A stretch of 64,000 nt of DNA from Pseudomonas costantinii. Its GTDB lineage: Bacteria; Pseudomonadota; Gammaproteobacteria; Pseudomonadales; Pseudomonadaceae. Shown piece after piece: positions 1-64,000 of this stretch (position 1 is its first letter; each line of letters begins with the position of its first letter). The stretch is from positions 1 to 64,000 of the forward strand of contig NZ_MDDR01000003.1 in the NCBI RefSeq assembly GCF_001870435.1, given 5' to 3'. Position numbers and translations under genes: made by a program. The notes beneath the pieces are model-generated. The model worked only from the letters and a program-made list of their open reading frames with translations, had not been told where the DNA came from and made no database searches.

Positions 1-17
1 GGCGAGCGGGCACCCAG

Positions 18-1202
18 TCAGACCGCCGCGGGACGCAGTGAGTAGGTTTTCAATTGGTGGGCAAAATCGCGCAGGGACTGGATACCGCTGGCTTCGGCCT
101 CGTGCACCCATTCCTTGATCGCGGCCAACATATCGTGGCCATTGGAGCTGGTCTTGAGCCAGATCTGTTGCAGCGCCAGACGCTTCTCGTAGATCACTTT
201 CAGCGATTGGCTGTGTTCCAGCATGCTCTGGATACGCACATGGTGGCGGTCATCCAGCAAACTGGTTTCACGCGACAGCAGGCGCTTGGCACGGCGGAAC
301 TGGTGGCGTACCGAATGATCGACTTTCTCCAGCTCCTGCTTGACCAGCGGGCCGATGACCAACTTGCGGTACTGGGCCATGATCTGGAAGCGGTTGTTGA
401 GAATCGCCATGGCGGTGTCCATGTCCAGATGGCCCTTGCCCTCCACGCGGTGGGCAATAGGCGCGACGCGCTGCACCTTGGCCAGGCGCAGGAAGCTGAA
501 CACCTTGATCCACGCCCAACCCAGGTCGAACTCCCATTTTTTCACCGACAGCTTGGCCGAGTTGGGGTAGGTGTGGTGGTTATTGTGCAGCTCTTCGCCG
601 CCGACGATGATGCCCCACGGCACCAGGTTGGTCGCTGCGTCACGGCATTCGAAGTTGCGATAGCCCACGGCATGGCCCAGGCCGTTGATCACGCCGGCAG
701 CCCAGAAGGGAATCCACATCATCTGGATCGCCCAGATGGTGATGCCGATGGTGCCGAACAGCAGCAGGTCGATCACGCCCATGATCGCCACGCCCAGCAG
801 CGGGTAGGGCGTGTAGATTTTGCGTTCGATCCAGTCGTCCGGGCAGTTCTTGCCGTAGATACGCAGGGTCTCGGGGTTTTCCGCCTCGGCACGGTACAGC
901 TCGGCACCTTTGCGCAGCACGGTGGACAGACCTTTAATGACCGGGCTGTGCGGGTCGTCGACGGTTTCGCATTTGGCGTGGTGTTTGCGGTGGATGGCGG
1001 TCCACTCGCGGGTGTTCTGCGCCGTGGTCAGCCACAGCCAGAAGCGGAAGAAGTGTTTCAGGCCGGCGTTAAGCTCCAGGGAGCGGTGGGCTGAATAACG
1101 GTGCAGATAGACGGTGACCCCAACGATGGTCACGTGGGTCATCAACAGCGTGACTGCCACCAGTTGCCAGGCTGACAGGTCAAGAAAACCGTTGTACCAC
1201 AT
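18..1202 (-). CDS. desA: Delta-9 fatty acid desaturase (DesA-like)
   Basis: Membrane di-iron desaturase of 394 aa that introduces a cis double bond into saturated acyl chains. The histidine boxes are visible: HRYSAH near residue 35, HRKHH near residue 70, and HNNHH near residue 210. Hydrophobic segments lie near residues 8-30 and 135-185. The open frame extends 13 codons upstream, but I start at the ATG before WYNGFLDL because this gives the usual family length. It is divergent from the adjacent cyclic-di-GMP gene. In P. aeruginosa, from memory, desA sits beside the same neighbours (GGDEF-EAL gene, oscA, sbp). Activity on phospholipid rather than acyl-CoA is inferred from that synteny. Confidence 0.88.
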   Translation of the reverse strand: MWYNGFLDLSAWQLVAVTLLMTHVTIVGVTVYLHRYSAHRSLELNAGLKHFFRFWLWLTTAQNTREWTAIHRKHHAKCETVDDPHSPVIKGLSTVLRKGAELYRAEAENPETLRIYGKNCPDDWIERKIYTPYPLLGVAIMGVIDLLLFGTIGITIWAIQMMWIPFWAAGVINGLGHAVGYRNFECRDAATNLVPWGIIVGGEELHNNHHTYPNSAKLSVKKWEFDLGWAWIKVFSFLRLAKVQRVAPIAHRVEGKGHLDMDTAMAILNNRFQIMAQYRKLVIGPLVKQELEKVDHSVRHQFRRAKRLLSRETSLLDDRHHVRIQSMLEHSQSLKVIYEKRLALQQIWLKTSSNGHDMLAAIKEWVHEAEASGIQSLRDFAHQLKTYSLRPAAV

Positions 1203-1368
1203 AGGCTGTATGGCCCTCAGATAAAGAAAAAAACAGCTCACGCATTATCACTAAGCCCACAGATAAAACCAGCCACCCTTTCAGATAGGAGTGACTGGAT
1301 GTTTCTTATTCTATAATCCGCAGCCTTTGTAGGGCGATGCTGTTTTTTTGGTAAGGATTACTGACCAT

Positions 1369-3282
1369 ATGCTGTTTTCATACCGAGGTGCCCTACGTAC
1401 GGGGCTGGTATACCTGCTGGTTTCCATTGTGTGGCTCCAGCTCAGCAACCAACTATTGATCAACTTTCTCGATGAGCCGCAGGAGTTAGGGCACTGGCTG
1501 CAGATACGCGGCTATGTTTGGGTGGCCCTCAGCGCGCTGGCTATTTATCTGATGTGCGCCCGTTTTGCTCGTGCCCATCAACTGCAACAACCCTTGAAAG
1601 AAAACCGCGAGCGCCTGCAACAGGCTGCTGCCGTGTTTGATTGCACCCGCGAAGGGGTGCTGGTCACCGACGCCCAGGGGCTGATCGTGCACGTCAACCG
1701 GGCGTTTATGGAGATCACCGGCTATCGCCGCGAAGACGTCATCGGGGAGCGGCCAAGTCTGTTCAAATCAGGGCGCCATTCGTCGAATTTTTACCAGCAA
1801 ATGTTTCAGACCCTGGGAAGCACGGGTGAATGGAGCGGCGAAATCTGGAACCGACGCAAAAGCGGTGAAATTTATCCACAGTGGCAAACCATCCGCGTGA
1901 TCCACGATGATCAAGGCAACGTCAGCCATTACGTCGCGGTGTTTTCCGATATCAGCGCCATCAAGGATTCCGAGCACGAGCTGGCGCATCTCGCTCACCA
2001 CGACCCGCTGACCGACCTGCCCAACCGCCTGTTGTTCACCGACCGCGCCGAGCAGGCACTGGCCTCGGCGCAAGCGCACAAACGCGGCTGCGCTTTGCTG
2101 TTGCTGGACTTGGATCACTTCAAAATCATCAACGACAGCCTCGGTCATAACGTCGGCGACCAGTTGCTCAAGGTAGTCGGCGAGCGGCTCAAAGGCCTGT
2201 TCGGCTCCGGAGTGACCCTGGCACGCCTGGGTGGGGACGAATTCGCGGTGCTGGCGGAAAGTTGTCCACAAGTGGTGCAGGCGGCCGCACTGGCACAACG
2301 CATTCTTGATGCAATGAAGCAGCCGTTCATTTTTGACGGCCATCAACTGTTTATCAGCGTCAGCGTTGGTATCAGCCTGTTCCCCAGCGACGCCCTGAGC
2401 GCCGAGCAACTGCTGCGCAACGCGGATTCCGCGCTATTCAAGGCCAAGAGCGCCGGTCGTGAAGGCTATGCGTTGTACACCGAAGAGCTGACGGCTCACG
2501 CCCAGAACCGCGTGGAAATCGCCGGTGAACTGCGTCGTGCCCTCGATCAGCAAGAGCTGCGCGTCTATTACCAACCCGTGCATGACCTGCAAGGCAGCCG
2601 CCTGATTGGCGTCGAAGCGCTGGTGCGCTGGCAACACCCGGGGCGCGGTCTGGTGCCGCCTGGCGAATTTATCCCCATCGCTGAGCGCACCGGGCTGATT
2701 GCCGACATCGACGCCTGGGTCATGGATCAGGCCTGCCGCCAGATGTGCCAATGGCTGGCTGACGGTGTGCCACTGAGCTTTATTGCCGTTAATGTCTCCA
2801 GCCGTTTGTTTGCCCGGCGCGAGCTGTACGAGCAAGTCGCCCAAGTGCTGCACGCTACCGGCCTTGATCCGGCCTTCCTTGAACTGGAGGTCACCGAAAG
2901 CGCGGTGATGCACGACCCCGAAGTGGCCCTTGAGCAGATGCACCGCCTACGTGAGCTTGGCATACGCCTGGCCATCGACGACTTCGGCACCGGCTATTCC
3001 TCGCTGCTGCGCCTCAAGCGCTTGCCGGTACAGAAGCTCAAGATTGACCAGGGCTTTGTCGCCGGGTTGCCGTGGGATGAGGATGACGCGGCTATCGTGC
3101 GTGTAGTGATTGCTCTGGCCAAAAGCATGGGCATGCAGGTGCAAGCAGAAGGCATTGAGCAGATGGACCAGGCGCGGTTCCTGTTGGATCAGGAGTGCGA
3201 TATGGGGCAGGGGTATTGGTTTGGGCGGCCGATGCCGGCTCAGGAGATTGATTGGGCGAGGGCGCCCGCCATCCGAATTTGA
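1369..3282 (+). CDS. PAS-GGDEF-EAL cyclic-di-GMP signalling protein
   Basis: Inner-membrane protein of 637 aa. Two N-terminal membrane helices (about residues 10-35 and 45-65) precede a PAS domain (about 80-200), a GGDEF domain with an intact LGGDEF motif, and an EAL domain. The EAL domain keeps EAL, NVSSR, ELEVTES, DDFGTGYSS and KID, as expected for an active phosphodiesterase. The stretch before GGDEF reads GSGVTLARL, so the usual RxxD product-inhibition site is absent. I chose the ATG at 1369 with AAGGA 11 bases upstream; an in-frame TTG at 1348 lacks a good ribosome site. Its position between desA and oscA matches P. aeruginosa PA0285, which I recall as PipA. Net activity is probably phosphodiesterase, but that is inference. 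Confidence 0.9.
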   Translation: MLFSYRGALRTGLVYLLVSIVWLQLSNQLLINFLDEPQELGHWLQIRGYVWVALSALAIYLMCARFARAHQLQQPLKENRERLQQAAAVFDCTREGVLVTDAQGLIVHVNRAFMEITGYRREDVIGERPSLFKSGRHSSNFYQQMFQTLGSTGEWSGEIWNRRKSGEIYPQWQTIRVIHDDQGNVSHYVAVFSDISAIKDSEHELAHLAHHDPLTDLPNRLLFTDRAEQALASAQAHKRGCALLLLDLDHFKIINDSLGHNVGDQLLKVVGERLKGLFGSGVTLARLGGDEFAVLAESCPQVVQAAALAQRILDAMKQPFIFDGHQLFISVSVGISLFPSDALSAEQLLRNADSALFKAKSAGREGYALYTEELTAHAQNRVEIAGELRRALDQQELRVYYQPVHDLQGSRLIGVEALVRWQHPGRGLVPPGEFIPIAERTGLIADIDAWVMDQACRQMCQWLADGVPLSFIAVNVSSRLFARRELYEQVAQVLHATGLDPAFLELEVTESAVMHDPEVALEQMHRLRELGIRLAIDDFGTGYSSLLRLKRLPVQKLKIDQGFVAGLPWDEDDAAIVRVVIALAKSMGMQVQAEGIEQMDQARFLLDQECDMGQGYWFGRPMPAQEIDWARAPAIRI

Positions 3283-3296
3283 AATGCGCTCAAAAT

Positions 3297-3385
3297 GTGG
3301 GAGCGGGCTTGCCCGCGATGAGGGACTTTCAGTCGAAATATACAGTGCCTGACACACCGCCATCGCGGGCAAGCCCAGCTCCCAC
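3297..3385. repeat. REPIN-like pair of inverted REP elements
   Basis: Two inverted REP copies with the core GTGGGAGCGGGCTTGCCCGCGAT lie head-to-head right after the EAL-gene stop codon, separated by about 40 bases. This is the doublet form (REPIN) common in P. fluorescens genomes. The copies sit at 3297-3320 and 3361-3385. Confidence 0.8.
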
Positions 3386-3477
3386 AGGGTTCAGCAGTGA
3401 CCATGTATCAGTATTTTCACGCTGAAACCCCTCGCAACCCCACGTCCTGCCAGAAAATTCTTTCTGGTTATATAAAC

Positions 3478-3502
3478 ATTCTTAAATAGTATTTTTAAGA
3501 AT
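3478..3502 (+). promoter_or_regulatory. Inverted repeat upstream of oscA-sbp, candidate CysB site
   Basis: Perfect 9-bp arms ATTCTTAAA and TTTAAGAAT flank a 7-base AT-rich spacer, about 80 bases before oscA. The setting is AT-rich and promoter-like. CysB is the known activator of sbp/cysTWA in enterobacteria and pseudomonads; assigning this repeat to CysB is inference. Confidence 0.45.
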
Positions 3503-3582
3503 ATCCCCGCTTATCTACTATCGCCCTCACGCCACAAGCAGTGCCGCCACTGCGAGGCACTATTCATTTCAGGAGCGAGACC

Positions 3583-3765
3583 ATGAGCGCATCTCTACGT
3601 AGCGTCGACGGCCAGGACGAAGCAGCTATTTTGCGTGAGATCCAGAGCGCCTTGCGCGATCTGCGGTTTGGCGCGGTGGAAATCACTGTGCACAACGCCC
3701 AAGTGGTTCAGATCGAACGCAAAGAAAAATTCCGTTTGCAGAACCCAGGTAACAAACCGGCTTAA
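3583..3765 (+). CDS. oscA: OscA, small YezD-like (DUF2292) sulfur-starvation protein
   Basis: A 60-aa cytoplasmic protein with the DUF2292 pattern (ILREIQSALRDLRFGAVEITVHN). AGGAG at 3571 lies 7 bases before the ATG, so I reject the in-frame GTG start at 3541. It is the first gene ahead of sbp. In Pseudomonas corrugata the equivalent gene, oscA, is cotranscribed with sbp and needed for organosulfur use under chromate stress (recalled literature). Molecular function is unknown. Confidence 0.85.
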   Translation: MSASLRSVDGQDEAAILREIQSALRDLRFGAVEITVHNAQVVQIERKEKFRLQNPGNKPA

Positions 3766-3844
3766 GCACCACCGGCGATTCGCATGCTAGCTAGACCCGC
3801 AACTATAAGAAAAAGCCAACACCCAAGAATTTCAGGAGCCTTCT

Positions 3845-4855
3845 ATGTCGTCGATTCGCCGTTACGCCCTGGCTGCACTGGCCAGTGCCGTGTTTGCCGG
3901 TTCCGCCGTTGCCAAGGACTACGAGTTGCTCAACGTCTCGTACGACCCTACCCGTGAGCTGTACCAGGACTACAACGCTGAGTTCACCAACTTCTGGAAA
4001 CAGTCGCACCCAGGTGACAACGTCAAGATCCAGCAATCCCACGGTGGTTCGGGCAAACAAGGCCGGGCGGTGATCGACGGCCTGCGCGCCGACGTAGTGA
4101 CCCTGGCCCTGGCCGGCGACATCGACGAAATCGCCAAGTTGGGTAAGACCTTGCCGGAAAACTGGCAAACCCGTCTGCCGGACGCCAGCACCCCGTACAC
4201 CTCGACCATCGTGTTCCTGGTGCGCAAGGGCAACCCTAAAGGCATCAAGGATTGGGGCGATCTGATCAAGAAAGACGTCTCGGTGATTACCCCGAACCCG
4301 AAAACCTCCGGCGGTGCACGCTGGAACTTCCTCGCCGCCTGGGCCTACGGCCTGAAAGCCGGTGGCAGCGAAGCCAAGGCCCAGGAATACGTGAAAGAGC
4401 TGTTCAAACACGTGCCTGTGCTGGACACCGGTGCTCGCGGCTCGACCATCACCTTCGTCAACAACGGTCAAGGTGACGTGTTGCTGGCTTGGGAAAACGA
4501 AGCCTTTCTGGCCCTGAAAGAAGATGGCGGCGCTGACAAGTTCGACATCGTCGTGCCTTCCCTGTCGATCCTGGCCGAGCCGCCGGTGGCCGTGGTCGAC
4601 AAGAACGCCGAGAAAAAGGGCAACACCGAGATCGCGACTGAATACCTGAAACACCTGTACAGCCCGGCTGGCCAGGAGATTGCGGCGAAGAACTTCTACC
4701 GCCCACGCGATGCAAAAGTTGCCGCCAAATACGCTCAGCAGTTCCCGAAACTGGACCTGGTGACTATCGACAAAGACTTCGGCGGCTGGAAAACTGCCCA
4801 ACCGAAATTCTTCAATGACGGTGGCGTGTTCGACCAGATCTACACGGCGCAGTAA
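3845..4855 (+). CDS. sbp: Sulfate-binding periplasmic protein Sbp
   Basis: A 336-aa periplasmic solute-binding protein that delivers sulfate or thiosulfate to CysTWA. A signal peptide ends near AVA-KDYELL (about residue 23). Family landmarks visible are [26 protein letters not shown] and [16 protein letters not shown]. It is preceded by oscA and followed, after a hairpin, by the permease genes. Full family length. Confidence 0.97.
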
Positions 4856-4878
4856 GCCGTGAACTAAGCAGCCCACAG

Positions 4879-4900
4879 AGCCCGCATTCACCTGCGGGCT
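4879..4900 (+). terminator. Hairpin between sbp and cysT, partial terminator
   Basis: Stem AGCCCGCA / TGCGGGCT with a 6-base loop just after the sbp stop codon, followed by a weak TTTG. It may lower expression of the permease genes relative to the binding protein, or stabilise the sbp 3' end. Confidence 0.5.
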
Positions 4901-4932
4901 TTGCGTGTCCGTTCCGCTAACCAAGGACTCTT

Positions 4933-5751
4933 ATGTCGCGTCGTATTTCCCCCGTCATACCCGGCTTCGGGCTGACGCTGGGCTACACCGTGGTGTACCT
5001 CAGCCTGATCGTACTCATCCCCCTCGCGGCGATGTTTGTACATGCCGCTCAACTCACCTGGGAACAGTTCTGGGCCATCATTTCCGCCCCGCGCGTGCTG
5101 GCGGCGTTGAAACTGAGCTTCGGCACGGCGTTGTACGCCGCGATCATCAACGGTGTGATCGGCACGCTGCTGGCCTGGGTGCTGGTGCGCTATACCTTCC
5201 CCGGCCGCAAGATCATCGATGCGATGATCGACTTGCCGTTCGCGCTGCCCACCGCCGTCGCCGGTATCGCGCTGACCGCGTTGTACACACCCAACGGTCT
5301 GGTCGGCCAGTTTGCTGCGGACTTGGGCTTCAAGATCGCCTACACCCCGTTGGGCATCACCCTGGCACTGACCTTCGTCACGCTGCCATTCGTGGTGCGC
5401 ACGGTGCAGCCGGTACTGGCCGATATCCCCCGGGAAATCGAAGAAGCCGCTGCCTGCCTGGGCGCCAAGCCGTTGCAGGTATTCCGCTACATCCTCGTCC
5501 CCGCGTTGCTACCCGCCTGGCTGACCGGCTTTGCGCTGGCCTTCGCCCGCGGTGTCGGCGAGTATGGTTCGGTGATTTTCATCGCCGGCAACATGCCGAT
5601 GAAAACCGAGATCCTGCCGCTGCTGATCATGGTCAAACTCGACCAGTACGACTACCGCGGCGCCACCTCTATCGGCGTGCTGATGCTGGTGGTTTCCTTT
5701 GTCCTGCTGCTGCTGATCAACTTGTTGCAGCGGCGCATCGAACGTCCATAA
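4933..5751 (+). CDS. cysT: Sulfate/thiosulfate ABC permease CysT
   Basis: A 272-aa inner-membrane permease with about six helices. The ABC contact loop [21 protein letters not shown] (EAA motif) lies near residues 175-195. It begins 77 bases after sbp and is followed by cysW with overlapping translation signals. It forms the membrane channel with CysW, energised by CysA. Confidence 0.96.
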
Positions 5752-5764
5752 GGAGGCGCGGAAC

Positions 5765-6637
5765 ATGTCCCAATCGTCTATTTCCGCCGCGTCCTCGGCC
5801 AACGCTGCCCGTCGTGGCAGCGCGGTGTCCCGACGCATCCTGATCAGCCTTGGCTGGCTGGTGTTCGCGCTGTTCCTGCTACTGCCGCTGCTGATCGTGG
5901 TGACCCAGGGCTTGAAGAATGGCCTCGGCGCGTTCTTCACGGCGATCCTCGAACCCGACGCGCTGTCGGCGCTGAAACTCACGGTGATCGCCGTGGCGAT
6001 TTCAGTGCCGCTCAACGTGGTGTTCGGGGTCAGCGCCGCCTGGTGCGTGAGCAAGTACTCGTTCCGTGGCAAGAGCATCCTGGTGACGCTGATCGACCTG
6101 CCGTTCTCGGTATCGCCAGTGATCGCAGGTTTGGTCTATGTGCTGATGTTCGGCGCCCAGGGTTTCTTCGGCCCATGGCTGCAAGCGCATGACATCCAGA
6201 TCGTGTTCGCCTTGCCCGGCATCGTGCTGGCGACCATCTTCGTCACCGTGCCCTTCGTAGCCCGTGAGCTGATCCCGCTGATGCAGGAACAGGGCACCCA
6301 GGAAGAAGAGGCAGCGCGCCTGCTGGGCGCCAATGGCTGGCAGATGTTCTGGCATGTGACCGTGCCGAACATCAAATGGGGCCTGATCTACGGCGTGGTG
6401 TTGTGTACTGCACGGGCGATGGGTGAGTTCGGCGCGGTGTCGGTGGTGTCCGGCCACATTCGCGGCGTGACCAATACCCTGCCGCTGCACGTCGAGATTC
6501 TCTACAACGAATACAACCACGTTGCCGCGTTTGCGGTGGCGAGTCTGTTGCTGATCCTGGCGCTCTTCATCCTGCTGCTCAAGCAGTGGAGCGAGAACCG
6601 TATAAATCGCCTGCGCGCCGGTGCGGCTGAGGAATAA
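5765..6637 (+). CDS. cysW: Sulfate/thiosulfate ABC permease CysW
   Basis: A 290-aa permease partner of CysT. It has about six membrane helices and the EAA-loop [19 protein letters not shown] near residues 178-198. The ribosome site AAGGAGG overlaps the cysT stop codon, indicating coupled translation; cysA starts 3 bases downstream. The N-terminus carries about 30 Ser/Ala-rich residues before the first helix. Confidence 0.96.
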
Positions 6638-6640
6638 GTC

Positions 6641-7621
6641 ATGTCGATCGAAGTCCGTAATGTCAGCAAGAATTTCAACGCCTTCAAGGCCCTGAACAGC
6701 ATCAATCTGGATATCCAGAGTGGCGAGCTGGTGGCGTTGCTCGGCCCGTCCGGCTGCGGCAAGACCACCTTGCTGCGCATCATCGCCGGCCTGGAAACCC
6801 CGGATGCCGGCAGCATCGTGTTCCACGGTGAAGACGTGTCCGGCCACGACGTGCGTGATCGCAACGTCGGTTTTGTGTTCCAGCACTACGCGCTGTTCCG
6901 CCACATGACCGTGTTCGACAACGTCGCCTTCGGCCTGCGCATGAAGCCGAAAAACCAGCGCCCGACTGAAAGCCAGATCGCGAGCAAGGTTCACGAACTG
7001 CTGAACATGGTGCAATTGGATTGGCTGTCCGATCGCTACCCGGAGCAACTCTCCGGTGGCCAGCGCCAGCGTATCGCGCTGGCCCGTGCACTGGCGGTAG
7101 AACCAAAAGTGTTGCTGCTGGACGAACCGTTCGGCGCCCTCGACGCCAAGGTGCGTAAAGAGCTGCGCCGCTGGCTGGCGCGCCTGCACGAAGACATCAA
7201 CCTGACCTCGGTGTTCGTGACTCACGACCAGGAAGAGGCCATGGAAGTCGCCGACCGTATCGTGGTGATGAACAAGGGTGTGATCGAGCAGATCGGCTCA
7301 CCGGGTGAAGTCTACGAAAACCCGGCCAGCGACTTTGTTTACCACTTCCTCGGTGATTCGAACCGTCTGCACCTGGGTGAAGACAACCACGTGTTGTTCC
7401 GTCCGCATGAAGTGTCGCTGTCGCGCCATGAACTGGAAGATCACCATGCGGCTGAGGTGCGGGATATCCGCCCACTCGGTGCAACGACTCGGGTGACCTT
7501 GAAGGTCGAAGGCCAAAGCGAGCTGATCGAAGCCGAAGTGGTGAAAGACCACGACAGCCTGACCGGCCTGGCCCGTGGCGAGACCCTGTTCTTCAAACCC
7601 AAGGTGTGGCAAAAAGCCTGA
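6641..7621 (+). CDS. cysA: Sulfate/thiosulfate ABC ATPase CysA
   Basis: A 326-aa ATPase that powers sulfate import. Walker A GPSGCGKT is near residue 35, the signature LSGGQRQR near residue 133, Walker B LLLDEPF near 155, and the H-loop THD near 190. The C-terminal roughly 90 residues form the TOBE-type regulatory domain. Last gene of the sulfate operon; the stop is followed within 7 bases by a four-hairpin repeat. Confidence 0.97.
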
Positions 7622-7627
7622 CATAAA

Positions 7628-7734
7628 GATCGTTCCCACGCTCCGCGTGGGAACGCCTCTTGTGACGCTCTGCGTCACGCTTTGGGACGCGGAGCGTCCT
7701 GGGCTGCATGCCCACGCAGAGCGTGGGAACGATC
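7628..7734. repeat. Four-hairpin GATC-ended repeat, copy 1
   Basis: The element starts GATCGTTCCCACGC and ends with the inverse GCGTGGGAACGATC. Inside are smaller hairpins with the same CGC-TCTG-CGTC logic (GTGACGCTCTGCGTCAC; GGACGCGGAGCGTCC). It lies between cysA and the convergent DUF962 gene, and the last 20 codons of the latter run through it. Confidence 0.85.
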
Positions 7735-8241
7735 AACCCGGCGAGCCGCCGGCCCGGACCGCGCCTCAATTTGCTGTTTCAAATCCCCCCGCAACCCCAC
7801 CAGAAACGCCAACTCAGCCACCACAAACAGCGGCCCGACGATAAGCCCCGACACGTCATCCACAAACGCCGGCTTTTTACCTTCGTAGTAGTGCCCGACA
7901 AACTGAATCACCCAGCCCACCACAAACATCCCGATGCCGCTGCTGAGCCACACCATTGTGCTTTGCGCCGCCAGCACATGCCCCGCCCATACCGACAAGC
8001 CCATCAGCACCGTCATCAGCACGCCCAGCGCCAGTTCCAGGCGCAGGTAAAACCACGCCGAAAACAGCGCCAAAATCACTGCCGGCGAGAGCCAGAGCCC
8101 GCCCACCGCCCATTCGGGGCGTGATAGCAGCACCGCCACGGCCACCACAATCAGCGGGATGCCGATAAAGTGGCTGGCAATATTGCGCGGGTCGCGGTGG
8201 TAGGCGGCGTATTGACTGAGGTGGTCGACGAGGCTTTTCAT
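7675..8241 (-). CDS. DUF962 / Mpo1-like membrane protein with repeat-encoded tail
   Basis: A 188-aa membrane protein. The DUF962 start is clear (SLVDHLSQYAAYHRDPRNIA, then HFIGIPL), followed by about four membrane helices and the motif WVIQFVGHYYEGKKPAF. Yeast Mpo1, in the same family, is an Fe(II) dioxygenase acting on 2-hydroxy fatty acids; H39 and the GHYYEG histidine match its conserved positions, but function here is inferred. I start at the ATG before KSLVDH, with AGGAGG upstream, not the earlier in-frame ATG at 8271. The last 18 residues, DRSHALRGHAAQDAPRPK plus Ala, and the stop codon come from the adjacent repeat, so the natural C-terminus has been replaced or extended. Confidence 0.8.
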   Translation of the reverse strand: MKSLVDHLSQYAAYHRDPRNIASHFIGIPLIVVAVAVLLSRPEWAVGGLWLSPAVILALFSAWFYLRLELALGVLMTVLMGLSVWAGHVLAAQSTMVWLSSGIGMFVVGWVIQFVGHYYEGKKPAFVDDVSGLIVGPLFVVAELAFLVGLRGDLKQQIEARSGPAARRVDRSHALRGHAAQDAPRPKA

Positions 8242-8324
8242 TGTTGTTCCTCCTGTAGGATGTTTGATCATGCCCTGTCAGCCTGCGACTGACTGTCAGC
8301 TGGGCGACAATCTTCGGAGTTCTC

Positions 8325-9011
8325 ATGGACGCAGAGAAATGGCACCCACAGCTGGCCACCGGTCATTGGTTCAGCCACCTGCCTGTAGCGTTTCAGAATA
8401 GCTTGCTGGCCCAGGCCCGGCTGCGGCAGCTGACGGCGGGGCAATACCTGTTCAAACGCGGCGACCCGCCCTGTGGCTTGTATGCGGTGCTCGACGGCAG
8501 CCTGCGCATCAGCGCGGTGAATGAGCACGGCAAGGAAGCGATATTGAGCCTGGTGGAGTTGCCTTACTGGTTCGGCGAAATTTGCCTGTTCGACGGCTTA
8601 CCGCGTACCCATGACGCCTGCGCCGTGGGGTCGTGCACGCTGTTGCAGGTGCCGCAGCAGGCACTGCTGAGCATTCTCGATGAAACCCCGCAGTATTGGC
8701 GCGACCTGGCGTTGCTGATGAGCCAGAAACTGCGCCTGAGCTTTATCAACATCGAGCAACTGAGCCTGATGCCTGCGTCGGTTCGATTGGCCCATCGGTT
8801 ATTGATGATCGTTGAAGGCTATGGCGACATCGAACACTCGCGCCGCGTGCTGCAACTGCCCCAGGAAGACCTGGCGGCGATGTTGAGCCTGTCGCGCCAG
8901 ACTGCCAATGCGTTGCTCAAGGACCTGCAAGCTCAAGGCGTCGTGCGTTTGGGCTATGGCGAGATTGAGATTCTCGACATACAGCGGCTGCGTGAGGCGG
9001 CGCACACCTGA
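8325..9011 (+). CDS. Crp/Fnr-family transcriptional regulator
   Basis: A 228-aa regulator. The N-terminal cyclic-nucleotide-type beta-barrel (about residues 15-130) includes LFKRGDPPCGLYAVLDGSLR. A C-terminal winged HTH (about 150-225) has EDLAAMLSLSRQTANALLKDL as recognition region. It lacks the N-terminal cysteine cluster of Fnr. It is divergent from the DUF962 gene, with 83 bases between start codons. Ligand and targets unknown. Confidence 0.85.
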   Translation: MDAEKWHPQLATGHWFSHLPVAFQNSLLAQARLRQLTAGQYLFKRGDPPCGLYAVLDGSLRISAVNEHGKEAILSLVELPYWFGEICLFDGLPRTHDACAVGSCTLLQVPQQALLSILDETPQYWRDLALLMSQKLRLSFINIEQLSLMPASVRLAHRLLMIVEGYGDIEHSRRVLQLPQEDLAAMLSLSRQTANALLKDLQAQGVVRLGYGEIEILDIQRLREAAHT

Positions 9012-9049
9012 GAGTGTTAGCCTGCATGCCTGATTAATCGAGGTGTGTT

Positions 9050-9415
9050 ATGCGCGTGCTGTTAGTGGAACATGAATCCGACGAGGCGCTGCGGATGGCC
9101 CAAGGCTTGAACGAGGCCAGCTACACCGTGGAAGTCGCGGCCAATGGCATGGCGGCGTTGCGCTTTGTTGAAAGCACCGAGTACGACCTGGTGATCCTGG
9201 ATGTGATGCTGCCCGGGTTGAATGCCTGGAAGTTGCAGCAGGCGATTCGGTTGAAGGGTGAAACGCCGGTGTTGTTCTTGACCACGCCGGGCGGGATTGA
9301 GGACCGCTTGCGCGGGTTGGAGCTGCATGAGGATGATTATTTGCTCAAGCCGTTTGAGGCCAAGGCATTAGTGGCACGGGTTAAGAAATTATTGCGGCGC
9401 GATCGTGCGCGCTGA
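9050..9415 (+). CDS. Receiver-only response regulator with altered acidic pocket
   Basis: A 121-aa protein consisting of a single OmpR-type receiver domain and a few basic residues. The phosphoacceptor D51 (VILDVMLPG), T78 and K100 (LLKPF) are present. The usual paired acidic residues after beta-1 read E7-H8 instead of E/D-D, which should weaken Mg2+ binding. The sequence resembles CopR/CzcR receivers (NAWKLQQAIR) but ends at the linker RVKKLLRRDRAR, before any DNA-binding domain. No histidine kinase is adjacent. It may be a truncated relic or a stand-alone phosphate sink. Confidence 0.75.
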   Translation: MRVLLVEHESDEALRMAQGLNEASYTVEVAANGMAALRFVESTEYDLVILDVMLPGLNAWKLQQAIRLKGETPVLFLTTPGGIEDRLRGLELHEDDYLLKPFEAKALVARVKKLLRRDRAR

Positions 9416-9426
9416 TTGATTTGGCG

Positions 9427-9476
9427 CCATCGCAGGCAAGCCAGCTCCCACATTTGAGCCGGGCTTGCCCGCGATA
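9427..9476. repeat. REP doublet, partial
   Basis: A full inverted REP (ATCGCAGGCAAGCCAGCTCCCAC) followed by a shortened forward copy (GGGCTTGCCCGCGAT), between the receiver gene and the convergent AraC gene. It may act as a bidirectional 3' end structure. Confidence 0.75.
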
Positions 9477-9503
9477 TGGCCCTCATAACCACCACAAATC
9501 CAT

Positions 9504-10508
9504 CTATCGCAACCCATCCCGAAATTGCCCTGGCGTGATCCCCGTCCACCGCTTGAATGCCCGATTAAAACTGCTGGTATCGGCAAACCCCAGCAAATGA
9601 CTGACTTCGGCCAACGAACACTGTGGGTCTCGCAGGTGCAACAACGCCAAATTCTCCCGGCACTCATTAAGCAACGCATCAAACCGACACCCTTCATCCG
9701 CCAGATGCCGCTGCAAGCTGCGCAGGCTCAGGTGCAGCGCCTGGGCAACCCGTTCGGCACTCGGCTCGCCATCCGGCAGTTGCGCCTCAATGACCCTGCG
9801 CACCTTGCGCTCCCAGGTCAGCGGTTGCAGTTGGGCGAGGGTGCGCTTGAGCACGGTTTCATTGTGTTCGGCCAACTCCGGGTTGGCGTCATCCAGATGG
9901 CTGTCGAAGTCATGGGCCGCAAATTCCAGCCGATCTTCTTGGGCACCAAAAAACACCGGCGCACGAAACACGCTGTGCCATGGCTTGGGATCAGCCGGTT
10001 CCGGCCGCTGCAAGTACACCGCCAGCGGCGCATAGTCGCGGCCTAGACGGTTGCGGCAGGTGCGCACGTAGATCGCCGCAAACGCATCGATGGCCTCTCG
10101 CGCCGGCGCCGGGCTCCCCGTGGGTTGCAGCAGGCGAAAACGATAGCGCTCGCCGTCTCGACTAAGCTCCAGCGTCAGGGCATCGCTGACCACCTGGTGA
10201 TAGCGCACGATGCGCTCGAACACTTCGCGCAAACTGCCGCTGGCCACTAGGGCATAGCCCAGCGCATGAAAGGTGGTGGGGCTGACAAACCGCGACACTC
10301 GCAAACCAATCGCCGGATCGCCGCTGGCCTGTACCGCCAGCTCCCACAGGCGCGTGGTAGCGGACAACGGGTAGCGCGCGTTGGGGTCGTCCATCAGTTG
10401 CGGGTCGAGCCCGGCCTGGGCGCACAGCGCCGCGCTGTCGAGGTCCAGGGCGTCGAGCTGTTTGCGCAAGGCGCGGGTCCAGCTGGCGAGGGAGGTGGGT
10501 TCAGTCAT
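9504..10508 (-). CDS. AraC-family transcriptional regulator
   Basis: A 334-aa regulator with an N-terminal Arabinose_bd-type domain (PF12625-like; about residues 20-200) and a C-terminal double HTH with LHLSLRSLQRHLADEGC and LLGFADTSSFNRAFKRWTG. This is the OruR/ArgR-type subgroup of AraC proteins. It is divergent from the desaturase-like gene at 10609, with 100 bases between starts, so it probably controls it (inference). Ligand unknown. Confidence 0.88.
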   Translation of the reverse strand: MTEPTSLASWTRALRKQLDALDLDSAALCAQAGLDPQLMDDPNARYPLSATTRLWELAVQASGDPAIGLRVSRFVSPTTFHALGYALVASGSLREVFERIVRYHQVVSDALTLELSRDGERYRFRLLQPTGSPAPAREAIDAFAAIYVRTCRNRLGRDYAPLAVYLQRPEPADPKPWHSVFRAPVFFGAQEDRLEFAAHDFDSHLDDANPELAEHNETVLKRTLAQLQPLTWERKVRRVIEAQLPDGEPSAERVAQALHLSLRSLQRHLADEGCRFDALLNECRENLALLHLRDPQCSLAEVSHLLGFADTSSFNRAFKRWTGITPGQFRDGLR

Positions 10509-10608
10509 GGCGATTGGCGCTTGCGGTCAACAGGTTGGCGTCCGGAGCTAGCGTCCTGCCGGATCGCTTGGGGCAGGATAGACACATCAATAACCAGAGG
10601 ATGGAAGC

Positions 10609-13300
<2,692 letters not shown>

Positions 13301-14116
13301 TTAGCAGGCAATGAAGGCCAGCGGCAGGTCGCGGATCTGCTCGCGCAGCGGCGGCTGGTAGTGGTCGTCGCTGATCAGTTCGTGCAGCAGTTCTTCGCGC
13401 AATTGGTGGAATTCGAAACTGCTGCGCTGGCGCGGATGGGGTAGGGCGATGTCCACCACTTGCTTGATCCGCCCGGGGCGGGGCTCCATCACCACCACAC
13501 GGTCGGCGAGGAAAATCGCCTCTTCCACATCGTGGGTCACCAGCACCGTGGTGATCTTGGCGCGAGCGCGGATTGCCAACAGTTCGTCCTGCATCTGTTG
13601 GCGGGTCAATGCATCGAGGGCGCCGAACGGCTCGTCCAACAACAGAATGCGTGGGCTCGCCACCAAACCACGGGCAATCGCCACCCGTTGCGCCATGCCG
13701 CCGGACAGTTGATGCGGATAAGCGCGGGTGAAGTCAGTGAGGCCTACCAGCTCGATAAAATCGCTGATGCGCCGGTTGCGCTCGGCTTCGCTTAGCGGCT
13801 CGTTGACCAGGCCCAGGCCGATGTTCTCCGCCACCGTCAGCCAGGGGAACAAACGGTGTTCCTGGAACACAATGCCACGCTCGCCACCGATGCCGCTGAC
13901 GGCTTTGCCGTCGACTTGGATCTCGCCGCGAAACTGCGTATCAAGGCCCACCAGCAGACGCAGCAGGGTGGATTTACCGCAACCGCTGGAGCCGACGATA
14001 GCGACAAATTCGCCCTCGGCAATCTCCAGGTTGAATTCACGAATGGCCTCCAGTTCGAAGCCGTCGACATCGAAGGTCTTGCCCACATGGTTGAAGCTGA
14101 CGATAGGTGCGTTCAT
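13301..14116 (-). CDS. atsC: Sulfate ester ABC importer ATPase AtsC
   Basis: A 271-aa ATPase of the SsuB/TauB type. Walker A GSSGCGKS is near residue 42, signature LSGGMAQR near 138, Walker B LLLDEPF near 158, and H-loop THD near 195. The open frame reaches further upstream inside atsB, but the ATG at 14116 forms an ATGA overlap with the atsB stop. Partner of AtsB and AtsR. Confidence 0.92.
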   Translation of the reverse strand: MNAPIVSFNHVGKTFDVDGFELEAIREFNLEIAEGEFVAIVGSSGCGKSTLLRLLVGLDTQFRGEIQVDGKAVSGIGGERGIVFQEHRLFPWLTVAENIGLGLVNEPLSEAERNRRISDFIELVGLTDFTRAYPHQLSGGMAQRVAIARGLVASPRILLLDEPFGALDALTRQQMQDELLAIRARAKITTVLVTHDVEEAIFLADRVVVMEPRPGRIKQVVDIALPHPRQRSSFEFHQLREELLHELISDDHYQPPLREQIRDLPLAFIAC

Positions 14117-15711
14117 GCGTGTCTCCAGCGGGTGGCGCGGGTTTCGATGCGTTGGCCGATAAGGTTGAGGGCTGCGCCGGTAAGGCCGACCAAGAGCATG
14201 CCGCTCATGATCAGGTCCATGCGCAGCAGTTGTTGGGCGCCGATCATCAGGCTGCCGATACCGCCGTTGGACGGCATGAAATATTCCGCGCCGATGGTGC
14301 CCAGCCAGGCATAGATCAGGCTCAGGCGCAGGCCGGCGAAAATGCCCGCTGCGGCGCCTGGCAACACCAGTCGCCGTAGCCGTTGGAACAGGTTCAGGCG
14401 CAGCACTTGCGCCGCCTCGCGCAGCTGCGGCGACAGGTTCAGCACGCTGCGTTGGGTGGCGATAAACAACGGGAAGAAGGCGGCGAGGGCGATAAACACC
14501 CATTTAGCCAATTCGCCCAGGCCAAACCAGGCGGTGAGCAACGGCACCCAGGCAAAAATCGCGATCTGGCGCAGCGCGGCCAGGGTCGGGCCGAGTACCC
14601 GCTCACTGCGCCGCGACAGCCCCAGCCACAGCCCCATGACGAAGCCCAAGCCGCCGCCCAGAATCAACCCACCCAAGGTGCGCCCGAGGCTTTTGCCAAG
14701 GGCGCCGCAAAGGCTGCCATCCAAGACGCCCGCTGCGGTGGTTTGCAGCACCGCCCACGGGCTGACCAGAATGTTCGGGTCGACCCAACCGTGGTGTGTC
14801 GCTGTTTGCCACAGCGCGAACAACAGCAGCGGTGGCAACCACGGTTGCAGGTGCTGCCAGCCTTGATAGCGCGGGCCGCGACGAATCTGCGCGGTGGCCG
14901 GGTGCGGCCAGTGCACCCATTTGCGGTCCAGCCAGCCGATGCCGCGATCCATCACCACACCCAGTACGCCGATGACCACGATGCACACGAAAACGATATC
15001 GAGCATGAACAACTGCCGCGCCCACACCATCAGGTAGCCGATGCCTTCGCTGGAGGCCAGCAACTCCACCGCCAGCAACGACGTCCATCCGGCTGCCAGC
15101 GCCAGGCGCACCCCGGCCATGAATGCCGGCAGCGCGGCGGGCAGGATCAGGCGGCGAATCAAAAGGTGAGTGGGCAGGCGCAGCACGCGTGCGGCTTCAC
15201 GCAAATTGGGCTGGGCGTCGCGCACGCCCACCAGGGTATGCAGGGTGACCGGCACCACAATCGCCTTCACCAGCACTACCAGTTTCAAGGTTTCGCCAAT
15301 GCCGAAAAACACCATGAACAGCGGGATCCAGGCCAGGGTCGGCACTTGCGACAGCGCGCTGAACGTCGGGAATATCAGGCGCTCGGCCCGTGCACTGAAA
15401 CCCAACAGAGCACCGAGTAAAGCCCCGGCGCCGATACCGGCCAGCAACCCCCAGAACAAGCGTTGCAAGCTGATCGCCAGGTGGCTCCACAACTCGCCGC
15501 CAGCCAACTCCACCGCGCTGCTCCATACCAGCGACGGCGGCGGCAGAATCTGTTCGCTCATCCAATGATTGCGACTGGCCAGCCACCACAGCGCAAACAG
15601 CGCCAGCGGCAGCAGCCACGGCAGTAGGCGCTCGCCCAGCTTCGGCCAGCGCGGCGCAGTGCCGTTGGAGGGGGCCGCGAGAGGTAGGCTCAAAAGTGAA
15701 ATTCGGGCCAT
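14113..15711 (-). CDS. atsB: Sulfate ester ABC importer permease AtsB (fused double permease)
   Basis: A 532-aa inner-membrane protein with two tandem BPD_transp_1 domains, roughly residues 25-265 and 290-525. Each carries an EAA-type loop: REAARVLRLPTHLLIRRLILP and REAAQVLRLNLFQRLRRLVLP. A single chain therefore supplies both halves of the channel. GGAGG is 6 bases before the ATG. It is divergent from atsR across 288 bases. Confidence 0.92.
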   Translation of the reverse strand: MARISLLSLPLAAPSNGTAPRWPKLGERLLPWLLPLALFALWWLASRNHWMSEQILPPPSLVWSSAVELAGGELWSHLAISLQRLFWGLLAGIGAGALLGALLGFSARAERLIFPTFSALSQVPTLAWIPLFMVFFGIGETLKLVVLVKAIVVPVTLHTLVGVRDAQPNLREAARVLRLPTHLLIRRLILPAALPAFMAGVRLALAAGWTSLLAVELLASSEGIGYLMVWARQLFMLDIVFVCIVVIGVLGVVMDRGIGWLDRKWVHWPHPATAQIRRGPRYQGWQHLQPWLPPLLLFALWQTATHHGWVDPNILVSPWAVLQTTAAGVLDGSLCGALGKSLGRTLGGLILGGGLGFVMGLWLGLSRRSERVLGPTLAALRQIAIFAWVPLLTAWFGLGELAKWVFIALAAFFPLFIATQRSVLNLSPQLREAAQVLRLNLFQRLRRLVLPGAAAGIFAGLRLSLIYAWLGTIGAEYFMPSNGGIGSLMIGAQQLLRMDLIMSGMLLVGLTGAALNLIGQRIETRATRWRHA

Positions 15712-15999
15712 GGAGGACCTCCGTTGTCGCCGAGGGCGTTATGTGATTTTGATCTTATAAAAACGTAATCAAGATGATTGAGGGATAAGAAAAGTCATTT
15801 AAAGCCGCAGCTCAATGCGCATCCAATGCATTCGGAGAATATTTTCGATGCTGTTTATGCATAGCCCTCTGGAGCCTGCGTTTTAGCTCGCATAGTCCAA
15901 AAAGCTATTAAATTGTGAATTTATAGTATTTAAAGTTTTGACTCGGTTGTGCCTACTTTCTGCTCCCCAGGCGACCCTCGCCCACAAGGAGCTGCGCTT
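15712..15999. promoter_or_regulatory. Divergent promoter region between atsB and atsR
   Basis: An AT-rich 288-base gap carrying the promoters of atsBCA (left) and atsR (right). LysR and CysB control is expected from the known biology of these genes. I see AT-rich tracts near 15745-15800 and 15885-15945 but cannot mark an exact operator. Confidence 0.55.
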
Positions 16000-17001
16000 A
16001 TGAAACTGCCCTTCAAACGTCTGATCACCCTGTTCGCGGGCACCGCCCTGGCCGGGTTGGTACACGCTGCCGACCTCAAGGAAATCCGGATTGCCGTGCC
16101 CGATCTCAGCGCGGGCAGTCAGCACAGCGGCGGCGGTATAACGGACGTGTTGCGCCAACAGCAGATCTTTGAGAAAGCCTTCGCCGATCAGGGCATCAAG
16201 ATCCAGTGGAATTACTTCAAGGGCGCAGGCCCGGTGATCAATGAAGCCTTCGCCAATGGCCAGGTGGACCTAGCCTATCTTGGCGATCTGGCGGCGATCA
16301 TCGGCCGCTCCAATGGCCTGGATACTCGCTTGCTCAGTGCCACGGCACGCGACGTGAAACAGTACCTCGGTGTGGTGCCGGGTTCCGGTATCAAGACGTT
16401 GCAAGACCTCAAGGGCAAACGCGTTGCGGTGTTTCGTGGCACGGCCAGCCAGTTGTCATTCGACAGCGCGTTGGCCAGCCAGGGCTTGAGTGAGAAAGAC
16501 CTGAAAGTTATCAACCTGGACTTCAACGCTGCCGGTGCCGCGCTGGCCGCCAAGCAGATTGATGCCACCTGGGGCGGTGCGAACTTGAGTGCATTGCAAG
16601 CCAAGGGCTTGGCTGAGCTGCCGCTGACCACCAAGGATCTCGGAGGAGCGGGCAGCATCCAGGCGGTGCTGGTGGGCAGCGCCAAATTTGTCGATGAGCA
16701 TCCCGAGGTCATCACCCAACTGCTCAAGGCCCAACAGCAGGCTGTGCAATGGCTGACCGATGACAACAACAAGCAGGCTTACATCGAGTTGGTGTCGGGA
16801 CTGGCGAGTTATCCACCGGTGATCCTGAGCAGTGATTTGAAAAACGAGAAACTCAGCGAGATTTTTCCATCGACTCTGGACCCGGTGTTCCTTGGAAAAT
16901 TGCAGGATGCGGTGGATTTGGCTTCGAAAGAAAAGCTGATTCGCAAGTCGTTTCAGGTGAGTGATTGGGTGGCGCCGAATCTGGCGGCTGCCGGGCTCTA
17001 A
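16000..17001 (+). CDS. atsR: Sulfate ester-binding periplasmic protein AtsR
   Basis: A 333-aa solute-binding protein of the SsuA/TauA/nitrate family. A signal peptide ends near VHA-ADLKEIR (about residue 21). The pattern KGAGPVINEAFANGQVDLAYLGDLAA (read about residues 74-100) is characteristic of sulfonate/sulfate-ester binders. AAGGAG lies 8 bases before the ATG at 16000; the frame extends 17 codons upstream without a better start. It feeds AtsBC. Confidence 0.92.
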   Translation: MKLPFKRLITLFAGTALAGLVHAADLKEIRIAVPDLSAGSQHSGGGITDVLRQQQIFEKAFADQGIKIQWNYFKGAGPVINEAFANGQVDLAYLGDLAAIIGRSNGLDTRLLSATARDVKQYLGVVPGSGIKTLQDLKGKRVAVFRGTASQLSFDSALASQGLSEKDLKVINLDFNAAGAALAAKQIDATWGGANLSALQAKGLAELPLTTKDLGGAGSIQAVLVGSAKFVDEHPEVITQLLKAQQQAVQWLTDDNNKQAYIELVSGLASYPPVILSSDLKNEKLSEIFPSTLDPVFLGKLQDAVDLASKEKLIRKSFQVSDWVAPNLAAAGL

Positions 17002-17016
17002 GGTTTTTGGCGACCC

Positions 17017-17047
17017 GATCATTCCCACGCTCTGCGTGGGAATGATC
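17017..17047. repeat. Solo GATC-ended hairpin, deletion form of the four-hairpin repeat
   Basis: Perfect 14-bp arms GATCATTCCCACGC and GCGTGGGAATGATC around TCT. The outer hairpin resembles those of the five full elements but the internal hairpins are missing. It sits between the convergent atsR and LysR genes and could terminate both. Confidence 0.8.
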
Positions 17048-17058
17048 AATGAGGTCCT

Positions 17059-17979
17059 TTAAACCGCCACACTAACCTCCTGGCGGTCCACCTCCACCAA
17101 CGTCTCAATCATCGCCTTCGCCGCCGGCGACAAGCGTGAGCCGGTGCGGCTGACAATCCCGCACCGCGCACTCATGGTCTCCAAGTTCTGCGGCAGGTTG
17201 CGCCAGTGCAGCAGCACCAGCGCGCCCCTGGCGATGTCTTCGGCAAATGCTTCTTCGGTGCCTACGCCGATCGCGTTCGACTGCAACACGATCTTCACCA
17301 ATGCCGGAAAATGCTCGGTCTGAATACTCGGCGAAAAATCCATGCGCCCGCTGAGGTTCGCCAACAGTTTGCGAATGCCCTGGGAGATCAGCGGCGACGC
17401 CAGCGGGTAGTCAAACATGTCGTTGGTCGACAGGCTGTCCTTGGCCAGCAACGGGTGCCCTGGGCGGCAGAAAAACACCCCGCGCTTGGGCGTCAGCGCA
17501 CGGGTCTGGAAGTTCGGATCGTTTTCGAACTGGCGAATGTCGGCGATAAAAAATTCGATCTCTTCACGGCTCAGGGCGCGGCTGAGTTTTTCCCAGTTAT
17601 CCACCTGGAAACTGGTGCGGATTTTCGGGTGGGCGCTGATAAAGCGCGCCACCGCATCCGGCACCAGTTTTACCGCAGGCGCCGGGCCGGTACCAAAGCG
17701 CAGGTCGCCGGCGTCGAGTTTGGTCATGCGCGTGACTTCACTGCTCAGCAAGGCGGCGCCATGTACCAGGCTCAGGGCGTGTTGCAGCACCACCTGGCCC
17801 TCGGGCGTGGGGCGCAAATCCTTGTTGCCGCGGTCGACCAGCACGCAACCGAACTCTTGCTCCAGCCCCTGGATGCTGCGGCTGAACGCGGGTTGCGTGA
17901 TGCCCATCGCGTCCGCCGCGCGGACAAAACTGCGGTGTTCGTTGAGGGCGATGAAGTACCGCAGTTGGCGAAGATCCAT
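17059..17979 (-). CDS. LysR-family regulator, SftR candidate
   Basis: A 306-aa LysR regulator. HTH at residues 1-60 (LRQLRYFIALNEHRSFVRAA, then ITQPAFSRSIQGLE); effector domain about 90-295. I start at the ATG before DLRQLRYF (17979). It is divergent from atsK and convergent with atsR. SftR is the known LysR activator of sulfate ester genes in P. putida; this gene and its paralogue at 20826 are both candidates. Co-regulator identity is not visible. Confidence 0.85.
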   Translation of the reverse strand: MDLRQLRYFIALNEHRSFVRAADAMGITQPAFSRSIQGLEQEFGCVLVDRGNKDLRPTPEGQVVLQHALSLVHGAALLSSEVTRMTKLDAGDLRFGTGPAPAVKLVPDAVARFISAHPKIRTSFQVDNWEKLSRALSREEIEFFIADIRQFENDPNFQTRALTPKRGVFFCRPGHPLLAKDSLSTNDMFDYPLASPLISQGIRKLLANLSGRMDFSPSIQTEHFPALVKIVLQSNAIGVGTEEAFAEDIARGALVLLHWRNLPQNLETMSARCGIVSRTGSRLSPAAKAMIETLVEVDRQEVSVAV

Positions 17980-18053
17980 ATGCTTTCCCGGCATCTGAAA
18001 AATAGGTCGAAGGCATTTGCGACCGAGGGAGCTGAGGTTTTAAATGCAAGCTC

Positions 18054-18060
18054 TTATTCC
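18054..18060 (+). promoter_or_regulatory. TTATTCC motif upstream of atsK
   Basis: Exact TTATTCC, the half-site recalled for enterobacterial CysB, about 100 bases before atsK in the intergenic region shared with the divergent LysR gene. Its presence is seen; its role is inferred. Confidence 0.3.
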
Positions 18061-18161
18061 GTCAACGAAGCATTTGTTCACTTGCTAGACCTAAATTGCA
18101 TATGAATAGAGCGTTGCTGGAAAGCGTCCCCATCATCAGCAGGCACCAGAGGGTCATCACA

Positions 18162-19067
18162 ATGAGCAACGCCGCATTAGCTGTTCAACCCATCGCCCAA
18201 GCGCTGGACATCCACCCGGTTGCCGGCCGCATCGGCGCCGAGATCCGTGGCATCAAACTGTCCGGTGACCTGGATGCCGCCACCGTCGAGGCCATCCAGC
18301 AGGCGCTGGTGCAGTACAAAGTGATCTTCTTTCGTGAGCAAACCCACCTCGATGACCAGCGCCAGGAAGCCTTTGCTCACCTGCTCGGCGAGCCGATTGC
18401 CCACCCGACGGTACCGGTGCGTGACGGCACGCGATTCCTGTTGGAGCTCGATGGCACCCGTGGCCAGCGTGCCAACTCGTGGCACACCGACGTGACCTTC
18501 GTCGACGCCTACCCGAAAGCCTCGATCTTGCGTTCGGTGCTGGCGCCCAAGTCCGGTGGTGACACGGTGTGGGCCAACACCGCCAGTGCCTACAACGACC
18601 TCAGCGCCGAGCTGCGAGTGTTGGCGGACAACCTGTGGGCGGTGCACAGCAACGAATACGACTACGCCGGACGCAAGCCGGATGTGTCGGCGGAAAAGCT
18701 TGAGGAGTACCGCAAAATATTTACCTCGACGGTGTACGAAACCGAGCACCCGGTGGTGCGTGTGCACCCGGTCAGCGGCGAGAAAACCTTGTTGCTGGGG
18801 CACTTCGTCAAGCGCCTGAAAGGCTACTCCCAGGCGGATTCGACACAGTTGTTCAACCTACTGCAAAGCCACGTTACCCGTCTGGAAAATACCGTGCGAT
18901 GGCGCTGGAGCGCGGGCGATGTAGCGATTTGGGATAACCGCGCCACCCAGCACTACGCGGTGGACGACTACGGTACTCAGGAGCGCATCGTGCGTCGGGT
19001 CACGCTCAAGGGTGATGTGCCGGTGGGCGTGCAAGGGCAAACCAGCAAAACCACCAAAGGTCTTTAA
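18162..19067 (+). CDS. atsK: Alpha-ketoglutarate-dependent alkylsulfatase AtsK
   Basis: A 301-aa Fe(II)/2-oxoglutarate dioxygenase that cleaves alkyl sulfate esters to aldehyde and sulfate. The facial triad H108-D110 (NSWHTDVTF) and the distal His in [13 protein letters not shown] are present, with the 2-oxoglutarate Arg in IVRRVTLKG. Length and the H108/D110 numbering coincide with P. putida AtsK. The frame extends upstream of the chosen ATG at 18162, but the family N-terminus starts at MSNAALAV. Cytoplasmic. Confidence 0.95.
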   Translation: MSNAALAVQPIAQALDIHPVAGRIGAEIRGIKLSGDLDAATVEAIQQALVQYKVIFFREQTHLDDQRQEAFAHLLGEPIAHPTVPVRDGTRFLLELDGTRGQRANSWHTDVTFVDAYPKASILRSVLAPKSGGDTVWANTASAYNDLSAELRVLADNLWAVHSNEYDYAGRKPDVSAEKLEEYRKIFTSTVYETEHPVVRVHPVSGEKTLLLGHFVKRLKGYSQADSTQLFNLLQSHVTRLENTVRWRWSAGDVAIWDNRATQHYAVDDYGTQERIVRRVTLKGDVPVGVQGQTSKTTKGL

Positions 19068-19092
19068 GCGAGCACAGGTCCAAATGTGGTGT

Positions 19093-20700
19093 TTACCAGA
19101 CGCCTATCTGCACCACTTTCTCCGCCTCCGGCTCACCATAACGAAACCGTTGGCCACGTAGATCGATTTCTGTGTGGCTGATGGTGGTGCGTCGCTTCAG
19201 CCCGCGCAACCATTCGAACAGATAACCCAGGTGGGTCTCGCGTACCTCGGCATACGCCGGATCGGTGCCCAGGTCGTGTAATTCCTGCGGGTCGTTTTCC
19301 AGGTCAAACAGTTGCGGTCGGAAGCCGTCATAGGCCAGGTATTTCCAGCGCTCGCTGCGCACCATGGTCATGCGGCAGCGGTCGATGGGTTGCTCCAGGC
19401 GCTCGCGGGCCGGGGCCTGGAAGGCGTAGTCGTATTCGGCGATGGCATAGTTGCGCCAGGGGGTGTGTTCACCGTGCAGCAGCGGGATCAGCGAGCGGCC
19501 TTCTAGGCGATGGTCGGCAGCGGGCAGGCCTAAGGCATCGAGGAAGGTCGGCAGGGCATCGATGGTTTCGACAAGACGCGCGTCCACTGTGCCACGGCTG
19601 ATATCGGCGCTGGCGCGTGGGTCGCGCACGATCAATGGAACGCCCACGGCAGGCTCCAGCAGAAATTCTTTTTCGCCGAGGAAATGATCGCCGAGGAAGT
19701 CGCCGTGGTCGCTGGTGAACACGATCAGCGTGTCGTCCCAGCGGCCGTTGCTTTGCAGAAAGTCGAACAACTTCCCCAATTGATCGTCGATCTGTTTGAT
19801 CAGGCCCATGTAGGTTGGAATTACCGTGAGCCGCACCTCGTCACGGGAAAAATTCAAACTCTCCTGATGCTGCCGGAACGCTTGGTACACCGGGTGGTCG
19901 CTGGCGTTTCCAGGTTGAATGGGCGCTTGGATGTGCTCTGCGCCATACAGCGCGTGATACGGCGCCGGTGCAATATAGGGCCAGTGCGGTTTGATGTAGG
20001 ACAGGTGCAGGCACCACGGTTGCTCACCTTGCTCGTCGATAAAGTCGATGGCGCGGTCAGTGGTGTAGACGGTTTCCGAATGTTCTTGCGCCACGCGTGC
20101 GGGCAACCCGGCGTTGCGCATGTGCCAGCCGCTGAGCACTTCGCCGCCTTCGCCCTCTGCGGCGTTGGCCCATTCATGCCACGGGTTGGTGCCGCTGTAG
20201 CCTTGCTCGCGCAGGTAGTGGGTGTAGGGCGCGGACTCGCGTTTGTCGTCGAACAGCGGGCTGTCGGGATAGATGCCGTCGTGACGGAAATAGGCATCGA
20301 ACCCGACTTCATTCAGCGGCTCGGCCTGGGCGCTGTCGGGGTCGATGTTCAAGCGCTGCAAGGCATCCAGATTCGGCGTGGCGTGAGTCTTGCCCACTAA
20401 CGCAGTGCGGATGCCGTGGGGGCGCAGATAATCGCCAATCGTCAGCTCTTCCAGCGGCAGTGGTACTGCGTTCCACGCTACCTGGTGGCTGCTGACATAA
20501 CGCCCGGTATACGCCGACATCCGCGACGGCCCGCAAATCGTGCCTTGGGTGTAGGCGCGGCTGAAACGCACACCGGCAGCGGCCAGCCGGTCGATATTCG
20601 GCGTGTGCAAATGGGCGTGGCCATAGCACGACAGGTAATCGCGGCGCAGTTGGTCGCACATGATGTACAGCACGTTGCGCACGGGTTTTGGTTGAGACAT
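19093..20700 (-). CDS. Type I sulfatase / phosphonate monoester hydrolase-family enzyme
   Basis: A 535-aa alkaline-phosphatase-superfamily hydrolase. The formylglycine motif is C56-G-P-S-R. Metal ligands are visible in MCDQLRRDYL and TSDHGDFLGDH. The block after the catalytic site (SSHQVAWNAVPL) resembles phosphonate monoester hydrolases (RlPMH type, CGPAR) more than AtsA, so the substrate could be a sulfate ester, a phosphonate monoester, or both. No signal peptide. It lies convergent to atsK and on the same strand as the LysR gene at 20826, with a 125-base gap. Confidence 0.85.
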   Translation of the reverse strand: MSQPKPVRNVLYIMCDQLRRDYLSCYGHAHLHTPNIDRLAAAGVRFSRAYTQGTICGPSRMSAYTGRYVSSHQVAWNAVPLPLEELTIGDYLRPHGIRTALVGKTHATPNLDALQRLNIDPDSAQAEPLNEVGFDAYFRHDGIYPDSPLFDDKRESAPYTHYLREQGYSGTNPWHEWANAAEGEGGEVLSGWHMRNAGLPARVAQEHSETVYTTDRAIDFIDEQGEQPWCLHLSYIKPHWPYIAPAPYHALYGAEHIQAPIQPGNASDHPVYQAFRQHQESLNFSRDEVRLTVIPTYMGLIKQIDDQLGKLFDFLQSNGRWDDTLIVFTSDHGDFLGDHFLGEKEFLLEPAVGVPLIVRDPRASADISRGTVDARLVETIDALPTFLDALGLPAADHRLEGRSLIPLLHGEHTPWRNYAIAEYDYAFQAPARERLEQPIDRCRMTMVRSERWKYLAYDGFRPQLFDLENDPQELHDLGTDPAYAEVRETHLGYLFEWLRGLKRRTTISHTEIDLRGQRFRYGEPEAEKVVQIGVW

Positions 20701-20825
20701 GGGGTTTCACCGAACGGAGGACAGGCAGCGTTTTTCGCCGCTCGGATGGGGTGCTGGCAAGTGCATTCGGGGACTGGGTTTTATGCAGTGAGTGCATGGG
20801 TGCGGCTGCCAGCGATAGCGCCAGG

Positions 20826-21770
20826 TCAAACAGCGACATTCTCCAGCGCGCACACATCCTCATCTTGCTCATCAATCTGTTTGATTTGCTCGATCATCGC
20901 CTCCGCCAACGGTGACAACCGATACCCCGCACGGCTGACGATGCCATAGCGGGTATACCGTTCCTCCAGGTCCTCAGCCAGCCCATCAATCTTCAAACAC
21001 ACCAGCTCACCCCTCGCCATGTGCAACACGTCACTGTTGGCGCTGACGATACCGATAGCGTCGGAGCGCAACACCACGCCCATCAGGCTATAGCCGTTTT
21101 CGCATTCCACATTCGGCAGGTAATCGGGGCGACCGCTGAGGTCGACGATGACCTTGCGCAGGTTCGGCGGGCGAATGGTCACGGCCAGCGGGTAACTCAT
21201 CAGTTCGGCGGCGCTCACGCTGTCGCGCCCGGCCAACGGGTGACCGGCGCGGCAGCAAAAATACCAACGGCGCGCGCGCAGGCGGTGGGTGTGGTAGTCG
21301 GGGTTGGCTTCGAAGTGGCGGGTGTCGGCGACGAAGAATTCGAACTCTTCGCTCAGCAGGCGTTTGCTCAGGCTTTGCCAGTCATCCACCTGGAACTGTA
21401 CGCGGGCCTTGGGGTAACGCCCGATAAAACTGCCGATGGCGCGGGGGATCAACCCGGCCGCCGGTGCCGGGCCACAGCCGAAGCGCAACTCACCCGCCTC
21501 CAGGCCATTGAACTGGCTGATCTCGTTGGCCAGTTGCTGCGCGCCGCTGACCAGACGCCGCGCATGTTCGAGCAGTACCTGGCCTTGTTTGGTCGGCGCC
21601 AGGTCCTTGCGCCCGCGATCTACCAGTTGGCAACCGGCGCTGTGTTCCAACGCCTGGATGCTGCGACTGAACGCCGATTGCGACAGGTTCACGGCCAACG
21701 CCGCCGCGACAAAACTGCGTTGTTCGGCGAGGGCGATGAAGTGGCGAAGCTGGCGCAAATCGATATGCAT
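20826..21770 (-). CDS. LysR-family regulator, paralogue of the 17059 gene
   Basis: A 314-aa LysR regulator clearly paralogous to the gene at 17059: the two share LRQLR.FIAL, SAFSRSIQALE/PAFSRSIQGLE, LVDRG.KDL.PT, FQVD.W..LS, GIVSR.G.RLSP and end in VAV. It is divergent from the TonB-dependent receptor (155 bases between starts), the arrangement expected for a regulator of that receptor. It is the second SftR candidate. Confidence 0.85.
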   Translation of the reverse strand: MHIDLRQLRHFIALAEQRSFVAAALAVNLSQSAFSRSIQALEHSAGCQLVDRGRKDLAPTKQGQVLLEHARRLVSGAQQLANEISQFNGLEAGELRFGCGPAPAAGLIPRAIGSFIGRYPKARVQFQVDDWQSLSKRLLSEEFEFFVADTRHFEANPDYHTHRLRARRWYFCCRAGHPLAGRDSVSAAELMSYPLAVTIRPPNLRKVIVDLSGRPDYLPNVECENGYSLMGVVLRSDAIGIVSANSDVLHMARGELVCLKIDGLAEDLEERYTRYGIVSRAGYRLSPLAEAMIEQIKQIDEQDEDVCALENVAV

Positions 21771-21925
21771 TTTTCACATCAAAAATATCGGGGAAATGCA
21801 TTGGCTATGCATTAGGTCGACTCCTTATAAAGGCTATCTCTTATGCAGTAAATGTTCGTAAAAACATAAATAAATAACCTAAGGGAATATCGGTTGTTGG
21901 ATATTTCCGGGTTCCGGAGCCGCTT

Positions 21926-24241
21926 ATGAGTCTGTTGAAGTCCTTGCCCCTGGCCATGTTGGTGGCCGGTAGCACCAGTTGGTCGCCGACCCAGGCCGCC
22001 GAAACACCCGCGCCGGCAAGCAAGGGCGAAAATGCCAGCGGCCAGCTTGAGACGGTCACCGTGACCGCCCGGCGGCGTACCGAAAGCGCCCAGGAAGTGC
22101 CGACGCCCATGAGTGTGATCGGCGGCCAGGCGCTGGAGAGCCAGCGGATTTATCGGATTCAGGATTTGCAGCAACTGGTGCCCAGCGTCAACGTCGCCTA
22201 TATGCATGCGCGTCAATCCAGCGTGTCGATTCGCGGCCTGGGCAACAACCCGGCCAGCGATGGCCTGGAAGGCAGCGTGGGGCTGTACATCGACAACGTG
22301 TACCTCGGGCGGCCGGGGATGGCGGTGTTTGACTTGATGGACATCGAGCAGCTTGAGGTGTTGCGGGGACCGCAAGGTACGTTGTTCGGCAAAAACACCA
22401 CGGCGGGTGTGATCAATATCAGCACCCGCGCGCCGAGTTTTACCCCGGAGCGCAGCATCGAAACCTCGTTGGGCGAGGACGGTTATTTCCAGACCAAGGG
22501 CACCCTTTCCGGCCCACTTACAGAGGATTTGGCGGGGCGCTTCTCGGCCTATCGCACGCGCAGCGATGGCGACATCAAGAACGAATACGACGGCCATGAT
22601 CTCAACGGCGGCTCACGCCAGGGCTTTCGTGGGCAACTGCTGTACAAGCCCAGCGAGACGTTCAACGCGCGCTGGATTGGTGACTACAACGAGGAAGATT
22701 CCAGCGCCGGCACCCGCGTGCTGTACAGCACCGGGCCGACCATCAACGGTACCAACCTCTATCAATCCCGGGCAGCGGCGGCGGGGGCGACATTGGTAGA
22801 TGGCACCCAGCGCAAGGTCAACCTGGACAGCGACCAGCACGTCACTGTGTTCCAGGGCGGCACGTCGCTGGAGGCCAACTGGACCCTGCCAAGTGACTTC
22901 ACCCTGACCTCGGTCAGCGCCTATCGCTGGTGGAATTTCACCCCACGCAACGATGACGGTCTCAACGTGCCGGCAGCCTACAACGCCGGCGTGTCGGTGG
23001 AAGATAAACAGTGGTCCCAGGAGTTCCGGTTGGCCTCGCCTACCGGTGGTTTCTTCGATTACGTGCTAGGTGCCTATTACTTCGGCAACTCGCTGGATAA
23101 CAAATCCTTCGCCTATTACGGACCCAAGGCCGATATCTGGAACGGCACGCCCACCGGCGCGCTGAATAATGTGAGCAGCGTCGGCAACGGGCATATCCGC
23201 ACCGACAGTTTTGCGCTGTTCGCCCAAGGCACTTGGCACCTGACCGAACGTCTGGATTTCACTGCCGGTTTGCGCGGCACCTATGAAGAGAAAAGCGCCT
23301 GGGTCACTCGCAATGCCCCGGTGGGTGGCGCGACAGTCACGGGCGCTGCGGCCACCGCGCGGCGTGGGCGTGCCGGTGCGTATGACTCGGGCGACCTCAA
23401 TCAGTACAGCGCCACGCCGTCGGGGCTGCTGAACCTCAGCTATCACTTCAACGAAAACCTGCTGGGCTACGCGACCTTGTCCCACGGCGAAAAATCCGGC
23501 GGGGTCAACTTGGCGGTGGGGTCTGCGCCGACTGCCGGGGCCGACTCATTGCTGATCGGCACCGAGCGCGCCAATAACGCCGAACTCGGCTTCAAGAGCA
23601 CGCTGTGGGACCGTCGCTTGCAGCTCAATGCCAACCTGTTCTGGACCCAGGTCAACGGCTACCAGACCAATGCCTACGACCAGGACAACCGTGTGCAGTA
23701 CCTGACCAACGCCGGGTCGGTGCGCTCGCGTGGCGTTGAAGTGGAAAGCACCTTGGTGCCGATCAAGGGCCTGACGCTGAACCTCAACGGCTCGTTCAAC
23801 GATGTGCGTTACCTGTCTTACAAGGATGCGCCGTGCCCGCCGGAAGTGAGCCTGCGTCCAGGTGCACCGGCGTCATGCGACCTGACGGGCCATCAAGTGG
23901 TCGGTGCGTCGAAGTGGATCGCCAACGCAAACGGTGAGTACAAGTGGAACCTGGATAACGGCTTAGAACCTTACGTGACCGCCAGCTATGCGTTCCGCTC
24001 CAAGGCCGTGGGCACGGTTGAGGATTCCAGCTACGGGCAGATTCCTGCCTACGCGGTGGTTAACCTGTCGACGGGCCTGCGCGGCAACTATCAACAGGGG
24101 CAGTGGGATGTGTCGTTGTGGCTGAAAAACGCCTTCGACAAAACCTACTACACCACCCTGTGGACCGCCTCGAATGGCGGCTATGAAGGCCTGCTGGGCA
24201 CGCCCCGCACGTTGGGTGTGACAGGGCGTTACGACTTCTAA
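21926..24241 (+). CDS. TonB-dependent outer-membrane receptor (SftP-like candidate)
   Basis: A 771-aa outer-membrane active transporter. The signal peptide ends near residue 27 (TQA-AETPAP). The TonB box ETVTVTARR lies near residue 46, the plug domain about 50-165 (SIRGLGNNP, LRGPQGTLFGKNTTAGVI), and the beta-barrel ends in a terminal aromatic (GRYDF). Context among sulfate ester genes suggests import of a sulfated compound; P. putida SftP is the known precedent. Overlaps the convergent MFS gene by 4 bases. The ligand cannot be read. Confidence 0.9.
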   Translation: MSLLKSLPLAMLVAGSTSWSPTQAAETPAPASKGENASGQLETVTVTARRRTESAQEVPTPMSVIGGQALESQRIYRIQDLQQLVPSVNVAYMHARQSSVSIRGLGNNPASDGLEGSVGLYIDNVYLGRPGMAVFDLMDIEQLEVLRGPQGTLFGKNTTAGVINISTRAPSFTPERSIETSLGEDGYFQTKGTLSGPLTEDLAGRFSAYRTRSDGDIKNEYDGHDLNGGSRQGFRGQLLYKPSETFNARWIGDYNEEDSSAGTRVLYSTGPTINGTNLYQSRAAAAGATLVDGTQRKVNLDSDQHVTVFQGGTSLEANWTLPSDFTLTSVSAYRWWNFTPRNDDGLNVPAAYNAGVSVEDKQWSQEFRLASPTGGFFDYVLGAYYFGNSLDNKSFAYYGPKADIWNGTPTGALNNVSSVGNGHIRTDSFALFAQGTWHLTERLDFTAGLRGTYEEKSAWVTRNAPVGGATVTGAAATARRGRAGAYDSGDLNQYSATPSGLLNLSYHFNENLLGYATLSHGEKSGGVNLAVGSAPTAGADSLLIGTERANNAELGFKSTLWDRRLQLNANLFWTQVNGYQTNAYDQDNRVQYLTNAGSVRSRGVEVESTLVPIKGLTLNLNGSFNDVRYLSYKDAPCPPEVSLRPGAPASCDLTGHQVVGASKWIANANGEYKWNLDNGLEPYVTASYAFRSKAVGTVEDSSYGQIPAYAVVNLSTGLRGNYQQGQWDVSLWLKNAFDKTYYTTLWTASNGGYEGLLGTPRTLGVTGRYDF

Positions 24242-25410
24242 CCGGGCACGGCGGCGGTGCGGTAGGTGGTCGGGCTGAATACTCGCGTCACCACCAGCAT
24301 CGCCACCGCCGTCACCGTCAGCACTACCCAGGCGCTGGCGAAATTGCCGGTGAGTTCGCGCAGCCAGCCGGTCATCCACGGCGAAATCGCGTTGATCAAA
24401 AAGCCCACGCCTTGCACGAAGGCCGCCAGTTGCCCGGCTTGCCGAGGGTCGCGATGGTGGTCGAGGGTCAGCAGCAGGCTCAGGGCAAAACACGCGCCCA
24501 GGCCGAAGCCGGCCAATGCCACCCACAGATGCGGAAAGTGCAGCGGCGCCAGCAACAGGCCGAGGTAACCCACAGTCTGCGCCAGCAGGCTGATACCGAG
24601 CAGTGGGCGTCGGTCGATACCGCGTTGCGCCAGCACCGGCATCAACAGCGCAGCGATCACCTGGAAAATAGTCATGAACGCCAGCAACGACCCGCTGGGC
24701 AACACGCCCCAGCCCAGTTGCTGATAGTAGGCGGGTAGCCACGCCACCATGCTCATGTAGCCGCAATTCACCAGGCCGAAGTACAGCGCCAACAACCAGG
24801 CGCGGCGATTGCGCAGGCCCTTGAACGCGGGGATCACTGTGGCGCTCTTTGCCGCACCCAGCGGTAAAAAAACCCACAGCAACAACGCAGCTAACGCCGG
24901 TAGCAGCCAAATGCCCAACCCCGCCTGCCATTGCTGAAAATGCGTGGCTACCACGGGGCTGAGCAGCGCCGCTAATCCGCCCCCCGCCATCAACGACGCT
25001 GAGTACACGCCCATCGCCACCGGCACACGGTGATGAAATTCGCGCTTGATCATCGCCGGCACCAACGCCTGAATCAGCGCCACACCGGCACCGCCAAGCA
25101 ATGCGGTGACCAGCAGCGTCGACGCCTGCCCCATCAGCCAGCGCGCCAGGCACGCCAGCAGAATCATCATCAAGCCCAGGGCGATGCCGCGCCGTTCGCC
25201 CAGTCGCGCTTCCACGCGTATGCCGACCAGCGCCACCAGGCCCATGCACACCACCGGCAGGCTGGTGAGCAGGGCGCTGCTTTGGAAGCTCAAGCCGGTG
25301 GCCTGGCGAATCTCGCCCAACAGTGGGCTGATGGAGCTGAGAAGCGGCCGCAGGTTCAGGCCGAGCACCACCAGCAGGCCCCAGCCGGCGAGGGATTTAT
25401 TGAGGGTCAT
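24238..25410 (-). CDS. MFS transporter, CynX/NimT family
   Basis: A 390-aa, 12-helix transporter with the COG2807 start WGLLVVLGLNLRPLLSSISPL. It is downstream of, and overlaps by 14 bases, the deaminase gene at 25397, so the two are translationally coupled. Relatives transport cyanate, nitroimidazoles or unknown small solutes. A linked purine or pyrimidine-like substrate is a reasonable guess from the deaminase. Confidence 0.85.
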   Translation of the reverse strand: MTLNKSLAGWGLLVVLGLNLRPLLSSISPLLGEIRQATGLSFQSSALLTSLPVVCMGLVALVGIRVEARLGERRGIALGLMMILLACLARWLMGQASTLLVTALLGGAGVALIQALVPAMIKREFHHRVPVAMGVYSASLMAGGGLAALLSPVVATHFQQWQAGLGIWLLPALAALLLWVFLPLGAAKSATVIPAFKGLRNRRAWLLALYFGLVNCGYMSMVAWLPAYYQQLGWGVLPSGSLLAFMTIFQVIAALLMPVLAQRGIDRRPLLGISLLAQTVGYLGLLLAPLHFPHLWVALAGFGLGACFALSLLLTLDHHRDPRQAGQLAAFVQGVGFLINAISPWMTGWLRELTGNFASAWVVLTVTAVAMLVVTRVFSPTTYRTAAVPG

Positions 25411-25858
25411 GCAGGGTTTTCCACTGGTGGTACAGGTGGGTCATGGCTGGGTCTGGCAGGTGCTGGCTTGGCAGGCGTTGCTCGTTCAGCGGCAAGCCGA
25501 GCTGTTGACCAATCGTCGCCGTCGACAGGCCGAAAGGCTCGGCCATTTCATTGCTGGCGGCAAACACCACCCGTTCTACGCCGCACAGGTACATGGCGCT
25601 CAGACACATCGGGCAGGGCTGGCCGCTGGCGTAGATCACGCAACCCTCCAGGCGCGCGCCGAGCTGTCGGCTCGCCGCGCGGATCGCCAATAACTCGGCG
25701 TGGGCGGTGGGGTCCTGGGTCAGGTGGATTTCATTCACGGCTTCCACCAGTACGTCGCCGTTGCGCGTCAGCACCGCGCCAAACGGCCGGCCACCTTGAG
25801 CCACGTTGGCGTGGGCCAGGGCGATAGCGCGTTGCAGATACTGTTGATCGTCGCTCAT
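25397..25858 (-). CDS. Cytidine/deoxycytidylate-type zinc deaminase (GuaD/TadA-like)
   Basis: A 153-aa zinc deaminase. The motifs HAE (DPTAHAELLAIR, near residue 55) and PCPMC (near residue 84) provide the zinc ligands and catalytic Glu. GRPFGAVLTRNGDVL matches the guanine deaminase / nucleoside deaminase branch. I start at the ATG before SDDQQYLQ rather than the upstream in-frame ATG. It is coupled to the MFS gene; base or nucleoside specificity is not readable. Confidence 0.85.
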   Translation of the reverse strand: MSDDQQYLQRAIALAHANVAQGGRPFGAVLTRNGDVLVEAVNEIHLTQDPTAHAELLAIRAASRQLGARLEGCVIYASGQPCPMCLSAMYLCGVERVVFAASNEMAEPFGLSTATIGQQLGLPLNEQRLPSQHLPDPAMTHLYHQWKTLHDPQ

Positions 25859-25964
25859 GAAAGTCCCTCTGGGCAGGATGGAGGGTGAAGTATGGGCAGC
25901 CGCCAAGGTATTCTGAAATTAAATATAACCATGCTAACCAGTGGTAAACAGAATGGTGACGCCC

Positions 25965-26816
25965 ATGTTCGATCCCGTGCTGTTGCGCAGTTTTGTCGCC
26001 GTAGTGGACTGCGGCAATTTCACCCGCGCCGCCGAGCGCCTGCACTTGACCCAATCCACCGTGAGCCAACAGATCCGCCGCCTGGAAGAGGTGGTGGCGT
26101 GCCAGTTGCTGGATCGCGATCAGCGCCGTGTGGTGGCCACCGCAGAAGGTGAACGCTTGCTGGCCTATGCACGGCGCATCCTCGCATTGCATGAAGAGGC
26201 CGCCGACGTGTTGATCAACCAGCAAAGCGACGGCGTGTTGCGCCTCGGCGTGCCGGAGGATTTTGCCGCCGAACGACTGATGCCGTTGCTGTCGGCGTTT
26301 GTCGTGGCTTACCCACGGGTACGCCTGGAAGTCACCAGTGGCCTCGGCCCTGAATTGCAGCGCCAGTACCGTGGCGGCGAGTTCGACGTGCTGCTGGTCA
26401 AGCAGATGGGTGACAGCGACGACTGCGTGGCCTCGTGGCCGGAACCGTTGTGTTGGGTAGACAGCCGTAGCACGCCGTCCCTTAGCCGTGACCCGCTGCC
26501 ATTGGTGGCGTTTCCGGTGGGCGGCTTGTATCGCAATGAAATGCTCCATCACCTGGAAGTGGGCGGCTGGCGTTGGCGCATCGGCTATTCCAGCGCCAGC
26601 CTGGCCAGCGTGTGTTCGGCGGTGGCGGCGGGGTTAGGCATCAGCTTGTTGCCGCAACGGGTGGTGCAGGTCGGGCATGTGGTGCTGGGCGAAGACAGTG
26701 GTTTGCCGGCGATACAGGGCGTACGGCTGGCGTTGTATGGCCGCAGTGGCTTGGGTGCGGCGGGGCAGGCGTTGCAGGACCAATTGCTCAATTTATGCGC
26801 AAACAGCCCACGCTGA
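25965..26816 (+). CDS. LysR-family regulator of the MFS/deaminase module
   Basis: A 283-aa LysR regulator with HTH FDPVLLRSFVAVVDCGNFTR, then LTQSTVSQQIRRLEE, followed by a short effector domain. It is divergent from the deaminase/MFS pair (106 bases between starts), which it probably controls. Alternative in-frame starts exist at 25953 (ATG) and 25941 (GTG); I chose the family-typical ATG at 25965. Confidence 0.85.
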   Translation: MFDPVLLRSFVAVVDCGNFTRAAERLHLTQSTVSQQIRRLEEVVACQLLDRDQRRVVATAEGERLLAYARRILALHEEAADVLINQQSDGVLRLGVPEDFAAERLMPLLSAFVVAYPRVRLEVTSGLGPELQRQYRGGEFDVLLVKQMGDSDDCVASWPEPLCWVDSRSTPSLSRDPLPLVAFPVGGLYRNEMLHHLEVGGWRWRIGYSSASLASVCSAVAAGLGISLLPQRVVQVGHVVLGEDSGLPAIQGVRLALYGRSGLGAAGQALQDQLLNLCANSPR

Positions 26817-26880
26817 TCCATGCCTTTGCGGAATATTTTGTATGCCTTAAAAGCATTGAAAAACAGCGCCTTTGCTCTAG

Positions 26881-26897
26881 GCCACGCAGGACGTGGC
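26881..26897 (+). terminator. Hairpin after the LysR gene
   Basis: Stem GCCACG / CGTGGC with loop CAGGA, followed by TTT, 64 bases after the LysR stop. A weak terminator candidate. Confidence 0.4.
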
Positions 26898-26996
26898 TTT
26901 GACGTTTCTGGATGTTTCGTTTATTCAATTTAGGTCTATGTATAACTTTAAAGATTACTTTAAGAGATAAGCGTCTGGCCCCGATGATTCAGCCCT

Positions 26997-27030
26997 CGAC
27001 GGCCTCCCACGCAGGCCTGTCGGTTTTTTT
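26997..27030 (+). terminator. Intrinsic terminator-like hairpin in the tonB leader
   Basis: Stem of nine pairs (CGAC-GGCCT with AGGCC-TGTCG, one bulged T), loop CCCACGC, then seven T residues at 24027 plus 3000, that is 27024-27030. It ends only 27 bases before the tonB ATG. The LysR gene upstream already has its own hairpin and ends 180 bases away, so this may be a leader attenuator for tonB-exbBD rather than a plain 3' terminator. Confidence 0.6.
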
Positions 27031-27056
27031 GTTTCAAAACCGTAGGGAGTGAATCA

Positions 27057-27869
27057 ATGGGCAATGTCCAGACCGCCGCCAGTGCACAAGAGGCGCAGTG
27101 GCGCCAGGCACCGAGTGGTGAGTTGGTCGACCTTGGCCGGCCGCACCGCGCGCCGTTGGGGCAACAGCGTTTGCAGCAAGCCCCGAAGCGCTTCTCGAGT
27201 CGTCGCGAAGGGATTCTGCTGGGGTTGCTGGTGCTGGCCCTGCACGGTGCGGTGATCTATTGGGTGAGCCAGAAGCCCACCCCGGTGCTGCCGATTGTGC
27301 CGCCGGAAATTCCGCCGATGACCATCGAATTTTCTCAGCCGGCGCCGCCGGTGGTTGAACCGCCACCGCCTGTGCCGCCACCACCACCGCCGCCTGTGGT
27401 CGAGCCACCACCACCGGTCGTGGATGAGTTGGCCGCCAAACCGGCGCCGCCTAAACCGATTCCAAAACCCAAACCAAAGCCCGTGCCGAAGCCTGAGCCC
27501 AAGCCCGCACCGAAACCGGTCGAGCAGCCGCCCGCACCACCGACTCCAGCGCCACCTGCACCGCCAGCTCCGCCGTCGCCAGCGCCGGTTACACCGGCTT
27601 CGGCCAACGCCGCTTACTTGAAAAATCCGGCGCCCGAATACCCGTCACTGGCCCAGCGCCGGGGTTGGGAAGGCACGGTGTTGTTGCGGGTGCATGTACT
27701 GGCCAGCGGCAAGCCGGGTGAGATCCAGATTCAGAAAAGCAGCGGTCGCCAGCAACTCGACGACGCCGCACTGACCGCCGTGAAGCGTTGGAGCTTCGTG
27801 CCGGCCAAGCAGGGCGAAGTGGCGCAGGACGGCTGGGTCAGCGTACCGATCGATTTCAAGATTCACTAA
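27057..27869 (+). CDS. tonB: Energy transducer TonB (TonB2-like)
   Basis: A 270-aa periplasm-spanning protein. A cytoplasmic leader of about 48 residues precedes a single membrane helix with the conserved His (LLGLLVLALHGAVIYWV, about 52-70). A long Pro/Lys-rich spacer with PPP and KPKP runs from about 90-175. The C-terminal TonB domain runs about 180-270 (NPAPEYPSLAQRRGWEG). The extended N-terminus and location next to the ats region match P. aeruginosa tonB2-exbB1-exbD1 as I recall it. It energises outer-membrane receptors. Confidence 0.93.
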   Translation: MGNVQTAASAQEAQWRQAPSGELVDLGRPHRAPLGQQRLQQAPKRFSSRREGILLGLLVLALHGAVIYWVSQKPTPVLPIVPPEIPPMTIEFSQPAPPVVEPPPPVPPPPPPPVVEPPPPVVDELAAKPAPPKPIPKPKPKPVPKPEPKPAPKPVEQPPAPPTPAPPAPPAPPSPAPVTPASANAAYLKNPAPEYPSLAQRRGWEGTVLLRVHVLASGKPGEIQIQKSSGRQQLDDAALTAVKRWSFVPAKQGEVAQDGWVSVPIDFKIH

Positions 27870-27923
27870 CTATTCGGCTGCGGTGTGTTGGACACGCCGC
27901 GACCTGCACAGAGGGAAAACATC

Positions 27924-28643
27924 ATGGCATTAGCATCTCCACTTGAATCCATCGAAAGCGCGGTGATCTGGCTGCTGGTGGTCTTTTCGGTCGCCACTTG
28001 GGGCCTGGCTTTATTGAAGGGCGTGCAGTTCGGTCGCCTCAAGGCGCAGGATCGCAAATTCCACAAACAGTTCTGGGCGGCGTCGAGTCTCGACTCTGCC
28101 GCCGAACTGGCTGAAACCCAGCCCGGCGCTGCGGCACGGGTGGCCCAGGCCGGTTATGCCGCGATCCAGGTGGGCGATGCGCCGCACGCTGCGGACTTGA
28201 GTCAGGCGATTAATCACCAGGACCGTCTCGAACGCGCCCTGCGCCAGCAGATCGTACGTGAGCGTCGCTCCCTGGAAACCGGTTTGGCCGTGGTCGCCAG
28301 TATCGGCAGCACCTCGCCGTTTATCGGCCTGTTCGGCACCGTGTGGGGGATCATGGAAGCGCTGAAGGGGATCAGCGCGGCCGGTTCCGCCAGCCTGGAA
28401 ACCGTGGCCGGCCCGATTGGTGCGGCACTGGTCGCCACCGGCGTGGGTATCGCCGTCGCGGTGCCTGCGGTGCTGGTTTACAACTACTTCCTGCGTCGCC
28501 TGAAGCTGACGGCTGCCGACCTGGACGACTTTGCCCACGACTTCTACAGCCTGGCGCAGAAGAACTCTTTCCGAGTACTGCTGCACCCGACGCTGAACAA
28601 AACCGCTGCCGGCAACCCGCAAAAAGTGAAGGAGGCGTCCTGA
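27924..28643 (+). CDS. exbB: TonB-system proton channel subunit ExbB
   Basis: A 239-aa inner-membrane protein with three helices (about residues 10-30, 130-155, 170-195). The MotA/TolQ/ExbB core IGSTSPFIGLFGTVWGIMEA is intact, followed by GPIGAALVATGVGIAVAVPAV. I start at ATG 27924 with GAGGGA upstream. It is followed by exbD one base after its stop. Confidence 0.96.
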   Translation: MALASPLESIESAVIWLLVVFSVATWGLALLKGVQFGRLKAQDRKFHKQFWAASSLDSAAELAETQPGAAARVAQAGYAAIQVGDAPHAADLSQAINHQDRLERALRQQIVRERRSLETGLAVVASIGSTSPFIGLFGTVWGIMEALKGISAAGSASLETVAGPIGAALVATGVGIAVAVPAVLVYNYFLRRLKLTAADLDDFAHDFYSLAQKNSFRVLLHPTLNKTAAGNPQKVKEAS

Positions 28644-28644
28644 G

Positions 28645-29046
28645 ATGGCCTTCTCCACGCAAGACAGCGATGAGGTGCTGAGCGAAATCAACGTCACACC
28701 GTTGGTGGACGTGATGCTGGTACTGCTGGTGGTGTTTATCGTCACCGCGCCGCTGCTGACCAACGCGATTCCAATCAACCTGCCCAAGACCCAGGCTGTG
28801 GCCCCGGTGGAGCAGAAGGACCCGCTGGTGGTAAGCATCGATGGCGCCGGCAAACTGTTTATCAACAAGGACGAAATCCAGCCGGACTTGCTGGAATTCA
28901 ACCTGCAGGCGGCCAAGGCCAAGGACCCCGATGTGCGGGTGCAACTGCAGGCCGATGATGGAGTGAACTACGGCGAAGTGGCGCGAGCCATGGCGTCTAT
29001 CGAGCGCGCGGGGATTACCAAGCTGTCGGTGATTACTGCACGTTAG
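28645..29046 (+). CDS. exbD: TonB-system subunit ExbD
   Basis: A 133-aa protein with one N-terminal membrane helix. NVTPLVDVMLVLLVVFIVTAP contains the proton-carrying Asp (near residue 23). The periplasmic domain ends with YGEVARAMASIERAGITKLSVIT. GGAGG in the exbB tail provides its ribosome site. It completes the tonB-exbB-exbD operon. Confidence 0.96.
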   Translation: MAFSTQDSDEVLSEINVTPLVDVMLVLLVVFIVTAPLLTNAIPINLPKTQAVAPVEQKDPLVVSIDGAGKLFINKDEIQPDLLEFNLQAAKAKDPDVRVQLQADDGVNYGEVARAMASIERAGITKLSVITAR

Positions 29047-29070
29047 TTTCAAATGCCTCGACAATTTTTT

Positions 29071-29104
29071 GGCCGTCTCCTTGGCAGGGTGCGGCCTTTT
29101 TTTT
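29071..29104 (+). terminator. Terminator after exbD
   Basis: Stem GGCCG / CGGCC with a 16-base loop followed by eight T residues, 25 bases after the exbD stop codon. Confidence 0.7.
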
Positions 29105-29204
29105 GCCTGCGATTTAACAAACGCCGCGATCCACAATGTGAAGCCAGCGCTCACATTTTTGATTCTGGGTGTTTTTGAGTTTTTGGTTATTAATAAATAG
29201 CTTC

Positions 29205-29211
29205 TTATTCC
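29205..29211 (+). promoter_or_regulatory. TTATTCC motif upstream of the hydrolase gene
   Basis: Exact TTATTCC within TTCTTATTCCTTAACGAAT, about 70 bases before the hydrolase start codon. It is similar to the motif before atsK, epsC and tcyJ. CysB control is inferred. Confidence 0.35.
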
Positions 29212-29276
29212 TTAACGAATATAAACCGCGTCCCTATACTGTTCAGCAACGTTAAACGCTGCAGGAGGGCACACCC

Positions 29277-29858
29277 ATGCACAGCGAGTCGATTCGTTAT
29301 CTGATCGTGCCGGGCTGGCAAGGATCGCCAGAAGATCATTGGCAAAGTCATTGGCAGAACAGCCTGCCCAACAGTGCGCGCGTGGAGCAGGCCGATTGGC
29401 TGACCCCGCGCCGCGAAGACTGGGTGGCCGCGCTGGCCGAGGCCATCGCCGCCGACAGTACTCCCGTTATCCTGATCGCCCACAGCCTGGGCTGCATCAC
29501 CGTTGCCCATTGGGCTGCCACCGCTCCCGTGCAGTTTTTGCGTCAAGTACGCGGCGCCTTGCTGGTGGCCCCGGCGGATGTCGAACGCCCTGCCTGCTCA
29601 CCGGCCTTACGTAACTTTGCGCCGATTCCGACCCATCTGTTGCCGTTTCCCAGCCAGGTCGTCAGTTCCGACAACGACAGCGCCGTCAGCGCCCCCCGGG
29701 CCCTGGAATTGGCGCGTTACTGGGGCGCCGAAGCCGGCATTTTGTCCGGTGCCGGCCATATCAATGTGAAGTCCGGTCACCAGCGCTGGGAGCAGGGCTT
29801 CGCTTACCTCTATCGCCTGCAAAACCGCCTCGAGCATCATGCTCGGCGCAGTGCCTAA
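29277..29858 (+). CDS. RBBP9/YdeN-family serine hydrolase
   Basis: A 193-aa alpha/beta hydrolase. The family start is YLIVPGWQGSPEDHWQSHW; the nucleophile Ser lies in AHSLGC (near residue 71); Asp is probably in SSDNDS (near 136); His is in GAGHIN (near 161). GGAGG lies 10 bases before the ATG. It precedes the SfnR-like gene by 49 bases and is probably cotranscribed. A homologue sits after tonB2-exbBD in P. aeruginosa, as I recall. Substrate unknown. Confidence 0.88.
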   Translation: MHSESIRYLIVPGWQGSPEDHWQSHWQNSLPNSARVEQADWLTPRREDWVAALAEAIAADSTPVILIAHSLGCITVAHWAATAPVQFLRQVRGALLVAPADVERPACSPALRNFAPIPTHLLPFPSQVVSSDNDSAVSAPRALELARYWGAEAGILSGAGHINVKSGHQRWEQGFAYLYRLQNRLEHHARRSA

Positions 29859-29907
29859 AAATTTTTCAACGCCCCGTCCCTGAGTGGATTTGGGGCGGGA
29901 GCCTGCC

Positions 29908-30834
29908 ATGAGTCTGCATGAAACCTACGGTCAGCCACTGCTGACCTTCCCCGACGCCGAAAAAAGCCCGTTGAGCATCCGCGCCAAGGCGCTGGTATTC
30001 GTCGACCCGCGTTCGCGCCAACTGCGCGAAGACCTGGAAAGCCTCGCACCGCGTGCCTTGCCCGTGCTGATTCGTGGCGAGACCGGCAGCGGTAAAGAGT
30101 TGCTGGCGCGGCATATCCACCGTGGCAGCGATCGTACCGGGCTGTTTGTCTCGGTCAATTGTGGTGCGATCAGCCCCACTTACGCCGATGCGGAGTTGTT
30201 CGGCTATGCCGCAGGTAGTCACAGTGGTGCGGCCAGCAGCCGGGCGGGGTGGTTTGGTTCGGCCAACGGCGGCACCTTGTACCTGGATGAGATCGGCGAT
30301 TTGCCGTTGCCGATCCAGGTCAAATTGCTCGCGGCCCTAGAGAACCACGAAGTCACCCGCGTCGGTGCCCATCAGCCAAGCCCGGTGGACGTGCGCCTGG
30401 TCGCGGCGACCAGCATCGACTTGGCTCAGGCCGTGGCGGCAGGCAAGTTTCATGAGCGTTTGTTCCACTACTTGAGCGAAGGTCAACTGGACCTGCCTGC
30501 GCTGCGCGAGCGTGTCGGCGACATCCTATCCCTGGCTGAATATTTTCTTGGCATCTACAGCCAGCGTCTGGACCTGCCGGTGCCGCTGATCAGCGATGCC
30601 GCCCAGCACGTGCTGGAACACCACAGTTGGCCGGGCAATACCCGCGAGCTGGAAAACGTTATTCACTTTGCGTTACTGGTCAGCAGCGGCGATGAGATTT
30701 TGCCCGAGCATCTGAATTTGCCGGTGGCGGGTTCGCCGCTGGAGCAAGTGCAGCGGATTTTCGAGAGCGCCAGCCCTGCGGAGCAGGACATATTGCGTAA
30801 ATTTCTGTATGAACAAAATGGAATATCAACGTGA
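29908..30834 (+). CDS. SfnR-like sigma-54 AAA+ activator lacking a recognisable DNA-binding domain
   Basis: A 308-aa AAA+ protein with no receiver domain. Walker A GETGSGKE is at 57-64 and Walker B GGTLYLDEI near 121-129. The canonical GAFTGA loop that contacts sigma-54 reads G103-S-H-S-G-A. Alignment to the PspF segment before LRER places H182 and Y188 where the two arginine fingers usually lie. The chain ends at ILRKFLYEQNGIST, where a Fis-type HTH would normally begin, and neither other frame continues one. SfnR activates dimethyl-sulfone genes in P. putida. This could be a divergent SfnR paralogue acting from solution, or a decaying copy. Confidence 0.8.
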   Translation: MSLHETYGQPLLTFPDAEKSPLSIRAKALVFVDPRSRQLREDLESLAPRALPVLIRGETGSGKELLARHIHRGSDRTGLFVSVNCGAISPTYADAELFGYAAGSHSGAASSRAGWFGSANGGTLYLDEIGDLPLPIQVKLLAALENHEVTRVGAHQPSPVDVRLVAATSIDLAQAVAAGKFHERLFHYLSEGQLDLPALRERVGDILSLAEYFLGIYSQRLDLPVPLISDAAQHVLEHHSWPGNTRELENVIHFALLVSSGDEILPEHLNLPVAGSPLEQVQRIFESASPAEQDILRKFLYEQNGIST

Positions 30835-30961
30835 ATAAAAGATATTGTTCGGGAATAAAAAATCTAGGTATTGTCACTCCCACGCCGCGATAGCACTTCG
30901 CTGGCACACCTCATAAAAATGGTCGTCAGAGACGCCCCCGGAATTCCGATAAGGACACTGC

Positions 30962-31744
30962 ATGAAAAAGGTTCTGTTGTTTACCGCACTGGCGGCTGCC
31001 CTGACTGCAAGCTTTGCGCAAGCCAACGAGAAACTGGTCGTAGCCGCGACCCCAATTCCGCACGCCGAGATCCTTGAGCTGATCAAGCCGACCCTGGCCA
31101 AAGAAGGCGTGGACCTGGAAATCAAAGTCTTCACCGACTATGTACAGCCAAACGTGCAAGTGGCCGAGAAGCGCCTGGACGCCAACTACTTCCAGACCCT
31201 GCCGTACCTGCAAAACTTCAACAAGGGTAAGGGCACCAACCTGGTCACCGTGGTCGGCGTGCACGTTGAACCGTTCGGCGGTTACTCGAAAAAGATCAAA
31301 AATATTTCTGAGCTCAAAGATGGCGCCACCGTTGCCATCCCGAACGAAGGCTCCAACAGCGGCCGCGCTCTGTTGCTGTTGCAGAAGGCTGGTGTGATCA
31401 CCCTGAAAGACCCGACCAATGCCCTGGCCACGCCGAAAGACATCGCCAGCAACCCGAAACACCTGAAATTCAAAGAGCTGGAATCGGCCCTGCTGCCACG
31501 CGTGCTGGACCAGGTTGACCTGGACTTGATCAACACCAACTACGCCTTGGAAGCTGGCCTGAACCCAGCCAAAGACGCACTGATCATTGAAGACTCGAAG
31601 TCGCCATACGTGAACTTCCTGGTCGCCCGCCCAGACAACAAGGACAGCGACGCTATCCAGAAACTGGCCAAAGCCCTGACCAGCCCGGAAGTCAAAGCCT
31701 TCATCGACAAGAAGTACAACGGCGCTGTAGTGCCTGCGTTCTGA
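30962..31744 (+). CDS. MetQ/NlpA-family substrate-binding protein (orphan)
   Basis: A 260-aa periplasmic binding protein of the D-methionine family. The signal peptide ends near AQA-NEKLVV (about residue 21) with no lipobox Cys, so it is soluble rather than a lipoprotein. Family landmarks are TPIPHAEILE, DANYFQTLPYL and NEGSNSGRALLLL. No permease or ATPase is adjacent; it may use MetNI encoded at 44.8-46.6 kb. Confidence 0.92.
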   Translation: MKKVLLFTALAAALTASFAQANEKLVVAATPIPHAEILELIKPTLAKEGVDLEIKVFTDYVQPNVQVAEKRLDANYFQTLPYLQNFNKGKGTNLVTVVGVHVEPFGGYSKKIKNISELKDGATVAIPNEGSNSGRALLLLQKAGVITLKDPTNALATPKDIASNPKHLKFKELESALLPRVLDQVDLDLINTNYALEAGLNPAKDALIIEDSKSPYVNFLVARPDNKDSDAIQKLAKALTSPEVKAFIDKKYNGAVVPAF

Positions 31745-31769
31745 TGTAACCCCAAACCCCCTTCAAGGT

Positions 31770-31806
31770 TTGAACGCCGACGGCTTTTATAGCGTCGGCG
31801 TTTTTT
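31770..31806 (+). terminator. Intrinsic terminator after the orphan metQ
   Basis: Stem AACGCCGAC / GTCGGCGTT around GGCTTTTATAGC, followed by a run of T, 26 bases past the stop codon. Confidence 0.9.
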
Positions 31807-31822
31807 ATGGCCGCCCTGAAAT

Positions 31823-31934
31823 GATCATTCCCACGCTCTGCGTGGGAATGCCTCCTGTGACGCTCCGCGTCACGACGTTAGAGCGGACGCAGAGCGTCCT
31901 GAGCTGCATTCCCACGCAGAGCGTGGGAACGATC
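31823..31934. repeat. Four-hairpin GATC-ended repeat, copy 2
   Basis: Starts GATCATTCCCACGC and ends GCGTGGGAACGATC, with internal hairpins GTGACGCTCCGCGTCAC and GGACGCAGAGCGTCC. Located after the metQ terminator. Confidence 0.85.
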
Positions 31935-32012
31935 AGGGTGAATGGCTCTGCTCAACGCCACCAACCACTTCACCAGCTCCTGCGGATCAATCGGTTTCGC
32001 TTCGTTCATCAT
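31878..32012 (-). CDS. Small ORF with repeat-encoded tail, possible gene remnant
   Basis: A 44-codon frame with GAGGGA 6 bases before tandem ATGs. Its first 26 residues (MMNEAKPIDPQELVKWLVAL and on) are unique sequence. The rest, DRSHALRGNAAQDALRPL, and the stop are read from the repeat, in the same frame as the tail of the DUF962 protein. It looks like the 5' end of a longer gene cut by the repeat, or a genuine micropeptide. I do not recognise the N-terminus. Confidence 0.35.
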   Translation of the reverse strand: MMNEAKPIDPQELVKWLVALSRAIHPDRSHALRGNAAQDALRPL

Positions 32013-32218
32013 TCGTTCCCTCGAATCATTGACCCCCTACCATAGCCGTCACCCAGCAAACCCGCGAATCCGGGGGTTATCTTTTTGGGTGATATCAATA
32101 TGCTATTTGGGTATTTAAATTTTACTTTTTATACCTTTAAAGTTCGCGCTACCCGGCGTTACCCACGCCGGATTGAACTGCGCTCGCTGCATTACCCTTG
32201 CGGCGATATGGACTGCAA

Positions 32219-32884
32219 ATGACCTTCGATTTCGCATTTATCCTCAGCACCTTGCCGGCGTTTCTCAAGGCCGTGGGGGTGACGCTGCAAGTGGGCCTGA
32301 TCGCCATTGCCACCTCGTTGCTGGTGGCGCTGATCAACGCGGCGCTGCTGGTGTTTCGCACGCCGTACCTGTCGCGCCTGGTGGCGTTGTATGTGGAGCT
32401 GGCGCGTAACACGCCGCTGCTGATCCAACTGTTCTTCGTGTACTTCGCCTTGCCGGCCCTGGGTTTCAATATCTCTGGGTTCTGGGCGGCTATCATCACC
32501 ATGACCTTTCTGGGTGGCGCCTACCTCACCGAGGTGCTGCGCGCCGGTGTGGAAGCGGTGCCGTTGGCGCAGATCGAGTCGGGCAAATCCATCGGCTTGT
32601 CTGACTGGCAGTTGTTGCGCCACGTGATCCTGCCCCAGGCCGGCATCCTCAGCCTGCCTGCGCTGTTCGCCAATTTCATCTTCCTGCTCAAGGAGACCAC
32701 CGTGGTCTCCGCCGTGGCGGTGCCGGAGATTCTCTACACCATCAAGAGCTACATCGCCCTCTACTACAAGACCTACGAAATGCTCGCCGTGCTGACGTTG
32801 ATTTGCGTGCTGCTGTTTTTGCCGCTGTCGCTGCTGCTCAGCCGCCTGGAAAGGAGGCTCCAGCATGGCCAGTTCGGGTCTTGA
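32219..32884 (+). CDS. Polar amino acid ABC permease, first subunit
   Basis: A 221-aa HisM/GlnP-type permease with about five helices and the contact loop GVEAVPLAQIESGKSIGLSDW. The motif ARNTPLLIQLFFVYFALP is typical. I start at ATG 32219, not at the upstream TTG. Its last 20 bases overlap the next permease gene. Confidence 0.9.
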   Translation: MTFDFAFILSTLPAFLKAVGVTLQVGLIAIATSLLVALINAALLVFRTPYLSRLVALYVELARNTPLLIQLFFVYFALPALGFNISGFWAAIITMTFLGGAYLTEVLRAGVEAVPLAQIESGKSIGLSDWQLLRHVILPQAGILSLPALFANFIFLLKETTVVSAVAVPEILYTIKSYIALYYKTYEMLAVLTLICVLLFLPLSLLLSRLERRLQHGQFGS

Positions 32885-33524
32885 GTTGTTGTGGGTGTCG
32901 TTGCCGCAGTTGGGCAAGGGCGCTGCGCAAACCCTGTCGATTTCTTTTTTGAGCATCGCCTTCAGCACCGTTGGCGGCGTGTTGTATGGCGTGCTGCGCA
33001 CCTTGAATAACAAGGCGATCAACCTGGTGCTGCGGATTTACCTGGAGCTGTTCCGGGCGATTCCGGTGCTGGTGTGGTTGTACCTGCTGTTTTTCGGCCT
33101 GCCGATTTTCTTCGGGTTGAGCATCCCGAGCTTCTGGTGCGCAGTGCTGGTGCTGTCGTTGTGGGGCGCTAGCGAGGTGGGCGAAGTGGTGCGCGGTGCG
33201 TTGCATTCGCTGCCGCGAGGCCAGCGTGAGGCTGGGTTGTCGATTGGCCTGTCCGACCCGCAGTTGTACGGCTACGTGCTGCTGCCCCAGGCGCTGAAAC
33301 GCATGACGCCACCGACCATCAACGTCTACACGCGGATCATCAAGACCAGCTCGCTGGCGGTGCTGATCGGCGTGGTGGACGTGATCAAGGTCGGCCAGCA
33401 AATCATCGAACGCACCTATGAGTCGGTACTGATCTACGGCGTGCTATTCCTGTTTTTCTTCTTTATTTGCTACCCGTTGTCGGCCGCCTCCAAGGTGCTG
33501 GAACGGCGCTGGGCCCAAGCATGA
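32865..33524 (+). CDS. Polar amino acid ABC permease, second subunit
   Basis: A 219-aa permease with the motif LFRAIPVLVWLYLLFFGLP and the EAA-like loop LPRGQREAGLSIGLSDPQLY. Forms a heterodimeric channel with the preceding subunit. The stop overlaps the ATPase start (ATGA). Confidence 0.9.
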   Translation: MASSGLELLWVSLPQLGKGAAQTLSISFLSIAFSTVGGVLYGVLRTLNNKAINLVLRIYLELFRAIPVLVWLYLLFFGLPIFFGLSIPSFWCAVLVLSLWGASEVGEVVRGALHSLPRGQREAGLSIGLSDPQLYGYVLLPQALKRMTPPTINVYTRIIKTSSLAVLIGVVDVIKVGQQIIERTYESVLIYGVLFLFFFFICYPLSAASKVLERRWAQA

Positions 33525-34297
33525 GTGGATTGATCGAGTTCCAGGGTTTCAATAAATTTTTCGGCGAACAGCAGGTGCTCAAGGGCATCGACCTGAGTGT
33601 GCAAAGCGGCGAAGTGGTGGTGATCCTCGGCCCCAGCGGTTGCGGCAAAAGCACCTTGTTGCGCTGCCTCAACGGTTTGGAAGTGGCCCACAGCGGCAGC
33701 CTGCGCTTCGCCGGTAAAGAGTTGTTGAACAAGGCCACCGACTGGCGCCAAGTGCGCCAGGACATCGGCATGGTGTTCCAGAGCTACCACCTGTTCCCGC
33801 ACATGAGCGTGCTCGACAACATCCTGCTCGGCCCGCTGAAAGTGCAAAAGCGCGACCCGCGCGAAGCCCGCGACCAGGCAGAAAAATTGCTGGAGCGCGT
33901 AGGCCTTGCCGACAAGCGCGACGCCTTCCCGCGTCAGCTCTCCGGCGGCCAGCAGCAGCGCATCGCTATCGTCCGCTCGCTGTGCATGAACCCCCAGGTG
34001 ATGCTGTTTGATGAAGTCACCGCCGCCCTCGACCCGGAAATGGTCAAGGAGGTGCTGGAAGTGATCCAGGGCTTGGCGCGCGATGGCATGACCTTGCTGA
34101 TCGTCACCCACGAAATGGCCTTCGCCCGCGCGGTCGCCGACCGCGTGGTGTTTATGGAGGCCGGTCGCATCCTCGAACAAAACACCCCCGAAGAATTCTT
34201 TACGAACCCGCAAACCGCACGCGCGCAGCAGTTCCTGGAGAAGTTCTCCTTTGTTTCAACACTGCCCAAGAAAACCAAGGAACTGGAGCTGATATGA
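33521..34297 (+). CDS. Polar amino acid ABC ATPase
   Basis: A 258-aa GlnQ/HisP-type ATPase. Walker A GPSGCGKS is near residue 36, signature LSGGQQQR near 138, Walker B VMLFDEVTAALDP near 158, and H-loop THE near 195. I start at the ATG overlapping the permease stop. Its own stop overlaps the next start by 4 bases. Confidence 0.93.
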   Translation: MSGLIEFQGFNKFFGEQQVLKGIDLSVQSGEVVVILGPSGCGKSTLLRCLNGLEVAHSGSLRFAGKELLNKATDWRQVRQDIGMVFQSYHLFPHMSVLDNILLGPLKVQKRDPREARDQAEKLLERVGLADKRDAFPRQLSGGQQQRIAIVRSLCMNPQVMLFDEVTAALDPEMVKEVLEVIQGLARDGMTLLIVTHEMAFARAVADRVVFMEAGRILEQNTPEEFFTNPQTARAQQFLEKFSFVSTLPKKTKELELI

Positions 34298-35154
34298 AAA
34301 CTGCCAAGTTGTTATTCCCATTGTTTGCCCTCGCATTGCTGGCTGGCTGCAATAAAAAGGCCGAAGAGCCCGCAAAACCAGTTGCTGCTGCGGCGAGCTA
34401 CATCGACAAAATCAAGGCGCGCGACAAGCTGATCGTCGGCGTGTTTACCGACAAACCGCCGTTCGGCTTTGTGAACGAAGCGGGTCGTTATGTTGGCTTT
34501 GATACCGACATCGGCCGCCAATTTGCCAAGGACTTGCTGGGTGATGAAAACAAGGTTGAGTTCGTTGCCGTGGAACCGGCCAGCCGTATTCCGTTCCTGC
34601 AAAGCGACAAGGTCGACCTGATCCTCGCCAACATGACCGTGACGCCTGAGCGCAAAGAAGCGGTGGACTTCACCAACCCCAACCTGAAAGTTGCGGTACA
34701 GGCTTTGGTGCCGAAGGACAGCGCGGTGAAAAGCCTGGATGACTTGGCCACCCGCACCACCATCGTGACCACCGGCACCACCGCCGATATCTGGCTGACC
34801 AAGAACCACCCGGATTGGAAACTGCTCAAGTTCGAGAAAAACTCCGAGTCGTTGCAAGCGTTGTCCGCTGGCCGTGGTGATGCTTACGCGCAAGACAACC
34901 TGGTGCTGTTCAGCTGGGCCAAGCAGAACCCGGGCTACCGCGTGCTGGATCAGAAACTCGGTGATGAAGCGCCGATTGCTCCGGCGGTGAAGAAGGGCAA
35001 TATCGAACTGCGCGACTGGGTGAATGCCGAGTTGGCGAAGCTGGGTGAGGAGAAGTTTTTGCTCAAGCTTTACGACCAGTACGTGCGTAAAGAGCTGAGC
35101 GATGACACCAAGCCTGAGAGTGTGATTGTTGAGGGCGGTAAGTGGCAGGGCTGA
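34294..35154 (+). CDS. Polar amino acid-binding lipoprotein
   Basis: A 286-aa SBP_bac_3 binding protein with a lipobox (ALLAGC, Cys near residue 18), so it is anchored to the inner membrane. Family pattern: GVFTDKPPFGFVNEAGRYVGFDTDIGR. Last gene of a tightly overlapping four-gene operon. Its position in a sulfur region makes a sulfur amino acid possible, but the pocket does not reveal it. Confidence 0.9.
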   Translation: MKTAKLLFPLFALALLAGCNKKAEEPAKPVAAAASYIDKIKARDKLIVGVFTDKPPFGFVNEAGRYVGFDTDIGRQFAKDLLGDENKVEFVAVEPASRIPFLQSDKVDLILANMTVTPERKEAVDFTNPNLKVAVQALVPKDSAVKSLDDLATRTTIVTTGTTADIWLTKNHPDWKLLKFEKNSESLQALSAGRGDAYAQDNLVLFSWAKQNPGYRVLDQKLGDEAPIAPAVKKGNIELRDWVNAELAKLGEEKFLLKLYDQYVRKELSDDTKPESVIVEGGKWQG

Positions 35155-35161
35155 TATAGCT

Positions 35162-35233
35162 ATCGCAGGCAAGCCAGCTCCCACAGTTTGATGTGTGAAT
35201 ACATTCAAATGTGGGAGCTGGCTTGCCTGCGAT
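35162..35233. repeat. REP doublet
   Basis: ATCGCAGGCAAGCCAGCTCC and its inverse GGAGCTGGCTTGCCTGCGAT separated by about 25 bases, just after the binding-protein gene and before the convergent ATPase gene. Likely a bidirectional 3' structure. Confidence 0.85.
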
Positions 35234-35253
35234 GAGGCCGGTACAGGCAACAC

Positions 35254-36420
35254 CTATTCGGGCCATTGCCAAGCCGGCGCATCCAAAATCCCCTGCCCAA
35301 CAATCTGGGTCTGCCCCAGCACCTTCTCCAACACAATCGAATTACACCCTTCATCCTGTTGCAACGCCGCAATCAACCGACTGGCGTGGGACACCACCCA
35401 CACCTGACAGTGTTGGGACACCTGAATAATCAAGCGCGCCAACGCAGGCAGCAAATCCGGATGCAAGCTGGTCTCCGGTTCGTTCAGCACCATCATCGTC
35501 GGTGGCCTCGGCGTCAGCAGTGCCGCGATCAGCAGCAGGTAACGCAAGGTGCCGTCCGATAACTCCGCCGCTGATAACGGCCGCAGCAAACCTTCCTGAT
35601 AAAACTCAATGGCAAAGCGCGCACCCTGCAACGGCTGGATTTCCAGGCGCGCCCCCGGAAACGCATCGCTTACCGCCCGTTGCAAGGCCTCGGGATCGCC
35701 AATTTCGCGGATGGTCTGCAACGCCGCCGCCAGGTCACGCCCATCGTGATGCAGCACCGGCGTGCGCGTGCCCAACTGCGGTTGGCGTACGGGTGCATCG
35801 GCGTCGCTGCGAAAGTGATCATAGAAGCGCCAGCGACGAATGCTTTCCCGCAGCACCAGCACTTCCGGCGAACCGCGTAAACTGCCGACCTGGTCGAACA
35901 GGCTGCTGTACTCCGGCGTGTGTTGGGCCAAAACATCCCAGGCGCGACCGTCGCGGGCGCGGATCATTGGGCCTGAGCGCTGCACCAGCAGGCTGGCCGG
36001 TCGGTACAGGTGGCCGGCCCAGATGCATTCTTTTTTGATCTCCGGGTCCAGGATAAAAGCGGACATAGCTTTTGGCGGCAAGCCCAAGGAGATGGCGTAG
36101 CTGAAATCTTCGCCGGCGAACCCCAGTCGCAAGCGTTTATTGGGCTGTGGAACCGCCGCCCGTACCGCCACTTCACCATTGGGCATGCGTTGGTTGATGG
36201 TTTCCGGCCCGGCCCAGAACGTAGAATCCAGCCCGCCTTCACGCGCCAGCGCATTGATCACCCCGCCCTGGGCGGTTTCCGCCAGCAGGCGCAAGGCGCG
36301 GTACAAGTTGGACTTGCCGCTGCCATTGGGGCCGGTGACCAGGTTCAGTCGGTCCAGGGGCACCACTAATTTATTGATCGAGCGGTAGTTGGCTACCGCG
36401 AGGGTCTTGAGCATGGGCAT
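35254..36420 (-). CDS. Orphan AAA ATPase (COG4637/AAA_21-like)
   Basis: A 388-aa SMC/RecF-type ATPase. Walker A GPNGSGKS is near residue 31, the signature-like LSDGTLRYLLL near 293, Walker B PPTMMVLNEPETSLHP near 315, and the switch His in VVSHASRL near 350. There is no TOPRIM nuclease domain as in OLD and no partner gene alongside. It is divergent from triA. Possible roles are DNA repair or phage defence; I cannot tell which. Confidence 0.8.
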   Translation of the reverse strand: MPMLKTLAVANYRSINKLVVPLDRLNLVTGPNGSGKSNLYRALRLLAETAQGGVINALAREGGLDSTFWAGPETINQRMPNGEVAVRAAVPQPNKRLRLGFAGEDFSYAISLGLPPKAMSAFILDPEIKKECIWAGHLYRPASLLVQRSGPMIRARDGRAWDVLAQHTPEYSSLFDQVGSLRGSPEVLVLRESIRRWRFYDHFRSDADAPVRQPQLGTRTPVLHHDGRDLAAALQTIREIGDPEALQRAVSDAFPGARLEIQPLQGARFAIEFYQEGLLRPLSAAELSDGTLRYLLLIAALLTPRPPTMMVLNEPETSLHPDLLPALARLIIQVSQHCQVWVVSHASRLIAALQQDEGCNSIVLEKVLGQTQIVGQGILDAPAWQWPE

Positions 36421-36534
36421 TTAGTCAGCGTGGGAACCTTTGGAGTATGGGATCCTCCATGCAGATAAGGAACCCTGATCTAAGCTCACAATCGCATACA
36501 CTCTGGCACATCGCGTCACGCAAAAGGAGCCTGC

Positions 36535-37617
36535 ATGGGCGGTCGTACTTTCACACTTATCTTCGGACTTGGCCTACTGACGCTACTGAGCGGCTGTGGT
36601 GAGAAAAAGGCCGAACCCAAAGAACATTCACGGGTGTTTGTGCAGACCGTGCAATCGACGGATTTTGCCGCGGCGGTCACCCTGACGGGGGACATCCAGG
36701 CTCGTGTGCAAACCGATTTATCCTTCCGCGTGGGTGGCAAGATCATCCAACGCATGGTGGATGTGGGTGACCGGGTGAGCGCCAAGCAAGTGCTGGCCAA
36801 GCTCGATCCCAAGGATTTGCAGACCAACGTCGATTCCGCCCAGGCTCAGGTCGTGGCCGAGCAGGCGCGGGTCAAGCAGACGGCTGCCGCGTTTGTGCGC
36901 CAGGAAAAACTGCTGCCCAAGGGCTACACCAGCCGCAGCGAATACGACGCCGCCCAGGCCGCGCTACGCAGTAGCCAAAGCGCGCTGACTGCCGCCCAGG
37001 CCCAGTTGGCCAATGCCCGCGAACAACTCGGCTATACCTCGCTGATCGCCGAGGCGCCTGGCGTGATTACCGCGCGCCAGGCCGAAGTCGGCCAGGTAGT
37101 GCAGGCCACCGTGCCGATTTTCAGCCTGGCCCGCGATGGCGAGCGCGATGCGGTGTTCAATGTCTATGAATCGCTGCTGGTGGAGCCGCCGCCGGATGCG
37201 CCGATCACCGTCAGCCTGCTGGATAACCCCAGCATCAAGGCCGTGGGCAAAGTCCGCGAAGTCACCCCCGCCGTGGCCGCCAATACCGGCACCGTACAAG
37301 TGAAAATCGCCCTGCAAGCCTTGCCCAAAGGCATGGAACTGGGTTCGGTGGTGAGTGCCACCGCCAATGGCCCGGCCAAGCCCAGCATCGAATTGCCGTG
37401 GTCGGCGTTGACCAAAGACCTCAACGAACCCGCCGTGTGGCTGATTGACGGCGATGGCCAGGCGCAACTGCACAAGGTCACTGTGGCGCGCTACCTCACC
37501 GGCAAGGTGATTATTAGCGATGGCCTTAAAGGTGGCGAAAAAGTCGTGGTGGCCGGTGGGCAATTGCTCCATCCGGGGATGATCGTCGAGATCGCCCAGC
37601 AAGGAGTTCAGCCATGA
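36535..37617 (+). CDS. triA: RND efflux periplasmic adaptor TriA-like
   Basis: A 360-aa membrane fusion protein with lipobox LLSGC (Cys near residue 22), a barrel-sandwich domain (QTDLSFRVGGKIIQRMVDVGDRV) and a coiled-coil hairpin (about 95-155). Tandem adaptors followed by one RND pump is the P. aeruginosa TriABC layout. Its stop overlaps the next start by 4 bases. Confidence 0.88.
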   Translation: MGGRTFTLIFGLGLLTLLSGCGEKKAEPKEHSRVFVQTVQSTDFAAAVTLTGDIQARVQTDLSFRVGGKIIQRMVDVGDRVSAKQVLAKLDPKDLQTNVDSAQAQVVAEQARVKQTAAAFVRQEKLLPKGYTSRSEYDAAQAALRSSQSALTAAQAQLANAREQLGYTSLIAEAPGVITARQAEVGQVVQATVPIFSLARDGERDAVFNVYESLLVEPPPDAPITVSLLDNPSIKAVGKVREVTPAVAANTGTVQVKIALQALPKGMELGSVVSATANGPAKPSIELPWSALTKDLNEPAVWLIDGDGQAQLHKVTVARYLTGKVIISDGLKGGEKVVVAGGQLLHPGMIVEIAQQGVQP

Positions 37618-38684
37618 AGCGCCTGACGGTCATACTCGCCGCCAGCTTGTTGCTGGTGGCCTGCTCCAAGCAAGAACCACCAGCCGAACCTGTGCGCCCG
37701 GTGTTGTCCATGGAAGTGAAGGCCGAAGACCAGGAAAACCTTGGCCGCTTCGCCGGTACCATCCAGGCCCGCTACGAAAGCAACTTGGGTTTTCGCGTGC
37801 CCGGCCGCATCGCCCGCCGCGCCGTGGATGTGGGTGCCGAGGTGCAGAAGGGCGCCTTGCTCGCGGTGCTCGACCCCACCGATCAACAAAACCAACTGCG
37901 TGTCGCCCAAGGCGATCTTGCCCGCGTGCAAGCGCAGTTCATCAATGCCCAAGCCAACGCCCGTCGCCAGCAGGAGTTGTTCAACCGTGGTGTCGGCGCT
38001 CAAGCTCAACTGGATGTGGCCCAGACTGACCTGAAAACCACTCAAGCCTCCCTTGATCAAGCCCAAGCATCAGTCAACCAAGCTAAAGACCAACTCAATT
38101 ACGCCGAACTGCGCACCGACCACGCCGGCATCGTCACCGCTTGGAGCGCCGAGGCCGGCCAGGTGGTCAATGCCGGTCAGCAAGTGGTGACCCTGGCCCG
38201 CCCGGATATCAAGGAAGCGGTGATCGACCTGCCCGCCGGGCTGGCCGAACGCCTGCCACCGGACGTGGTGTTCCTGGTTGCCGGGCAGCTCGACCCGAGC
38301 GTCAACACTACCGCCATCGTGCGCGAGATTGAGCCCCAGGCTCAAAGCGCCACACGCACTCGCCGCGCCCGCCTGACCCTGGCCGAAACGCCTGCTGCGT
38401 TTCGCCTTGGCACGGCGATCAGCGTGACCTTGAGCACGGCCATCGCGCCACGCATCGAAGTGCCCCTCAGTGCCTTGCAGGAAGTCGACGGCAAGACCCG
38501 CATCTGGCTCCTCGACACCCAAAGCCAAACCGTGCAACCGCGCGACGTCACGCTGATCAGCCGCGACGCCGACAGTGCCTCTCTCAACGGCGGCGTCAAA
38601 CCCGGCGAGCGCATCGTTACCGCTGGCGTGAACAGCCTGAAACCTGGGCAAAAAGTCAAAATCGACGAGGACAGCCCGCGATGA
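37614..38684 (+). CDS. triB: RND efflux periplasmic adaptor TriB-like
   Basis: A 356-aa membrane fusion protein, lipobox LLLVAC (Cys near residue 15), with the same lipoyl/hairpin architecture (SNLGFRVPGRIARRAVDVGAEV). Distinct from but paralogous to the preceding adaptor, suggesting a mixed adaptor ring. Stop overlaps triC start. Confidence 0.88.
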   Translation: MKRLTVILAASLLLVACSKQEPPAEPVRPVLSMEVKAEDQENLGRFAGTIQARYESNLGFRVPGRIARRAVDVGAEVQKGALLAVLDPTDQQNQLRVAQGDLARVQAQFINAQANARRQQELFNRGVGAQAQLDVAQTDLKTTQASLDQAQASVNQAKDQLNYAELRTDHAGIVTAWSAEAGQVVNAGQQVVTLARPDIKEAVIDLPAGLAERLPPDVVFLVAGQLDPSVNTTAIVREIEPQAQSATRTRRARLTLAETPAAFRLGTAISVTLSTAIAPRIEVPLSALQEVDGKTRIWLLDTQSQTVQPRDVTLISRDADSASLNGGVKPGERIVTAGVNSLKPGQKVKIDEDSPR

Positions 38685-41600
38685 AAGGGAGCTTCAACTT
38701 ATCCGACTGGGCCCTCAAGCATCAGTCCTTCGTTTGGTACCTGATGTTCGTCGCGCTGCTGATGGGCGTGTTCTCGTACATGAACCTGGGCCGTGAGGAA
38801 GATCCCTCGTTCACCATCAAGACCATGGTGATTCAGACCCGCTGGCCGGGCGCGACCCAGGAAGAAACCCTCAAGCAGGTCACCGACCGCATCGAGAAAA
38901 AACTCGAAGAGCTGGACTCCCTCGACTACGTGAAAAGCTACACCCGGCCGGGTGAGTCCACGGTGTTTGTGTTCCTCAAGGACACCACCAGCGCCAAGGA
39001 CATTCCCGAGATCTGGTACCAGGTGCGCAAGAAGATCGACGATATTCGCGGCACCTTCCCCCAGGGGTTGCAGGGGCCGTCGTTTAACGATGAGTTCGGT
39101 GATGTGTTCGGCTCGGTGTACGCCTTTACCGGTGACGGCCTGTCGATGCGCCAACTGCGCGACTATGTAGAGCAGGTGCGCGCCGAGATTCGTTCGGTGC
39201 CGGGGCTGGGCAAGGTCGAGATGATCGGCCAGCAGGACGAAGTGATTTACCTGAACTTCTCCACGCGCAAACTCGCGGCACTGGGCATTGATCAGCGCCA
39301 AGTCGTACAAAGCCTGCAATCGCAAAACGCCGTGACCCCGGCCGGGGTGATCGAGGCCGGGCCGGAGCGGATTTCCGTGCGCACCTCGGGGCAGTTCGCT
39401 TCGGAGAAGGACCTGGCCAACGTCAACCTGCGGCTCAATGACCGTTTCTACCGGCTGGCAGATATCGCCGATATCAGCCGTGGCTACGTCGATCCTGCGC
39501 GGCCGCTGTTTCGCTTCAACGGTAAACCGGCGATCGGTCTGGCCATTGCCATGCAGAAGGGCGGCAATATCCAGTCGTTCGGCAAGGCTCTGCACGAACG
39601 CATGGACGAGCTGACGGCTGACCTGCCGGTGGGCGTCGGCGTGCACAAGGTTTCCGACCAGGCGGAGGTGGTGGAGGAGGCCGTCGGCGGCTTCACCAGC
39701 GCGCTGTTTGAAGCGGTGATCATCGTGCTGGTGGTGAGCTTTGTCAGCCTCGGCATGCGCGCCGGGTTGGTGGTGGCGTGCTCGATCCCGTTGGTGCTGG
39801 CGCTGGTGTTTGTGTTTATGGAGTACAGCGGCATCACCATGCAGCGCGTGTCGCTGGGCGCGCTGATCATCGCCCTCGGCTTGCTGGTGGACGATGCGAT
39901 GATCACGGTGGAGATGATGATCACGCGCCTGGAAAAAGGCGAAACCAAGGAGCAGGCCGCCACTTACGCCTACACCTCTACGGCGTTCCCGATGCTCACC
40001 GGTACGCTGGTGACCGTGGCCGGTTTCGTGCCGATCGGCCTCAACGCCAGTTCGGCGGGCGAATACACGTTCACCCTGTTCGCGGTGATTGCCGTGGCCA
40101 TGTTGGTGTCGTGGGTGGTGGCGGTGCTGTTTGCGCCGGTGATTGGCGTGCATATCCTCAGCGCCAACGTGAAGCCGCATGACGCCGAGCCTGGGCGCAT
40201 TGGCCGTGTGTTTAATGGCGGCATGCTCTGGGCCATGCGCAACCGCTGGTGGGCGATCGGCATCACCGTGGCGCTGTTTGTGGCGTCGGTGTTCTCCATG
40301 CAGTTTGTGCAGAACCAGTTCTTCCCGTCGTCGGACCGCCCGGAAATTCTGGTCGACCTCGACCTGCCGCAAAACGCTTCGATCAATGAAACCCGCAAAG
40401 TCGTCGATCGACTTGAAGCGATCATCAAGGACGACCCGGATATCGCGCGCTGGAGTACCTACATCGGCCAGGGCGCGATTCGTTTTTATCTGCCCCTCGA
40501 CCAGCAACTGGAAAACCCCTACTACGCGCAGCTGGTCATTGTGAGTAAGGGCCTGAAAGAGCGCGGCGCCTTGATTGAGCGTCTGCAAAAGCACCTGCGC
40601 GATGATTTTGTCGGCATTGGTGGCTTTGTGCAGCCGCTGGAAATGGGCCCACCGGTTGGGCGGCCGATTCAGTATCGCGTCTCCGGCAAAGACATCGACC
40701 AGGTACGCAAGCACGCCATCGAACTGGCGACCCTGCTCGATCAGAACACCCACATGGGCGAGATCATCTACGACTGGAACGAGCCGGGCAAAGTGCTGCG
40801 GGTCGACATTGCCCAGGACAAGGCGCGGCAACTGGGGCTGTCATCGGAAGACGTGGCGCAACTGATGAACAGCGTGGTCAGCGGCGCTTCGGTGACCCAG
40901 GTGCACGACGATATTTACCTGATCAACGTGGTCGGCCGTGCCGAAGATGCCGAGCGTGGTACGCCGGAAACCTTGCAGAACCTGCAGATCGTCACGCCCA
41001 ACGGCACCTCGATTCCGCTGCTGGCTTTTGCCACCGTGCGCTATGAATTGGAGCAGCCGCTGGTGTGGCGCCGTGACCGCAAACCGACCATCACCATCAA
41101 GGCCTCGGTGCGCGATGAGATGCAGCCCACCGACTTGGTGAAACAGCTGGCGCCGACCATTGAGAAATTCAGCGAGGGCCTGCCGGTGGGCTACAAGGTC
41201 GCCACTGGCGGTACCGTGGAAGAAAGCGGCAAGGCCCAGGGGCCTATCGCCAAGGTGGTGCCGCTGATGCTGTTTCTGATGGCCACGTTCCTGATGATTC
41301 AACTGCACAGCGTGCAGAAAATGTTCCTGGTGGCGAGTGTCGCGCCGTTGGGACTCATCGGCGTGGTGCTGGCGCTGATCCCGACGGGTACGCCCATGGG
41401 CTTTGTGGCGATCCTGGGTATTCTGGCGCTGATCGGCATCATCATCCGCAACTCGGTGATTCTGGTGACGCAGATCCATGAATTTGAGCTGGCGGGTTAC
41501 ACGCCGTGGGATGCCGTGGTGGAAGCCACCGAGCATCGGCGCCGGCCGATCCTGCTCACCGCAGCCGCAGCCAGCCTGGGCATGATCCCCATCGCCCGTG

Positions 41601-41734
41601 AAGTGTTCTGGGGGCCGATGGCTTACGCGATGATTGGCGGGATCATCATCGCGACCTTGCTGACGCTGCTGTTCCTGCCGGCGCTGTATGTGGCCTGGTA
41701 CAAGATTCGCGAGCCGAAAAAACAAGAGGTTTGA
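38681..41734 (+). CDS. triC: RND efflux pump TriC-like
   Basis: A 1017-aa inner-membrane proton antiporter with 12 helices and two large periplasmic loops. The proton relay pair Asp-Asp is present in LLVDDAMITVEMM (helix 4). The HAE1-type start is NLSDWALKHQSFVWYLM. Predicted to export hydrophobic toxicants such as triclosan with a separately encoded outer-membrane channel; no channel gene is adjacent. Confidence 0.92.
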   Translation: MKGSFNLSDWALKHQSFVWYLMFVALLMGVFSYMNLGREEDPSFTIKTMVIQTRWPGATQEETLKQVTDRIEKKLEELDSLDYVKSYTRPGESTVFVFLKDTTSAKDIPEIWYQVRKKIDDIRGTFPQGLQGPSFNDEFGDVFGSVYAFTGDGLSMRQLRDYVEQVRAEIRSVPGLGKVEMIGQQDEVIYLNFSTRKLAALGIDQRQVVQSLQSQNAVTPAGVIEAGPERISVRTSGQFASEKDLANVNLRLNDRFYRLADIADISRGYVDPARPLFRFNGKPAIGLAIAMQKGGNIQSFGKALHERMDELTADLPVGVGVHKVSDQAEVVEEAVGGFTSALFEAVIIVLVVSFVSLGMRAGLVVACSIPLVLALVFVFMEYSGITMQRVSLGALIIALGLLVDDAMITVEMMITRLEKGETKEQAATYAYTSTAFPMLTGTLVTVAGFVPIGLNASSAGEYTFTLFAVIAVAMLVSWVVAVLFAPVIGVHILSANVKPHDAEPGRIGRVFNGGMLWAMRNRWWAIGITVALFVASVFSMQFVQNQFFPSSDRPEILVDLDLPQNASINETRKVVDRLEAIIKDDPDIARWSTYIGQGAIRFYLPLDQQLENPYYAQLVIVSKGLKERGALIERLQKHLRDDFVGIGGFVQPLEMGPPVGRPIQYRVSGKDIDQVRKHAIELATLLDQNTHMGEIIYDWNEPGKVLRVDIAQDKARQLGLSSEDVAQLMNSVVSGASVTQVHDDIYLINVVGRAEDAERGTPETLQNLQIVTPNGTSIPLLAFATVRYELEQPLVWRRDRKPTITIKASVRDEMQPTDLVKQLAPTIEKFSEGLPVGYKVATGGTVEESGKAQGPIAKVVPLMLFLMATFLMIQLHSVQKMFLVASVAPLGLIGVVLALIPTGTPMGFVAILGILALIGIIIRNSVILVTQIHEFELAGYTPWDAVVEATEHRRRPILLTAAAASLGMIPIAREVFWGPMAYAMIGGIIIATLLTLLFLPALYVAWYKIREPKKQEV

Positions 41735-41741
41735 CCTGTTA

Positions 41742-41769
41742 AGCCTTCCTGCAAGGATGTGGGAAGGCT
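41742..41769 (+). terminator. Hairpin after triC
   Basis: Stem AGCCTTCC / GGAAGGCT with a 12-base loop, 8 bases after the triC stop codon and without a T tract. A weak terminator or mRNA-end structure. Confidence 0.35.
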
Positions 41770-41849
41770 CTTGGAAACACTTTCGAGACATTTTCCTGCC
41801 GCTATTTGTTTTACCCTCCGGGCCTGTTCCTGTTTGGAAGGCCTGCGTC

Positions 41850-44045
41850 ATGCGCTTTATTTTTCTGATATTTAGCCTGCTGCTTTCGCCTTTGGCCTTT
41901 GCCGATACGGTGTTGGAAAACGCCCTGTGGCGCGTCGACCTCGACCCCGCCACGCTGGCGCTGCGCGTCACGCCAGCCGGTGAGGCCTCGGTGCAGGCCT
42001 CCAACGGTATTACGGCGCATGCCGTCAGCGAACTGCAGGCCGCTGCTGAGCAGGCCACTTGGCAATGGGACAGCGGCGCCTATCGCCTGACCGCGCGCCT
42101 TGAGCAGCGCGACCTTCACCTGACTATCAATGCACGCGAGCCGGGCGAATTGCCCCTGCTGCATCAACCCGCCCAGGCCATGGGAAAAGGCTTGATCTGG
42201 CCCTTGGCCGAAGGGCATTACGTACCCGCAGGCAATACCGTGTGGAAGGCGTTTTTGCTGGAGCAGGGCGAGGTCAACACCACGCAGGACCTTAGCCTGC
42301 CGTTGTGGGGCGTGGATCACGGCAGCTTCACCTTGAGCTGGCTGCTGACCAACCCTTACAACAACCGTTTGCAGTGGCAGGCCGACGGTGAGGGGCTGGC
42401 GCTTTCCTTGGCCCATGAATTTACCCGTCTTGAACCTACGGCACCCATGACCCTCAGCCTGCACCTGGGCGGCGCCGACCCATTGGCCGGTGCCAAGCGT
42501 TATCTCCAGTGGCTGGTGGAGCAGGGCCGTTATGAACCGTTGGCAGACAAACTGCGGCAAACGCCCGAGGCTGAAAAACTGCTGGGCGCCAGCCATGTGT
42601 ATCTGTGGGGCAATGACCTGCTGGGGTTGGATGATGTGCGTGATTGGCCGCTGCTGCTCGAGCGCTTGCGCGGTCATGAACTCAAGGGTTTGTTGGATAA
42701 GGAAGCCGCAAAGGTCCTGGCGCAGACCACTGCGTTGAATCGCTATGAGCAGACCGTGTTGCTGCGCAGCCTCAACGCGGCGATCAACAAGAAGGCCCGA
42801 CAGGCTTGGCAAGTGGATGAACCGGACATGACACGCCTCGCCGCCCGCTACGGTGAGCTGCGCCATGAATTGTCTGTGGCGTTTGCGGGAGCTTTGAGCA
42901 ACACCCCTGAGGCCTGGGGCAGCACCCTGTCGGCCAAGACCGTTAAATCCCTCAAGGACGCCGGGCTCCAGCGTTTACTGCTGACCTTGGGCGAAGGCTG
43001 GGAAGGCGGCCTCTGGCACCCCGAGGCGATTCGCGCAGGTGTCGACGCGGGTTACCTGATGGCGCCCTACGACTCCTATGAAACCGCGTTATCCGCCACC
43101 GAAAACCCGGACTGGACCACCGCCCACCTGGGCAGCAAGGCCTATCGCAACTGCGCGATTGTGTTGAAAGACGGCAAGCTGAAAACCGGCTTCCAGCAAT
43201 CCGGTCACTACACCGACCCCCGCTGCGTACGGCCTTTGCTGGAAGCGCGGGTGCAAGCAGTCCAAGCCAGGGCGGGCTTTAACGCCTGGTTCCTTGATGC
43301 CTACGCCACCAGCATGGTTTTTGACAGCTACCGTGACGGCGCCCCAATGACCCAGGCGCAAAACGCCGAAGGCAATATCGATGCGTCCCGTTGGCTCAAT
43401 ACTGTGCTCAAGCTGCCCGCCGGTTCCGAGGACGGTAATGCCATCACCACCCAAGGCATCTTGTTCGCCCATGGCATGCAGACGCCGGTGATGGGTTGGG
43501 GCGACCGTGAAATGACCAAGGACAAGCAGTCGCCCTATTACGTAGGCAACTGGTACCCGCCGGAGCAGCCGACGGTGTTCTTCAAACCCGTTCCGTTGAA
43601 AGAACCGTTTCGCACGGTGTATTTCGAGCCGACGATGCGCCTGCCGCTTTACCAGACGGTGTTCCACGGTTCTGTGATTACCACCCACCACTGGCTGTTC
43701 GACAGCCTCAAACTGAGCAATGTGCAGGCTGAGAATGAGCTGACCCAATTGCTCTACAACGTGCCGCCGCTGTATCACCTGAGTGCCGCGACCCTCAAGC
43801 AGCGGTTGCCGGTGATCCAGCGCCAGGACGTTTTTTTCCGCCCGTTGCATCAGCGTTTGGCAACCCAGGCTATGACGGGGTTTCGTTGGCTGACGACGGA
43901 TCGGCAGGTGCAGGAGACCACGTTTGCCGATGGCACGCGGTTGGTGGCGAATTTTTCTGCAGAAGGAAGAGAGGGGTACGCTGGGCGCAGTGTGACGGCG
44001 TTGCTGGTGGGGCACAAACCTGTGGTGTATCAGGTGGATCAGTAG
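41850..44045 (+). CDS. Secreted glycoside-hydrolase-like protein
   Basis: A 731-aa protein with a clear signal peptide (RFIFLIFSLLLSPLAFA, cleavage near residue 19). A beta-rich N-terminal half is followed by a TIM-barrel-like centre with NAWFLDAYATSMVFDSY, whose Asp would fit a GH nucleophile. The overall pattern recalls GH101/DUF5696-type proteins, from memory. I start at ATG 41850 with GGAAGG upstream; the longer frame overlaps triC. No sugar-uptake genes are nearby, so the substrate is unknown. Confidence 0.7.
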   Translation: MRFIFLIFSLLLSPLAFADTVLENALWRVDLDPATLALRVTPAGEASVQASNGITAHAVSELQAAAEQATWQWDSGAYRLTARLEQRDLHLTINAREPGELPLLHQPAQAMGKGLIWPLAEGHYVPAGNTVWKAFLLEQGEVNTTQDLSLPLWGVDHGSFTLSWLLTNPYNNRLQWQADGEGLALSLAHEFTRLEPTAPMTLSLHLGGADPLAGAKRYLQWLVEQGRYEPLADKLRQTPEAEKLLGASHVYLWGNDLLGLDDVRDWPLLLERLRGHELKGLLDKEAAKVLAQTTALNRYEQTVLLRSLNAAINKKARQAWQVDEPDMTRLAARYGELRHELSVAFAGALSNTPEAWGSTLSAKTVKSLKDAGLQRLLLTLGEGWEGGLWHPEAIRAGVDAGYLMAPYDSYETALSATENPDWTTAHLGSKAYRNCAIVLKDGKLKTGFQQSGHYTDPRCVRPLLEARVQAVQARAGFNAWFLDAYATSMVFDSYRDGAPMTQAQNAEGNIDASRWLNTVLKLPAGSEDGNAITTQGILFAHGMQTPVMGWGDREMTKDKQSPYYVGNWYPPEQPTVFFKPVPLKEPFRTVYFEPTMRLPLYQTVFHGSVITTHHWLFDSLKLSNVQAENELTQLLYNVPPLYHLSAATLKQRLPVIQRQDVFFRPLHQRLATQAMTGFRWLTTDRQVQETTFADGTRLVANFSAEGREGYAGRSVTALLVGHKPVVYQVDQ

Positions 44046-44061
44046 CGCCGCGCAGGCCTCA

Positions 44062-44126
44062 ATCGCAGGCAAGCCAGCTCCCACACTTGGAATGCATTCC
44101 CCTGTGGGAGCTGGCTTGCCTGCGAT
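44062..44126. repeat. REP doublet
   Basis: ATCGCAGGCAAGCCAGCTCC and its inverse GGAGCTGGCTTGCCTGCGAT around a spacer of about 20 bases, between the convergent glycoside hydrolase and methyltransferase genes. Confidence 0.85.
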
Positions 44127-44150
44127 GGGGCCAGATCAGCCAACACATCT

Positions 44151-44777
44151 CTATGTTTTACGCCACACACTCGCCAACCAAGGCTGCTGCTCCCGTGGCA
44201 ACCCCGCTGGCCGATAGTAATGCTCCAACTCTACAAACCCGGCCGCTGTCAGCAGCGCCTGCCACGCCTCCAGGTCGTGATAAGACCCGTACCGGGGCCC
44301 ATTCCACCCTTCCTGATTCTCACCCCGCGGATTGGAGCTGAACAACACGCCCCCCGGCTTCAACGCCCCATGCAGCTGTTTCAGCACACGCGGCAATTCC
44401 TGCTTGGGAATATGAAACAGCACCGCGTTGGCAAATACCCCGTCAAAGCGCTCGGGAGGCAGGTCCAGCTTCAGGAAGTCCTGCTGCAATACCTCACAAC
44501 CGCTGTCCTCGCGTGCCATCTGCGCAAACCGTTCGGAGCCATCCAGCCCCACGGCGATATGCCCCATACGGGTAAACGTCTGCAAATCCCGCCCAGGCCC
44601 GCAGCCAAAATCCAATACGGTAAACGGCGCTGTACCCTGGATATGCCGCAGCAATGCGTCGATGTTCTGGCTCACATCGTGATCGCGGGTGCCTTCACGG
44701 AAATCCTCGGCCACCTTGTTGTAGTGGCCGAGGGTGGTGGAGGTGATCTGGTTGAGGTCGTCGGGCTTGAGAGTCAT
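44151..44777 (-). CDS. Class I SAM-dependent methyltransferase
   Basis: A 208-aa cytoplasmic methyltransferase. The SAM site motif I VLDFGCGPGRDL is near residue 55, motif II GLDGSERFAQMA near 78, and motif IV FDGVFANAVLFHIP near 110. Methyltransf_11/25 family; substrate unknown. It lies 39 bases downstream of metI on the same strand and may be cotranscribed with metQNI. Confidence 0.88.
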   Translation of the reverse strand: MTLKPDDLNQITSTTLGHYNKVAEDFREGTRDHDVSQNIDALLRHIQGTAPFTVLDFGCGPGRDLQTFTRMGHIAVGLDGSERFAQMAREDSGCEVLQQDFLKLDLPPERFDGVFANAVLFHIPKQELPRVLKQLHGALKPGGVLFSSNPRGENQEGWNGPRYGSYHDLEAWQALLTAAGFVELEHYYRPAGLPREQQPWLASVWRKT

Positions 44778-44816
44778 GGCGGGTATTACCGGGCGCTGAG
44801 ATGGCCCGACTATACC

Positions 44817-45461
44817 TCACCGCTTGTTCAGCACCCGCGCCAACCGATCGCCGCCCAACTGAATCACCGCCACCAGAATCACCAGTAGCACGATCACGGT
44901 CAGCATGATCTGCGTATCAAACCGCTGATAGCCGTACCGGTACGCAATATCCCCCAAACCACCCGCGCCAATCGCCCCGGCCATGGCCGACGAGTTGATC
45001 ATGGTTACCAGGGTGATGGTGAACCCGCCCACAATCCCCGGCAGCGCTTCCGGCAACAACACGTGCCAGATGATGTGCCAGCGGCGGCAGCCCATGGCCT
45101 GCGCGGCTTCGATCAAACCGTGGTCGACCTCGCGCAGACTCACTTCTGCGATGCGCGCAAAGAATGGCGTAGCGGCGATGGTCAGCGGCACCACAGCAGC
45201 CCACACGCCATAGGTGGTACCGACGATCAGCCGGGTAAATGGGATCAGTGCCACCATCAGAATCAGAAACGGAATCGAGCGGAACAGGTTCACAAACGCG
45301 CCCAGCACGCGGTTCAGCGCCGGTGCCTGGTAGATGCCGCCCTTGTCGCTGGTGACCAAAAACACCGCCAACGGAATCCCCACCAGCAACGCGATCAGCG
45401 ATGACACACCGACCATCAACAAGGTGTCGATGGCGCCCTGCAATAAACGATCAAACCACAT
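44817..45461 (-). CDS. metI: D-methionine ABC permease MetI
   Basis: A 214-aa permease with about five helices, the motif [19 protein letters not shown] and the loop [21 protein letters not shown] start at the ATG before WFDRLLQG; it overlaps the metN 3' end by 11 bases. Forms the channel with MetN and MetQ. Confidence 0.93.
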
Positions 45462-46566
45462 AGCCCAGCACCTCCACGTTTTGCGCCCAGCGCGCGGCGC
45501 GCTTGCACAGGTCTTCGGCGTCGTGAGGAGAGCCATTCACCGCCAGCAGCAGTTGCCCCAGCGCATGCCCCTGAATCCGTTCCACACCACCCTGCAGCAA
45601 GCGCACGCGACCGCCCAGGGCTCTGAACAGCGCGGCCAGGTCCGGTTCATCGGTGTCGCTGCCGGTGAACTTCAAGCGCAGCACCACTGACGCCTCAGAT
45701 GATGAGGGCAGGGCCTGCAAGCGGCTTTGCAATTCTTCCGGCAAGCCATGTTGCAGCGGCGCCAGCAGTGTTTTGCTGACGTCGTGCTGCGGGTTGCCAA
45801 ACACTTGCCACACCGGGCCTTGCTCGACGATGCGCCCGTGTTCGAGCACCACGACGCGGTCGCAGATGTCGCGAATCACGGCCATCTCATGGGTGATCAA
45901 CACGATGGTCAGGCCCAGACGCTTGTTGATCTCACGCAGCAGGCCGAGGATCGATTGCGTGGTCTCCGGGTCGAGGGCCGAGGTGGCCTCGTCGCACAGC
46001 AGAATCTCGGGGTCGTGCACCAGCGAGCGGGCGATGCCCACGCGCTGTTTTTGCCCGCCGGAAAGCTGCGCCGGGTAGGCCTTGTGCTTGTCCTGCAACC
46101 CTACCAATTCCAGCAGCTCGCGTACTTTTTGTTCACGCTGCGGCTTGGGCACGCCGGCGACTTTGAGCGGCAACTCGACGTTCTGCCACACAGTCTTGGC
46201 CGACATCAAATTGAAGTGCTGGAAGATCATGCCGATGCGCCGACGCAGTGCCACCAGACGGTCTTCGTCGAAGTCGCCGATGTCCACCTGATCGATCAGC
46301 ACACGCCCGCTGCTGGGTTGCTCAAGGCGGTTGATGGTGCGGATCAGCGAAGACTTACCGGCGCCGCTGCGGCCGATGATGCCGAACACTTCGCCGCGCT
46401 GGATCGCCAGGTCAATGCCTTGCAATGCATGCACGGTGCCGTCGTAGGTCTTGCCCAGGTTGATAAAGCGCACGTGGGCGCGGTTCAAATCAGGGTGCAG
46501 TTCTGTCTGCTCGGCGTCCCTGGGCGCTAAGCCCAGGTCGCGCAGTTGAGAGTTGGCGGCGCTCAT
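45451..46566 (-). CDS. metN: D-methionine ABC ATPase MetN
   Basis: A 371-aa ATPase. Walker A GRSGAGKS is near residue 66, signature LSGGQKQR near 168, Walker [14 protein letters not shown] near 188. The C-terminal NIL-type domain (about 285-365) mediates trans-inhibition by methionine in E. coli MetN. The N-terminus has about 28 extra residues before the ATPase fold. It follows metQ after 2 bases. Confidence 0.94.
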
Positions 46567-46568
46567 GC

Positions 46569-47378
46569 TTAGCCTTCCCAGCCGACTTGGTAGAGTTTGC
46601 CGAGGGATTTATCCAGGGCGGCGCGTACCACCGGCGAATGCTGGTAGATGTCGACGAACTTGATCACGCGCGGGTCGGTTTTGCTTTTCGGCTGGATCAC
46701 AAACTGGATCACGTATTCCGGGTGGTCGAGGCCGTCGAACAGCAACGCCGACTCTGCATCGAAGGTCTTGGACAGGCGGATATACGCCGGGTAGCCCTGC
46801 ACCAGGTCGGCGTCGTCATAGGCGCGTACCAGTTGCACGGCCTCGACTTGCAGAATCTTGATCTTCTTCGGGTTGCTGACGATGTCTTCTTCGGTGGCCT
46901 TGTAGCCCACGCCAGGCTTGAGGGTGATCAAACCGGCCTTGGCCAGCAGTTGCAGACCGCGGCCGCTGTTGATCGGGTCGTTGGCAATCGCCACGCTGGC
47001 GCCTTGAGGCAGGTCGTTGAGGCTTTTGAACTTCTTCGAGTACAGGCCAACGTTGTTGATGATGCCCGGCGCGTACGGCACCAGGTTGAAACCTGCGGCA
47101 GCTTTAGCGTTTTCCAGGAATGGGATGTGCTGGAAGTAGTTCACGTCGATGTCGCCGGCGGCCAGGCTGACGTTCGGTGCGATCCAGTCGGTGAACTCCA
47201 CCAGTTCAACTTTCAGGCCTTGCTTGCCCGCTTCTGCAACGGCGGCTTCGAGGGGAATCGCGAAGGCGGCGGTGGTGCCGATTTTCAGTGGCGCGTCGGC
47301 GGCGAACACCGCCGAGCTGAATAAACCAAAAGCCAGGGCCAGTGCTTTGACTGGGTGGGTGAGTAGTGTCTTTTTCAT
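46569..47378 (-). CDS. metQ: D-methionine-binding protein MetQ
   Basis: A 269-aa NlpA-family binding protein with a signal peptide ending at [10 protein letters not shown] (about residue 27) and no lipobox. Motifs: [12 protein letters not shown] and [15 protein letters not shown] start at the ATG before KKTLLTHP. First gene of metQNI; upstream lies a four-hairpin repeat. Confidence 0.93.
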
Positions 47379-47418
47379 AATGGGTTTCCAGTCATAAGGT
47401 GTAGGTTTCAACCACTGA

Positions 47419-47525
47419 GATCGTTCCCATGCTCCGCGTGGGAATGCCTCTCTGGACGCTCTGCGTCCGCTCTTGGGACGCGGATCGTCCCGGGCTGCAT
47501 TCCCACGCAGAGCGTGGGAACGATC
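47419..47525. repeat. Four-hairpin GATC-ended repeat, copy 3
   Basis: Starts GATCGTTCCCATGC and ends GCGTGGGAACGATC, with internal GGACGCTCTGCGTCC and GGACGCGGATCGTCC. It lies between metQ and the 3' end of the monooxygenase gene, whose stop codon is 2 bases outside it. It occupies what should be the metQ promoter region. Confidence 0.85.
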
Positions 47526-47527
47526 AG

Positions 47528-48880
47528 TTAGTGTCGGTAGGTGGAGCCGGTGTGTTGTTCGGGTAGGCGGGCGCTGTTGTGGAAGACTTTTTCGCGCAAC
47601 GTGCCGGTGTCATAGGCGGTCTTATACGACCCACGCTTTTGCAACTCCGGCACCACCAGATCGATGAAGTCCACATAGCTTTCCGGCGTGACAATCCGCG
47701 TCAGGTTGAAACCATCCAGCCCTGTTTCGCTGATCCACGACTCCAGTTCATCAGCCACCTGCTCAGGCGAGCCGACCAGGGTGATGTAGCGACCACCGAG
47801 GGCGTGCTGCTCGAGCAATTTGCGCCGGGTCCAGTCGTTGTTTTGCAGGTTCTTGGTGGCCGACTGGATCGCGTTGCTCTTCACGTACTGGATCGGTTCG
47901 TCCAGTTCGTACTGGGCAAAGTCGATCGCCGTGGACGCCGAGAAATGCGCTACACCTGCTTCCGGGCTGGCGTAGTTCAGGTACTCGGCGTGCTTGGCCC
48001 AGGCGAGCTCTTCGGTGGCGCCCACGATCACGTTGAGGCCCATGAACACCTTGATGTCATCCGGGTTGCGCCCGGCTTCCACGGCGCTGGCGCGCACCTT
48101 GTCCACCTGGACTTTAGTGGCGGCCTTGTTCTGTCCGCTGATAAACACGCACTCGGCATGCCGCCCGGCGAACAGCAAACCACGGTCTGAACTGCCGGCC
48201 TGGAACAGCACCGGCGTACGCTGCGGCGACGGTTCACACAGGTGATAACCCTCCACTTGGTAGAACTCGCCGTGGTGCTCAACCTTGTGCACCTTGCCCG
48301 GCTGCGCATAGACCCGTGCTTGTGGGTCGTTGACCACCGCGTCGTCTTCCCAACTGCCTTCCCAGAGTTTGTACAGCACCTCCAGGTATTCATCGGCCTG
48401 GTCATAACGGCGGTCATGCTCGACCTGCTCGGTGAGGCCCATGGCCTTGGCGGCGCTGTCGAGGTAGCCGGTGACGATGTTCCAGCCCACCCGGCCCCGG
48501 CTCAGGTGGTCGAGTGTGGACATGCGCCGGGCGAACAGATAGGGCGGCTCGTAGGTGAGGTTGGCGGTGAGGCCAAAGCCGAGGTTCTTGGTGACGGCAG
48601 CCATTGCCGACACCAGCAGCAACGGGTCATTGACCGGCAACTGGATCGACTCCTTGAGCGGTACGTCGATGGAGTTTTGATAGACGTCGTACACACCGAC
48701 GATGTCGGCGATGAACAAGCCGTCGAATAGTCCACGCTCCAGTGTTTTCGCCAAATCAGTCCAGTACTCAATGCTCTTGTACTGGGTGGATGTATCCCGT
48801 GGATGCGTCCACAGGCCGTGGTTGATATGCCCGATGCAGTTCATGTTGAAGGCATTGAGCAGGATCTTTTTCTTGGCCAT
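47528..48880 (-). CDS. NtaA/SnaA/DmoA-type FMN-dependent monooxygenase
   Basis: A 450-aa bacterial-luciferase-fold monooxygenase that uses reduced FMN from a separate reductase. The start ILLNAFNMNCIGHINHGLW and YWTDLAKTLERGLFDGLFIAD are characteristic of the nitrilotriacetate/dimethylsulfide branch rather than SsuD. It abuts the SfnB-like gene (stop and start adjacent) and precedes metQNI, suggesting oxidation of an organosulfur compound. No flavin reductase is nearby. Confidence 0.88.
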   Translation of the reverse strand: MAKKKILLNAFNMNCIGHINHGLWTHPRDTSTQYKSIEYWTDLAKTLERGLFDGLFIADIVGVYDVYQNSIDVPLKESIQLPVNDPLLLVSAMAAVTKNLGFGLTANLTYEPPYLFARRMSTLDHLSRGRVGWNIVTGYLDSAAKAMGLTEQVEHDRRYDQADEYLEVLYKLWEGSWEDDAVVNDPQARVYAQPGKVHKVEHHGEFYQVEGYHLCEPSPQRTPVLFQAGSSDRGLLFAGRHAECVFISGQNKAATKVQVDKVRASAVEAGRNPDDIKVFMGLNVIVGATEELAWAKHAEYLNYASPEAGVAHFSASTAIDFAQYELDEPIQYVKSNAIQSATKNLQNNDWTRRKLLEQHALGGRYITLVGSPEQVADELESWISETGLDGFNLTRIVTPESYVDFIDLVVPELQKRGSYKTAYDTGTLREKVFHNSARLPEQHTGSTYRH

Positions 48881-50074
48881 TCAGATGGTCCCCCGCAGTG
48901 GCGGGTTTTCATCGTTGAGGTAGTAATTGCCCACCGCGTGGTACTTCCAGCGCACCGGGTCGTGCAGGGTGTGCACGCGGGCGTTGCGCCAGTGTCGATC
49001 AAGGCCGTGTTCGGCCAGGGTCGCTTGGCTGCCGGCCAGTTCGAACAGGGTGCTGCCGGCGGCCAGGGAAATTTCGGTGCTCAAGGCGCGAACTTCGGCG
49101 ACGGCAATCGAGGCGGCGGCGACGGTCTCGGCGTTGCTGTCGGCTTGGGCGCGGTCGAGGAATTCACCGGAGCGTTCCAGCAGCGCTTCGGCAGCGTGCA
49201 GGCGGATGCTCAGGTGGCCGAAGCTTTTGAGGGTCAGCGGGTCTTCGGTGGCTTTGTCGTTGCCGGAATCGATCCACGGGCGGGTCTTGGTGCGCACAAA
49301 GTGCAACGCATCTTCAAAGGCGGCGCGGGCGATACCGGTGTCGATGGCGGCGTGAAGAATTTGTGCCAGCGGGCCGACGGTGGTCGGACGCTCGAAGGCG
49401 CTTTGGAATGGGATCACGTCCTGGGCGGCGACCCACACGTTGTCGAACACCACCGAACCGCTGCCGGTGGTGCGCTGGCCGAAGCCGCTCCAGTCGTCGA
49501 TCACGGTCAAGCCTTCGCTGTCGCGCGGCACGAACGCCAGTTGCTGCACGCCGTGTTCATCCACCACCGAGGTGGGGATGCGTTGCGCATAGATCGCGCC
49601 GGTGGAGTAAAACTTGCGGCCGCTGATACGGAAACCGTCGCCGTCGCGGGTGATGGAGGTCACGCGTTCGTGGGCAGTCTTGGTGCCCAGTTCCGCCAGG
49701 GCATTGCCGAAGCGTTGGCCGGCGAGGACTTCGGCATACAAGCGTTTTTGCTGCGCGGGGCTGCCATTCACGCGCAGCACTTCGAGGGCGTAGAAATGGT
49801 TTTGCGGGATCTGACCCAGCGAGGCATCCGCTTGGGCGATCAGCGCGATGACCTTGGCCAGTGTGACGTTGGACACACCCGCGCCGCCGTGTTCCTTTGG
49901 CACGCTGATACCCCACAGGCCGGAGCGCGAAAATACGTCCAGTTCAGGCAGGGGCAGACGGCGCTCGCGGTCGCGTTGGGCGCTGTCGCGGCGCAAGTCT
50001 TCGGCCAGGTCGCTGGCGACAATAAGGGCTTGTTCGTCGCTGGTGATAACCGCGACGAGAGTAGAGACAGTCAT
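48881..50074 (-). CDS. SfnB-family acyl-CoA dehydrogenase-like oxidoreductase 1
   Basis: A 397-aa acyl-CoA dehydrogenase-fold flavoprotein of the SfnB/DszC type. Visible: ISGRKFYSTGAIYA, DDWSGFGQRTTGSGSV and the terminal signature DRHWRNARVHTLHDPVRWKY. Known relatives oxidise organosulfur compounds using FMNH2. Paralogue of the next gene, which ends 24 bases upstream; the monooxygenase gene follows immediately. Confidence 0.88.
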   Translation of the reverse strand: MTVSTLVAVITSDEQALIVASDLAEDLRRDSAQRDRERRLPLPELDVFSRSGLWGISVPKEHGGAGVSNVTLAKVIALIAQADASLGQIPQNHFYALEVLRVNGSPAQQKRLYAEVLAGQRFGNALAELGTKTAHERVTSITRDGDGFRISGRKFYSTGAIYAQRIPTSVVDEHGVQQLAFVPRDSEGLTVIDDWSGFGQRTTGSGSVVFDNVWVAAQDVIPFQSAFERPTTVGPLAQILHAAIDTGIARAAFEDALHFVRTKTRPWIDSGNDKATEDPLTLKSFGHLSIRLHAAEALLERSGEFLDRAQADSNAETVAAASIAVAEVRALSTEISLAAGSTLFELAGSQATLAEHGLDRHWRNARVHTLHDPVRWKYHAVGNYYLNDENPPLRGTI

Positions 50075-50098
50075 TTTGTTCTCCAGAGGTCTGGTCGG

Positions 50099-51340
50099 TT
50101 AAATCCAGGAGTGACGAGCAGGTAACGTGCCGTTCAAACGATAGGCACCGATGGCGTGGTATTTCCAACGAACCGGGTCGTGCAGGGTGTGCACCCGGGC
50201 GTTGCGCCAGTGACGGTCGAGGTTGAATTCGGCGAGGGTGGCGCGGCTGCCGGCCAGTTCGAAGAGTTTTTCGCTGACCAGCAGCGACACTTCGGTGGTC
50301 AGCACTTTCGCCTCGGCCACGGCAATCGACGCACGGGCGGCGGATTGCGCGGTGATCGGCGCCGCACTGATCTCGTCCAGCAGCTTACCGGCCTTGCGCA
50401 GCAGCGCCTCGGCGGCGTGCAGTTCGATTTTCAACTTGCCGATATCGGCGATCACATACAGGTCATCACTGGCCCGCTCGACCTTGGCGTCGATCCATGG
50501 GCGCGAGCGCTCACGTACGAACGCGATGGTGTCATCAAGAGCGCCACGAGCGATGCCGGCGTCGATGGCCGCCTGGATCAGTTGCGAGACGGCGCCCTGG
50601 ATATTAGGGGTTTCGCCGATACGCCAATTTTCGACGACCAATTCGGCGTCGACCGGCACCTGGTTCAGCAGCACAGTGCCGCTGGCGGTGGTGCGTTGGC
50701 CGAAGCCCGACCAGTCGTCAACGATGCGCAGCCCTTCGGTGCCACGGCGCACAAACGCCATGACCTGCTTGCCGTCATCGTTCAGCGCTTTTACCGCGAC
50801 CCAATGCGCAAACAGCGCGCCGGTGGAATAGAACTTCTGGCCGCTGATCACATACCCGTCGCCTTCGGCGGTGATGCGTGCCTTGAGCTCCAGGGTGTTC
50901 TTGGTACCGCGTTCCGGGCCGCCATTACCGATGCGCCAACCGTCGAGCACGCTTTGGAACAGCTGCTTTTTCTGGCGCTCGGTGGCTGCGCCTTGCAACA
51001 GGTGCAGGATGCCGAAATGGTTCTGCGGGATCTGCCCGAGGGCCGGGTCTGCCGCACTGATGATCGCGAACACGTCGGCCAGGGTGACGAACGATACCTG
51101 TGGGCCGCCGTATTCGCGGGGAATTGAAATACTGCCCAGCCCGCTGCGGGTGAACTGTTCAATCTGCGCCCACGGCAACTTGCGTTGCTGATCGCGCTTC
51201 GCGGCTTGCAGGCGCGCGGCCTGAGCCAATTCATGGGCTGCGCTCAACGCTTCGGTGTCGTTGCGCAGCACCGCAGCCGGCAACAGCAGTGGGGCTACAT
51301 CCAGATCACTCTGGGGGGGGGTTAGAGCCAAGTTAGACAT
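50099..51340 (-). CDS. SfnB-family acyl-CoA dehydrogenase-like oxidoreductase 2
   Basis: A 413-aa paralogue of the preceding enzyme, sharing QIPQNHF, SGQKFYSTGALFA, DDWSGFGQRTTASGTV and DRHWRNARVHTLHDPVRWKYHA. Probably the first gene of a three-gene operon with the second SfnB and the monooxygenase. I found no GG-N10-GC sigma-54 core in the 150 bases upstream. Contains an unusual stretch of nine G (template C) near 51313-51321, early in the coding sequence. Confidence 0.88.
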   Translation of the reverse strand: MSNLALTPPQSDLDVAPLLLPAAVLRNDTEALSAAHELAQAARLQAAKRDQQRKLPWAQIEQFTRSGLGSISIPREYGGPQVSFVTLADVFAIISAADPALGQIPQNHFGILHLLQGAATERQKKQLFQSVLDGWRIGNGGPERGTKNTLELKARITAEGDGYVISGQKFYSTGALFAHWVAVKALNDDGKQVMAFVRRGTEGLRIVDDWSGFGQRTTASGTVLLNQVPVDAELVVENWRIGETPNIQGAVSQLIQAAIDAGIARGALDDTIAFVRERSRPWIDAKVERASDDLYVIADIGKLKIELHAAEALLRKAGKLLDEISAAPITAQSAARASIAVAEAKVLTTEVSLLVSEKLFELAGSRATLAEFNLDRHWRNARVHTLHDPVRWKYHAIGAYRLNGTLPARHSWI

Positions 51341-51527
51341 CAGCGCCGCTCCTTGGCTGCACGTAATGCCCTGGCGTTATGCACCGGGGTAATTCTGACC
51401 ATACCGACCTCGCATTCAATGAAATAAAAACAGAAAAATCAGAGATGTCCGGTGGTCCGGTGCATATACCCTAAGCGTGTTAATTCTTTAAATAAACTAA
51501 CTTATTGGAATATGCATAGAAGGGCTG

Positions 51528-52298
51528 TCACCCCGGTTCGCAAGGAGAACCGGGGGCACGCGGTTGATAAGTCGACGCGGGCCCGGCCGGGCGGGCTGGC
51601 GCCTGGGGCGAGCAGGCGGCGATGTTCAAGGTGCGGGCCGGGGCCCAGCGTGAATTATTGCCGACGCGATCAAGAATGCAGTACGTCACGTCCAGGCGGC
51701 AGTCGTCGCCGGCCTCGATAATCACCGCCGAGGACACCCACACCTGCACCGCCAGGCCGACGCCTTTGGCCTGGATTTTCGGCAGGTCCACACGCACGTC
51801 ACCCCAACGCAGGGTAATGGCGTCGCCGGTGGCCATGTTCAGGTAAGGCTCGATGGTCAGCGGGATGCCGCGCCTTACCTGGCTGCCGTTGACGCCGTAG
51901 CGTCGGATGGTTTCGGGCAGGCTGATGGGCGAGAGGTTCTGGTTTTCATCGTTGTACAGGTTCGAAGGTTGGCCGCCTGGGAAGTTGGTCTTCACCCGCA
52001 CAGTGGTAACCGCCGAGCGTGCAGGGCCGTGGCCGATCTGCATGACCTGATAGTGAACGCGTGCCAGACCGTCTTGCACAAAACTCTCGGGGATTCGCAG
52101 ATGGGTGGGCGTACCGACCTTGCATGAGGTCACCCGCCGTGCAGCGGCAAAGCAGTTGTTCCAGAACAGCTCGATCACGTCGCCCTCATCCATGCCGGTG
52201 TAGGGGGCGATGTCGACCTGCAGTTGTGTGGCGGCCAGGGCATTGATGCCGTTTCGAACGGCCTGGGGCAAAGTCGGGGCGGTGAGTATGCGCGTCAT
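51528..52298 (-). CDS. Unrecognised protein with two Ig-like repeats
   Basis: A 256-aa protein without signal peptide or membrane helix. Two related blocks are visible: VDIAPYTGMDEGDVIELFW (about residues 28-46) and LTIEPYLNMATGDAITLRW (about 135-153). Each is followed by a beta-rich stretch ending in V-rich strands (ARSAVTTVRV; WAPARTLNI), suggesting a duplicated immunoglobulin-like domain. The last 25 residues are Pro/Ala-rich. I start at the ATG before TRILTAPT. Function unknown; it stands alone. Confidence 0.7.
   Translation of the reverse strand: MTRILTAPTLPQAVRNGINALAATQLQVDIAPYTGMDEGDVIELFWNNCFAAARRVTSCKVGTPTHLRIPESFVQDGLARVHYQVMQIGHGPARSAVTTVRVKTNFPGGQPSNLYNDENQNLSPISLPETIRRYGVNGSQVRRGIPLTIEPYLNMATGDAITLRWGDVRVDLPKIQAKGVGLAVQVWVSSAVIIEAGDDCRLDVTYCILDRVGNNSRWAPARTLNIAACSPQAPARPAGPASTYQPRAPGSPCEPG
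51531..51555 (-). terminator. Hairpin at the 3' end of the Ig-like gene
   Basis: Stem CCCCGGTTC / GAACCGGGG with a 7-base loop, inside the last eight codons. On the minus strand the downstream bases are not T-rich, so termination is uncertain. Confidence 0.4.
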
Positions 52299-52611
52299 AA
52301 GTAATCTCCTTGATGCAGCCAGCAGCAATCGTTCCGGCGCCCGAAGCGCAGTTGTGCGCGAGGTGCCGAAAGGAACGATTCAGTGAATAGCCGGGATAGG
52401 ATCCAATCCTCTGGGCGCTAGATAAGAGGGTTGGGCAGGAGGCGTCAATGGCGGCAAAAGGCTAAACGGTGGGTTGGAGCAGATTCAGAAGAGTCTGACT
52501 GGAGGAGGGATTTTAAGGGGGGGGTGGCGGGTTGTTTTACGGGGGGTAATAAGTACTCCCTGTAGGAGCGCGCTTGTGTGGGAGCAGGCAAGCCAGCTCC
52601 CACAAAGAGAG
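52299..52611. other. Gene-free stretch with inverted repeat and REP
   Basis: A 313-base gap. It holds an inverted repeat AATCGTTCC (52327-52335) / GGAACGATT (52372-52380) close to the Ig-like gene start, low-complexity G runs near 52500-52545, and a REP hairpin at 52578-52603. I see no coding frame of substance. Confidence 0.6.
52578..52603. repeat. Single REP hairpin
   Basis: GTGGGAGC / GCTCCCAC around AGGCAAGCCA, 8 bases after the stop of the convergent-side ABC ATPase. Plausible mRNA 3' stabiliser. Confidence 0.75.
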
Positions 52612-53358
52612 TCAGTGGGCCAAAAACTTGCTCAAGAACTGTCGCGTGCGTTCTTCCTTGGGGTTGGCAAACAACGCCTTGGCTTCGCCCTGTTCCACGA
52701 TGACGCCCTTGTCGAAGAAGATCACCCGGTTCGCCACATCACGGGCAAAGCTCATCTCGTGGGTGACGATGACCATGGTGCGGTTTTCTTCGGCCAGGCT
52801 GCGGATAGTCGCCAGCACTTCGCCGACCAATTCCGGGTCGAGGGCCGAGGTGGGCTCGTCAAAGAGGATCACCTCCGGCTCCATGGCCAGCGCACGGGCA
52901 ATCGCTACGCGCTGTTGCTGACCACCGGACAAGCGCCGAGGGTACGACGCTTCCTTACCCGCCAGGCCGACCCTGGCCAACAGCTTGCGACCCAGCTCGG
53001 TCGCCGCTTCGCGCGACATCTTCTTGACCACGATCGGGCCTTCGATGACGTTTTCCAGCGCGGTGCGGTGGGGGAACAGGTTGAAGTTCTGGAACACAAA
53101 GCCGACGTGCTGGCGCAAGCGCCGCACCAGGCCTTGTTGCTGGTTGAGCGGCTTGCTGCTGTCGATCTCGATGTCACCCACCTTGATGCGGCCGCTGGTG
53201 GGTTCTTCGAGTAAATTCAGGCAGCGCAGGAAGGTGGTCTTGCCGGAACCGCTGGGGCCAATGATGGCGACGACTTCGCCTTCCTTGACCTCGAGGTCGA
53301 TGCCGTTGAGTACCACCTGCCCCTTGAATTGTTTGGTCAGTTTTTCAACCACAATCAT
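52612..53358 (-). CDS. tcyN: L-cystine ABC ATPase (TcyN-like)
   Basis: A 248-aa polar-amino-acid ATPase. Walker A GPSGSGKT is near residue 33, signature LSGGQQQR near 143, Walker [14 protein letters not shown] near 163. It follows the permease gene by 3 bases. Cystine specificity is inferred from the adjacent FliY/TcyJ-like binding protein and cysteine desulfhydrase. Confidence 0.85.
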
Positions 53359-53361
53359 GCT

Positions 53362-54027
53362 TCAAGACTCCAGGTCATGCCGGTTGACCCGGTCTTCCAG
53401 GCGATTTTGAAAATGCGCCAGGATGCTCGCCAGGATCCAGTAGATCAGGGCGGCGGAGAGATACATGGTGAAGATTTCGAAGGTCCGCGCAGACACCAAT
53501 TGGGCCTGACGGAACAGCTCCGGCACCTGGATGGTAGCGGCCAGCGCCGTGTCCTTGACCAGCGAAATAAAGCTGTTGCCCAACGGCGGCAACGCCGTGC
53601 GCATGGCCTGTGGCAGGATGGCCCGGCGCAGGGTCTGCGCACGGGTCATACCGATACTGGCTGCAGCTTCCCACTGGCCGCGCTCGATGGAGGCGATGGC
53701 GGCGCGCAGGATTTCACAGGCGTAGGCGGCCATGTTCAGCGAAAAGCCGATCAAGGCCGCCGGAATCGGATCCAGCTCGATGCCCACTTGCGGTAAGCCG
53801 TAGTAGATCAGGAACAGCTGCACCAGCAAGGGCGTGCCGCGAAAGAACGACACATAGACCCGGGCGATCCAGCTTGCCAGCTTGAAACGTGACAAGCGCA
53901 TCAAGGCCAGGCCGAAGCCCAGCAGCAAGCCGAAAAACATCCCGCCGAGGCTAAGAATCACCGTGTAGTACGCGCCCTTGAGCAGAAAGGGCGCGGAGTC
54001 CAGCGCGAGTTGGAAACCTGCTTCCAT
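53362..54027 (-). CDS. tcyL: L-cystine ABC permease (TcyL-like)
   Basis: A 221-aa single permease (homodimer expected) with FFRGTPLLVQLFLIYYGLP and the loop ASIERGQWEAAASIGMTRAQ. Overlaps the tcyJ stop by 1 base. Confidence 0.87.
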   Translation of the reverse strand: MEAGFQLALDSAPFLLKGAYYTVILSLGGMFFGLLLGFGLALMRLSRFKLASWIARVYVSFFRGTPLLVQLFLIYYGLPQVGIELDPIPAALIGFSLNMAAYACEILRAAIASIERGQWEAAASIGMTRAQTLRRAILPQAMRTALPPLGNSFISLVKDTALAATIQVPELFRQAQLVSARTFEIFTMYLSAALIYWILASILAHFQNRLEDRVNRHDLES

Positions 54028-54821
54028 TATTGAGTGACGTCAGCGTTGAAGTACTTCTCGGACAGCTTCTTCAAGGTGCCGTCGGCACGCAGTTCGTCGA
54101 TGGCCTTGTTCACAGCAGCGAGCAACTCAGGCTCGCCTTTGCGCAGGGCAATGCCGGCTTCCTGGCGGGAGAAAGCATCACCAGAGGCGGCGGTGTCGGT
54201 GGCTTTTTTGGCATATTCCAGAGCCGCCAGACGGTCGATCAGAATGGCGTCGGTACGGCCGATGCGCAGGTCCTGGAACTTGGTTGGGTCATCGTTATAG
54301 GTCTTGATGATGGCTTTAGGCTGGTTGTCCTTGAGCCATTGCTCGTAGTTCGTACCCAGGCCTACGCCGATTTTCTTGCCGGCCAGGTCGTCGGCGGTCT
54401 TGATGGTGCCGACGTTCTTTTTCAGGGTCAGCGCTTGAATACCGGAAACGGTGTAAGGCTTGGAGAAGTCGTACTTCTTCTTGCGTTCTTCCGAGATGGT
54501 CACCTGGTTGATCACCGCGTCCAGGCGCTTGGATTCCAGGGCGGCGAGGATGCCGTCCCACGGAGTAGCGCTGAGCTTGACCTTGACGCCCAGCTTCTTG
54601 GCCAGAGCTTCGGAGAACTCGACCTCGAAACCGGTGAGTTTGCCGTCTTCACCGACAAAGCTGAACGGCGGGTAGGTGCCTTCCAGGCCAACCTTGATCT
54701 CGCCAGCCTTCTTGATGTTGTCCAACTGCTCGCCGGCAACTGCCTGGCCCAACCAACCCGCGCCGAGCGCCAGACCCAAAGTGCCAACTAATAATGTGCG
54801 ACGGAATACAGAAATAGTCAT
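54027..54821 (-). CDS. tcyJ: L-cystine-binding protein (TcyJ/FliY-like)
   Basis: A 264-aa periplasmic SBP_bac_3 protein with a signal peptide ending near VAG-EQLDNIK (about residue 30). Family patterns: GLEGTYPPFSFVGEDGKLTGF and KPYTVSGIQALT. First gene of tcyJLN; the quasi-palindrome at 54963-54983 lies in its upstream region. Confidence 0.88.
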   Translation of the reverse strand: MTISVFRRTLLVGTLGLALGAGWLGQAVAGEQLDNIKKAGEIKVGLEGTYPPFSFVGEDGKLTGFEVEFSEALAKKLGVKVKLSATPWDGILAALESKRLDAVINQVTISEERKKKYDFSKPYTVSGIQALTLKKNVGTIKTADDLAGKKIGVGLGTNYEQWLKDNQPKAIIKTYNDDPTKFQDLRIGRTDAILIDRLAALEYAKKATDTAASGDAFSRQEAGIALRKGEPELLAAVNKAIDELRADGTLKKLSEKYFNADVTQ

Positions 54822-54962
54822 GAAGAGCCCCTGTGTTTTTTATGTTGAGCGAAGCAGGTGACGCAGTAGTCGTATCCTGCCTTAAAGCGCGATGCGCGTC
54901 TTCGCTTACGGCGCGACTATAAAGCCGCTTTTTAAGACTTGAAAATAATATAAAAACAATTT

Positions 54963-54983
54963 GTTATTTCCATCTGGAATAAC
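54963..54983 (-). promoter_or_regulatory. Quasi-palindrome upstream of tcyJ, candidate CysB site
   Basis: GTTATT-TCCATCTGG-AATAAC, arms of 6 bp in an AT-rich region about 140 bases from tcyJ. It contains TTATTCC on the minus strand at 54976-54982. CysB binding is inferred. Confidence 0.4.
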
Positions 54984-55004
54984 TGGTTGTTAGCAATGAA
55001 CATC

Positions 55005-55038
55005 AAATGTGGGAGCAGGCAAGCCAGCTCCCACATTT
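55005..55038. repeat. REP hairpin, likely terminator of dcyD
   Basis: Perfect 12-bp arms AAATGTGGGAGC / GCTCCCACATTT around AGGCAAGCCA, 13 bases after the dcyD stop and before the tcyJ promoter on the same strand. Confidence 0.8.
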
Positions 55039-55051
55039 AACCCGCGTTCAT

Positions 55052-56047
55052 TCAGTTGAATGCGGCGCCGTAAGCAAACAGCGCTGGCGCGCCCCCGGTG
55101 TGCAGGAAAATGATCGGACCGTCCTCAAACCGCTGACGCCCGATACCATCCAGCAAGCCGGCCATGGCCTTGCCAGTGTAGACCGGGTCCAGCAGCAGGC
55201 CTTCCTGGCTGGCAAGCAGCTTGACTGCCGCCAGGGTGCCGGCATTGGGCTCGCCGTAGCGTGGGCCGAAGTATTCGTCCCACAGGATCACCTTGAACGC
55301 CTCGGGGATATCCACACCCAGCAACTCGGCAGTGCGCTCGGCCAGGCCTTGTACTTTCGGGCGCTGGGCTTCGTCGGTGCGCGACACGGTGACGCCGATC
55401 ACCGGCAAGTTCGGCAGCACTTCACTCAAGGCCAGTGCCAGGCCACTGTGGGTGCCTGCACTGCCGGACGCCAGCACCACGGCGGCGAATTTAATCCCGC
55501 TGTCTTCGATCTGCCCGGCCAGTTCCAGGCCTGCGCGTACATACCCCAAGGCGCCCAGCGCATTCGAGCCACCGATAGGCACCAGGTACGGTCTCTTGCC
55601 GTTGCTGCGCAGACGGTCGGCGAGAGCGTTGAGTTGGTCGTCGACGTTGTCGAGGTTTTCCACCAATTCCACCTTGGCGTCGAACAGCTCCAGCAGCAGA
55701 CGGTTGCCGTTGCTCAGGTAGTTCGGGTCTTCGGTGCCGGTGGGGTTTTCCAGCAGGGCAACGCAACCCAAACCGAGTTTGGCGGCGAGGGCGGCAGTCT
55801 GGCGTACGTGGTTGGACTGAATCGCGCCGGCGGTCACCAGCGTGTCGGCCCCCTGAGCGATGGCATCGGCGGCCAGGTATTCAAGTTTGCGCAGCTTGTT
55901 GCCGCCCATGGCCAGCGGCGTGGTGTCGTCGCGCTTGACGTAGATATCCCTGCCCAGCCAGGCCGACAGCCGCTCGAGTTTTTCCAGGGCGGTGGCGCCG
56001 CCGAGCAGTTCCAGACGGTTAAAGCGGTCGAGCTGTTGTTTGATCAT
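55052..56047 (-). CDS. dcyD: D-cysteine desulfhydrase DcyD
   Basis: A 331-aa PLP enzyme converting D-cysteine to pyruvate, sulfide and ammonia. Catalytic K51 is in [11 protein letters not shown], with the family Ser in [11 protein letters not shown]. Adjacent to the cystine importer as in enterobacteria. ACC deaminase shares the fold, but context and length favour DcyD. Confidence 0.9.
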
Positions 56048-56117
56048 GGCTACGCACGGTGGCTAAGTGATGGGGCGACTATAGGCAGGCACTTTTCATC
56101 GGGCAACCGCCAATCGC

Positions 56118-56158
56118 TTATTCCGGATAGTTCTTAATATCACACCATTGGTTCTTAA
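56118..56158 (+). promoter_or_regulatory. TTATTCC plus GTTCTTAA direct repeat upstream of epsC
   Basis: TTATTCC at 56118-56124, and GTTCTTAA twice, at 56130-56137 and 56151-56158, exactly 21 bases apart (two helical turns). The region lies between the divergent dcyD and epsC. GTTCTTAA resembles the arm ATTCTTAAA before oscA. A dimeric or tetrameric LysR protein such as CysB is a plausible binder. Confidence 0.45.
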
Positions 56159-56213
56159 GGGCGGCCAGGGTGCATACCGTAAAGTGATGGCCATTTCGTC
56201 AGGAGTGAATACC

Positions 56214-57140
56214 GTGAGTGAGCGTTCCAGTCATTGGCAATTACAGACCATCGTCAGCCAACTGCGCGACGCCCGGGACCAGTGGCGAACGCGCAATGGC
56301 CGGTTGAGTGGTGAGCATGGCGGCCGCGAGTTGCCGTCGCGTGAAGCGGTGGCGCAGATTCTCGAAGCGTTGTGCGGGGCACTGTTTCCGATGCGCCTGG
56401 GGCCGGTGGACCTGCGTGAAGAAAGTGAAGATTTTTACGTCGGCCATACCCTGGATGTTGCATTGAATGCCTTGCTCGCCCAGGCCCGTCTGGAGTTGCG
56501 TTACGCCGCACGCCAGGGCGCCAAGGATGACAGCGAAGTCGATGCGCTTGCCATTCGGCTGATCCAGGATTTCGCCCTGGCCTTGCCTTCGCTACGCAGC
56601 CTGCTGGATACCGATGTGTTGGCCGCCTATCACGGCGACCCGGCTGCGCGCAGTGTGGATGAAGTGCTGCTCTGCTATCCGGGAATCCTGGCGGTGATTC
56701 ACCATCGTCTGGCCCACCATTTGTATCGTGCCGGCTTGCCGTTGCTGGCACGGATCAGCGCGGAAATTGCTCACTCGGCCACGGGTATTGATATCCACCC
56801 GGGCGCCCAAATTGGCCCGAGTTTCTTTATCGACCACGGGACGGGTGTGGTGATTGGCGAGACCGCGATCATCGGCGAGCGTGTGCGTATCTACCAAGCG
56901 GTGACCCTGGGCGCCAAACGTTTCCCGGCAGATGAAGATGGGCAATTGCAGAAGGGCCATCCACGGCACCCGATTGTTGAGGATGACGTGGTGATCTATG
57001 CCGGGGCGACGATCCTGGGGCGCATCACCATCGGCAAGGGTTCGACGATTGGCGGGAATGTATGGCTGACCCGCAGCGTGCCGGCAGGGGCGAACATCAC
57101 CCAGGCGAATTTGCAGCATGAGGATGGGGCGCAGAAATAG
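56214..57140 (+). CDS. epsC: Serine O-acetyltransferase, EpsC type
   Basis: A 308-aa cytoplasmic acetyltransferase making O-acetylserine for cysteine synthesis. The C-terminal left-handed beta-helix shows hexapeptide repeats (IDIHPGAQIGPSFFIDHGTG, then VVIGETAIIGERVRIYQAVTLG) with the catalytic His pair. I start at GTG 56214, with AGGAG 8 bases upstream; an in-frame ATG at 56187 has no ribosome site. The long N-terminal helical region (about 170 residues) is typical of the EpsC subtype. Confidence 0.9.
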   Translation: MSERSSHWQLQTIVSQLRDARDQWRTRNGRLSGEHGGRELPSREAVAQILEALCGALFPMRLGPVDLREESEDFYVGHTLDVALNALLAQARLELRYAARQGAKDDSEVDALAIRLIQDFALALPSLRSLLDTDVLAAYHGDPAARSVDEVLLCYPGILAVIHHRLAHHLYRAGLPLLARISAEIAHSATGIDIHPGAQIGPSFFIDHGTGVVIGETAIIGERVRIYQAVTLGAKRFPADEDGQLQKGHPRHPIVEDDVVIYAGATILGRITIGKGSTIGGNVWLTRSVPAGANITQANLQHEDGAQK

Positions 57141-57145
57141 TATTT

Positions 57146-57257
57146 GATCGTTCCCACGCTCTGCGTGGGAATGCCTCTCGTGACGCTCCGCGTCACGACT
57201 TCAAAGCAGACGCAGAGCGTCCAAGGCTGCATTCCCACGCAGAGCGTGGGAATGATC
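57146..57257. repeat. Four-hairpin GATC-ended repeat, copy 4
   Basis: Starts GATCGTTCCCACGC 5 bases after the epsC stop and ends GCGTGGGAATGATC. Internal hairpins GTGACGCTCCGCGTCAC and a degenerate GACGCAGAGCGTCC. Confidence 0.85.
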
Positions 57258-57266
57258 AGGCGTATT

Positions 57267-57288
57267 ACGTTCAGTAATCACTGAACGT
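57267..57288 (+). promoter_or_regulatory. Palindrome 1 upstream of betT
   Basis: ACGTTCAGT-AATC-ACTGAACGT, perfect 9-bp arms. The GTTCA/TGAAC core could be a TetR-type operator (BetI is the known repressor of bet genes); no betI lies in the window. Confidence 0.5.
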
Positions 57289-57381
57289 TTTGCCATCCCC
57301 ACCCGTCATACCTTTCCTTGAGCTAGTGTAGGAATTGTCTACCACTCAGCCCTGCGATTAGTCCCGGACCGCTTATCCATG

Positions 57382-57409
57382 TTTAACTTGAATGCTCGTT
57401 CAAGTTAAA
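57382..57409 (+). promoter_or_regulatory. Palindrome 2 upstream of betT
   Basis: Perfect 11-bp arms TTTAACTTGAA / TTCAAGTTAAA with spacer TGCTCG, about 95 bases before the betT ATG. A strong operator candidate; BetI control is inferred from the transporter. Confidence 0.6.
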
Positions 57410-57502
57410 TCCGGTGGTTCGCTGCCCGCTCACAACAGGAGGCTTACCTTTGCTGAGTCCGTTATTGACAGCCACATCCCACTTCCTCGGGGTGCATCGT
57501 TC

Positions 57503-59503
57503 ATGAGTGCATCGTCCACCCCATCCAGCGGCCAAGTGCGCATGAATGCGCCGGTTTTCTACTTTGCCGCCACCGTCATTCTGCTGTTCGGCCTCACGGT
57601 CATCGCTATCCCGCAACAGGCCGGTGCCTGGCTGCTGGCGGCGCAAAACTGGGCGGCCAATACGGTCGGCTGGTACTACATGTTGGCGATGACCCTGTAT
57701 CTGGTCTTCGTGGTGGTCACCGCGCTATCGGGCTACGGCAAGATAAAACTCGGTGCCGACCACGACGAGCCCGAATTCAGTTACCTGTCCTGGGCCGGCA
57801 TGCTGTTCGCCGCCGGGATCAGCATCACGCTGTTTTTCTTCTGTGTCTCCGAGCCGCTGACGCACCTGGTGCAACCGCCCCAGGGCGCGCCGATGAACGC
57901 CGACGCTGCACGCCAAGCCATGCAGATTCTGTTTCTGCACTGGGGCCTGCACGGCTGGGGTGTGTTTGCCTTTGTCGGCATGGCCCTGGCGTATTTTGCC
58001 TATCGGCATAACCTGCCGCTGGCGTTGCGTTCGGCGCTGTACCCGCTGATCGGCAAGCGCATCAACGGCCCCATCGGTTACGCGGTGGACGGTTTCGGCA
58101 TCATCGCCACGGTGTTCGGCCTGGGTGCCGACATGGGATTTGGTGTGTTGCACCTTAATTCCGGATTGGATTACCTGTTTGGTATTGCCCACACCCAGTG
58201 GATCCAGGTCGGCCTGATCACGCTGATGATGGGTGCCGCGATCCTCGTCGCAGTCGCCGGTGTCGACAAAGGCGTGCGGGTGATGTCCGACATCAACATG
58301 CTGCTGGCCTGTGCGCTGCTGCTGTTTGTGTTGTTCGCAGGCCCCACCCAGCATCTGCTCAACACACTGATTCAGAACCTGGGTGACTACCTGGGCGCCT
58401 TGCCGACCAAGAGCTTCGACGTGTACGCCTACGACAAACCCAGCGACTGGCTGGGCGGTTGGACGGTGTTCTACTGGGCCTGGTGGATTGCATGGTCGCC
58501 GTTCGTGGGCCTGTTTATCGCGCGTATTTCCCGTGGCCGTACCATCCGTGAATTCGTGTTTGGCGTGCTGCTGATTCCGTTGGGGTTCACGTTGGCGTGG
58601 ATGTCGATCTTCGGCAACAGCGCCATCGACCAAGTGCTTAACCACGGGATGACGGCGCTCGGTCAGTCGGCCATCGATGACCCGTCGATGAGCCTCTACC
58701 TGCTGCTGGAAACCTACCCGTGGAGCAAGACGGTAATCGCGGTCACGGTGTTTATCAGCTTCGTGTTCTTCGTCACCTCGGCTGACTCCGGCACTGTAGT
58801 GCTGTCGACCCTGTCGTCCAAAGGCGGCAACGCCGATGAAGACGGCCCGAAATGGCTGCGCGTGTTCTGGGGGGCGATGACTGCATTGGTCACCAGTGCG
58901 TTGCTGTTTGCCGGCAGTATCGATTCGCTGAAATCCGCCGTGGTACTGACCTCGCTGCCGTTCTCGCTGATCCTGTTGCTGATGATGTGGGGGCTGCACA
59001 AGGCCTTCTATCTCGAGTCGCAAAAGCAGATCGCCCAACTGCATTCGTTGGCACCGGTGTCGGCTGCGCGTAAGGGCCGAGGCGGCTGGCGCCAACGTTT
59101 GAGTCAGGCCGTGCACTTCCCATCGCGAGATGAGGTGTACCGTTTCCTTGAATCGACAGTGCGCCCGGCGATCGAAGAAGTGACGGCGGTGTTTGTCGAG
59201 AAAGGCCTGAATGTCGTGACCCAACCGGACCCGGCCAACGACAGCGTCAGCCTGGAAATCGGCCATGGCGAGGAGCGCCCGTTTGTCTACCAGGTACAGA
59301 TGCGCGGCTATTTTACGCCGTCGTTTGCGCGGGGCGGCATGGGCAAAAAAGAGATCAACAACCGCCGCTATTATCGGGCGGAAGTGCACTTGAGTGAGGG
59401 CAGCCAGGACTACGATCTGGTGGGCTACACCAAGGAGCAGATCATCAACGACATCCTTGACCAGTACGAGCGACACCTGCAGTTCCTGCACCTGGTGCGC
59501 TAG
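57503..59503 (+). CDS. betT: BCCT-family choline/betaine transporter (BetT-like)
   Basis: A 666-aa inner-membrane transporter with 12 helices. The BCCT signature WAWWIAWSPFVGLFIARISRG is clear (read near residue 330). A long cytoplasmic C-terminal tail (about 150 residues, from QKQIAQLHS) is typical of osmosensing BetT proteins of pseudomonads. I start at ATG 57503, though the frame extends upstream through the palindromic region. Choline versus betaine specificity is inferred. Confidence 0.9.
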   Translation: MSASSTPSSGQVRMNAPVFYFAATVILLFGLTVIAIPQQAGAWLLAAQNWAANTVGWYYMLAMTLYLVFVVVTALSGYGKIKLGADHDEPEFSYLSWAGMLFAAGISITLFFFCVSEPLTHLVQPPQGAPMNADAARQAMQILFLHWGLHGWGVFAFVGMALAYFAYRHNLPLALRSALYPLIGKRINGPIGYAVDGFGIIATVFGLGADMGFGVLHLNSGLDYLFGIAHTQWIQVGLITLMMGAAILVAVAGVDKGVRVMSDINMLLACALLLFVLFAGPTQHLLNTLIQNLGDYLGALPTKSFDVYAYDKPSDWLGGWTVFYWAWWIAWSPFVGLFIARISRGRTIREFVFGVLLIPLGFTLAWMSIFGNSAIDQVLNHGMTALGQSAIDDPSMSLYLLLETYPWSKTVIAVTVFISFVFFVTSADSGTVVLSTLSSKGGNADEDGPKWLRVFWGAMTALVTSALLFAGSIDSLKSAVVLTSLPFSLILLLMMWGLHKAFYLESQKQIAQLHSLAPVSAARKGRGGWRQRLSQAVHFPSRDEVYRFLESTVRPAIEEVTAVFVEKGLNVVTQPDPANDSVSLEIGHGEERPFVYQVQMRGYFTPSFARGGMGKKEINNRRYYRAEVHLSEGSQDYDLVGYTKEQIINDILDQYERHLQFLHLVR

Positions 59504-59526
59504 TCACCAGTCCCACAAAAGAGCCT

Positions 59527-59551
59527 GAAAGCCCCGTCCTACGGGGCTTTC
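59527..59551 (+). terminator. Terminator after betT
   Basis: Stem GAAAGCCCCGT / ACGGGGCTTTC with a 3-base loop, 24 bases after the betT stop, followed by TTAAACTT. Confidence 0.85.
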
Positions 59552-59670
59552 TTAAACTTAATTTCATCCGTCAAAGCCCCTCTTTGACGCGGAACTGTCA
59601 TCTGGCCACTGCGTAATTGTGTGAAGCGTTTGACGCTTTCATTTCAGAACAGTGACGGAGACCGGTAACA

Positions 59671-61020
59671 ATGAAGACGTTAATAAGCCCTATGGTGGGT
59701 GCCGCCATGGCGAGCTTTATGCTGTCCGCCCACGCCGATTTTATCGATGACAGCCATGCCGATGTGACCCTGCTCAATCGCTATCTCAACCAGCAGGGGC
59801 GTGATGTGGTGAACAGCACCGCCAAGGCCCACAGCATTCGTGATTGGGGCCAGGGTTTCGAGTTCAACTTCAAGTCCGGCTACACCGAAGGGCCAGTCGG
59901 TTTTGGCCTGGACTTGCAGGCGTTCTACGGTTTGAAACTGGATTCCGGTGGCGACCTCAACGACAAGGATCATCAGGGCCGTTACCCCGGCAGTATGTTC
60001 CCGCTGGACAACGGCAAGTCGGCTGACCAGTTCGGTGTATTGAGCCCGACGTTCAAGATGCGCTTTGCCAAGGATGAACTACGCGTCGGCACGCTCTACG
60101 GCAACAACCCGGTGTTGGCCAACACCGACGGTCGTCTGTACCAGCAGACCAACACCGGCGTGCAACTGGTGTCCAAGGATGTCTCTGACTTCACCTTCAC
60201 CGGCGGCGATATCTTCAAGACCAAGATTCGTAACGAATCCAGTGACCAAGGCATGATCACCGCCGGTGGCACTAAAGATAGCGATCGCTTTCTCTTCGGC
60301 GGGGCCGACTACACCGGCATCCAGAACACCACGGTCAGCCTGTGGTATTCGAACCTTGAGGATTACTACCAACAGTTCTTCCTCGGTGCCAAACGCCATG
60401 ACGCCTTGTCGGTAGGCGCGATCGACACCGATGTGCGGGTATTCCGCAGCTTGGGTGTGGGCGGTAACGCCGATGGCGACAAAGACTATTCCGCCAGCGG
60501 TCTCTACGGCGACGGCACGAGCAAGGGCCGCATCAACCAAACCACCGCCAGCTTGCTTGAAAGCTACAGCCTGGACGGCCATACCGTCGGCTTGGGCATC
60601 CAGAAAAACAGCGGCGACAGTGACTTTCCGTACCTCGACTCCGGCCTGAACAGCGGCGACAACCGCCAGGGTCCGGGTTCAGGTGCCGACACCCCGGCGC
60701 TGACCAACATGCAATTGAACAAATTCCAGCACGCGGGTGAACGTACTTGGCTGGCGCAGTACAAGTATGACTTCGGCAAGCTTGGCCTCACCGGCCTGAC
60801 GTTCTCCGCCGCTTATGCACACGGTGATGACATTCGCACGGTGCAGGGCACCACCAGCGAATGGGAACGTAACATTGCGGTGGCTTACCAAGTACCGACC
60901 GGCACCCTCAAAGGCCTGGGCGTGACCTGGAAAAATGCTCACGCCAGCCCGGATATTACGGGTGCCACTGTGCAAGATGAAAACCGCTTCTATGTCAGCT
61001 ATGTCGTTCCACTCTGGTAG
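59671..61020 (+). CDS. OprD-family outer-membrane porin
   Basis: A 449-aa porin with a signal peptide (cleavage SAHA-DFIDDS, near residue 22). OprD family landmarks: DDSHADVTLLNRYLNQQG, WGQGFEFNFKSGYTEG and the terminal aromatic (YVVPLW). Specific uptake channel for small substrates such as amino or carboxylic acids; substrate unknown. Confidence 0.9.
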   Translation: MKTLISPMVGAAMASFMLSAHADFIDDSHADVTLLNRYLNQQGRDVVNSTAKAHSIRDWGQGFEFNFKSGYTEGPVGFGLDLQAFYGLKLDSGGDLNDKDHQGRYPGSMFPLDNGKSADQFGVLSPTFKMRFAKDELRVGTLYGNNPVLANTDGRLYQQTNTGVQLVSKDVSDFTFTGGDIFKTKIRNESSDQGMITAGGTKDSDRFLFGGADYTGIQNTTVSLWYSNLEDYYQQFFLGAKRHDALSVGAIDTDVRVFRSLGVGGNADGDKDYSASGLYGDGTSKGRINQTTASLLESYSLDGHTVGLGIQKNSGDSDFPYLDSGLNSGDNRQGPGSGADTPALTNMQLNKFQHAGERTWLAQYKYDFGKLGLTGLTFSAAYAHGDDIRTVQGTTSEWERNIAVAYQVPTGTLKGLGVTWKNAHASPDITGATVQDENRFYVSYVVPLW

Positions 61021-61070
61021 GAAATTGCTGTAAAACGGAAGGGCAGACTTAAGCGATTCAGCTGGTTAAA

Positions 61071-61100
61071 AGGCCTGGGAATAAGGTTATTCCCAGGCCT
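61071..61100 (+). terminator. Terminator after the porin gene
   Basis: Perfect 13-bp arms AGGCCTGGGAATA / TATTCCCAGGCCT with loop AGGT, 50 bases after the stop, followed by TATTT. It lies 28 bases before the aldo/keto reductase start, so it may also act on that gene's leader. Confidence 0.8.
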
Positions 61101-61128
61101 TATTTGCCCTAAGCCCAGAGAGGATTCG

Positions 61129-62166
61129 ATGACGTACATTGCTGCCGAAAACCGCTATGAATCTATCCCGTATCGCCGCGTAGGCCGCAGTGGATTGGTG
61201 CTACCGGCACTGTCCCTGGGGTTGTGGCACAACTTTGGCGACAGCACCCCGATCGACACCCAGCGCGCCCTGTTGCGCACCGCGTTCGACCTAGGGATCA
61301 ACCACTTCGACCTGGCCAACAACTACGGCCCACCTTACGGCAGCGCCGAGATCAACTTCGGTCGTTTGCTGCGCGAAGATTTCAAGCACTACCGCGACGA
61401 ATTGATCATCTCCAGCAAGGCCGGTTGGGACATGTGGCCCGGCCCTTACGGCCAGGGCGGCGGTTCACGCAAGTACGTACTGGCGAGTCTGGACCAGAGC
61501 CTGCAACGCCTGGGCGTGGACTACGTGGATATTTTCTACTCCCACCGTTTTGACGCCGACACCCCCCTGGAAGAAACCGCCAGCGCCCTCGCCACCGCCG
61601 TGCAACAAGGCAAGGCGTTGTACATCGGTATCTCGTCTTATTCGGGCGTAAAAACCCGCGAAATAGCAGCGCTGCTCAAAGAGTGGAAAGTGCCGTTGCT
61701 GATCCATCAGCCGGCCTACAACCTGCTCAACCGCTGGGTGGAAAAAGACCTGCTGGATACCACCGAAGAACTCGGTGCCGGTGTGATTGCGTTCACGCCG
61801 CTGGCCCAGGGCTTGTTGACCGACAAGTACCTCAATGGTGTACCGGCTGATGCGCGGGTGAACCGCCCAGGTGGCGGCTCGCTGCAGGCCAAGCACTTGT
61901 CCGAAGCGAACATTGCCCATGTGCGTGCTTTGAATGAAATCGCCAAGCGTCGTGGTCAGAGTCTGGCGCAATTGGCGTTGGCTTGGACCCTGCGCGATCC
62001 GCGAGTGACCAGTGCGCTGATCGGTGCGAGCCGGCCAGAGCAAATCATTGAAAACGTCGGGGCGTTGAAGAATCTGAGTTTCAGCGCAGAAGAACTGGCG
62101 GAAATCGATCGGTTTGCGCAGGAAGGCGGGATTAACTTGTGGGAAAAGCCATCGACCGCTGAGTAA
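61129..62166 (+). CDS. Aldo/keto reductase (YghZ/GprA-like)
   Basis: A 345-aa NADPH-dependent reductase of the L-glyceraldehyde-3-phosphate/methylglyoxal reductase branch. The catalytic tetrad is visible as Asp and Tyr in FDLANNYGPPYGSAE, Lys in IISSKAGW, and His in IFYSHRFD. The nucleotide-binding C-terminus is LIGASRPEQIIENV. Cytoplasmic; possibly detoxifies reactive aldehydes. Confidence 0.9.
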   Translation: MTYIAAENRYESIPYRRVGRSGLVLPALSLGLWHNFGDSTPIDTQRALLRTAFDLGINHFDLANNYGPPYGSAEINFGRLLREDFKHYRDELIISSKAGWDMWPGPYGQGGGSRKYVLASLDQSLQRLGVDYVDIFYSHRFDADTPLEETASALATAVQQGKALYIGISSYSGVKTREIAALLKEWKVPLLIHQPAYNLLNRWVEKDLLDTTEELGAGVIAFTPLAQGLLTDKYLNGVPADARVNRPGGGSLQAKHLSEANIAHVRALNEIAKRRGQSLAQLALAWTLRDPRVTSALIGASRPEQIIENVGALKNLSFSAEELAEIDRFAQEGGINLWEKPSTAE

Positions 62167-62167
62167 T

Positions 62168-62280
62168 GATCGTTCCCACGCTCCGCGTGGGAATGCCTCT
62201 TGTGACGCTCCGCGTCACGGTTTCAAGAGCGGACGCGGAGCGCCCATGGCTGCATTCCCACGCAGAGCGTGGGAATGATC
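62168..62280. repeat. Four-hairpin GATC-ended repeat, copy 5
   Basis: Starts GATCGTTCCCACGC 1 base after the reductase stop and ends GCGTGGGAATGATC 6 bases before the tauD stop. Internal hairpin GTGACGCTCCGCGTCAC; the third hairpin is degenerate. Confidence 0.85.
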
Positions 62281-62286
62281 TGCTCG

Positions 62287-63123
62287 CTAGAACGGCACAT
62301 CTCCAAGAATCGTCGCCCGATGCATCACCCGCCGCTGCGGCCGATAATCATCCACCGCGTAATGCTGCGTCACGCGGTTGTCCCAGAACGCCACATCGTT
62401 TTCCTGCCAGCGCCAGCGAATGGTGAATTCCGGCCGTGTCGCATGAGCAAACAACAGCTTCAAAATCGCCTCGCTCTCCGCCGGTTCCAGCTCATTAATC
62501 TTGGTGGTAAACCCGTCACTGACAAACAGCGACTTGCGGCCACTCACCGGATGCGTACGCACCACCGGGTGTGACAGCGGCGGATTTTTCTTGCGGGTTT
62601 CTTCCCAGCGCGCCAGGTCTTCGGCAGTGTTGCCAAAGCGCTCCAGCGGGAAGGATTTGGTGAAGTCGTGAGTGGCGGTGAGGCCATCGAGCAGGCGTTT
62701 GAGCGGCTCGGACAACGCCTCATACGCAGCAATGCCACTGGCCCACAGCGTATCGCCACCAAACGCCGGCAACAGCTTGGCGCTGAGCACCGCGCCGAGA
62801 GCCGGCGTCGGCAGGAAGGTCACGTCGGTGTGCCACACGGCGTTATCATGCACGTCGGTCACGGCGGTGTCGAGGATCAGCACTTCGGGCTGTTCCGGCA
62901 CGTTGGGGTAGATTGGGTGGATATGCAGGTCGCCGAAGTTCGCCGCGAACCGTGCTTGCTGCTGCGGGTTGATGGCCTGGTCTCTGAAGAACAGCACCGA
63001 GTGCGCGAGCAACGCCTGTTCAATGGCATCGCGGTCTTTGAGGTTCAACGGCTGGGTGATATCGACGCCACTGATCAGGGCGCCCAGGGCGGTGCTTAGC
63101 GGGGTAACGGTCAGGCTGCTCAT
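62287..63123 (-). CDS. tauD: Taurine dioxygenase TauD
   Basis: A 278-aa Fe(II)/2-oxoglutarate dioxygenase that releases sulfite from taurine. The triad H98-D100 ([10 protein letters not shown]) and distal His ([12 protein letters not shown]) are present, with the 2-oxoglutarate Arg in [13 protein letters not shown] start at the ATG before SSLTVTPL. It follows tauC by 11 bases. Confidence 0.94.
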
Positions 63124-63134
63124 GCTGTTCTCAC

Positions 63135-63971
63135 TCAATGTGCCTGGCCATGCCACGGCACCAGTTTACGCTGCAGGGCACGCAGGCCCATTTCCATGGC
63201 GAAGGCGATCAGGGCGATCACCAGGATCCCCAGCACCACCACATCGGTGACCAGGAATTGCGCCGCCGACTGCACCATGAAGCCCAGGCCGCTGGTGGCC
63301 GCGATCAACTCGGCGGCGACTAATGTCGACCAGCCCACGCCCAAACCGATACGCACGCCGGTGAGGATGTCAGGCAGGGCGCTCGGCAGAATCACATGGC
63401 GAATCAGTTGGGCGCGAGTGGCCCCCAGCGACTGCGCGGCACGCAATTTGGCGGGGTCGACGGTGCGCACGCCGGTTGCGGTGGCGATGGCGATTGGCGC
63501 AAAGATCGCCAGGTAAATCAGCAACACCTTGGACAGCTCGCCGATGCCGCACCAGATCACGATCAGCGGCAGATAGGCCAAGGGTGGAATCGGCCGGTAG
63601 AACTCGATCAGCGGGTCGAGAATGCCGCGCGCAATACGGTTGGAACCGATGGCGATGCCCACCGGCACGGCGGTCAGAACCGCAAAACCCAGGCCCAGGC
63701 CGATACGGCTGAGGCTCGCGCCCAAGTGCTGCCACAAAGTGGAGTCCATGTAGCCCGTGGTCGCCAGCAGCCAGCCTTTTTGCAGTACGGCGGATGGCGG
63801 TGGCAGGAATAGGGGTTCGATCAAACCGGTGGCGGTCACCGCCCACCAGATTGCCAGCAAGGTGACCAGGGTCAGCACGCTGATCCAACGTGTGCTCAAG
63901 CTGCGACGCACCGGGATAACCGCGTGCGCCACCGGCTTTGAGGCGGTGGCGGGAAGTTCGTAGCTGCTCAT
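63135..63971 (-). CDS. tauC: Taurine ABC permease TauC
   Basis: A 278-aa permease with about six helices and the loop [22 protein letters not shown]. Start [20 protein letters not shown] is typical of TauC. Its start overlaps the tauB stop (ATGA). Confidence 0.94.
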
Positions 63972-64000
63972 GCGGACACCTGCCGTTGGGAGAACACTTT
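63968..64000 (-). CDS. tauB: Taurine ABC ATPase TauB, C-terminal end only
   Basis: Ten codons plus stop ([10 protein letters not shown]) overlap the tauC start by 4 bases and run off the window. Identity rests on gene order (tauB-tauC-tauD), not on the residues. Confidence 0.6.
   Translation of the reverse strand, partial: KVFSQRQVSA

Follow-up and report, generated by a model that had tools for sequence, protein, structure and literature searches.

The pEBP locus

The window, by which we mean the entire 64,000 bp stretch of Pseudomonas costantinii DNA that was analysed, contains a forward-strand open reading frame that begins with an ATG at 29908, ends with a stop codon at 30832-30834, and codes for 308 amino acids; the coordinates given in the initial annotation (29908..30834) were confirmed. 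We refer to this gene as pEBP (Table 1). An in-frame GTG upstream at 29884 is not favoured as the start, with methionine present at the ATG position in 114 of 120 orthologs.

The product is a homolog of the bEBPs, or σ54 activators. Pfam Sigma54_activat matches residues 33-193 (182 bits; cut-off 20.2), AAA_lid_14 matches residues 200-273, and nothing is matched C-terminal of the lid. The AlphaFold model (pLDDT 83, falling below 50 in residues 1-28) has the bEBP AAA+ fold, and its best structural match is FlrC (6luf; Z 30.1), with a residue offset of 103. Pfam and the model agree that pEBP consists of an AAA+ core and lid only, without either an N-terminal regulatory domain or a DNA-binding domain. 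The initial annotation had noted the absence of a Fis HTH at the C-terminus, and this is upheld. The Pfam scan alone is no proof of the loss, because no HTH model matched in the full-length relatives L004 and L005 either, and it is the tail length and the alignment that establish it: the chain beyond residue 271 is 37 aa in pEBP and 3-69 aa in the 124 members of its family, compared with 84-103 aa in 17 SfnR-type proteins.

Table 1. Features of the pEBP locus, in window coordinates; residue numbers are those of pEBP, and fractions refer to the 124 family members.
Feature	Coordinates	Strand	Basis
Serine hydrolase (Pfam Ser_hydrolase PF06821), immediately 5' of pEBP	29277..29858	+	Pfam
pEBP, HTH-less SfnR-type pseudo-bEBP gene	29908..30834	+	ORF, Pfam, orthologs
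N-terminal segment, residues 20-31, SPLSIRAKALVF; near-invariant, common to the full-length sister clade	29965..30000	+	Alignment
Walker A, residues 57-64, GETGSGKE; G57, E58, G60, G62, K63 and E64 each 124/124	30076..30099	+	Alignment
Switch asparagine equivalent, N84; asparagine in 109 members, serine in 15	30157..30159	+	Alignment
L1 loop, residues 103-108, GSHSGA where bEBPs have GAFTGA	30214..30231	+	Alignment
G117-S118, both 124/124; G117 replaces the loop-coupling glutamate	30256..30261	+	Alignment
Walker B, D127-E128, 124/124	30286..30291	+	Alignment
R-finger helix, residues 181-189, FHERLFHYL; H182, R184, H187 and Y188 replace R, D, Y and R	30448..30474	+	Alignment
Sensor II, R246, 124/124; corresponds to FlrC R349 by structural offset	30643..30645	+	Alignment, FlrC match
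C-terminal tail, residues 272-308; varies in length and sequence between orthologs and is not long enough to hold the HTH region seen in relatives	30721..30831	+	Alignment
AT-rich conserved element 5' of metQ, two AATAAAA...TATTGT-like units	30812..30878	+	Wider limits by eye
metQ, MetQ/NlpA-family methionine-type binding lipoprotein, 3' of pEBP	30962..31744	+	Pfam

Distribution of pEBP

Matches to pEBP at E<=1e-80 are present in 182 of 199 same-genus genomes (its own included), or about nine tenths of the sampled species; one of them, in G096, is interrupted by a contig end. The gene is thus not universal in the genus, and the 17 genomes without a match at this threshold contain only more distant bEBPs, with a best E value of 1e-78 (an SfnR-type protein in G068) and 3e-61 or weaker in the rest. 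At the level of the order, which was sparsely sampled and searched with a strict threshold, 12 of 293 genomes match at 1e-75 (own included), 11 of which are in the family of the window. An order-level match outside the family (L171) was rejected as a pEBP, as it has GAFTGA, the arginines and HTH length. The best 80 of 514 relatives in a scan of named genomes are all titled Pseudomonas.

From the 182 matching genomes we read 120 orthologs, consisting of the window copy, the 29 next best, 30 of 35 further matches, and 60 that were hand-picked; left out from the 35 were the four lowest-scoring (G078, G063, G064 and G008) and the partial G096. Four extra members were added from beyond this genus sample, three from genomes of another genus in the family, by inference the aeruginosa group, and one from a P. 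aeruginosa record (L184). All of the 120 ortholog frames give at least 273 residues, that of L128 being open only from about residue 13, and there is no longer version of pEBP among them. The suggestion that the window copy is a simple truncation of an intact gene in related strains is therefore not sustained among these 120 orthologs.

Activator motifs lost and retained

The 124 pEBP members were compared with 22 bEBPs, 17 of SfnR type and five others, of which eight are from the same genome as the window. The Walker A and Walker B motifs, which the initial annotation described as kept, are indeed intact (GETGSGKE and DE), as is the Sensor II arginine. The nucleotide site does show some variation, with serine substituting in 15 of 124 members at N84, presumably the position of the PspF switch asparagine.

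The L1 loop reads GSHSGA at residues 103-108, as first reported. At this position the comparison bEBPs have GAFTGA (15), GAFSGA (3), GAYTGA (3) or GSFTGA (1), and none of the 38 loop types found in the 124 members is the same as any of these four. Loop length is retained in nearly all members, and the commonest residues at position 105 include histidine (73), tyrosine (24), glutamine (21), phenylalanine (3) and serine (2). Four members have near-canonical loops (GAYSGA in two, GSYSGA in one, GSFSGA in one), every letter of which occurs at its position in the 22 bEBPs, and the loss is thus not equally deep in all members. A change absent from the initial annotation affects the residues G117-S118, which we take to be the equivalents of PspF E97-R98, such that the glutamate coupled to the loop has been lost throughout the family.

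A similar pattern is seen in the R-finger helix. Residues H182 and Y188 do occupy the arginine-finger positions, as initially proposed, and arginine is present at both in 22 of 22 aligned bEBPs and in none of the 124 members. Column 182 contains H in 71, N in 35, S in 7, D in 7 and L in 4 members, and column 188 is tyrosine in every member. The aspartate of column 184 is replaced by R in 118, G in five and Q in one, and glycine is found in the four members from outside the genus sample. Column 187, also not mentioned initially, is tyrosine in all 22 bEBPs and variable in pEBP members (H 81, Q 19 and R 11 being commonest). By the FlrC offset, the 'trans-acting' Y290 maps to column 187, which is lost, and the 'cis' R349 to R246, which is kept; both labels are taken from the titles of the PDB entries. 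On these alignments the residues that serve a subunit's own nucleotide are retained, and those predicted to be offered to the neighbouring subunit and to σ54 are lost.

The possibility that these substitutions are a normal feature of SfnR proteins was ruled out, since the 17 SfnR-type and five other bEBPs retain both the loop and the arginines. The idea that they define a conserved subfamily is instead borne out by the loop, positions 182 and 188, and the tail in all 124 members.

Origin and selection

The relationships of pEBP were examined in a tree of 70 proteins that includes 48 of its members (44 of the 120 orthologs and the four extra ones). These 48 form one side of a branch with support of 100/100 and a stem of 1.16 changes per column. 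Their sister group is the full-length GAFSGA clade of L004, L172 and L173 (support 98/89), and pEBP lies outside SfnR as a clade of its own; an SfnB-like neighbour was used to infer which row corresponds to the published SfnR. The tree program flags eight long end branches, those of five outgroup rows, L171, L080 and L184. Descent from an SfnR-type bEBP, as the initial annotation had it, is well supported.

Substitution rates were calculated by the Nei-Gojobori method, using either the window as the single reference or nearest pairs. Relative to the window, pEBP has a median dN/dS of 0.091 (n=119) with a maximum of 0.209, and in 37 pairs with dS under 1 the values range from 0.017 to 0.149. 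The median is close to those of both of its neighbours, which are 0.088 for the hydrolase (n=116) and 0.118 for metQ (n=101). This rate, together with open frames of at least 273 residues in all 120 orthologs, is not that of a pseudogene. The single clade and the low dN/dS values therefore argue against decay and for a single ancient change with strong constraint thereafter, and pEBP is probably not a broken gene but a regulator put to a new use.

Genomic neighbourhood and the link to sulfur

The serine hydrolase gene lies directly upstream of pEBP, on the same strand, in all 120 genus orthologs, with a gap of 13-193 nt between aligned ends. Because they share a strand and are separated by a short gap, the two genes are probably co-transcribed. 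In the four members beyond the genus sample the hydrolase is outside the flank of pEBP, and in the three genomes of another genus a homolog is located near exbD, apart from pEBP. The metQ gene is downstream of pEBP in 103 of the 120 orthologs (the other 17 having no metQ within the flank that was read) and upstream of it in the four members from outside the genus sample. From these positions metQ accompanies pEBP in both branches of the deepest split in the clade, and the hydrolase in one. At the L168 locus a Cys/Met-metabolism PLP enzyme is situated between metQ and pEBP.

Neither metN nor metI was recognised among the genes scanned beside the window metQ, which may thus be an orphan binding protein. 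We also note an ABC transporter of the polar amino-acid (cystine/glutamine) type at 32198-35154, 3' of metQ.

The full-length relatives have sulfur genes nearby as well. The sister protein L004 (1501-2574 of the L004 locus; contig C12 of the same genome), from the clade with the GAFSGA loop and FRLDLFYRI helix, is preceded by metN- and metI-like genes, and L172, of the same clade, adjoins an alkanesulfonate monooxygenase-like gene. L005, which is SfnR by context, adjoins an SfnB/DszC-like gene. Of the NCBIfam names for these neighbours, MetI alone is above its curated cut-off (217.8 vs 212), the others being best hits below cut-off. A sulfur link is visible in all three clades examined, each full-length clade being represented by between one and a few loci, and the L004/L172/L173 clade is apparently a further sulfur-linked activator, separate from SfnR.

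The AT-rich element upstream of metQ has a strict core (30852-30875) that is present in 79 of the 103 metQ upstream regions. Its 5' end overlaps the final codons of pEBP, which may be why the proteins of close relatives end in NGIST. A scan for σ54 promoters, requiring GG and GC at -24/-12 and a match to 9 or more of the 12 consensus bases, found no consistent site, with 13 in 120 regions upstream of the hydrolase gene, three in 120 upstream of pEBP, and one in 103 upstream of metQ; single shuffled controls gave 4, 1 and 3, respectively. Eight of the 13 sites before the hydrolase gene represent a single, almost identical sequence shared by close relatives of the window.

Expression evidence for a role in sulfur metabolism comes from one table in one paper. 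We take the P. aeruginosa gene PA3932 to be the ortholog of the L184 copy, an assignment that is helped by the gene order in CP109682 (cioAB, MetQ, the pEBP copy, betT). The mention of 'cioA/PA3931' in an abstract supports the neighbourhood match (PMC6588701). A table for a PA2504 deletion in P. aeruginosa includes both PA3931 (-2.58) and PA3932 (-0.97) among its sulfur genes (PMC8466066). PA3932 is also an entry in a microarray table (PMC6546240), and was not found in the searchable main text of an eLife atlas.

A proposed role for pEBP

Given the observed homology to bEBPs, the missing parts, the intact cis site, the single origin in the tree, purifying selection and the gene neighbourhood, a reasonable scenario is that a sulfur-linked activator of SfnR type in an ancestor of Pseudomonas lost its DNA-binding domain and σ54 loop, along with the loop-coupling glutamate and the residues given to the ATP site of its neighbour, after which the product came under strong constraint. 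The present-day protein would still bind ATP or ADP, and would be unable to activate σ54 promoters or to hydrolyse nucleotide in its own ring by the normal route. A direct DNA-binding route looks closed in the absence of an HTH, unless pEBP rides on another protein. Instead, it would act by protein-protein contact, switched by the bound nucleotide, to modulate the acquisition of sulfur or methionine. Candidate partners include the AAA+ ring of another bEBP (as with FleT), the hydrolase, and a metabolic enzyme.

We assign a probability of roughly 55% to the reading that pEBP is a nucleotide-binding, σ54-incompetent pseudo-activator acting by protein contact in sulfur/methionine acquisition. More tentatively, and with the odds somewhat against it, there could be an entire class of AAA+ proteins derived from σ54 activators, present in most of Pseudomonas, that contacts neither DNA nor σ54 and has no ring hydrolysis, reads nucleotide (or a ligand through the near-invariant N-terminal segment), and controls sulfur/methionine acquisition by protein contact.

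Alternative explanations

The initial annotation raised the prospect that pEBP is a dominant partner of a full-length SfnR, and full-length SfnR-type proteins were found elsewhere in this genome (L005 and L006), in addition to the GAFSGA paralog L004. When SfnR is scored with L005 as the query at E<=1e-110 it is present in 136 of the 199 same-genus genomes, 135 of which contain both proteins. SfnR only is found in one (G068), pEBP only in 47, and neither in 16. The 47 SfnR-negative genomes with pEBP were rescored, and the best SfnR match listed for them is 6e-96, from a 90% fragment in G058, with all others 1e-83 or weaker. Besides pEBP, the matches listed in these genomes are mostly ORFs of at least 446 aa matching the AAA+ core, together with one ORF of 330 aa at the edge of a G021 contig. 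At E<=1e-80 the pEBP query finds just one match in 46 of the 47; G079 has a pair with the same score, on different contigs, and no GAFSGA paralog is therefore apparent in any of them.

Constraint on pEBP was also compared in the presence and absence of SfnR, with 29 of the 47 SfnR-negative genomes included among the 120 that were read. Relaxed constraint without SfnR is not borne out relative to the hydrolase gene, the ratio of pEBP to hydrolase constraint showing no detectable difference where SfnR is absent or present (1.03 vs 0.86, p=0.26; 21 vs 64 pairs), despite a higher raw pEBP dN/dS in SfnR-negative pairs (0.070 vs 0.039, p=0.0016). Since 47 of 199 genomes keep pEBP without SfnR at E<=1e-110, and relative constraint does not detectably change, it is unlikely that pEBP is the partner of SfnR in general.

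A narrower version of this idea is that pEBP is a poison or specificity subunit that joins the ring of SfnR or a close relative, in the manner of FleT, and either blocks or redirects it. The kept acceptor site and lost donor residues are how a poison subunit would be expected to look, pEBP is a paralog of the SfnR-type proteins, and bEBP hetero-oligomers are described for FleQ/FleT, HrpR/HrpS and the VnfA paralogs (PMC9542535, PMC11999139). Furthermore, pEBP is carried by 135 of 136 SfnR-positive genomes but 47 of 63 SfnR-negative ones (Fisher p 3e-8, a test that ignores phylogeny), and the difference in raw dN/dS is in the same direction. However, the 47 genomes with neither SfnR nor an apparent GAFSGA paralog, and the lack of a detectable difference in constraint relative to the hydrolase, make this a possibility that we consider improbable, if the strongest of the alternatives.

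We regard as more doubtful the proposal that pEBP is an ATP-gated adaptor or chaperone controlling the neighbouring serine hydrolase. It fits with the invariable position of the hydrolase gene, which in each of the 120 orthologs is directly 5' of pEBP and co-oriented with it, but not with its separate location near exbD in the three genomes from another genus of the family, or with its retention at E<=1e-25 in 11 of the 17 genus genomes that have no pEBP match. Because of these two observations the link is one-sided, and perhaps younger.

R184, which is present in 118 of 124 members, could revive hydrolysis if it served as a displaced arginine finger. In such an unconventional ATPase, the trans site would have been reconstructed from Y188 and R184, and the target remodelled by the ring would be something other than σ54. 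The conservation of Y188 and of the Walker B residue E128 (124/124 for each) is compatible with this, but the four members from outside the genus sample have glycine at 184 and the L1 effector loop drifts through 38 types, and we think it slightly less probable again than control of the hydrolase. Finally, the notion that pEBP is a truncated and decaying SfnR copy, which was among the options in the initial annotation, would explain why several functional parts are missing together, but was rejected as very improbable given the single origin in the tree, the open frames of at least 273 residues in 120 of 120 orthologs, purifying selection with dN/dS about 0.09 (median 0.091, n=119), and the matches in about nine tenths of the sampled species.

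Relationship to known systems

The closest working precedent for pEBP is FleT of Cereibacter (Rhodobacter) sphaeroides, which likewise has the AAA+ domain of a bEBP and neither a regulatory nor a DNA-binding domain. According to one review it is the only known bEBP without both domains (PMC7175178), and it is described as functioning in a hetero-oligomer with FleQ (PMC11999139). The two differ in that FleT has a named partner in flagellar control, whereas no SfnR-type partner was found in 47 of the genomes with pEBP. The nearest homologs, SfnR and the GAFSGA clade (L004, L172 and L173), are about 50-57% identical to pEBP and share its short N-terminus without a sensor domain and its sulfur neighbourhood, but their loop and both arginines are intact, their C-terminal region is of HTH length, and they form separate clades.

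The bEBPs that lack GAFTGA, including the NtrC proteins of Caulobacter and Rhodobacter, VpsR and TyrR, are DNA-binding regulators. Like pEBP they have no functional σ54 loop, and some are reported to be active at σ70 promoters (PMC10274813, PMC3162934). In the NtrC proteins the loop is deleted, whereas nearly all pEBP members keep the loop length and it is the DNA-binding domain that is lost. CtcC of Chlamydia and FlgR of Helicobacter also have no DNA-binding domain, but are counted as functional EBP54s and apparently keep a signal domain (PMC3162934). An HTH is also missing from some accepted bEBPs (PMC3162934). Absence of both the R and D domains (in FleT) and loss of GAFTGA are thus each already known. 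A bEBP family that combines both with loss of the arginine fingers was not found in the open-licence literature, and neither was a study of the pEBP subfamily.

Contact with σ54 and a ring ATPase are the defining properties of bEBPs, most of which also bind DNA. If the proposed reading is correct, a lineage without all three that is nonetheless strongly constrained in most of the Pseudomonas species sampled would illustrate another use of the domain, comparable to that of pseudokinases among kinases. It also provides a warning for annotation, in that the copy in CP109682 is named 'sigma-54-dependent transcriptional regulator' though the parts needed for this are absent, and it offers a testable gene for the control of sulfur acquisition in Pseudomonas.

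Additional observations

The P. aeruginosa copy L184 (CP109682.1 173383-184162) is in a 425-kb record that was deposited as a plasmid, where it is located amid cioAB, betT and tauD; we take these to be chromosomal genes in P. aeruginosa. In the genome of the window the region is present three times, on contigs C3, C5 and C6, with 3924 bases around pEBP being identical, and two other bEBP loci on these contigs are likewise present as three identical copies. The listed contamination of this assembly is 9.18, and the three contigs are probably redundant. Elsewhere in the window, a leftwards-transcribed gene at 35254-36420 codes for a RecF/OLD-like AAA ATPase that weakly matches MAD3, a defence protein, with 63 bits and thus far below the cut-off of 420.
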